Positions 1 through 30,926 of a stretch of DNA of 30,926 bases are shown piece after piece (position 1 is the first letter of the stretch; every line of letters begins with the position of its first letter). A program made the translations under genes and the position numbers. The notes under the pieces were generated by a model. That model did not search any database. It worked only from the letters and a program-made list of their open reading frames with translations, and had not been told where the DNA came from. Source of the DNA: a virus; IMG/VR virus record IMGVR_UViG_3300030101_004070, positions 1 through 30,926 of that record; one strand, given 5' to 3'.

Positions 1-1175
1 AACATAGAACCATGTATAGTGTTGATTTCCATTAAGGAGTGACCAAACTGTCCTGATACTTGGTTTAAGTTCATTCTGTATGGTGACTGATTTGTTGTTG
101 TAGCACCACCACTTAGTGCAGCATTGTTATTATGTGCAAGTGATTGTGACAAGAACGCATCTCCGCCCAATTTGTTAAAGAATGAGATTACTGGCAAAGA
201 AGCCATAACAAGTTTTTCGCTTGCTCCGCCTCTTGCTGGGTCAAAGATAACCTCTAAATCAGAAAGCAATCTATCATATGTAAGTTCTGCTTGAGCTACA
301 CTTCTGTAGTAAGCTTTACCTGAATCATATGAAAATGCTGAGTTATCTGTTACTGGAGCAACATTTTTTACAATGTGTCCAACTAGACCTTCAGTATATT
401 GTACTCCGTTTACACGAGCTTTTTGTCCAAAGAGCATAGCTCTTTCGATGTCTACTTTGTGTTCACGTAATTTTTGAGCCCAAATTCTATCAAATTCGTT
501 CTCATAGCCACGGTATCTTGTAGCTATTGCTGTGTTGGTTAATTCACAAGCAGTTTTAAAGATTTGAGTATAACCAAAGTCATCTTCAATTGTATCTGAG
601 AAAGTGTCAGGTGAACCTGTTCCTTCTTCAAATGATGTACCAACAATTTGACATCCGTCATTGTCTGCTAATACATTATGTCCTGATACGCTTGATTCTG
701 ATACATCAATAATTCTACCTGAGAAGGTAGTATTAGCTGATTGTACGTTTGGTGCAGACTCAACTCTAACTAAAACTTGCCCATAACCAGCTGTTGAATC
801 AACAGAAGCAATTGCTATTACCATTCCTTTTGTTAGGAATCCAATAGCAGCGCCTGCTCCGTCATCAACTGTAAAGTCATGTAATTGTCCCTGTGCTACT
901 GCAGAACCGCCGTTTACCGCAGCTGCTAAGCTGAAGTTACGTGCTGTGTAGTTAGTTACAGTTCTGTTTTCTAAATATCTAAAAACAGAATCATCTGTAG
1001 CTTGTTTTGCAACTTGACTTAGATAGACGAAAAAAGGTGACTCCTCTGGCATGAGTTCTGCAACTCTATCAGAGAAATCATATAAACGTCTAACGTCAGG
1101 TATTTGTCCTACTCCTGCATCTTTAGCTGCAGCTGTAATCACAGATGACTTTAATGTTCCTTGATTAAAAGCCAT
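1..1175 (-). CDS. Major capsid protein (3' end outside window)
   Basis: This open frame starts with ATG at 1175 after a GAGG ribosome site and runs off the left edge without a stop (391 codons visible). The N-terminus reads MAFNQGTLKSSVITAAAKDA, followed by a segment rich in PEESPFFVYLSQVAK-type residues, and later DPARGGASEKLVMASLPVIS. It lies directly downstream of the putative scaffold and portal genes, the usual place of an HK97-fold capsid gene, and its length fits that class. I assign it as the shell protein from position, length and overall character; I do not see a single diagnostic motif. An inner capsid or decoration protein is less likely because no other candidate lies between portal and this gene. 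Confidence 0.8.
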   Translation of the reverse strand, partial: MAFNQGTLKSSVITAAAKDAGVGQIPDVRRLYDFSDRVAELMPEESPFFVYLSQVAKQATDDSVFRYLENRTVTNYTARNFSLAAAVNGGSAVAQGQLHDFTVDDGAGAAIGFLTKGMVIAIASVDSTAGYGQVLVRVESAPNVQSANTTFSGRIIDVSESSVSGHNVLADNDGCQIVGTSFEEGTGSPDTFSDTIEDDFGYTQIFKTACELTNTAIATRYRGYENEFDRIWAQKLREHKVDIERAMLFGQKARVNGVQYTEGLVGHIVKNVAPVTDNSAFSYDSGKAYYRSVAQAELTYDRLLSDLEVIFDPARGGASEKLVMASLPVISFFNKLGGDAFLSQSLAHNNNAALSGGATTTNQSPYRMNLNQVSGQFGHSLMEINTIHGSM

Positions 1176-1192
1176 TTTATTTTACCTCTTAG

Positions 1193-1954
1193 TTATTTAG
1201 CAATCCTACTTCTCTTGCCTACTGCCATAACTCTGTTCCATACTTGGTCCTCTTCGGATTCTTGTTGAATTTCTCCTCCTTGTAAAACACCAGCTGGTTT
1301 TGGAATTGATTTTGCTTTTTTTACAGCTTCCATATTCTCACTCTGCTTAGCACCCTTGCCCTCTCCTTCTTTCCACACTTTAATAAGTGTTTCGATAGGA
1401 AGATTAGCTTTTGGTGTAGTGGCAAACTGCAAGAATTTTTCTGCATCATCTGCACCTAAGTTGTGCTTACTTACCAATTCTGTTTTTAAGTTATTCATAG
1501 CCATTTGATTTTGTAGTTTTGCTAGTTCGTTATCTACTGTTTCGTGCACAAGCTTTTTCTCTTGACTTACTCTAAATTTGTAAGACTCAGAGTCTGGCTT
1601 GTAGTAGGCATCCCAAGGGTCAAAATTCTCTGGAGTTGTACTCTCTCCAGCATCATTGCCCTCAACTGATTCTCCAGCAAGGCTTTTTTCAATAACATCT
1701 ACTAATTCAGGTTTTTCTGACAATACTTGTCTTAATTGTAACAAATCACTACTATCTTTTTTTAAGTTTTCATGCTCTGCAACCTTTTTATCGTACATTG
1801 ATTGAAATTTCTTTGCTTCTGATTCCCAATCTGCTTCTTCAGATGCGTTAACACCTTCTTGTTGAGTAGGCTCTTCTAATGCAACTTCTTGTTCCACTAC
1901 AGATTCTACTATTGGGTCTTGCTGTTCAACCTGTTGTTGTTCTTCTTTTGCCAT
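1193..1954 (-). CDS. Head scaffolding protein
   Basis: This is a 253-residue acidic, Glu/Gln-rich protein. The first 45 residues are almost all E, Q, V and A, the middle is predicted coiled coil (about 45-75 and 130-160), and a short basic tail ends in KRSRIAK. That pattern, an acidic helical body with a basic C-terminus that can bind the capsid shell, is typical of phage scaffolds, which guide procapsid assembly and then leave. It sits between portal and capsid genes as scaffolds usually do. The ATG at 1954 is preceded by a strong AGGAG site. There is no protease motif, so a maturation protease fusion is unlikely. The assignment is by context and composition, not by a catalytic signature. 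Confidence 0.75.
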   Translation of the reverse strand: MAKEEQQQVEQQDPIVESVVEQEVALEEPTQQEGVNASEEADWESEAKKFQSMYDKKVAEHENLKKDSSDLLQLRQVLSEKPELVDVIEKSLAGESVEGNDAGESTTPENFDPWDAYYKPDSESYKFRVSQEKKLVHETVDNELAKLQNQMAMNNLKTELVSKHNLGADDAEKFLQFATTPKANLPIETLIKVWKEGEGKGAKQSENMEAVKKAKSIPKPAGVLQGGEIQQESEEDQVWNRVMAVGKRSRIAK

Positions 1955-1978
1955 ATTATTCTCCTCTCCTGATTTAGT

Positions 1979-3985
1979 CTAAGACTCTGAACCAGGTTCG
2001 TTTTCATCTTCAGTCTCCAAAGATTGTCCCATTTGGTCTACCATCATGCCTAACTGCATCACCTTTTCTTTTTCTTTTACTTTAGTGGATGATTTTATTT
2101 CTCCTAATTGAGATTTAAATTTCTCTACTTCTGTTCGTTTTCTGGCAGATACCATTTCACGCTCAGATGTTTGTAGGTCACCACTTAGCTTTCTAACTTG
2201 ATTTTCAAGCGATGTGATATACTGTTGCATTTGTGCCATACGTCCTTTTCTTTGAAGAACACCTTCTTTGTCAAAGATTTCAGTTTTCTTTAAAACCTCG
2301 ACATCATCTACCAGTCCAAGTTTATAAGCATCAAGGTACATATTGTACTCTGCAACCTTATTGCTTGGTAAAGTTGAACCTGATATTACTCGAATGTCAT
2401 GCTGACCCAACTGAATATCGTTGGTTATTGTCAGTATTTCATTTCGTTTATCATCATACATTCTCATATTAACTGAAAATTCAGTAATATCATTATTTGG
2501 TTGTACGATTCTAAATGTTTTTGCAAACCTATAGTGGTCTTTAGCTAAATTATATACTACTTGACCAACCATAGATAAACTTGCTTCTATATCTCTTAAT
2601 TTTGATTTACCTCTTGATTCTCCCATTTCAGATAAAAGCATAGTACCTCTAACTGATTCTGGTGCAGAGTCTTTGAATCCTTGCAATAACTCTGGTATTC
2701 CAAAATTTAAATCTATATATTTTTCTACCCTATCGATTAAATAATAAAACTCACTTGTTAAAGGAGCTGGTTGAGGATAATGAGGTTCTCCAAATTCTGG
2801 GTTATATTCTATAACAGCGTTTGGGTTAGCCCAATCTCTTTCTAGTTGACTTACATTATCTATGCTACCTTCAGGTATTAATAATTTTAATCCAGCAGCT
2901 GACTGAGCGTGTGACAAGGTTAGAGAGAATAACTTATTTAAAAGCCTTTGAGAGTCTTTAACCTTGTTCACATCTGACTTTGGATAGGGAGTATTAGTCC
3001 AAATGTTCGTAAAAGGAACAATTGGATAGATATCAGTATTTAATATACGCTCATATAATAAAGTGTCTCCAATGCTACTGCATTGTGCAATTCTTGTTTG
3101 CATAATTTCTTCTATTTGTATAGAACCATCATTAATAGCTTTTTCTGTTTCTGCTTCTTGTATAATTTCTAAATATACTTCTGGGTCTACAATTTTCTCT
3201 GCTCCTGTCAATGTGTTAAATAATCTGTAATAAGGAACTTTTACTTTATAGAACCTATCTAGTATTTGATATTTTTGAGAAACACTATAATCTAAATCTT
3301 TAGCTTCAGCTGGTGTTAAAACAGCATTACTGTTTTTCAAACTACTGTTCGGGTAATCCTCTCCATACAAAGAGTTAACTCCAACTTCTATATCATCAAT
3401 CATTTCTTCTAATTGTGGATATAAATCTAAAACTTGTCTTCTTGTAAGAAACGTAGATAATATAATACCTGAAGCATCATTAAAAAACCTATCTCTTGCA
3501 GCTGGGTCTACATATACTCTAAATGGGTCTACATGAGTATACTTTACTTCACCTCTTCCATAATCAGCTTCTGGGTCTACAAAAACATACATATATCCTA
3601 AACCAGTTACAGCGTAATCGTGAACTACTTGTTTGAAAGTACTATCTCCGTTAGATATATCCCAAATATATTCTAGGATAGTTCTCCATATGTTTGCTAT
3701 TTTATTATCAGAGTCTTCTCTAGCAATAACAGAAAACCTTGCAGGTCTTGCTGTTAAAAGAGATTTTAGTTTATCAACAGCTGCATAAACTCTATCTATT
3801 ACAAAATCTGCTTGACCTACAGATTGAAGTGCATCTGATTCATCTGTGCTGTAATGATTACCTAAAGTAAAGTCTACTGCGTTTCTTGCCTCTAAATCCC
3901 ATCTTTGTCTAGCGTCTCTCCAACGTCTGAATAATTCTTTTGTGATTTGCGGTTTTGATTTGTTGTTTTCGTCGTAATTTGCCAT
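1979..3985 (-). CDS. Portal protein (P22-like family)
   Basis: This 668-residue protein begins after a GGGAG site at the ATG at 3985. Portal proteins form the dodecameric ring at the capsid vertex through which DNA is packaged and ejected. The N-terminal region has the typical run of a portal clip and wing (RRWRDARQRWDLEARNAVDF, then IDRVYAAVDKLKSLLTARP and VDPFRVYVDPAARD), matching P22-type portals, and the length is close to that family (about 650-725). Residues about 580-640 form a long helix rich in Q, K and E, like the C-terminal barrel helix. The gene lies directly downstream of TerL (63-bp gap) and upstream of scaffold, which is the canonical order. The fold assignment is confident; details of the subfamily are inferred. 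Confidence 0.9.
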   Translation of the reverse strand: MANYDENNKSKPQITKELFRRWRDARQRWDLEARNAVDFTLGNHYSTDESDALQSVGQADFVIDRVYAAVDKLKSLLTARPARFSVIAREDSDNKIANIWRTILEYIWDISNGDSTFKQVVHDYAVTGLGYMYVFVDPEADYGRGEVKYTHVDPFRVYVDPAARDRFFNDASGIILSTFLTRRQVLDLYPQLEEMIDDIEVGVNSLYGEDYPNSSLKNSNAVLTPAEAKDLDYSVSQKYQILDRFYKVKVPYYRLFNTLTGAEKIVDPEVYLEIIQEAETEKAINDGSIQIEEIMQTRIAQCSSIGDTLLYERILNTDIYPIVPFTNIWTNTPYPKSDVNKVKDSQRLLNKLFSLTLSHAQSAAGLKLLIPEGSIDNVSQLERDWANPNAVIEYNPEFGEPHYPQPAPLTSEFYYLIDRVEKYIDLNFGIPELLQGFKDSAPESVRGTMLLSEMGESRGKSKLRDIEASLSMVGQVVYNLAKDHYRFAKTFRIVQPNNDITEFSVNMRMYDDKRNEILTITNDIQLGQHDIRVISGSTLPSNKVAEYNMYLDAYKLGLVDDVEVLKKTEIFDKEGVLQRKGRMAQMQQYITSLENQVRKLSGDLQTSEREMVSARKRTEVEKFKSQLGEIKSSTKVKEKEKVMQLGMMVDQMGQSLETEDENEPGSES

Positions 3986-4049
3986 ATACTCCCATTTTGT
4001 ATTTTACGTCTAAAATAATAAGTTTACGACGTTATTGTCAAGATAAATA

Positions 4050-5633
4050 TTATATTTTTTGTCCAGTAATCCAACTTACTGCTCTACTGGCTACGTTTTT
4101 ACCTTTATTTGACATTCTTTCTTCAAACTTGCCTTTGTCTATAGCACTACTTTTTGGTGGCTTTGCTGTTGTCACAGCATACCATAAGCCGTCTAAAAGG
4201 TCATCATTTCTACCTTTTGGAAATTCAAACATCTCATCTACTAAGTCTTGATGCTCTTTTTTTATAAATAATTTTCTACCATTAACAATAGGGCAAAGCA
4301 AAGATTCTAATCTATCTTCTTTTTTTATTCCTCCTGGTGGCCTTACGCCCTGAGATAAGCCTGGAGCTAGTTTTCTGTCAGAACCAGCTAATTTGTTTAC
4401 ATGGTCCTTAATTAATCCTTGAGCTCCTACTTTTTCTACATTTACCCTTCTAACAGGATGAAATTTTCTAGCTATGTCTATTATTTGTTTTGGCATATCA
4501 TATAAAGGAGAATGCTCTCTGTAATAATCTAATAGATATATATTTCTATCACTGTCTATTGCTATTGTTACAATTACTTGATAATCGCTTTTTGCATTTG
4601 CTTCATAAGCTAAGTCTACTCCCATGTATAAGTGAACAGGTATTGCTGCTTCATCTATCATCATGTAATTAAAACCATTTCTATTTTCAACATGTCCTCT
4701 ATAGTAATTTATTCTGTCAATTAAAAATTTAGCATTTTCTACATCTCTAGCTTCATTTAGGTATTCTTGTGCAAACTTATGCACTAATCCCATATCAGTA
4801 AACCTACTTTTTATATCTAAAAGTTTTCTCTTACTAAAATAGTTTGGCCACAAAGGTATGTTATCCTGTATAGCTTTTTTATATAAGACAGCCCAGGCAG
4901 ACTTTCTATCGTCTCTCTGGGCGTCTAACCAACCATCGTAAACTCCTTGTAGGAAAGAGTCGTAATGGACTATCGTACCAATAAGCCATATTGAACCTTC
5001 GTTTCCTTTGGAGTTTTCTAGAGCGGGTTCTACTGTTGACATAACCCATTCTTTAATCTCCTTTCTTCTATCTGGTGTTTTAGTGTTTAGCTCTGATTCA
5101 AAATCATCTAAAATAATATTTGTATATCTCAGTCCAAGTTGCGACCTACCTCTTAGTCTTTGAGATGTACCTTTAGCTATGATTCTATCTCCTCTAGCTG
5201 TTGTAAATTCTTTTTCTGTCCACTTGCTACCTTTCAAGTCTCCAAAGTAATATTGCAAAGCAGGATTCATATCAATGTGATTTTGTATATATTTAATATG
5301 GTCAATAGCCTGAGATTGTTCTTCAGAAACCCAAGCTATAAATTGTTTTTTTTCAGGAGGTGAAAAGTAAAGCTGATACAATAATGCGGTTTTTGCTAAA
5401 GTAGACTTAGCATGACCTCTAGGAAGTATAATGCATATTCTTTTTTCATCGCCTAATAACAAATCGCTCAACTCGTATTGATAGGGCGCTGGACCAGATT
5501 TCATAAAATCTTCTGGTAAAAACATTTGACCAAAAGTAATTATGTCTTTTTTTGCTAGTTCTAAAGCTTTTTCTTTTTGACTTAGGTCAGGAGGTATTAT
5601 ATTAAACTGTTGAGGTTTCGTATTTTTTTTCAT
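4050..5633 (-). CDS. terL: Terminase large subunit (ATPase and nuclease)
   Basis: This 527-residue motor protein packages DNA into the procapsid. The ATPase half shows a Walker A-type loop PRGHAKST at residues 71-78 (the Ala-Lys-Ser variant common in terminases) and Walker B IILDD at 173-177 followed by E179. The nuclease half has an RNase H-like first strand YMGVDLAY with D340, a second acidic residue at D350 (KSDY), and a C-terminal NDDLLDGL at 476-483. These are the expected acidic metal ligands. Length and order are normal. The gene overlaps the upstream cyclotransferase-like gene by 32 bp, implying translational coupling, and precedes the portal gene. All catalytic residues appear intact. 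Confidence 0.95.
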   Translation of the reverse strand: MKKNTKPQQFNIIPPDLSQKEKALELAKKDIITFGQMFLPEDFMKSGPAPYQYELSDLLLGDEKRICIILPRGHAKSTLAKTALLYQLYFSPPEKKQFIAWVSEEQSQAIDHIKYIQNHIDMNPALQYYFGDLKGSKWTEKEFTTARGDRIIAKGTSQRLRGRSQLGLRYTNIILDDFESELNTKTPDRRKEIKEWVMSTVEPALENSKGNEGSIWLIGTIVHYDSFLQGVYDGWLDAQRDDRKSAWAVLYKKAIQDNIPLWPNYFSKRKLLDIKSRFTDMGLVHKFAQEYLNEARDVENAKFLIDRINYYRGHVENRNGFNYMMIDEAAIPVHLYMGVDLAYEANAKSDYQVIVTIAIDSDRNIYLLDYYREHSPLYDMPKQIIDIARKFHPVRRVNVEKVGAQGLIKDHVNKLAGSDRKLAPGLSQGVRPPGGIKKEDRLESLLCPIVNGRKLFIKKEHQDLVDEMFEFPKGRNDDLLDGLWYAVTTAKPPKSSAIDKGKFEERMSNKGKNVASRAVSWITGQKI

Positions 5634-6003
5634 ATACCCTATCTAACATAATTAAAGTTTTCATTGAATGCCAGTCACCATCTGGTACTTCTGTAAATGT
5701 TCTAGACTTTTCCCAAAGCTTTGGACCTGCTACATAAATCCACGCTTTTTCTTTTTCCCCGTTATCTAATTCTACATTTACAGTAGTTCTTATATACAAA
5801 CCACCTTCAACGTTTTCATACTCGTCATACATATTTAGTTCTTCTGGTGTTATATCCATAAGCTCAACAATAGCACCTTTGCCTTTTTCATTTTTAATTA
5901 TAGCTGGAAAGGATTGTGTTCCAGGAAAAACTAAACTAAAACCTTTTATTTTTCCTTTATCTGGATAGTCTCTTCTTAATGTACCATATACCGCTAATCT
6001 CAT
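5602..6003 (-). CDS. Gamma-glutamylcyclotransferase-like (AIG2/GGCT fold) protein
   Basis: This 133-residue protein begins MRLAVYGTLRRDYP. The YGTLR motif at residues 6-10 is the signature substrate-binding loop of the gamma-glutamylcyclotransferase fold, and YDEYENVEGGLYIR near 59-72 matches the segment carrying the catalytic glutamate (probably E63) and the conserved Tyr/Arg. Known members release 5-oxoproline from gamma-glutamyl amines or from gamma-glutamyl-modified lysine, or open glutathione. The gene is wedged between TerS and TerL: its ATG overlaps the upstream stop (ATGA) and its 3' end overlaps terL by 32 bp. In this phage it could act on products of the amidotransferase/amidoligase pair at 11522-14705; that link is inference. 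Specificity cannot be read from the sequence. Confidence 0.85.
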   Translation of the reverse strand: MRLAVYGTLRRDYPDKGKIKGFSLVFPGTQSFPAIIKNEKGKGAIVELMDITPEELNMYDEYENVEGGLYIRTTVNVELDNGEKEKAWIYVAGPKLWEKSRTFTEVPDGDWHSMKTLIMLDRVYEKKYETSTV

Positions 6004-6227
6004 GAATATGCAACCTCCCTTACGATTCCTACATTTGTTATTTCAAACTCACAATCATACATAGTCAAACAATTAATACATTTAATTTGATTTGCTTGTT
6101 GTGATTTTATATCCCAAATAAATACAGCAGTTTTTCTTAATGGATAGCTGCAAATGTGGCATCTTTTATTTCTCGCGTGTAATTTCAACTTCTTCCAGCT
6201 TTTTGACTTCTTTCCCCTGAATTGCAT
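6000..6227 (-). CDS. Small zinc-knuckle protein of unknown function
   Basis: This 75-residue basic protein has two CxxC pairs (C23/C26 and C50/C53, with C59 nearby), which would form a zinc ribbon. The first 22 residues are very basic (KKSKSWKKLKLHARNKR), suggesting nucleic-acid contact. The start at 6227 is supported by an AAAGGAG site eight bases upstream, even though this makes the gene overlap the end of the TerS gene by 62 bp in another frame. Its stop overlaps the next start (ATGA). The position between small and large terminase suggests a packaging accessory role such as an HNH-like or terminase-associated zinc protein, but no HNH histidines are visible. Function unknown. Confidence 0.7.
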   Translation of the reverse strand: MQFRGKKSKSWKKLKLHARNKRCHICSYPLRKTAVFIWDIKSQQANQIKCINCLTMYDCEFEITNVGIVREVAYS

Positions 6228-6924
6228 TTAGTTGCTCCTTTGTAAAACCTTGGAACAAAGTTACAGACTCTGTTTGTTTCTCAGTGTCCATCATTCCAGA
6301 AAGTTTCATTAATGTTGTTAAGGCAGTTAATTTATCTCTATCGGTAGCACCTGATTTGTCTATTATATTTCTCATTTCTTCTAATAGATATAAAGGTGTA
6401 ATTTCTGCTTCGTTTAAATATTTGTCTATTTCTTCTCTTATCAATTTTTTTACCCTATCTGTTTTTAATAATAATTTAGCTTGAGATTTTGCATAATCTT
6501 CTTTTTTGCTAGGAAAAGCTTTCATATACGCATCTACTACATCGTCTCCTTTTGCTACATACTTACTGAACAAAAATTCTTTTTCAGTTACATGTTTACG
6601 TTCTTTCTTTCTTACAGAAGGAGATTTACCTTTCGTTGAAAAGGTGTGCATATTTGTTCTCATTGGACCTTTTAACTCAACCTTGTCAGAACATATAAAA
6701 GAACCTATTATAGTTCTAATAAATGTTGTTTCTTTTTTTGTATTTTTTTTCAAAATACCTAAATGTAAAACCTGACATACGTTGCCGTCATCAGTCAAAA
6801 TCCAATCGCCTTTGTTAGAATGTCTCCAATTAGTCACTAGAGAAACATTTTTATGGTATTCTCTAAACTCATTTTCGTTTTCATACAAAAAGTGATTCAC
6901 ACCTTTAACAACTCTTTCTTGCAT
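6166..6924 (-). CDS. terS: Terminase small subunit (with extra N-terminal domain)
   Basis: The C-terminal half has the helix pattern of DNA-recognition subunits: a helix-turn-helix-like stretch (KEFLFSKYVAKGDDVVDAYMKAF, the typical YVxxGDxxxAYxxAFP element), then KSQAKLLLKTDRVKKLIREE and a long oligomerisation helix. Small terminases of this type bind the pac or cos site and present DNA to TerL. The first 110 residues are a separate, mainly beta region with SLVTNWRHSNKGDWILTDDGN that is not part of the usual small-terminase fold. I chose the ATG at 6924, which follows the previous stop by seven bases; a TTG at 6954 would add ten residues but overlaps the upstream gene and lacks a ribosome site. 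TerL follows two genes downstream. Confidence 0.8.
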   Translation of the reverse strand: MQERVVKGVNHFLYENENEFREYHKNVSLVTNWRHSNKGDWILTDDGNVCQVLHLGILKKNTKKETTFIRTIIGSFICSDKVELKGPMRTNMHTFSTKGKSPSVRKKERKHVTEKEFLFSKYVAKGDDVVDAYMKAFPSKKEDYAKSQAKLLLKTDRVKKLIREEIDKYLNEAEITPLYLLEEMRNIIDKSGATDRDKLTALTTLMKLSGMMDTEKQTESVTLFQGFTKEQLNAIQGKEVKKLEEVEITREK

Positions 6925-6931
6925 AATATAA

Positions 6932-7162
6932 CTATTTTTCTTCTTTGCCGTCAATGTTAAGTTCGTCTAATACAAACCTAATATAGTTATTAGCAAGAAA
7001 TCTCATTTCATTGACTTGTTGGTCTAATCTCATCAATTGACCAGCTATCTCATTAGCACGACCATATTGAGCCTTTGCTTCGTCAGATAGTTCTGACAAG
7101 TAAAACTTAATCTCTTCACCTTCGTGCATGATGGTTATTTGTTCTTCTTTGTTTTTTGCCAT
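6932..7162 (-). CDS. Small helical protein, unknown function
   Basis: This 76-residue protein begins MAKNKEEQITIMHEGEEIKF and has a short beta stretch followed by two helices (SDEAKAQYGRANEIAGQLMRLDQQ and NEMRFLANNYIRFVLDEL). Small proteins of this kind are common in marine phage packaging operons and have no assigned role that I know of. The ATG at 7162 has a clear AAGGAG site. The gene ends seven bases before the TerS start and follows the exonuclease gene by nine bases, so it is firmly part of the leftward operon. Confidence 0.75.
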   Translation of the reverse strand: MAKNKEEQITIMHEGEEIKFYLSELSDEAKAQYGRANEIAGQLMRLDQQVNEMRFLANNYIRFVLDELNIDGKEEK

Positions 7163-7171
7163 GTTTTCTCC

Positions 7172-7903
7172 TTATAATGGTCTCACCATAGGCGGTGCAT
7201 GTTCTTCTAGTTTTCTATGTAAAAGTTCTAATATCTCAACATCTGCTACATTATGGTCATATACATATTTTAGAGATTTTTTATCGCCCCATCTAGCTTT
7301 TTGCCAGTATTCTGGTTTGATTCTAGTTTTTCCATCTATCCCAAAAAACTCTGTAGCTGCCTGTAAAGACGAACGGTGTAGCTTTAATTTGGACCTGACT
7401 ACATAGTATAGGTCTTTATGTGACTTTTGTTTGTACATTGGAAAATATGTTCCGTGATATAGAGCTCTTGTTCTAATAAAAGGTATATCAAATCTAGTAC
7501 CATAATAAGTCATAATAACATCATATTTGTTCATTTCTTCGACTAGAAGCTCTACAATACGAGCATCTGACTTATCTGACATTAGTTCTTCTCTTGTTAT
7601 ACAAGCTCCCTCTACTTTCTTAACTCCTCTTCCTTTTATACACCAAGAAAGCATAACATCTATGTTTGCACTAAATCCAGTAGATTCTATATCTAGATAT
7701 CCTATAGTTTTCTCATGCCCTGTTTTGTATCTTTTTGGTTTTCTAAATCCTAAAGACTCTATCTTTCTTGTTACCGCTTTATACGTTCTATTGTATCCAG
7801 CTAGTCTTACTTCCTGGTACAGAGTAAAAGCAGACTTGTTTGTCTTTTCATACTGGTGTAGTATTACTATCTCTTCATCTGACCACAGTTTTCTTTTAGC
7901 CAT
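7172..7903 (-). CDS. DEDD-family 3'-5' exonuclease with N-terminal Myb/SANT-like helices
   Basis: The protein (243 residues) starts with a small helical DNA-binding region (KLWSDEEIVILHQY..., residues 5-52, resembling a SANT/Myb helix-turn-helix). It is followed by an RNase H-like exonuclease domain: YLDIES gives the first Asp/Glu pair (D71, E73), TYYGTRFDIPF gives D139, and YDHNVADVEIL at 215-225 supplies the last acidic residue with a Tyr or His general base. This is the pattern of the YprB/PolB-exonuclease-like RNase_H_2 group. Likely roles are DNA or RNA trimming during replication or host DNA turnover. It overlaps the upstream MazG-like gene at its ATG. Catalysis is predicted intact; the substrate is unknown. 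Confidence 0.8.
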   Translation of the reverse strand: MAKRKLWSDEEIVILHQYEKTNKSAFTLYQEVRLAGYNRTYKAVTRKIESLGFRKPKRYKTGHEKTIGYLDIESTGFSANIDVMLSWCIKGRGVKKVEGACITREELMSDKSDARIVELLVEEMNKYDVIMTYYGTRFDIPFIRTRALYHGTYFPMYKQKSHKDLYYVVRSKLKLHRSSLQAATEFFGIDGKTRIKPEYWQKARWGDKKSLKYVYDHNVADVEILELLHRKLEEHAPPMVRPL

Positions 7904-8106
7904 TACTTGCCTCTTTCATTATTACTATAATTTTTATGTAACTCCAAAGCTACAGCAGATAAATAAACGCATAAGTCCAACAATTCCTCAATGCTCTCTT
8001 TCAGATTGTCTCGTGTTCCGTCAATTGGCACCTGTTCGCCGTATTTTTTGGCGCCTATATCAAGCCTATCTTTAATCATTTGTAGTATTTGGTCATTATT
8101 TGTCAT
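7903..8106 (-). CDS. Short MazG-like nucleotide pyrophosphohydrolase
   Basis: This 67-residue protein contains KYGEQVPIDGTRDNLKESIEELLDLCVYLSAV. The EExxD-type helix (ESIEELLD) followed by a second helix is the metal-binding core of all-alpha NTP pyrophosphohydrolases (MazG/dUTPase-2 superfamily). Such phage enzymes hydrolyse NTPs, dNTPs or alarmones. It is shorter than a full MazG domain (about 90-100 residues), which suggests a minimal single-helix-pair version working as an oligomer, or a degenerate copy. It overlaps its neighbours by one to four bases at both ends, typical of coupled phage genes. Confidence 0.65.
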   Translation of the reverse strand: MTNNDQILQMIKDRLDIGAKKYGEQVPIDGTRDNLKESIEELLDLCVYLSAVALELHKNYSNNERGK

Positions 8107-8288
8107 TTTTTAGGAAAATCCTCCATATCTGGCCTATCTTCTTGTTTTCTAAGTATTTTTTCGTACCTTTTCCAATCTAGGTCCTTACTTATTTTTTCTA
8201 ATTCATCTAGTTCTTGTTGTAATTTTTGTACAATATCACTTCTTCCTAGACTTTTGAATTTTAAGATAGCTTTTCTGATTTCTTCCAC
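8103..8288 (-). CDS. Small coiled-coil protein, unknown function
   Basis: This 61-residue, highly charged, helical protein contains DIVQKLQQELDELEKISKDL. The start is a GTG at 8288 with an AGGAG site seven bases upstream, inside the 3' end of the metallopeptidase gene (28-bp overlap). Its own stop overlaps the next ATG. I recognise no family. Strong ribosome site and coupling support it as a real gene. Confidence 0.6.
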   Translation of the reverse strand: MEEIRKAILKFKSLGRSDIVQKLQQELDELEKISKDLDWKRYEKILRKQEDRPDMEDFPKK

Positions 8289-8560
8289 AGATAATCTCCT
8301 ATTCCTAGCTGAAATAAACCATTGCTTATAGCTTCTATCTGTCTTTCATCGTGTTCTAAGCCAGTATTATAAAAAATGGCGTGTAGAGCCTCGTGAATAA
8401 GCGTTTCTTTCATTCTAGATGGTGCTATTTCATCGTTTATGTAAATAATATTCTCTTTTACTTCGTGTCTTCCGTATAATTCTTTAGTTGGGTCCTCATG
8501 TTTTAAGTCTGTAACTAATATCTCGTAAGGATGACCACCTATTTTTAATTTTCTAACCAT
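8261..8560 (-). CDS. Small zinc metallopeptidase-like protein (HEALH motif)
   Basis: This 99-residue protein contains ETLIHEALHAIF with HEALH at residues 56-60, the HExxH zinc/catalytic motif, and a downstream acidic residue (E76 in ERQIEAIS) at the right spacing for a third ligand. This is the minimal gluzincin-like fold seen in SprT/ImmA-type phage proteins. In ImmA relatives the target is a repressor; here no repressor is visible, so the target is unknown. It is the first gene of the leftward operon, preceded by a candidate promoter and palindrome at 8586-8624. The ATG at 8560 has a GAGGG site. Catalytic residues are intact, suggesting real peptidase activity. Confidence 0.8.
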   Translation of the reverse strand: MVRKLKIGGHPYEILVTDLKHEDPTKELYGRHEVKENIIYINDEIAPSRMKETLIHEALHAIFYNTGLEHDERQIEAISNGLFQLGIGDYLWKKSEKLS

Positions 8561-8585
8561 ATTTACCCTCTCGTTCTGTAAATGT

Positions 8586-8624
8586 GTACATTTTTTGTAC
8601 TATGTTTATCTTTTGTGTATGCAA
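8586..8624 (-). promoter_or_regulatory. Candidate leftward promoter overlapped by a palindrome
   Basis: On the minus strand TTGCAT (8619-8624) is followed after 16 bases by TAGTAC (8597-8602), a weak -10. The inverted repeat GTACATTTTTTGTAC (8586-8600) overlaps this -10 element and lies 26 bases before the metallopeptidase start, as an operator would. The same -35 sequence with a 16-base spacer occurs in two other candidate promoters of this window (9056 and 10327). The -10 match is only 3 of 6, so the promoter is tentative; the palindrome is directly visible. Confidence 0.35.
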
Positions 8625-8738
8625 CTTACATTCATTTTCTTACAGCAGTCAAGAAAAAATTATATTTTATACAAAATAATTAATTAACAATAAAAAGAAA
8701 ATAAATCTTGACAAGAAAACAGTTTTATCCTTACCTTC

Positions 8739-8803
8739 TAATACTCGGTGCTCTTAAATATATACTTTATTAAATCTATTTCTTATATAATACTCGGTGC
8801 TCT
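8739..8803. repeat. Two 16-bp direct repeats
   Basis: TAATACTCGGTGCTCT occurs exactly at 8739-8754 and 8788-8803, 49 bp apart, in otherwise very AT-rich DNA. The GC-containing core and exact conservation suggest a protein-binding site or phage-specific promoter. The minus-strand reading is AGAGCACCGAGTATTA. No third copy was found in the window. Confidence 0.7.
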
Positions 8804-9055
8804 AGAGACCCATTGTTTAATTTTACCGCCGAAAATTTTTCAAAACACCAAAAAAACATAATATTAGTCAAAAAAACAGCAAAAATAGCCGATTGTTAAA
8901 AAAATCGATAAATTTGTGTGCGCTTCTTTTTTCCACAATAGGGGTCGGGTCTTTTTCTAATTAGAAATTCTATAATTAGGTTGAAAATTTGGATTTGGTA
9001 TATATAGGTTAAAAATCTCAAATAAGGGCGTATTTACCCTCATAGAATCATTTAT

Positions 9056-9083
9056 TTGCATATTCCTATAACTTTTGTATATT
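9056..9083 (+). promoter_or_regulatory. Candidate sigma70-type rightward promoter
   Basis: TTGCAT (9056-9061), 16-base spacer, TATATT (9078-9083), placed about 35 bases upstream of the small gene at 9125. It shares its -35 hexamer and spacer with the stronger candidate at 10327-10354. Prediction by eye in AT-rich sequence. Confidence 0.4.
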
Positions 9084-9124
9084 GTAGTATTATGAATATT
9101 AACAATAAACGAAAGGACGTCAAT

Positions 9125-9265
9125 ATGAGACCTACTATTTCTATGAGTAAGGCCAAAGATAGGGCGATAATATGGAAGATTATTTATCGTCATAGTCGTA
9201 ATACTTTCACCTATGGTGGCAAAGTAAAGACTATAAACTACAATGACTGGTCTAACATCAGATAG
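9125..9265 (+). CDS. 46-residue basic protein, unknown function
   Basis: The ATG at 9125 is preceded by GAAAGGACG, a good ribosome site, and the frame gives a 46-residue, very basic protein (MRPTISMSKAKDRAIIWKII...) rich in R, K, Y and I. It sits between a candidate promoter and a clear terminator, so it is likely a single-gene transcript. Small basic products of the first rightward phage gene are often host-takeover or DNA-binding proteins, but nothing here proves that. An upstream in-frame ATG at 9056 lies within the promoter and lacks a ribosome site, so I rejected it. Confidence 0.6.
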   Translation: MRPTISMSKAKDRAIIWKIIYRHSRNTFTYGGKVKTINYNDWSNIR

Positions 9266-9281
9266 TACCAAGTGCAAAGAT

Positions 9282-9313
9282 AGGGCGGTGTGTAAAAGCA
9301 TCGCCTTTCTTTT
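9282..9313 (+). terminator. Rho-independent terminator
   Basis: GGCGGTG (9284-9290) pairs with CATCGCC (9299-9305) with one G-U pair and an eight-base loop, extended by two further pairs outside, and is followed by TTTCTTTT. It lies 17 bases after the stop of the 46-codon gene and ends that transcript. Confidence 0.75.
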
Positions 9314-9487
9314 ATACCCAATGGAAAGCATACTAGCTGGACTAACTGCAATTTTTTTAAGCAGCTAGACAGATTCGCCAAAATCCTTAAAATAAGCCAA
9401 ATAAGCTTCTAAAAACACATAGATACATATTATAGAAGGGAAGAGGAAGATTTAAAAGTAGTAAAAAAAAATGTAGACAATTTTCAA

Positions 9488-9709
9488 TTATACATAACAT
9501 ATATTATATTTAATAATTATACATAATAAACATTATATGGAATTCAATTATACATAATATATATTATATTCAAATCATTATAAAATTATATATATCGTTA
9601 TATAAACCTTAGCTGAATCTTTTTTAAAATTCTGATGTTTTTTTAGTTTTGCTAGATTATAGACGCGTTTTCAAATATAGGGGTAGTTATACATAATATA
9701 TATTATATG
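9488..9709. repeat. Four 23-bp palindromic repeats (iteron-like)
   Basis: Four imperfect copies of a 23-bp AT-only element start at 9488, 9517, 9548 and 9687. All begin TTATACATAA; copies three and four have the perfect palindrome ATAATATATATTAT in the core, while copies one and two differ by one to four bases. The first three are spaced 29 and 31 bp apart, close to three helical turns, so bound proteins would face the same side. This looks like replication iterons or a cluster of operators. Confidence 0.7.
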
Positions 9710-9770
9710 TAATAATATTTTTATCATCTGTGAATAATCATCTTAAAAGACCTTAGCTAAATCTTTTTTA
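9606..9770. repeat. 21-bp direct repeat pair downstream of the palindromes
   Basis: ACCTTAGCTGAATCTTTTTT at 9606 recurs as ACCTTAGCTAAATCTTTTTT at 9750, one mismatch in 21 bp, 144 bp apart. Each copy follows one palindromic repeat by 35-40 bases, so palindrome plus this element forms a module duplicated about 140 bp apart. Confidence 0.65.
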
Positions 9771-9775
9771 GTATT

Positions 9776-9810
9776 AAGAAAAACGCCAACCTAAAAAATA
9801 AGTCGGCGTC
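9776..9810 (-). terminator. Rho-independent terminator (minus strand)
   Basis: Read leftward, ACGCCGAC (9809-9802) pairs with GTTGGCGT (9790-9783) around an 11-base loop and is followed by TTTTTCTT. It lies just past the stop at 9842 and ends the transcript of the isolated minus-strand gene. Confidence 0.75.
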
Positions 9811-9841
9811 TTGTGAGGTAGGATTAACTGATAATAGGGTA

Positions 9842-10252
9842 TTAATTAGATTCTGGGGTACTTACTTTATCTTCGTCTACTATTTCGCAAACTAGCTTTA
9901 ATTGAGGTACTCCTTCTGTTTCGATAGTTGAATTTCTTTTTTTACGTGATAGTCTAACACCATCTACAACAAATAACAAATTGACATCTATAATATCATC
10001 TTGCATTTGATTAATTAGCTTTTTGTACTTCTTATCAACATTACCTAGTCTAACTAAATGTGCGTCTAACTTAGTACCTTTTATAGCATGGGTATCTGCA
10101 AAGCTATCTTTCATACTTTGTACGACCTCAGGCTTTAAATTAAACTTCTTACCTTGCTCATCAAATTTAGACATTTGAGAGTCATAGTATTCCCTAGACA
10201 CTTTTGCAATCTCAGGGGCTTGAACATCATTATTTTTACTTTTTTCACTCAT
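9842..10252 (-). CDS. Isolated minus-strand gene, unknown function
   Basis: This is a 136-residue, lysine-rich soluble protein starting MSEKSKNNDVQAPEIAKVSR. The ATG at 10252 has an AAGGAGT site eight bases upstream, which decides against a longer frame from 10324. The N-terminal 70 residues are helical with many charged residues; the C-terminal half (DIIDVNLLFVVDGVRLSRKK...) looks like beta strands. It has its own promoter (10327-10354) and terminator (9776-9810) and lies opposite to the surrounding plus-strand genes, the arrangement of a separately expressed regulator or moron-type gene. No family recognised. Confidence 0.75.
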   Translation of the reverse strand: MSEKSKNNDVQAPEIAKVSREYYDSQMSKFDEQGKKFNLKPEVVQSMKDSFADTHAIKGTKLDAHLVRLGNVDKKYKKLINQMQDDIIDVNLLFVVDGVRLSRKKRNSTIETEGVPQLKLVCEIVDEDKVSTPESN

Positions 10253-10557
10253 TGTAATTACTCCTTTGTAGTAGTGAATATTAACATAATAAGAGAGTTT
10301 AGACATAAACAAGCAAAAGTCCAAACATTATATATAAATCAGATACACATGCAAAGACACTATATCTAAAAATTTAAAATCATCAGACACCCAAAAATTT
10401 CAGACTTGTTTAAGATTCTAAAATCTTGGTTTTTAGCTAGATTATAGCTAGATATTAGGTTTATCTCGATAAAATATATATAGGTTTTTTAGTTATTAAA
10501 TATTAACTTAATCAGGGTTATTATATATAAATAAAATGAAAGGGTAGACGTTATATA
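10253..10557. other. Divergent intergenic region
   Basis: These 305 bases hold the minus-strand promoter at 10327-10354, a perfect AAGATT/AATCTT hairpin (10412-10427) followed by a short T run, a tandem AGCTAGAT repeat near 10435-10452 whose GCTAGATTATAG core also occurs at 9651, and AT-rich sequence (10503-10530) that could serve as a promoter for the gene at 10558 (TTAACT, then TATATA). No gene seen. Confidence 0.5.
10327..10354 (-). promoter_or_regulatory. Sigma70-type promoter for the isolated minus-strand gene
   Basis: Read leftward, TTGCAT (10354-10349), a 16-base spacer and a consensus TATAAT (10332-10327) lie about 75 bases before the ATG at 10252. This is the best promoter match by eye in the window. 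Confidence 0.6.
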
Positions 10558-11025
10558 ATGAACGACACAATAACAACTTCAAAGACTTGCACATGTTCTT
10601 GTGGACATAAGCACAAAGTCTACGAAACAATAGAAATTGAGACGTTGCCACGCAGTATATCTGTATACGTAGTACCAAACGACAATGAACAAAAGACGTG
10701 GAACGTAGTCATATACAACCACTTTGTAAACGACGAAATGGTACACGAAGCGACATCAATGAAAGATGTACATTGGTTTATTAAGAACGTCGCATTTAAA
10801 ATGCACAGACTTAATCACCGATTTTCAGTAGAGATAGCAAAGTCTAAATATGCTACTGCTACTACAATCAACAGACTAGAGTTTGATGATTGGTTTAAAG
10901 ATACGACAAAAGAACGTAATAAAAGACTTGATTGGTACTCAGACGTACTACAAAAAGCTAGTCGTAAGCACGTTAGGTTAGCTAACAAGCACGAACGACT
11001 AGGATATAACAAGGACTCAAGATAG
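10558..11025 (+). CDS. Unknown protein with N-terminal Cys/His cluster
   Basis: This 155-residue protein begins MNDTITTSKTCTCSCGHKHK: three cysteines (C11, C13, C15) and two histidines (H17, H19) in nine residues, a likely metal site. The middle (SISVYVVPNDNEQKTWNVVIYNHF) looks like a beta sheet and the last 60 residues are helical and basic. It is the first gene of the plus-strand accessory operon that continues with a coiled-coil protein, glutamine amidotransferase and amidoligase. The ribosome site (AAAGGG about 14 bases upstream) is weak. A hairpin covers its stop codon. No family recognised; it might be a partner or target of the downstream enzymes, which is conjecture. Confidence 0.7.
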   Translation: MNDTITTSKTCTCSCGHKHKVYETIEIETLPRSISVYVVPNDNEQKTWNVVIYNHFVNDEMVHEATSMKDVHWFIKNVAFKMHRLNHRFSVEIAKSKYATATTINRLEFDDWFKDTTKERNKRLDWYSDVLQKASRKHVRLANKHERLGYNKDSR

Positions 11026-11035
11026 TTTGAGTCTT
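11011..11035 (+). other. Intercistronic hairpin over a stop codon
   Basis: GACTCAA (11014-11020) pairs perfectly with TTGAGTC (11027-11033), extended by outer pairs, and the six-base loop contains the TAG stop of the upstream gene. No T run follows, so it is not a standard terminator; RNA processing or coupling control is more likely. Confidence 0.55.
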
Positions 11036-11054
11036 CAATACAAGGAACGACTAT

Positions 11055-11339
11055 ATGTTAGATAAAGAAACTAAGATAAAAATCGACTCGCTAGATAGAC
11101 GACTTGAAAAGCTTCGTACTACTGCGATAGAGTTAAAGTCTGATATGAAGACGTTATACTCAGAACTAAGACTCTCTCAACATAAGATGAATACGTTAGA
11201 GTCTAAATATGGTTTACTAGTAGAAAGAATTTTAGACGTTGATAGTGTGTTTAATAAGCACACTAGAGAGACTAGACAAATTCTTACAGAACTAGTATAC
11301 GAAATGTCCAGAAACTACGAGCTAGACAATAGGGCATAA
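11055..11339 (+). CDS. Coiled-coil protein, unknown function
   Basis: This 94-residue protein (MLDKETKIKIDSLDRRLEKL...) is almost entirely predicted coiled coil, with heptad-spaced L, I and V from residue 8 to 85. The ATG at 11055 follows AAGGA nine bases upstream. It is 29 bp after the preceding stop and is followed by a 182-bp structured leader before the amidotransferase gene. Size and helix content suit a small oligomeric scaffold or adaptor. No family recognised. Confidence 0.7.
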   Translation: MLDKETKIKIDSLDRRLEKLRTTAIELKSDMKTLYSELRLSQHKMNTLESKYGLLVERILDVDSVFNKHTRETRQILTELVYEMSRNYELDNRA

Positions 11340-11353
11340 CTTATAATATGAAA

Positions 11354-11499
11354 GACACAGACAAACCCAAGGACATTATTCTATATTGCAGACGAAGTTT
11401 TATTACTTATTTCAGCTGTCTGCAGACTCCTTTCACCTTGGGTGTCTGTGCAAGAATTTTAAGTCGGTACGACAGGTCGGACGATACCGAGAACTTAAA
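11354..11499 (+). ncRNA. Structured RNA leader of the amidotransferase gene
   Basis: Two adjacent folded domains precede the ribosome site at about 11508. Domain 1: CACAGACA (11356-11363) and CCCAAGG (11366-11372) pair with CCTTGGGTGTCTGTG (11436-11450), 15 base pairs with one two-base bulge, closing a loop in which TGCAGAC (11387-11393) pairs with GTCTGCA (11418-11424); a small AAGT/ACTT hairpin sits inside. Domain 2: TTTAAGTCGGTA (11458-11469) pairs with TACCG-AGA-ACTTAAA (11485-11499), 12 pairs with a three-base bulge and a 15-base loop. No T run follows either domain, so these are not terminators. It could be a riboswitch-like leader, a protein-binding autoregulatory site or an RNase III processing element. 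No known family recognised. Confidence 0.6.
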
Positions 11500-11521
11500 C
11501 ATAAGAATAGGAGATTAGACT

Positions 11522-12685
11522 ATGTGTGGAATATATGGTATGGCTAAGAGCCAACGACCTTATACCAGTAAAGATTGGGACGAAGTCAGACGCATAATGC
11601 GTTGTATGGCTATGGACAGCGAAGTCCGAGGTGCTCATTCGTCTGGTATTGCAGGCGTCGGTAATCAAGCCGTAATACATAAATCACTACTAGAAAGCTC
11701 AAGGTTCGTCGATACCAAAGAATACAATTCAGTAATCAAAGGTCTGCGTAATGACGTCAATATTATTATTGGTCATACTAGATTTGCGACTGCAGGTAGT
11801 ATTACTAAGGATAACGCACACCCATTTAGAGTAGGCAACGTCGTTGGTGCTCATAATGGTTGCGTATATAATATAGACGAAATGGAAAAGAAGTTAGATA
11901 AAAATTGTCCAGTCGATAGCCAATTAATATTTAAGGCATTAGACTTAAACGACAATTTTCAATCTGCAATTAAACATTTCGACAGCGACTTTGCCTTAGC
12001 TTATGTCAAAGATAATCCTAATGTCTTACATTTATGTCGTGAAACCAATAGACCTTTATATGTTGCTTACGTTAAACATTTACAGACTCTATTTTTTGCG
12101 TCAGAACAAGATTTCGTCGAACAACCTCTGTTTTTATTCACAGAGCTAGACGAAAAAGACATTAACGTCGTAAAACTAAATAGAAATAATCTATATAGCT
12201 ACGACATAAATAACTTTGACAAAGAAGGTAGCAATCCGACAAAGACTAAATTCAAATTCGATTCAAGAGTCTATACTTATGGTCTTAATTCATACTATAA
12301 TACTAAGAATCTTTATTCTTTTGGCAAGACAAAGACTGCAGACCTTGTTGGCGACACCACGTACACCTTTAATGGTAATACAGAATGGGAATTAGCTAAC
12401 GACTATGCGTCTCTTCCTGACGATTGGAAACAAGATGATTGGTTTAAAGATGAACAAGAGAACCTAGCGACTATCTATGGTGGTAGTGCTGAACAATGGT
12501 TCTTTGACTCTGATGAAGGTGTTTGGATGTATGCTACTATGGACGGCAGAATACTGCCAGAGTCTGTAATGGCTAATGTCGGACAAATGAACATGTTTAG
12601 TCCTGAAGAGGACGAACTCTTAATCGACGAAACAGACGACGCAGTTGCTATGGACGTTGCGGAAGGTATAGAAAATGCCTCCTGA
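11522..12685 (+). CDS. Class II glutamine amidotransferase (Ntn hydrolase)
   Basis: This 387-residue protein begins MCGIYG, so Cys2 becomes the N-terminal nucleophile after Met removal. Further class II hallmarks are RGAHSSGIAG (36-45), GHTRFATAG (84-92), NAHPF (98-102), AHNG (110-113, oxyanion hole), VDSQ (131-134) and DFALAY (156-161), in the order of GFAT and amidophosphoribosyltransferase N-domains. It should hydrolyse glutamine to glutamate and ammonia. There is no sugar isomerase or synthetase domain; the last 150 residues are acidic and unassigned, so the acceptor domain must be another protein. The next gene, an amidoligase, overlaps by 11 bp and is the obvious partner. A strong AGGAG site and a folded RNA leader precede it. 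Confidence 0.9.
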   Translation: MCGIYGMAKSQRPYTSKDWDEVRRIMRCMAMDSEVRGAHSSGIAGVGNQAVIHKSLLESSRFVDTKEYNSVIKGLRNDVNIIIGHTRFATAGSITKDNAHPFRVGNVVGAHNGCVYNIDEMEKKLDKNCPVDSQLIFKALDLNDNFQSAIKHFDSDFALAYVKDNPNVLHLCRETNRPLYVAYVKHLQTLFFASEQDFVEQPLFLFTELDEKDINVVKLNRNNLYSYDINNFDKEGSNPTKTKFKFDSRVYTYGLNSYYNTKNLYSFGKTKTADLVGDTTYTFNGNTEWELANDYASLPDDWKQDDWFKDEQENLATIYGGSAEQWFFDSDEGVWMYATMDGRILPESVMANVGQMNMFSPEEDELLIDETDDAVAMDVAEGIENAS

Positions 12686-14705
12686 GTTCAGACAACAAAT
12701 AGACAGACTTTCACAAGAAGTCAACGACGCACTTGACAACGAACAACAAGTAATTGAGGAGTGCGTCAATTGTGGTTGTAGCGTCGATGAAGACCAAGTA
12801 GTCCATAATGACTCTAATGAAGCTCATTGCGACGATTGTTATTACGAAAGACACTTTAATTGTGGTAGTTGTGGTGATGAAACCGACGTAAGTGATGAAG
12901 TTAGTGCTGATGGCATGAGTCTTTGTCAAGAGTGTTTTGATGACAACTATGACTATTGCTCTAATTGCGACGAGGCTCTTCATAGGGACGACATGGTATG
13001 GAACGACCATGAAGAAGCTTATCAATGTGAACATTGCTACGAAGAAAATAGCAGTCTAGTTGAGTGGGAAGTTATGAGCAACGACTACGTTAAAACAAGG
13101 TCTGACTTTATAACTCCTCTTACTTCAGGATATAGTATGCACAAAGGCAGACTTATCAAACAAACAGACCCTAATATGTTGTCAATAGAAAATAGACGAC
13201 ACAAAAAAGCTACGAAGTGGATGAAAGATTCTCACGACGTAATTAAAAGTAAGCGTCTTGTTGGTTTGGAGTTGGAGATAAACTTAGACCAAGGATACTA
13301 TGACTACGAAGATGACTATCAAGACGATATTCATTATCTATTGACTAGTCGTCTTTGTCAGTCTAGACATGTTTTGTCTGCGTTTAAGACTAGTCAATAC
13401 CCTCTATATATGCAGGGTAATATGGGTTATACAATAGTTGGAGATTCGTCTGTGACTAGTAGCAATCATCCATATGGATGTGAAGTCGTTACGGCTCCTA
13501 GACGTGGAGATATCATAGTCGCAGATATAAATACAATGTGCAAGACTCTTAAAGACGATGCACACGCTTATATAAGTCAAAATTGTGGTCTACATTTACA
13601 CGTAGACACAAGCGACTTTGACTATAAGCACTTTACTATTTTGACTGCATTGACTAAATTGATAGAACCTCACGTTTATACGTGGCTCCCGTCTAGTAGG
13701 CGTAATAGTCGTTGGTCTCAACCAATAACACAAGACTATAATCAATTAAAAAACGTCTATGATAGAGATGACTTTGTTGATGTTTGGTACGACGGAAATA
13801 ATTACTATCCTGAAAAATACCACGACAAAAGGTATCATGGACTTAATCTTCATAGTCATTTCTATGCGAAGCAAGGGTCTGAAATTAGGTATCATAGTGG
13901 TACTTTAAATGCAGACAAAATCAAACATTGGGTAATATTTTGGACTCAAGTCTTTGATACTGCTTACGACATTGCTGAACGCATAGACACGCCTTTGTCT
14001 TCGTCCTCTTTCTTTCAGTCTTTGGTAGGACAAGATAAAATTGTTCTTACAGACAGAGAAAGAAAGATATTGTCAAACTATAAAAGACATGAACTATCAC
14101 TTACAGACTATACAAGTGTTAAGTCTGACCCTGAACTATGGATACTATATCGTAAGTTAAGGGACTATCATGGACTAAGTACAGATGTAAGTCTGTATGC
14201 TATTGTCTATGGATACCATTACATGAACCCTTGGTATCAAAGACAAGACAAATCTTTGACGTTTGATAGCATGATGGACTTGTTTGACATACCAAAGTCT
14301 ACAAGAGACTTCTATTACAAGAGATATTACAATAGACGAAATGATGAATATTTCGACCATAACCACCTAAAACGTTGTTATGGTAAAGTCGATGAGTGGT
14401 ACTCTTACGATAAAAGAACAGGTGAGTTTACGCTTGTAGACGATACTAGGAGCAGACTTGTTCATTGGCAACAACTTAATAGCAGACGTCCCAAAAGCAA
14501 TAGAGCATGGAGATACGTCTTTAGTGAGCATGAAGTCAAAGAACATATTTGTAGACTAGTAAACGAATACGTAAATCATACTTCTAGTATGTATGCAAAG
14601 TCAGTAATACAATATTCTGACGCAGATAACGATGCTATTGATTTACGACGAGAGTGGTTAGAGGAACAATACAGACGTATTGAACCTGCTATGCCAATCT
14701 TTTAG
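12675..14705 (+). CDS. Putative amidoligase fused to a triple zinc module
   Basis: This protein has 676 residues. Residues 30-121 carry three CxxC-x(17-19)-CxxC modules (C30/C33 with C52/C55; C63/C66 with C84/C87; C95/C98 with C118/C121), LIM- or treble-clef-like zinc units. The body shows the motif series of the Amidoligase_2 (COOH-NH2 ligase, glutamine synthetase-like fold) family: GLELEI (197-202), CEVVTAP (269-275), CGLHLHVD (304-311), RYHGLNL (386-392) and EIRYHSGTLN (403-412). Such enzymes are predicted to join a carboxylate to an amine or ammonia using ATP, and their genes are known to sit next to glutamine amidotransferases, as here (11-bp overlap). Metal- and ATP-binding acidic and His residues look intact. 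The last 240 residues are basic, aromatic and unassigned. Substrate unknown; zinc modules may recruit it. Confidence 0.8.
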   Translation: MPPEFRQQIDRLSQEVNDALDNEQQVIEECVNCGCSVDEDQVVHNDSNEAHCDDCYYERHFNCGSCGDETDVSDEVSADGMSLCQECFDDNYDYCSNCDEALHRDDMVWNDHEEAYQCEHCYEENSSLVEWEVMSNDYVKTRSDFITPLTSGYSMHKGRLIKQTDPNMLSIENRRHKKATKWMKDSHDVIKSKRLVGLELEINLDQGYYDYEDDYQDDIHYLLTSRLCQSRHVLSAFKTSQYPLYMQGNMGYTIVGDSSVTSSNHPYGCEVVTAPRRGDIIVADINTMCKTLKDDAHAYISQNCGLHLHVDTSDFDYKHFTILTALTKLIEPHVYTWLPSSRRNSRWSQPITQDYNQLKNVYDRDDFVDVWYDGNNYYPEKYHDKRYHGLNLHSHFYAKQGSEIRYHSGTLNADKIKHWVIFWTQVFDTAYDIAERIDTPLSSSSFFQSLVGQDKIVLTDRERKILSNYKRHELSLTDYTSVKSDPELWILYRKLRDYHGLSTDVSLYAIVYGYHYMNPWYQRQDKSLTFDSMMDLFDIPKSTRDFYYKRYYNRRNDEYFDHNHLKRCYGKVDEWYSYDKRTGEFTLVDDTRSRLVHWQQLNSRRPKSNRAWRYVFSEHEVKEHICRLVNEYVNHTSSMYAKSVIQYSDADNDAIDLRREWLEEQYRRIEPAMPIF

Positions 14706-14709
14706 GTTG

Positions 14710-14782
14710 TAGACGTAATTAGAGAGCACTTTCCAGGAGTTTCTGGCGACTACTCTCTTTTTACGTCTATAAAAATTTTTTT
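14710..14782 (+). terminator. Large hairpin terminator after the amidoligase gene
   Basis: TAGACGTAA (14710-14718) pairs with TTACGTCTA (14761-14769), AGAGAG (14721-14726) with CTCTCT (14753-14758), and CCAG (14733-14736) with CTGG (14743-14746), giving a long, three-part stem five bases after the stop. It is followed by AAAAATTTTTTT. The T run starts six bases after the stem, so it may combine termination with 3'-end protection. Confidence 0.7.
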
Positions 14783-14815
14783 AATTGAAATATATATATA
14801 CTAGCTAGATAGATG

Positions 14816-14844
14816 TTGCGTTTTTTAAAAATTATTATTATATT
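14816..14844 (+). promoter_or_regulatory. Candidate promoter of the replication operon
   Basis: TTGCGT (14816-14821), a 17-base spacer, TATATT (14839-14844). It lies just after the terminator of the previous operon and would start RNA near 14851, exactly at the first base of the structured leader described next. Confidence 0.5.
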
Positions 14845-14850
14845 AAAATA

Positions 14851-14910
14851 TGGCAGGCAAATTACATAGAGATTATATTGTAACACACGGATTGGCGTCT
14901 TTGTCTGCCA
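14851..14910 (+). ncRNA. Structured 5' leader of the replication operon
   Basis: TGGCAGGCAAA (14851-14861) pairs with TTTGTCTGCCA (14900-14910), 11 pairs including one G-U. Inside, TTACA (14862-14866) pairs with TGTAA (14879-14883), directly stacked on the outer stem, and ACG/CGT (14887-14889, 14896-14898) may form a third short arm, giving a three-way junction. It ends 31 bases before the first start codon. A 31-codon frame across it starts at the predicted transcription start and has no ribosome site, so I read the element as RNA structure. No T run follows. Role unknown; transcript stabilisation or translational control are possible. Confidence 0.5.
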
Positions 14911-14941
14911 TAAAGTTTTGTAAGCAACAAAAGGTCTGCAT

Positions 14942-15265
14942 ATGAGTGACTATTTAAAATTTTTGTCTACTCAAGAATATGCAGATAAATACGGCATGTA
15001 TACTCCTGCAGTCCAGTGCGACTGCGGGAATACGTGTGAAGGCGATGAGCCAAAAATTTATATAAACGAATGTGAAATGTGCGAAATTGGAGGAACAATG
15101 AGCAAAAAGACAATAGATAAGTCTTGGTCTATAAAACATGAAGGACACTTGAATAAAAACAATATGATATTTACTCAAGAATATTACGACTTAATCAAAG
15201 AAATAGAAAAAGTTAATAATGCTATAAGGAGAAACAAATGGACAAAGAAATACAAAGACAAATAA
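14942..15265 (+). CDS. Small zinc-ribbon-like protein, unknown function
   Basis: This 107-residue protein has cysteines at C26, C28, C32, C44 and C47 (CDCGNTC and CEMC), a probable zinc ribbon, followed by a charged helical half (DLIKEIEKVNNAIRRNKWTKKYKDK). It is the first gene of the second plus-strand operon; AAAGG lies eight bases before the ATG. It overlaps the next gene by 28 bp. No family recognised. Confidence 0.7.
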   Translation: MSDYLKFLSTQEYADKYGMYTPAVQCDCGNTCEGDEPKIYINECEMCEIGGTMSKKTIDKSWSIKHEGHLNKNNMIFTQEYYDLIKEIEKVNNAIRRNKWTKKYKDK

Positions 15266-15444
15266 ACAAAGATAGGTCTGAAAGAGCTATAGAAATTAAT
15301 AAAATAATACTTCAACTGACTGCAGAACTAGACGAAATAGGTTACAGAATAGAAACTAAATACGTCGCAGGTGCAGGCTGGACAAGCGAAGTAATAAATA
15401 ACAACACTGGAGAAAATCATGAGCAAAGGTTACGAGCAGTTTAA
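15238..15444 (+). CDS. Small charged helical protein, unknown function
   Basis: This is a 68-residue protein with one long helix (KDRSERAIEINKIILQLTAELDEI) and a short beta-like tail. The ATG at 15238 follows AGGAGAAACAA and lies inside the 3' end of the previous gene; its own end overlaps the next by 26 bp. Overlap at both sides with good ribosome sites supports it as part of a coupled chain of small early genes. Confidence 0.65.
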   Translation: MDKEIQRQINKDRSERAIEINKIILQLTAELDEIGYRIETKYVAGAGWTSEVINNNTGENHEQRLRAV

Positions 15445-15652
15445 AAAAGTAGACGCAGAATTAGATAAGCTACTTTTATATATTGAAAAGATAGAAGAAG
15501 ACTACGCAGAAGCAATAAGCAACGTCGACAAAAACTGGAATCAATATAGAAGATATAAAGAAGCATACGAAATATTTCACGACTATTTTGATAGTTTGCC
15601 TGATGATGTAAAAAAAGATATAGATAAACAACTTATTAAACTAGACTTATAA
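15419..15652 (+). CDS. Small acidic coiled-coil protein, unknown function
   Basis: This 77-residue protein (MSKGYEQFKKVDAELDKLLLYIEKIEEDYAEAIS...) is predicted to be almost fully helical and acidic. TGGAG precedes the ATG. It is followed nine bases later by a very strong AAGGAGGT site belonging to the tiny membrane peptide gene. No family recognised. Confidence 0.65.
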   Translation: MSKGYEQFKKVDAELDKLLLYIEKIEEDYAEAISNVDKNWNQYRRYKEAYEIFHDYFDSLPDDVKKDIDKQLIKLDL

Positions 15653-15661
15653 GGAGGTAAG

Positions 15662-15730
15662 ATGAATATAATAATAGTTACAATAGTAGCATTGGTAGTT
15701 ATATTGGTATGGCTAGATGTCACTAGATAA
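15662..15730 (+). CDS. 22-residue single-pass membrane peptide
   Basis: The frame encodes 22 residues, MNIIIVTIVALVVILVWLDV followed by TR. Sixteen of the first 17 residues are hydrophobic, a complete transmembrane helix. It has the strongest ribosome site of the window (AAGGAGGTAAG directly before ATG), which is the main reason to accept so short a gene. It overlaps the next membrane peptide by 14 bp in another frame. Possible roles: membrane-acting early protein or lysis modulator; unproven. Confidence 0.6.
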   Translation: MNIIIVTIVALVVILVWLDVTR

Positions 15731-15785
15731 AGTTTTAAAGTTTATCTTGACTGCAATATTAATAGTTAGCTATATTGCATTATGA
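15717..15785 (+). CDS. Second 22-residue membrane peptide
   Basis: The ATG at 15717 lies inside the previous micro-gene. The product has 22 residues (MSLDKVLKFILTAILIVSYI then AL), with a short charged head and a 15-residue hydrophobic helix. Its stop overlaps the next start (ATGA, 15782-15785). It has no separate strong ribosome site and would rely on reinitiation after the first peptide. Two successive frames of identical length and membrane character argue against chance. Confidence 0.5.
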   Translation: MSLDKVLKFILTAILIVSYIAL

Positions 15786-15964
15786 AAAATAGATACCAAA
15801 CATCTTTTGTAGTAGATAAGAAACTTTGGATAAAGTTTAAGTCTAAGACACTACAAGAAGGTGTATCAATTAAAGACAAACTACATAGTCTAATGAAAGA
15901 TTATGTCAATAACAAGGAGACAAAAAATGCCCGCAATTGGTTTTCTTTACCCAAATGGAGATAA
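15782..15964 (+). CDS. Ribbon-helix-helix-like DNA-binding protein
   Basis: The 60-residue product has the layout of an Arc/CopG-type ribbon-helix-helix: a beta strand (YQTSFVVD, residues 5-12), helix A (KKLWIKFKSKTLQEG), a turn (VS) and helix B (IKDKLHSLMKDYVNN). Members dimerise through the strands and bind short palindromic operators, often autoregulating. The gene overlaps the membrane peptide upstream by four bases and the nuclease gene downstream by 38. A basic tail follows. The palindromes at 8586 and 9488-9709 are conceivable targets, which is inference only. Confidence 0.55.
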   Translation: MKNRYQTSFVVDKKLWIKFKSKTLQEGVSIKDKLHSLMKDYVNNKETKNARNWFSLPKWR

Positions 15965-16808
15965 AGTAACATTTGAAGACGTTAAAAAGGGCAATGTCGA
16001 TATTGTTAAAATGGGTATGTCATTACCTACTTTAATTGAAATGTCGAAGGAAAGAGACCCTAATAGAAAGCCGTCTACTACCGAGTTGCTTGTAGGTACA
16101 TGTGAGTCCTACTTAAAGAGAACAAAAGAATATTATGTGAATCCACAAGATAGAGCTTTCTCTTTAGCAGGAACTATGCACCATGCTAAACTCGAGCAAC
16201 ACGAAGACGATAGACATATGTTAGAAGAAAAGCTAGAAGAGTTTGATATAACTGGTATAGCCGACTTATATGATAAGGAGACTAAAACATTGCTAGACTA
16301 TAAAAACACTGGCTCTTACAAATGTGCTCAGCTATTAGGGATGACATATAGACTAGTACCAGACCCGTCTGGTGCAAAATATAAAATCTCTGGCAAGTGG
16401 GGTAAAAAAGGTACTCCAAAAAAGGTAAAAGAATGGTACAGAGATGAAGGTTTAGCAGACTTCGGAGACTGGGGTTGGCAAGTAAATTGGTATAGATATC
16501 TTTTAGAAAAAGCTGGATATGACGTAGATAATATGTATATACAGGTCACACTAAGAGACGGAGGTCTAGCTGTATCTAGAGAGAGAGGGCTAGACAGACA
16601 TATATATTTAATTGAAGTGCCAAAGTATGACGATGAAGTGTTAGAGTTTAAGTTTTTACAAGCTAGAGACGATTTAATGAAAGCTTTAGATACTGGAAAC
16701 TTACCTCAAAAATGTAGTAAAGAACAAACCTGGGACGGTAAGAAATGTGAGTCATATTGTGACGTCAGATATCTATGTCCCTATAACAATGGGAGTATAA
16801 ATGGTTGA
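15927..16808 (+). CDS. PD-(D/E)XK exonuclease (RecB/Cas4-like)
   Basis: This 293-residue protein shows the RecB-family nuclease pattern: GTMHHAKLE (His at 85-86), GIADLYD with D113, LLDYKNTGSYK with D124 and K126, and WGWQVNWYRYLL (Q-motif helix). Four cysteines near the C-terminus (CSKEQTWDGKKCESYCDVRYLC) could hold an iron-sulfur cluster or zinc as in Cas4/AddB. It likely resects DNA ends for recombination, working with the Rad52-like protein encoded next (8-bp overlap). The start at 15927 is set by AAGGAG; an ATG eight codons upstream has no such site. Confidence 0.8.
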   Translation: MPAIGFLYPNGDKVTFEDVKKGNVDIVKMGMSLPTLIEMSKERDPNRKPSTTELLVGTCESYLKRTKEYYVNPQDRAFSLAGTMHHAKLEQHEDDRHMLEEKLEEFDITGIADLYDKETKTLLDYKNTGSYKCAQLLGMTYRLVPDPSGAKYKISGKWGKKGTPKKVKEWYRDEGLADFGDWGWQVNWYRYLLEKAGYDVDNMYIQVTLRDGGLAVSRERGLDRHIYLIEVPKYDDEVLEFKFLQARDDLMKALDTGNLPQKCSKEQTWDGKKCESYCDVRYLCPYNNGSING

Positions 16809-17379
16809 TGATTCAATTATGCAACACGATTTATTAGTTGCAAAACACCAAAAGGTTTCAGAAGAGCCTACTCCTCAAGATGTAGTCAAGAGTAAAAATG
16901 GTTTTGATTACGTAGATGAAGGATACATGCGTTGGAAACTAAACCAACATTATCCTATATGGTCTTGGGAGATAGTTAAATATGAGACTCTTGGAGATAA
17001 AGCTATAGTAGTACATGGACGTCTTAAGATTATAGATGAACATTGTGCTAGAACCTTTGATGCTGTAGCAGCACATAGAATTGCTGTAGCTAGAAGTGGA
17101 AGTGGTTTTGTAGATTTAGGTAACGACTTAAAAGCTGCAAACTCTGACGCGTTTAAAGTTGCAGTTAACAGACTGTGTAATGTAGCGGACGATGTATATC
17201 GTAAGCAGTATGTAGATAAGACACTAAGTGAAGTTCAATACAATGAGTTGACAGAATTTATGGCAACTTTAAGTGATGAAAATGCAAAACGAGTTGGACA
17301 AGCTTTAGAGTCTGGTAAGATAAACAAAGACAATTACAATAAAGTAATGTCTAAATTGAAAGGCGATAGTAATGAGTGA
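16801..17379 (+). CDS. Rad52-like single-strand annealing protein
   Basis: This 192-residue protein has the Rad52/22-type core: YMRWKLNQHYPIWSWEIVKYE, then a beta stretch (AIVVHGRLKIID), and GFVDLGNDLKAANSDAFKVAVNRLC, corresponding to the A-(T/S)DA-xK helix of that family. Such phage recombinases anneal complementary single strands. It is encoded between a RecB-like nuclease and an SSB-like protein, the classic recombination trio. The C-terminal 50 residues are a charged helical tail that may contact SSB. Length is normal for phage Rad52-like proteins. Confidence 0.7.
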   Translation: MVDDSIMQHDLLVAKHQKVSEEPTPQDVVKSKNGFDYVDEGYMRWKLNQHYPIWSWEIVKYETLGDKAIVVHGRLKIIDEHCARTFDAVAAHRIAVARSGSGFVDLGNDLKAANSDAFKVAVNRLCNVADDVYRKQYVDKTLSEVQYNELTEFMATLSDENAKRVGQALESGKINKDNYNKVMSKLKGDSNE

Positions 17380-17929
17380 TGTGAAAGATATGCTTTCTGA
17401 CTTAGACTCTAATGTAGCATATTATAACCCTACAGAAGATACATCAGGAAGTAAATACGAAACAATACCTGAAGGAACCTTTGAAGCAAATGTAGTAAAG
17501 CTTAATACAAAGAAAGATATAATTGTAAAAGGCAAATATATTAGCGACATTTTTGAAGCTATATATACTATTGACGACGAAAATCATCCTACTTTTAAAG
17601 GTAGAGAAGTTAAATCAAAAGGTTACTTTAGATTCAAGACACCTGACAAAGATAAACATCCTAAACTTGAGGACAATCAAGGTAATAATAAAGGATATAT
17701 GATTTTTGCAGAAGCTTGTGGATATGAAATGGAAAAAGACGAGCAAGGTAGGTATCAATTACCATATCTTATGGAGTCTGACATTTCAGGTAATCCTGTA
17801 ACTATAAAAGTCGTTCACGACAAATGGACTAACAGTGAAGGAGAAACTAGAGTTACTCCATTAGCCGTTAATGTCTTTAAATCAAAAGACAGAGTTGCGC
17901 CGTTGAAAGACGAGGAGCTGCCGTTTTAA
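17372..17929 (+). CDS. Single-stranded DNA-binding-like protein (DUF669-type)
   Basis: The 185-residue product contains an OB-fold-like series of strands (GTFEANVVKLNTKKDIIVKG, DIFEAIYTID, VTIKVVHDKW) and ends in acidic DEELPF, the partner-binding tail typical of single-strand binding proteins. Position directly after the annealing protein (8-bp overlap) agrees. It probably coats single strands and recruits recombination and replication proteins through its tail. Assignment from fold pattern and tail, not from a unique motif. Confidence 0.7.
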   Translation: MSDVKDMLSDLDSNVAYYNPTEDTSGSKYETIPEGTFEANVVKLNTKKDIIVKGKYISDIFEAIYTIDDENHPTFKGREVKSKGYFRFKTPDKDKHPKLEDNQGNNKGYMIFAEACGYEMEKDEQGRYQLPYLMESDISGNPVTIKVVHDKWTNSEGETRVTPLAVNVFKSKDRVAPLKDEELPF

Positions 17930-18159
17930 TGTACAAAATAACATTAGATAAAAAAGAGATAATGCAACTAATAGAGATGTTAGAGAGTCATAGATGCGAG
18001 GGAGAAGATAAGTCATTAGCTGCATTGAGACATAAGATTAAAAATCTTTTTCAAGAGCAATTTATTGCCGAAGAAAAAATTTCTAATTACAGCGAACAAG
18101 ATGTCTTGAATGCAGCAAAAGCAGCTATGGGTCCAACACACTGTGATTCCTGCGACTAA
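17929..18159 (+). CDS. Small protein with C-terminal Cys motif, unknown function
   Basis: This 76-residue helical protein (MYKITLDKKEIMQLIEMLES...) ends in THCDSCD, a possible half metal site. Its ATG overlaps the upstream stop (TAATG), so it is translated by coupling; the next gene begins the same way. No family recognised. Confidence 0.65.
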   Translation: MYKITLDKKEIMQLIEMLESHRCEGEDKSLAALRHKIKNLFQEQFIAEEKISNYSEQDVLNAAKAAMGPTHCDSCD

Positions 18160-18392
18160 TGAAAATATCTACTTGGAACCAAATAATGAAATCTTTTGAA
18201 GACCTTATGGGTTACGACAAAGGGCAGAGAGAAGTCGTAATTACAAAGAGATGGTACTTTGGAGACAAAGAGATAGAAGAGCTAAGTGGGCGAGAAGAGA
18301 AATATCTTGTCCACTTGCTTAGAATAAGATATAAGGAGATAGCAGATGAAAAATCTAAAGATAGTCAGGGAGATTCTAATGACAAAAGGTAG
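18159..18392 (+). CDS. Small charged protein, unknown function
   Basis: This 77-residue protein (MKISTWNQIMKSFEDLMGYD...) has a beta-hairpin-like middle (REVVITKRWYFGDKEIEEL) and a charged tail. TAATG overlap with the previous gene; it overlaps the following gene by 47 bp in another frame. No family recognised. Confidence 0.6.
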   Translation: MKISTWNQIMKSFEDLMGYDKGQREVVITKRWYFGDKEIEELSGREEKYLVHLLRIRYKEIADEKSKDSQGDSNDKR

Positions 18393-18552
18393 CATATGTG
18401 AGTTAGAGGCTATGTATAAACATTCAATAAATCCTAATGAATTGTCCAAAATAATAGACTTAGTACAAACAGAAGGTTTTGTTATGTCAAAACAGAGATT
18501 TTTCTTTGATTTTGAGTACGACGTGGTAAAAATTAACAAAAAATTAAAATAA
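18346..18552 (+). CDS. Small winged-helix-like protein, unknown function
   Basis: This 68-residue protein contains GSICELEAMYKHSINPNELSKIIDLVQTEGFV, which resembles a helix-turn-helix with a following wing (MSKQRFFFDF). AAGGAG precedes the ATG at 18346. TAATG coupling to the next micro-gene. It might bind DNA; similarity is weak. Confidence 0.6.
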   Translation: MKNLKIVREILMTKGSICELEAMYKHSINPNELSKIIDLVQTEGFVMSKQRFFFDFEYDVVKINKKLK

Positions 18553-18677
18553 TGAACGAGGATACGCCTAGAATCAATTATACTTATTTAAGCGATAGTT
18601 ATATCAAAAAAATAATTTTACGAGCTTTAAGGGGCATTCTCGAAAGGAAAAATCTTGGAAGACCTGATAAAATATAG
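18552..18677 (+). CDS. 41-residue basic protein, unknown function
   Basis: The frame MNEDTPRINYTYLSDSYIKK... gives 41 residues with a basic helical C-terminal half (RALRGILERKNLGRPDKI). It begins at a TAATG overlap with the upstream stop and overlaps the following nuclease gene by 23 bp, filling the only gap in this otherwise contiguous operon. Accepted on coupling alone. Confidence 0.45.
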   Translation: MNEDTPRINYTYLSDSYIKKIILRALRGILERKNLGRPDKI

Positions 18678-19056
18678 AAAAAGGTTTAATCAACCTATAG
18701 TTTTCAATGGATTACAAGACGGAGTGATATCTCCTACAGATATCGACTTTGTTTTTGAAGTAGACAATAAGTTTTTACTTATTGGAGAATGTAAGGTAGA
18801 AGGCAAAGACCTTACTATCGGACAAAAACTAGTATTACAAAGACTAGTAGACAACTGGACGGCAGCAGGCAAGCTTGCTATTGCATATTATGTAACTCAT
18901 AACTGTCATCCAGACGATGATGTAGTTTTATCTGATTGCAATGTGCACTCAGTATATACATCTGGACAGTGGCAAAGAAAAAATATTAAATTCAGAGACA
19001 GCCTGATGAAGTTAGCAAAACATTGGGATATAGATAAATTAAAGAATTTAAAGTGA
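18655..19056 (+). CDS. Small PD-(D/E)XK nuclease-like protein
   Basis: This 133-residue protein starts at TTG (18655) with AAAGGAAA eight bases upstream. It contains PTDIDFVFEVDNKFLLIGECKVEGK: an acidic residue (D31) followed by E45-x-K47 on the next strand, the core of the restriction-endonuclease fold, then QKLVLQRLVDNW as the following helix. It is close in size to VRR-NUC or phage resolvase-like enzymes and lies among recombination and replication genes. DNA cleavage of branched or recombination intermediates is plausible. Confidence 0.6.
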   Translation: MEDLIKYRKRFNQPIVFNGLQDGVISPTDIDFVFEVDNKFLLIGECKVEGKDLTIGQKLVLQRLVDNWTAAGKLAIAYYVTHNCHPDDDVVLSDCNVHSVYTSGQWQRKNIKFRDSLMKLAKHWDIDKLKNLK

Positions 19057-19063
19057 GGACATT

Positions 19064-19402
19064 ATGCCAAGCAAGTCTAAAGCTAAAGGTAACAGATTTG
19101 AGAAAGAATGTGTCGATATAGCTGAGAGTATGGGATTTAAAGCTAAAAGAGCTTGGGGCAGTGACGGAAGAAGTTTAGGTCATGACCCAGAGGTAGACAT
19201 ATTAGTAAATTACTTATTAAGTGAGAGCCAAGAAAGAGAGATGAAGGTTCAATGCAAAGTAAGAAATAAAATAGCTCAATACCTTCTACCTCCTGATAGT
19301 TGCGACATCACTCTTATAAAACAAGATAGAGGAGAGATATACGCGACTATAAGATATAAGGACTTATTAGAACTTATACAATTAACATATAAATTAAATT
19401 AA
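19064..19402 (+). CDS. Hjc-like Holliday junction resolvase (PD-(D/E)XK)
   Basis: The 112-residue product has KGNRFEKECVDIAESMGF (E14 on helix 1), GHDPEVDILV (D45) and MKVQCKVRNK (Q63-x-K65), matching the archaeal Hjc-type resolvase layout with the catalytic E of ExK replaced by Q, a substitution seen in some nucleases of this fold. It would cut four-way junctions before packaging. It follows the other small nuclease by seven bases. Good ribosome site (GAGG). Confidence 0.7.
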   Translation: MPSKSKAKGNRFEKECVDIAESMGFKAKRAWGSDGRSLGHDPEVDILVNYLLSESQEREMKVQCKVRNKIAQYLLPPDSCDITLIKQDRGEIYATIRYKDLLELIQLTYKLN

Positions 19403-19420
19403 AATACATAGGGAGTATTT

Positions 19421-19768
19421 ATGAGAATATATTATGACCAAAAGTCAAAAGAGGAGTACGAGCAGGAGAAATCCGCTTTTATGTCTTTGTGGTATTATTT
19501 TTCACAGGATGAAGAATGGTTTGACAAACAAGTTGTAGATAAGTATATTAGGAATATAAACAACCCACATTATGAAACTAATAAAAAATTTATACAATAC
19601 AAGGATATATCAACCACAAGAATACCTACTAGATGTCCAAAGTGCAAAAGGGCTTGGGCTATTGAAATGACTGGCAGTAAATTTGAACCTTCATACTTAG
19701 ACCCAGAGGTGTATAATAATATACCTATGGTAAAAGGCTTATGTCATGAATGTAAGGAGGAAGAATAA
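19421..19768 (+). CDS. Small zinc-ribbon protein before dnaB
   Basis: This 115-residue protein with aromatic, acidic N-terminal helices (MSLWYYFSQDEEWFDKQ) has two CxxC pairs (C72/C75 and C108/C111), a probable zinc ribbon. Its stop overlaps the helicase ATG (TAATG), suggesting a replication accessory such as a helicase loader or primase-type zinc protein, but there is no catalytic motif. Function unknown. Confidence 0.65.
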   Translation: MRIYYDQKSKEEYEQEKSAFMSLWYYFSQDEEWFDKQVVDKYIRNINNPHYETNKKFIQYKDISTTRIPTRCPKCKRAWAIEMTGSKFEPSYLDPEVYNNIPMVKGLCHECKEEE

Positions 19769-21090
19769 TGGTACCACAAGAGTCTTTATCTATACATAAT
19801 TTAGATACAGAACAAGCAGTATTAGGTTGTATACTGATTGAAGAAAATGTATATGACTTAGTAAAAGACTTTATACCTGAAAGCGACGTATTTTATAATA
19901 TAAAAAACAGGCAGATATGGGAGACTATGTCTGACTTAAGAAAAGAAAACATACCTGTCGACGCAGTAAACGTTTGTTCTAAAATTAAAGGAGAAGCATA
20001 TTATATCACAGGATTGCTAGAAAAAGTTCCTACTACTGCCAATGCAGTTTCTTATGCTAGACAGATGAACTCAGATTGGCTAAGAAGAAAGCTAGTCGTT
20101 CAATCACAAAAGATTGCAGTAAAAGCTATTGACAATAAAAAAGATATTAACTCTCTACTTGAAGAAGTGCAGAACACTGCAAGTTCTTTACTCAATCTAG
20201 AGCCAGGACAAAAGTTTGACTTAGATTCTTTGTTAGATGAAACGGAAGACTCTATATTTAATCAACGTAATCTTGTTACCACTGGAATCAAACCATTAGA
20301 CGAGATTATATCAGGTATGACTAAAGGTGAAATAACTATCTTTGCTGGACGTCCTGGTAACGCAAAGACTACAACTGTTGCAAACATAGCACGTAATCTA
20401 ATTATGCAAGGTAAGAAAGTTATTATGTTTAATAGAGAAATGCCTAATACAGAAATGATGAAAAAGTTTATTGCAATGGAGTCTGAGAATATTACATATG
20501 ATATGCTAAGACATAAAGCAATCTCTAATAAAGAAAAAATACAAAAAAGTTTAGAAATTATTAAAGAAAAGTATACTGATAAACTATTTATGTATGACAA
20601 CATTCGTAATTTAGAAGGAACTTTTAGAGAGATAAGACGTATAAAACCTGATATAGTCATTGACGACCATATCGGTCTTATAGAATATCCAAGTAGTGAT
20701 ATGAGAGATTTAAGACTTAAAATCGGTGATACATCAAGAAGATATAAATGGTTATGTAAATCAGAAAAGATATCTGTTATCCTAGTATCACAACTTAATC
20801 GTAATATAGAATACAGAACAGAACGTATACCTAAACTTAGTGACCTAGCAGAGTCTGGTAATCTAGAGCAAGATGCAGAGATAGTAGCATTTACACACTA
20901 CCCTTGGACAGTTAACTTTGAGAATGCAACACATGGACGATATGGTCTAGAGATTGTTGTAGCTAAAAATAGATATGGTTCTACTGGGAAAGCGTCTGTT
21001 GGATTTGCTCCAGATAGTTGTAAAATATACGATACAGTCCAAGAAGTCCAGGCAGCAACAGCGCCTGATATGCCAGAGGTTCCATTTTAA
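19768..21090 (+). CDS. dnaB: Replicative DNA helicase (DnaB family)
   Basis: The 440-residue protein has the DnaB N-terminal domain (DTEQAVLGCILIEENVYDLV...) and a RecA-type helicase domain: Walker A GRPGNAKTTT (194-203), FNREMP with the catalytic Glu (E224), VIDDH (297-301), and SQLNR...LSDLAESGNLEQDAE (motif 4 region). It unwinds DNA at the fork as a hexamer. In Walker A an Ala replaces the Gly before the catalytic Lys (NAKT rather than GKT), which is unusual. The last residues end in acidic MPEVPF, similar to SSB-type tails. It is the last gene of the operon and overlaps the stop of the convergent gene by four bases. Confidence 0.92.
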   Translation: MVPQESLSIHNLDTEQAVLGCILIEENVYDLVKDFIPESDVFYNIKNRQIWETMSDLRKENIPVDAVNVCSKIKGEAYYITGLLEKVPTTANAVSYARQMNSDWLRRKLVVQSQKIAVKAIDNKKDINSLLEEVQNTASSLLNLEPGQKFDLDSLLDETEDSIFNQRNLVTTGIKPLDEIISGMTKGEITIFAGRPGNAKTTTVANIARNLIMQGKKVIMFNREMPNTEMMKKFIAMESENITYDMLRHKAISNKEKIQKSLEIIKEKYTDKLFMYDNIRNLEGTFREIRRIKPDIVIDDHIGLIEYPSSDMRDLRLKIGDTSRRYKWLCKSEKISVILVSQLNRNIEYRTERIPKLSDLAESGNLEQDAEIVAFTHYPWTVNFENATHGRYGLEIVVAKNRYGSTGKASVGFAPDSCKIYDTVQEVQAATAPDMPEVPF

Positions 21091-21689
21091 AAAGCCTCCT
21101 CAAAAAGCTTTAAAACTCTAGTACCCTTGTCAAAAGCTTTGTCTCCTGGTTTAATTTTTCCTGATTGCATTCCTCTAACTAAACCAAAAAAATCTCTTTT
21201 ACCAAAAAAATTTCTTACATAGTCTTCTATTTCATTTGGTTTTAAATACTTTTCTATTAAACTTTTATCACCAGTAATTTTAAACTTGCTAGAAAAATCT
21301 TTTGCTAATTTCTTTTTAGCTACATTTGTTAGCCTACCTACAGCACCGCCTCCCGAAATCATCTCTAATACATCTTGAGATAATTCTTCTGGAGTAGGTC
21401 TATCCTCTCCTCTTATATTTCCTAACAAAGAATCTGTCTTAATTATTTCATTGTTTAACGAATCTAGGACTGACAACTCTTTTTCAAAGTCAATGTCTGG
21501 CAAGTTTTCTATGTCATCCGCAGGATTTAACATCATCATGTTTATTTTTCCTTGTTGTGCAGAGTATTCTCCTTTTTGCTTTGCTTTCTGCAAGATTAAT
21601 CTCAACTCCTCTAAACCTCCTGGTTTAAACAAACTTAAGATTTTTTTTAATCTTGTTAATCTTGTTGGTTCATCTCTTTTCTCTATCAT
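21087..21689 (-). CDS. Virion-module protein of unknown function
   Basis: This 200-residue, lysine-rich helical protein (MIEKRDEPTRLTRLKKILSL...) is the last gene of the leftward virion operon, nine bases after the giant protein gene, with an AGGAG site. A glycine-rich patch (SGGGAVGRLTNVAKKK) is near residues 110-130. Its position after ejection-type proteins suggests a structural or assembly role. No family recognised. Confidence 0.65.
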   Translation of the reverse strand: MIEKRDEPTRLTRLKKILSLFKPGGLEELRLILQKAKQKGEYSAQQGKINMMMLNPADDIENLPDIDFEKELSVLDSLNNEIIKTDSLLGNIRGEDRPTPEELSQDVLEMISGGGAVGRLTNVAKKKLAKDFSSKFKITGDKSLIEKYLKPNEIEDYVRNFFGKRDFFGLVRGMQSGKIKPGDKAFDKGTRVLKLFEEAF

Positions 21690-21697
21690 AATATCTC

Positions 21698-24600
21698 CTA
21701 AGGTTTAAATTCTTTTTCTTCTCGTTGTTTTTTAATTCTATCTAAAAGTTTTCTTTCTATAGTTTTCCATGAAATATCTCTTTGAGATATTGCTAAAGTA
21801 GGATATTTTATTCCATAAACCTCATTATATCCCAACATAATTCTTTCTGCTTGCTTTGGTTTGTTTTCTAAAAGAGCATTTCTTATGTCCTCGACAGCAG
21901 TCTTTTTGTAGTATTCTACTCTATCTCTTTTCATACCTTCTGTTTGTAGACCTGGAGTAAGCTTGAAAGACTTATCAATTAAACCTTCTTCCATAAAAGG
22001 AAGTCTGGTTAAAGGTTCTAAGTCAACACCTATACCAGTTCTAGCGATTCTAGAAATGTTAGGACCAAGTATAGGAGCTAAAGTGTTAAATCCTTTTCTA
22101 AAAGGAACGTCCCACTGCTCAGGGTAGTGTGTTTCCATACTTCTAGCAAAAGTTTCAAAAGACTTTATTACCCTTTCAAAGTCATCAACTACAACTGGTT
22201 TTACAAAGAACTTTATAGAAGTTATAGGTTCGTCTCCACCGACTATGTCTCCCAAGACACCAAAAGAACCTACGCTTCTCAATGCATTTATATAGTCTTG
22301 CCACTCAGGAGTACGTAGCATTTTCATTCTACTTTCCTTAGATGTATATTGTTCTTCTCCAGTTATTACAGCATTAAGTTGGTCTTTAGCCCACATAACT
22401 AAATTACCTCCAGCAAAACCTCCTATACCTAGACGTAAAACAGGCAGTAAGTTTCCATGTTTTACTTCGTTTCTTATAGTTTGTTCAATATACTGGGCCT
22501 GTCTTAATCCAAATCTTTTAAATAAAAGTAAAGGTTTTAACATAGGGTCATTAAACATAATAGGGTCTTTTAAGAAGTTTCTTTGTAGCTGAGTTTCTGA
22601 GGCGAATTTTTTCATTCCTAATAAAAGTCTTCTTCTAAACTGTTGCTCTGAAGCTGATTCAAACACTCCGCTTTCTAAAGCTTTTAAGTTTTTTACTAAG
22701 TCATCTGCATCCAAACCTAAAGCCTCAGCCTTACTTCTAGCCCATGCTAATCTTTTATCTTTAGCCCAACCAGGAATCATCGTAGTTAAAAAATCTTTTT
22801 TACCAGCAAGTATTCTACCATATTTTTTCGCCGCTTCTTCAGCAGTAGCAGCAGCAATAATTTGATTCCAAGAATTAACCGTAGAGAATAAAACAGATGA
22901 TTTTCTTGTTGCAAAAGCAATAGCGTCTTTAGACTTTACTTCTCCCTTGTACCAGTCTTTTATAAACTGTCTTATAGGAGCTTCTGTCTTTAATTTCTCG
23001 GCAGCACCTATTTGTAAGGCTCTATCTTGCTGCATTAAATCATCAAAAGCAGTCAAAATTGTAGCACCACTTTCACGTACTCTTTTTCTAAAACTTGAGT
23101 CTACTCCCATTCTAACTAAGCCTTTAAACATAGAACCAAACCCTTGGTCTACAGAAGTAGAAATAAATGACTGTGTTAAATTAGGAATAAAAGCTTGACC
23201 TAAAGATATCTTACTCATCATCTCGAGGTTAGATAAAGACTGCAAAGACTCTGACATAGGGTTTTTAACTCTAAAATTATATTCTCCTGTAAAGCTTTCT
23301 TTTATTAAATTAACAGCAGCAACTTGTGTTTGTTGAGAAAAAGGAAGGAATTGACCACCTAAACTTTTAGGGAATCTACCACCGTCTAATTCTAAATCTC
23401 CGTCTGCCATTTTTATAAGTTGATTATAGTATGCTCCTGTAGGAGTAAATGCTTTAGAAAGTTCAATTCTTTTCGTAGCTCCTCCGATATACTCAGCCAT
23501 AATTTTTGTATAATTAGTCTCCATATAATTCTCAAAAGCATTAGCAACAAGCTTAGACACATCTCCTGAACCTATACTACTGTTAGCTATTTTTCTTGAT
23601 TTTTCAAGAGGACTAAACTCTTTTAAACTACCAGAGAATAAGTTTTGATGAAGAACTCTAAAAACATTATAGTTTTTAGGAACACCAGCAGATGATTCTT
23701 TGTTAGCTAAGAGGTCCCAAATTTGTTTAAATATAACAGCGTCAGGCTTAGAAGAGCCTTCCATTTTTCTTATAATACCCTGTAACATATTTTCTAGTCT
23801 TTGTAAAACATCAGGGCGGTAATTACCATCTATGTTAAAGTCTCCTCCTGTAATCTTCATAATCTTTTTTTCCATAGATTCCATTTGGTCAAACATAGTA
23901 TCTAAAACATCTTTTCTAAACATTCTAGGTAGATAACCGTTAATTCTCTGCCCTACTCTTAGATTTGCTTTCTTAGCATCTGACCATATAGAATCAATTG
24001 ATTTTGTCTTAGAATTATAAACACCACTAGTTGTAAGTTCATCAGAAGCTTCTAGAAAGTTTGCTCTTGCTAAAAGTCTTTCTTTTTCACTTCCTGTAAA
24101 ACCATCTGCTTTTTGCCTTAAATCTCTAAGATAAAGTTTAAAACCTTTTCCTGGATTGTCGGCTTCAAATTGTTGTATTGTTTTGAAATCTTTAAATGCT
24201 GTTTGCTCTCCTGTTCCGTCTAAGTATGTTTTCCACCAATTAGAATGAGCTTTTTCAAAAGAAATTTTAGGTTTTATTATAGCGTCTAACCTATTTAATC
24301 TCTCTGCAGTTTTCTGCTCAGTTGAATTTGCAACATTTTGAATAAGCCTAGTAGCTTTTCTAAGGTAAGGGTCTGTTATATGATAATAAAATGGAGTTAT
24401 AAAACTTCTTATAATACCTCTTTTTGAATTGGTCATAAAGTGAGGTTGATACATAAAATTAATATCATAGTCAGGTAAATTATTTTTTATGAAGTGTCGA
24501 ACCTCTACCTGATTTTCCATCATCTTTGCCATTAACTTCTTTTCAGACAATGTCATATCTTTTATTCTTACTGGTTTACCGTTTGCTATAGATTTTTCCC

Positions 24601-26209
24601 AACGCTTAAACAGTGTTTTAGCTATTGGTTTTCCAGTATCTGGGTCTATAGCATTATCCATGTATCTGTTCATAGTGCTTATTACAGAGTTCATCCAATC
24701 TTCGGGCTTATATCCGTCTTCGCTTTTAATCGACTTTTCTCTTATAGCTCTAATTCTCTGGTCATAATGTAAGTCTAAAGCGTTTCTACTATTTCTAACA
24801 CCCTTAAGATTTTTTTCAAAAATTGCAATAAGATTTGGGTCTTCAGAGTGAAATTTGAAAAATAACTCAGTATTAAATTCGTCTAACGCAAACTGTCCTT
24901 TACCTTCAATATTAATAGCAACAGTCAACCCTTTATCTGTCTGCCTTACACTCTTGTCTATAATTTTACCTGTTGTAAAAGCTAAAGTACTTTTGTGAGA
25001 GTCAATTGTAATTTTTTCATCAACCTTGCCTTTAATCTTACCAGTAACAACCTTTGCTCCTTCAATAGAAGCTTCTCCACCTCTAATCCTACGTCCCATT
25101 AAGTTGATGTGAGCATATTCTCCTCTACCAATTTTAAAAACATTTTCTCTTCTAAATCTTTGTCCAGCTTCCTTTATGTCTTTTGTTCTAGCAAAAGGTT
25201 GTTGTATTTGTTCATAAAGCTCTGCACCTTCTGCTGTAAATATATCTTGTAGTTTTGCTTCACTAGCAATTGCTTGATTGTGTTTTTTAGAAAGCTCATC
25301 TCTAATTCTACCTTTTCTTTTAGCAACTAAAGAGGCTGGTGCGGCTATAGCTCCTGTAACTCCAGCAGCCATGATTAAATCTTGAAATCCAGGAAGTCTA
25401 CCTTCGTAAGCCAAAGGAGCTAAAGCTCCCATGGTAAATGTTTCTCCAGAAAAAGCTCTGATACCTCTTTTGTAAGCTTCTCTTGCTTCTTTTCCATCAG
25501 AAAAAGGCGCAAGCAATCTTGATGTTCTCCCAACACCTCCTGCTAACCCTAAAAATCCTCCTCTAAAAAAATCTTTAGCATCTCCTTTATTTAATACTTC
25601 TTTAAATGCTGTCCCATAATCCATACCCTTATAATTTGAAAAATCTGCTTTGTCTAATATTTCATCTCTTGCTTCTTTTGCTGCGTAATAAAAACCGTCA
25701 TATGTACCTAGCATAGCTGCCTGCACACCACCGTAGTTTACAACATCGTCTACTATAGAAGTTGCATTTCTAATCCCTAAAGCTTTGCCTTTATATTGAA
25801 GTTTTTTACCCAACATTATAGCAGCACGTCTTTTTGCTGCAGTTGTAACACCAGCTCTCAATGCAACACCAGCAGTTCCAGCACTAGCTACAGTTAATCC
25901 AAGGTCTGTTTTTGATGCAAAGAATGATAAAAAACCTGCACCAATATCATGAAGAACACCTCTTGGTATGTCAGCAATTTCATAATACTTTTTACCTGTC
26001 ATCATCTCGTGCATCATACCTTCTATAGACTTATTGTATGCATCCTTGTAGACTAATGGTAGTGAATCCCAAAAAGCAGTTCTTTCTCTTTCTCTTTGTT
26101 CATTGTTTTCAGGTTCCATGACATATGGACTAACAATGTTTTTAAGATTGCCTGTTGGCTGTACTTGTGTGGCAACTTGTTGTGATTTAAATCTATCTCT
26201 TAGACTCAT
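21698..26209 (-). CDS. Giant internal virion (DNA-ejection-type) protein, 1503 residues
   Basis: This is the largest gene of the window. The product is helical and lysine-rich with several Ala/Gly-rich hydrophobic stretches: about residues 80-125 (LHDIGAGFLSFFAS..., LTVASAGTAGVALRAG), 215-230 (FRGGFLGLAGGVG), 265-295 (IMAAGVTGAIAAPASLVA) and about 1250-1275 (LGIGGFAGGNLVMWA), plausible membrane-inserting segments. Size, position and neighbours resemble T7 gp16 (1318 residues), which forms the ejection channel, but no transglycosylase motif is visible here; a separate lysin gene lies upstream. Function is inferred from context. The start at 26209 follows AGGGC and is eight bases after the previous gene. 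Confidence 0.7.
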   Translation of the reverse strand: MSLRDRFKSQQVATQVQPTGNLKNIVSPYVMEPENNEQRERERTAFWDSLPLVYKDAYNKSIEGMMHEMMTGKKYYEIADIPRGVLHDIGAGFLSFFASKTDLGLTVASAGTAGVALRAGVTTAAKRRAAIMLGKKLQYKGKALGIRNATSIVDDVVNYGGVQAAMLGTYDGFYYAAKEARDEILDKADFSNYKGMDYGTAFKEVLNKGDAKDFFRGGFLGLAGGVGRTSRLLAPFSDGKEAREAYKRGIRAFSGETFTMGALAPLAYEGRLPGFQDLIMAAGVTGAIAAPASLVAKRKGRIRDELSKKHNQAIASEAKLQDIFTAEGAELYEQIQQPFARTKDIKEAGQRFRRENVFKIGRGEYAHINLMGRRIRGGEASIEGAKVVTGKIKGKVDEKITIDSHKSTLAFTTGKIIDKSVRQTDKGLTVAINIEGKGQFALDEFNTELFFKFHSEDPNLIAIFEKNLKGVRNSRNALDLHYDQRIRAIREKSIKSEDGYKPEDWMNSVISTMNRYMDNAIDPDTGKPIAKTLFKRWEKSIANGKPVRIKDMTLSEKKLMAKMMENQVEVRHFIKNNLPDYDINFMYQPHFMTNSKRGIIRSFITPFYYHITDPYLRKATRLIQNVANSTEQKTAERLNRLDAIIKPKISFEKAHSNWWKTYLDGTGEQTAFKDFKTIQQFEADNPGKGFKLYLRDLRQKADGFTGSEKERLLARANFLEASDELTTSGVYNSKTKSIDSIWSDAKKANLRVGQRINGYLPRMFRKDVLDTMFDQMESMEKKIMKITGGDFNIDGNYRPDVLQRLENMLQGIIRKMEGSSKPDAVIFKQIWDLLANKESSAGVPKNYNVFRVLHQNLFSGSLKEFSPLEKSRKIANSSIGSGDVSKLVANAFENYMETNYTKIMAEYIGGATKRIELSKAFTPTGAYYNQLIKMADGDLELDGGRFPKSLGGQFLPFSQQTQVAAVNLIKESFTGEYNFRVKNPMSESLQSLSNLEMMSKISLGQAFIPNLTQSFISTSVDQGFGSMFKGLVRMGVDSSFRKRVRESGATILTAFDDLMQQDRALQIGAAEKLKTEAPIRQFIKDWYKGEVKSKDAIAFATRKSSVLFSTVNSWNQIIAAATAEEAAKKYGRILAGKKDFLTTMIPGWAKDKRLAWARSKAEALGLDADDLVKNLKALESGVFESASEQQFRRRLLLGMKKFASETQLQRNFLKDPIMFNDPMLKPLLLFKRFGLRQAQYIEQTIRNEVKHGNLLPVLRLGIGGFAGGNLVMWAKDQLNAVITGEEQYTSKESRMKMLRTPEWQDYINALRSVGSFGVLGDIVGGDEPITSIKFFVKPVVVDDFERVIKSFETFARSMETHYPEQWDVPFRKGFNTLAPILGPNISRIARTGIGVDLEPLTRLPFMEEGLIDKSFKLTPGLQTEGMKRDRVEYYKKTAVEDIRNALLENKPKQAERIMLGYNEVYGIKYPTLAISQRDISWKTIERKLLDRIKKQREEKEFKP

Positions 26210-26217
26210 ATTTGCCC

Positions 26218-28188
26218 TTATTTAGGAATAAAATATTGATTTATTAATTCTTTTGTATCTTCGTTAACACTGTTGACAAGAAGAAAGTCTGTTAAAAGTC
26301 CTTCGTTACTCTCAAATCTTTCTTTAGCTTTTTCTAATTTTCTTTGATATGCTCCAATCCATGCATTACTTTCTCTAAACTTTAATACTTCTTCTAAAGT
26401 TTTTCTGTTATACACTTTACCAAAAATTAATGCCAGAGAACTTGTTGCTCCTGGTCTAAAGTACTTTATTCTGGTATCTCTACTCTTATTTCTTTCTACT
26501 GGTCCAGCTAATACAAGTTCGTCTCCTGGAGTTTGCAATATTCTCCTCAACAATTCATTGTCTGCATTTTGTTGATTTAATTCTTTTATTGCAGTATCAA
26601 GTGTTGAAGCGTACTTTCCTTTTTGCGCTTCTGCCCTTAAAAAATATTCAGTATTTCCTTTTTCGAAAATTTGAATTGCTTTTCTTCCTTTTCTAGTTTT
26701 TCTTAAAACGCTTAACTTTTTTTGTATTTCGTTATATCTACTTCGCTCATCTTGATTTAAGTTTCTTTTGGTAATCACACCATCAAGATAGGACTTTTCC
26801 TCCATTATTGAGGATAACGCTTTTTCTTTTTCGTCAAGCAATTCATCTCTTTCTATTGGAGTAGCTGATACAATATTTCCATTCTCATCTCTTTCTCCGT
26901 AAGCCCTTGGATAAAGTATAGCTCTAGCTCTTTGTGACAACTCTATAGTTTTTGCTACTCTAGTTTCAATAGATTCATCAGCTAAACGAACATCATTAGA
27001 ACCTAAGTTAAAGTCATCTCTATCGCCCGTGGCATCTCCATCATCTGTAACATCTACAGTAAATGTAGTATCATCTACCTTTGGGGCAGCAAAGTGCTTT
27101 GCATCAATTCCAGATTGTATAAGCTCTGATTCTATTTGGTCTATTTGTGAGTCAGATAAAAATATGTTACCAAACTTTGTAAGTCTTTCATTTTCTTTAC
27201 CAGTTTTCTTAGCTGAAAACTCAGGAGAATTAGAGTTTGCCATGGCTCTTGCTATAGTAAGCTTAGTAAAAATATCATTCTTTTCTGTCTCAGATGCATT
27301 GTCTAGATATAAATTTTTACCTTCTTTAGAAACAAACAAGTCATCAAAAGAATTAAAAAATTCTTGACCAGCTGCAATATACTGAGGTCTACCATACTGC
27401 TCATATGCTTGTCTTAAAAGAGAATCTCTTCTCATTTTTTCAGGCCCAATTCCTACAATAGGAGATTTCAAATTTTCTGGAAGATACTTAGCATATGCTT
27501 CTAAATCTTCTGGTGCCACTGCTTTGTCATATGTCTTAATAGCTGAGCCAACACTATTTTGATACAGTGTTTCAATATCCATAGCCATTTTAGGACTTCT
27601 ATTTAAAATTCTTACACCAGTATACCTTCCTGATTCCATAAATTCTTTATTATTCATAATTGCAGAAAAGTCTGTACCCATAGTCAAAGAATATGTATCT
27701 TTATTTTTCAACATCCATTTGTATGCTGCAGTTGTATCATCTTGAGAAGCTTGTGGGTCATTAAGAGTATCCATAAATCCTTGTGCTTTTGTGTTTGCAT
27801 CTCCTAAATTCTTAAGAGTAGTTTTATATTCAGTTAATTTTGATTTAGCATCAGGACCTATAAGCTTAGCATTAGCAGGGTCATTTACATACATTTCATA
27901 AATATTTAAATTTGATTCAGCACTCTTAGAATCTCTGTTGTTAAAAGCAACCTCTAATCCCTCTAGATAAGGAGCAACATCTCTGTTATAATTTCTTCTA
28001 TCTTCAATATCATCTCTTTGAGCCTGGTACATCATTCTAGTTTGAAACTGTTGTTCCTCTCTCTCTCTTGCTTCATTTCTTTCAGCTCTTTGCATTTCTT
28101 GCTGTATTATATTAGGTAGAGTTTCATTTAAAAGTCTATCTACTGCTGTTTCACCAGGAGTTACTGGATATAAAGGTCTTCTAGCCAT
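26218..28188 (-). CDS. Internal virion protein, 656 residues (gp15-like by size)
   Basis: This protein is highly charged and helical, with coiled-coil segments (NIIQQEMQRAERNEAREREE near residues 30-50, and 460-510). The gene lies between a 217-residue and a 1503-residue virion protein. In T7 the equivalent place is taken by gp15 (747 residues), which builds the periplasmic tube during ejection. Similarity is by size and order only; no motif supports it. ATG overlaps the upstream stop (TAATG). Confidence 0.6.
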   Translation of the reverse strand: MARRPLYPVTPGETAVDRLLNETLPNIIQQEMQRAERNEAREREEQQFQTRMMYQAQRDDIEDRRNYNRDVAPYLEGLEVAFNNRDSKSAESNLNIYEMYVNDPANAKLIGPDAKSKLTEYKTTLKNLGDANTKAQGFMDTLNDPQASQDDTTAAYKWMLKNKDTYSLTMGTDFSAIMNNKEFMESGRYTGVRILNRSPKMAMDIETLYQNSVGSAIKTYDKAVAPEDLEAYAKYLPENLKSPIVGIGPEKMRRDSLLRQAYEQYGRPQYIAAGQEFFNSFDDLFVSKEGKNLYLDNASETEKNDIFTKLTIARAMANSNSPEFSAKKTGKENERLTKFGNIFLSDSQIDQIESELIQSGIDAKHFAAPKVDDTTFTVDVTDDGDATGDRDDFNLGSNDVRLADESIETRVAKTIELSQRARAILYPRAYGERDENGNIVSATPIERDELLDEKEKALSSIMEEKSYLDGVITKRNLNQDERSRYNEIQKKLSVLRKTRKGRKAIQIFEKGNTEYFLRAEAQKGKYASTLDTAIKELNQQNADNELLRRILQTPGDELVLAGPVERNKSRDTRIKYFRPGATSSLALIFGKVYNRKTLEEVLKFRESNAWIGAYQRKLEKAKERFESNEGLLTDFLLVNSVNEDTKELINQYFIPK

Positions 28189-28841
28189 TAATATACACCT
28201 CCACCAAAGTTACCAAAACTGCTTATAATATTGTTTTGTAGGTTAGATAAAAGTTGCTGACCTGAACCGCTCCCTATCACTCCAGGTTGCATCATAGCTC
28301 CAGTATTTGCAACATTTTCATCTGGGTCTAAGCTTCTAATTTGCAATGCAGTTTGAGCTTGGTTTCCTAAAAAGTCTAGTAGAGTTCCTTCTAGCTGACC
28401 TAATTGCCTTCCTATGTTCTCTTGAACAGATTGCATACCACTTTCTCTGCTTGCTATTAATCCTGACTGTTCTTGCATGCCTACTCTTTGTGCCATCCTT
28501 CTTTGTCTATCTTGTGCTCCTGAAACCAAACCAGTTCTTCCTGATTGGTTTCTAATTTCTTCCATAGAGCCACTGAATCTTTGTCTTAAGTCTTGGGACT
28601 GCTGACTAAATTGCTGAGATACGTTAGAAAGTAAATTTGTTTCAAGTTCTCTTAAAGAACTTTGTGCACTTTCAAAGCCCTCTATGTCAAATGGGCTAAA
28701 AAACTCATCAAATCCCTCAAATCTTTGTCCCTGTCCAAAGCCATAAAGAGTACCTGGTTGTGTTAAAGCTGACATTTCAAAACCTAATCCTGATAATAAA
28801 TCAGAAATAGATTGAAACTCTGTTCTAAATCCGTTTGCCAT
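28188..28841 (-). CDS. Gln/Ser-rich virion protein, 217 residues
   Basis: The protein is rich in Q, S, G and L (FSQQSQDLRQRFSG, ESGMQSVQENIGRQL) with a Gly-rich C-terminus ending GNFGGGVY and a long amphipathic middle. Such composition is found in podovirus ejection proteins and internal head proteins. Coupled by TAATG to the gene upstream. No catalytic motif. Confidence 0.6.
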   Translation of the reverse strand: MANGFRTEFQSISDLLSGLGFEMSALTQPGTLYGFGQGQRFEGFDEFFSPFDIEGFESAQSSLRELETNLLSNVSQQFSQQSQDLRQRFSGSMEEIRNQSGRTGLVSGAQDRQRRMAQRVGMQEQSGLIASRESGMQSVQENIGRQLGQLEGTLLDFLGNQAQTALQIRSLDPDENVANTGAMMQPGVIGSGSGQQLLSNLQNNIISSFGNFGGGVY

Positions 28842-29677
28842 TAGTATGTTGTTCCTTTTTGAGTTAATGTTTTTTGTAAGAAGCTAGGAAATGAACCAAA
28901 GTTTAGACTAGGAATTGTAATTTCTTTTTCTTCATCTGTCTTTTCTCCTTTTAATATAGACATCATTTGATTAAATCCTTGAGCTTTTTCTAATTTCCTT
29001 GCTGCAATTCTGTCGTTTACTCCTCCTGAACCTCTTAATAGAAAATCACCAAAACTTCCTTTTTCAAAAAACTCCATAGGTTGTCCTTCATTAAAAATAT
29101 TACCTAGAGTTTTTTCTAAGAATGTATCTTTTTGTTGAAATCTTTGAGCACCTTTTTTAAACATTTTATCAAATTCTTTACCAAAAGATTTTGTCATACT
29201 GAATGAAGTATAAGCGTCTGTCAGCGCATTTGTTAAGTCAAGAAGGTTTTGACCTTCCGCTGCATCGCTTATAAACGCGTTGGTAGATGCTACGTCTGCA
29301 TCAAAGTCTGCTCTTGCACTTGAATAAAACCTTCCAGGACCAGCTTCTGCTTCTATAAAATCGTCATACTCTTTGACCAAGCCAGCGCCAACTGCTGAAC
29401 CTGCTCCTGTAATGGCTGCTCCTAATAAAGGTTGTCCAGTCACTAAACCTACTCCAGTTCCTAAAACTTGTGCAGCAAGTCTTCTTCTTGAGCGCTTTTT
29501 AGCTCTCTTTTTCATTTCCCTTTCTGCTTTTTCTACTTCTATCTCATAATCACGTCTTGCGTCCTCTATATTTTTTCTTTCATCTGCTGCTTCAGATTGC
29601 AAGTTTGCTCTAGATAAAGTAGTTTGCAACGCTTGTTTTCCTCTTTGTCTAGCTAATAATTGTGCAAATGTTGCCAT
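28841..29677 (-). CDS. Virion protein with Gly-rich hydrophobic segment (gp14-like by position)
   Basis: This is a 278-residue protein: a helical charged start (residues 1-65, ending KKRAKKRSRRR), a Gly/Ala-rich hydrophobic segment (AQVLGTGVGLVTGQPLLGAA and onward, about 69-103), then a mixed soluble domain. A basic patch followed by a membrane-active stretch suits an ejection protein that enters the outer membrane, like T7 gp14. Its ATG overlaps the lysin stop. Assignment from layout only. Confidence 0.6.
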   Translation of the reverse strand: MATFAQLLARQRGKQALQTTLSRANLQSEAADERKNIEDARRDYEIEVEKAEREMKKRAKKRSRRRLAAQVLGTGVGLVTGQPLLGAAITGAGSAVGAGLVKEYDDFIEAEAGPGRFYSSARADFDADVASTNAFISDAAEGQNLLDLTNALTDAYTSFSMTKSFGKEFDKMFKKGAQRFQQKDTFLEKTLGNIFNEGQPMEFFEKGSFGDFLLRGSGGVNDRIAARKLEKAQGFNQMMSILKGEKTDEEKEITIPSLNFGSFPSFLQKTLTQKGTTY

Positions 29678-30222
29678 TATAATTTACCTTCCGTTAATTC
29701 TAAAAAATGTTCTACACTACCAGCACCTTCTTCAGTGTTGTAGTGTTTTTTCCAATACTTTGCTAATTCTTTTTTTCCTTCTTTTATCGGCTCTGGGACT
29801 CTCCAGTACTTAATTCTACAATGTAAGATACCAGCGCTGATATTAGTACGAAGAATCCAATCCCAGTCATCAATATTAGCGTCGATGAAGTAATAAGGGT
29901 CAATCCCAAGAATATCAGCAGATGCCTGAAGCAATTCAGGGCGAGATGATATAAAGTTTTTACAATTGTCGACGGCTGTGCTGGGCTCCACTTGCCAAAA
30001 GCTTCGTGCAGGACCTTTACCAATTTGTCTGATATATTCGTACTTACTTTCCACAAGACCTGTAGCATATACGATATCCAAGGCTTCTTTTTTTGCATAT
30101 TTTTCTCCCATTTGGACACAAACATCTTTTATTAATTCTTTTATTTGTTTGTTATTGACGCCCATTGTTTCTCCTGTTAAGGTTAATAAAAATACTATGA
30201 GTATAGCTTGAATGTACCTCAC
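29677..30222 (-). CDS. Lytic transglycosylase/lysozyme-like protein with two possible starts
   Basis: The product shows the lysozyme-like fold: GLVESKYEYIRQ with the catalytic Glu (E58 in the long form) and GKGPARSFWQVEP (68-80), typical of phage murein hydrolases. A GTG at 30222 gives a 181-residue form beginning MRYIQAILIVFLLTLTGETM, a signal or signal-anchor peptide; it has no close ribosome site (AGGAG lies 22 bases away). An ATG at 30165 has a perfect AGGAGAAACA site and gives a 162-residue cytoplasmic or virion form. The gene sits directly before the ejection-type genes, so it may be the virion murein hydrolase rather than the lysis enzyme. Catalysis looks intact. Confidence 0.75.
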   Translation of the reverse strand: MRYIQAILIVFLLTLTGETMGVNNKQIKELIKDVCVQMGEKYAKKEALDIVYATGLVESKYEYIRQIGKGPARSFWQVEPSTAVDNCKNFISSRPELLQASADILGIDPYYFIDANIDDWDWILRTNISAGILHCRIKYWRVPEPIKEGKKELAKYWKKHYNTEEGAGSVEHFLELTEGKL

Positions 30223-30282
30223 CGCTATAAAATAGTAAATTTTTCTCCTCTATGTCAAGATTTTTCTCTCTATAAAGCATTA

Positions 30283-30600
30283 TTATTGCCCTGGTCCACC
30301 ACCTGCTTCATGGAATCCACCTATTGCATGACTCATGTGATGTGGTGTATTTAATATAGCAACTCTATGTGACGTTGTAACACTGGTATTAGGTGAACTA
30401 GCTAATGGATTATTGCTACCACCTATCTTTTCAAATCCACTTACAGGTCCACTATTACTACCAGCATAAGTATTTAATATACCATTTATATTGCCACCTG
30501 TCATCAAAGAAGATAAACTTATATTAGCAGTTTCTACTACTTTACAGCCATCATTACCAATTTCTGACCTTAATGCTACATTTGTATTACTTACTGCCAC
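30283..30600 (-). CDS. Gly/Ser/Asn-rich small virion protein
   Basis: This is a 105-residue, low-complexity protein with repeated G, S, N and T (LMTGGNINGILNTYAGSNSG) and a C-terminal AIGGFHEAGGGPGQ. The start is a GTG at 30600 overlapping the upstream stop (TAGTG). It follows the tail-fibre gene and a small helical gene, so a tail or fibre accessory is likely. No family recognised. Confidence 0.6.
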   Translation of the reverse strand: MAVSNTNVALRSEIGNDGCKVVETANISLSSLMTGGNINGILNTYAGSNSGPVSGFEKIGGSNNPLASSPNTSVTTSHRVAILNTPHHMSHAIGGFHEAGGGPGQ

Positions 30601-30848
30601 TATTCAGCATCTCTAATTGCTACATAGTCTGCCATTTCAGATTCACACTCAGCAAGTTGTGCTTCTAAATTAGCTTTATGTGCTTCACAATGTGATATAG
30701 CTTCATCTACTGGTTTTACATCAGTATAATCTACTACTTCTACATCTTTTCCTGAAGCATCTTGCATAATTCTTGTATGCTTGATTTCTACCATTTTGAC
30801 TGAACTTTGCGCTTGTTCTTGTGCTTTTTCTGCGATTACTTTAGCCAT
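30600..30848 (-). CDS. Small helical protein after the tail fibre gene
   Basis: This 82-residue protein starts MAKVIAEKAQEQAQSSVKMV and has a helical C-terminal half with two cysteines (ISHCEAHKANLEAQLAECES). The ATG overlaps the 3' end of the tail-fibre frame by eight bases and is preceded by AAGGAG. Possibly a fibre assembly or hinge protein; unassigned. Confidence 0.6.
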   Translation of the reverse strand: MAKVIAEKAQEQAQSSVKMVEIKHTRIMQDASGKDVEVVDYTDVKPVDEAISHCEAHKANLEAQLAECESEMADYVAIRDAE

Positions 30849-30926
30849 TTAATTTCTCCTTAAGTTCGTTTATTTGTTGTTGTTGTTCTTGAACTGCTTT
30901 TATTAATACAGCAGTTAATTTTTCAT
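30841..30926 (-). CDS. Tail fibre/spike protein, C-terminal end only (S74-type chaperone tail)
   Basis: Only the last 27 residues are inside the window: EKLTAVLIKAVQEQQQQINE, then LKEKLNG and a stop. This pattern (a short LTxVLIKAVQE segment followed by a glutamine-rich coiled coil) is the usual end of the intramolecular chaperone domain (peptidase S74 type) found at the C-terminus of trimeric phage fibres and spikes. The chaperone cleaves itself off after trimer formation. The start lies beyond the right edge. Confidence 0.65.
   Translation of the reverse strand, partial: EKLTAVLIKAVQEQQQQINELKEKLNG

Follow-up and report, generated by a model that had tools for sequence, protein, structure and literature searches.

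What would a phage do with a class II glutamine amidotransferase whose gene runs into that of a large amidoligase, behind a structured leader and ahead of a terminator-like hairpin? This question was addressed in the window, by which we mean the whole stretch of DNA analyzed, a 30,926-base uncultured virus record (IMGVR_UViG_3300030101_004070). The phage group looks undescribed. No similarity match to the window DNA was obtained among 50,697 phage records, and the portal protein had no relative in the same records, so that no host could be derived from taxonomy. A genome scan with the amidoligase profile gave no matches, and the same scan with the amidotransferase profile gave three, all in MAGs and so remote (31-32%) that they did not lead to a host either. 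On the minus strand, between positions 21698 and 29677, four successive open reading frames (1503, 656, 217, and 278 aa) had no match in PHROGs and none of significance in Pfam.

Identity and Linkage of the Two Overlapping Enzymes

The two genes and the catalytic core of the second one were located as follows:

11522-12685, plus strand: class II (Ntn-type, Cys2) glutamine amidotransferase (GATase), 387 aa, from PF13522, catalytic residues, and PDB profile matches
12675-14705, plus strand: Amidoligase_2 protein (amidoligase), 676 aa, overlapping the GATase by 11 nt, from PF12224 and an AlphaFold2 model
13245-13982, plus strand: ligase core, residues 191-436 of the amidoligase, from the Pfam match (251-423) and invariant residues

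The preliminary description had read the first protein as a stand-alone class II amidotransferase on account of Cys2, GHTRFATAG, and HNG, and the Pfam search agreed, GATase_6 (PF13522) being matched with an E-value of 8e-15 and 55.4 bits against a curated cut-off of 27. PHROGs returned phrog_4736 (5e-38) and a PDB profile search returned PurF and GlmS. Besides the profile, the GATase displays the N-terminal Cys after Met, the HTR, the NG, and the Asp of class II; M1-C2, R87 of GHTRFATAG, H111-N112-G113, and D132 were invariant in 37/37 relatives. The gene is under purifying selection (dN/dS ~0.17 vs. three relatives), and its relatives were present in 319 phage records.

In the 676-residue protein, the expected Amidoligase_2 motif series was recovered by PF12224 (E-value 3.3e-23; 83.3 bits vs. 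a curated cut-off of 22), and PHROGs returned phrog_2443 (3e-22). E199, E201, D257, S259, E270, H307, H309, and D311 were invariant in sets of 43 and 41 sequences, as were E403, R405, H407, G409, and T410, and purifying selection was also found for this gene (dN/dS 0.23-0.29 vs. three relatives). An AlphaFold2 model built with 41 sequences (pLDDT 78, pTM 0.71) was compared with known structures by Foldseek. YbdK and glutamine synthetases (probabilities of 0.9-1.0) were among the top PDB matches, together with gamma-glutamylmethylamide synthetase and glutamate-cysteine ligase; the best E-value was only 1e-3, and overall TM-scores were low. In BFVD, phage amidoligases were matched with E-values down to 1e-14. 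The modeled fold is thus glutamine synthetase/YbdK-like, which answers the objection that the protein might belong to another fold.

Scans of IMG/VR gave 65 contigs with a homologous GATase, the window included, and 59 of them had at least 300 nt downstream of this gene. The amidoligase lay directly after the GATase, mostly overlapping it, in 58 of these 59 uncultured contigs, the remaining one having only 345 nt downstream of the GATase; the exact 11-nt overlap occurred in 22 contigs. Near-obligate linkage of this kind answers the other objection, that relatives of the amidoligase might never co-occur with amidotransferases. Among eleven named records outside the lineage, picked from match lists, the association was common but not universal: the GATase adjoins the amidoligase in PaP3, QDWS535, phiEco32, Waltz, and Ottawa and lies ~2 kb from it in CW02, and no GATase was found near the amidoligase of the GR1, Taranis, Porphyromonas, and Blautia phages within the stretch examined. 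Since some phage amidoligases have no GATase nearby, members that use an amine other than ammonia are conceivable. For the pair of the window, profiles, predicted fold, conserved catalytic residues, and linkage argue for the proposed formation of amide bonds.

A Reduced Cassette with a Third Enzyme

A further gene with a related predicted activity was detected elsewhere in the window:

5602-6003, minus strand: gamma-glutamyl cyclotransferase (GGCT/GGACT, AIG2-like), 133 aa (PF06094, 2.7e-16)

The GGCT reached 60.6 bits with PF06094 (cut-off 22.8), and its YGTLR motif and E63, the catalytic Glu, were invariant (31/31). It sits between terminase genes, among packaging genes, ~5.5 kb away from the GATase-amidoligase operon and on the other strand, and is not part of that operon. 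Whole-contig searches of 27 contigs, themselves found through their GATase/amidoligase genes, yielded Amidoligase_2 in all of them, always over the Pfam cut-off, and GGCT in 26; in the lone contig without GGCT, the amidoligase is only ~4 kb from the contig end. The COOH-NH2 ligase (PF14395) was found in 0/27 of these contigs, which may be incomplete, with a positive control of 4/4. A RimK-like ATP-grasp was likewise found in 0/27, with a control that detected only 3 of 4, and phmmer with the ATP-grasps of PaP3 and CW02 gave none in the loci examined; its absence is held less firmly than that of the COOH-NH2 ligase. These counts indicate that the lineage retains part of the phiEco32 cassette, namely GATase, Amidoligase_2, and GGCT. 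Membership in the full phiEco32 cassette was rejected because of the absent COOH-NH2 ligase. The operon had also been called a self-contained accessory unit, a view that holds as regards its own structured leader and terminator-like hairpin (see below) but not as regards its independence, the pair being constant in the group (27/27 sampled contigs, found through these genes) and the third cassette enzyme travelling along from elsewhere in the genome (26/27).

The cassette gene set has been annotated in LUZ24-like phages (PMC3890496), in OM43 phages (PMC10580990), and, as a "peptidoglycan modification cassette," in Pseudoalteromonas phages (PMC5498523). Amidoligase and GGCT are annotated in Arthrobacter phages (PMC5513430), and the planctomycete phage ZRK32 carries an amidoligase, a GATase, a GGCT, and a glutathione synthase-like gene (PMC10945688). 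Although the cassette enzymes have been annotated for over 15 years, no substrate or enzyme activity was given for them in the literature found. Proposals for the substrate are reportedly due to Iyer et al. 2009.

The main rival of the protein-directed amidation that we favor below is that the enzymes alter the stem peptide of cytosolic wall precursors, by amidation or gamma-glutamyl linkages, in order to block superinfection by other phages or to make the wall suit the phage. This proposal was published for phiEco32-like and other podoviruses with the same genes, GATase, amidoligase, and GGCT among them (PMC5498523, PMC10580990), and it gains from the full cassettes observed in PaP3, CW02, QDWS535, and phiEco32. 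In the literature found, however, no experiment accompanied it, and the lineage (27 contigs) departs from those cassettes in the absent COOH-NH2 ligase and in the ATP-grasp that was not found; we regard a wall-precursor substrate as possible but rather doubtful.

Zinc Modules on the Amidoligase

The N-terminal part of the amidoligase is the following:

12756-13049, plus strand: amidoligase residues 28-125, forming three LIM-like zinc modules with six CxxC pairs (weak LIM matches)

The six CxxC pairs lie within residues 30-121, and their 12 Cys were kept in 41-43 of 43 amidoligase relatives. Profile and fold matches of the modules were, weakly, to LIM proteins such as PINCH. A true LIM domain (PF00412) was rejected, as the score was 13.4 bits vs. 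a cut-off of 22.9 and as successive CxxC...CxxC units are separated by 7-residue spacers vs. the 2-residue LIM spacer; for both reasons the modules are named only LIM-like. Such modules are absent from the translated amidoligases of PaP3, CW02, Waltz, GR1, QDWS535, and Taranis. A distant amidoligase (3324-5279) in a GC-rich, 106-kb virus contig (L106), beside a GATase, has its own, different Cys-rich N-terminal array, and the third best structural match in BFVD, A0A6J7X2B6 of an uncultured Caudovirales phage (E-value 3e-12; 393 aa vs. 676 aa for the window amidoligase), is labeled "LIM domain containing protein." These two cases indicate that the fusion is not confined to the lineage of the window.

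The modules evolve about twice as fast as the core (dN 0.27-0.32 vs. 0.12-0.15), which might fit an arm that binds a target. They would be unexpected for a substrate as small as the stem peptide, which weighs further against the wall-precursor proposal. Cys-rich modules could alternatively bind nucleic acids, DNA included, and amidotransferase-like enzymes serve base modification in some phages; both points speak for amide formation by the pair on a modified base of the phage DNA. Yet no carboxylate- or hydroxymethyl-installing base enzyme was found among the larger open reading frames of the window, a contig that may be incomplete, and we consider such DNA hypermodification highly improbable. 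A role in auxiliary nitrogen or amino-acid metabolism, in which glutamine nitrogen would be released and re-fixed, or gamma-glutamyl metabolites made, for the infected cell, is compatible with the chemistry of the family. This role was proposed for phage ZRK32, and the growth data in the accessible part of that report are not linked by mutants to the cassette genes (PMC10945688). For work on small molecules, moreover, one would hardly expect a ligase of this size with a fast-evolving zinc arm, and we find this metabolic role improbable.

Structured Leaders and Terminator-Like Hairpin

The RNA elements flanking the operon, and those upstream of the GATase in related contigs (L numbers), were the following:

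11356-11450, plus strand: long leader stem-loop (arms from repeat search, fold z of 11340-11460)
11464-11490, plus strand: second leader hairpin with a conserved AGGTCG (AGGUCG) loop (covarying stems)
14707-14772, plus strand: terminator-like hairpin, then a T run
L064 5862-5954, L074 5862-5952, L036 920-1014, L039 5418-5509, and others: three-helix leader RNA with an invariant TCCTTTC loop (covariation)
L102 5910-5973, L103 5910-5973, and L104 5903-5971: hammerhead-like leaders (complete core, strict descriptor)

Of the structured leader and terminator ascribed to the operon, the first was borne out, and a terminator-like hairpin was found for the second. The region 11340-11460 folded with -33.5 kcal/mol and a z of -4.2, no shuffle being as good, and the region 14700-14785, with the terminator-like hairpin, gave a z of -5.75 and -30 kcal/mol, though a simple terminator scan did not list this hairpin. 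Rfam gave nothing at gathering score in the window, and chance matches only in the leader. Ahead of the next gene (14942) lies a second imperfect inverted repeat (14849-14912) whose 13-nt arms are 92% complementary, and structured leaders may therefore not be limited to the GATase-amidoligase operon.

For the second leader hairpin, eight relatives displayed six distinct stems in which 47/48 cells were paired vs. 31.7 expected (0/5000 shuffles), the stems having been selected visually, with omission of one bulged A in the window. The motif TCCTTTC, located at 11428-11434 in the first leader domain of the window, was present in 40 of 54 distinct leaders, at a position 83-116 nt upstream of the start codon, vs. 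1.5% of random stretches; the leaders share kinship and are not independent in this count. Judging from its letters, base pairing between this motif and the Shine-Dalgarno sequence is conceivable. The TCCTTTC loop also led us to consider an HDV-like ribozyme in the leader, an idea that was dropped because the strand order was unsuitable.

In one large subgroup of relatives, TCCTTTC lies in a three-helix RNA with 96% of cells paired and two-sided changes at 7 pairs (0/500 shuffles). A covariance model of this RNA found further loci at E-values of 1e-7 to 1e-9, and all matches with E <0.001 immediately preceded the GATase and were on the plus strand. In the loci searched, no Rfam entry matched this RNA at gathering score, and it is a candidate new RNA family. 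The model does not recognize the leader of the window itself, even with filters off, so that our claim is limited to the common TCCTTTC and its position and does not extend to one RNA family; a common origin of the two leaders is only suggested.

The leaders of the most distant relatives (L102-L104) present the core CUGANGA - stem II - GAA - stem III - UH - stem I. A strict hammerhead descriptor matched only these loci and nothing in shuffles; their RAGATH-1 matches (E-values 0.006 and 0.002) were below the Rfam gathering score. The predicted cleavage site lies 32-34 nt upstream of the GATase start codon. The leaders of L097 and L098-L100 resemble hammerheads by eye only (L098 in Rfam, E-value 0.11), and the window has no hammerhead core. 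Near the cassettes of PaP3, CW02, QDWS535, and Waltz no RNA family of interest was found, with one sub-threshold microRNA match.

Proposed Mode of Action

The best explanation, which we favor tentatively and with slightly less than even confidence, is glutamine-dependent amidation with targeting by the zinc modules, processing by GGCT, and probably early expression. The GATase would hydrolyze glutamine at Cys2 to release ammonia; the amidoligase, of the glutamine synthetase/YbdK type, would spend ATP to activate a carboxylate, probably as an acyl phosphate, and an amide would be formed, most likely with ammonia transferred from the GATase. The three zinc modules may serve as an arm for binding the target, a cytosolic peptide or protein, or alternatively may dock the GATase, whereas the GGCT would trim or recycle gamma-glutamyl products; the purpose may be directed at the host. 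Expression early in infection is suggested by the plus-strand block that the operon shares with replication genes, and also by proteomics of phage SU10, where the GATase, an ATP-grasp enzyme, and a YtfP-type protein, read here as a GGCT, were early gene products (PMC4281155).

It is conceivable, though we think it unlikely, that the zinc-directed, reduced amidoligase amidates one specific host (or phage) protein under an unrecognized class of leader RNA, replaced by hammerheads in distant members. If true, zinc-directed amidation with its own leader RNA would represent a novel type of host takeover at the post-translational level. With the cassette of this lineage reduced to GATase, ligase, and GGCT plus a candidate target-binding arm, the substrate question could become testable.

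Comparison with Known Systems

The amidoligase-GATase pair as such is already known in phages, for instance in phiEco32; distinct here are the three LIM-like modules, the reduced cassette, and the structured leader. Like the window, phiEco32 (gp77-gp86), PaP3 (orf42-48), and Salinivibrio phage CW02 carry GATase, Amidoligase_2, and GGCT near replication genes. In contrast, cassettes of the phiEco32/LUZ24 type also possess the COOH-NH2 ligase and the RimK-like ATP-grasp, neither of which was found here, and have their GGCT close by; the amidoligases examined among them have 266-398 aa, whereas that of the window has 676 aa and includes, besides its three zinc modules, a long C-terminal part. Arthrobacter phage Waltz has the same three enzyme types and, like the window, no COOH-NH2 ligase, but its genes adjoin in the order GGCT, amidoligase, GATase, and its amidoligase (338 aa) is without zinc modules. 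MurT-GatD combines a Mur-ligase fold with a GATase of a different class and has no homology to the window pair. It performs the peptidoglycan amidation of Staphylococcus aureus and works like the system proposed here, in that a carboxylate is amidated by a ligase together with a glutamine amidotransferase that is a protein of its own (PMC3267633).
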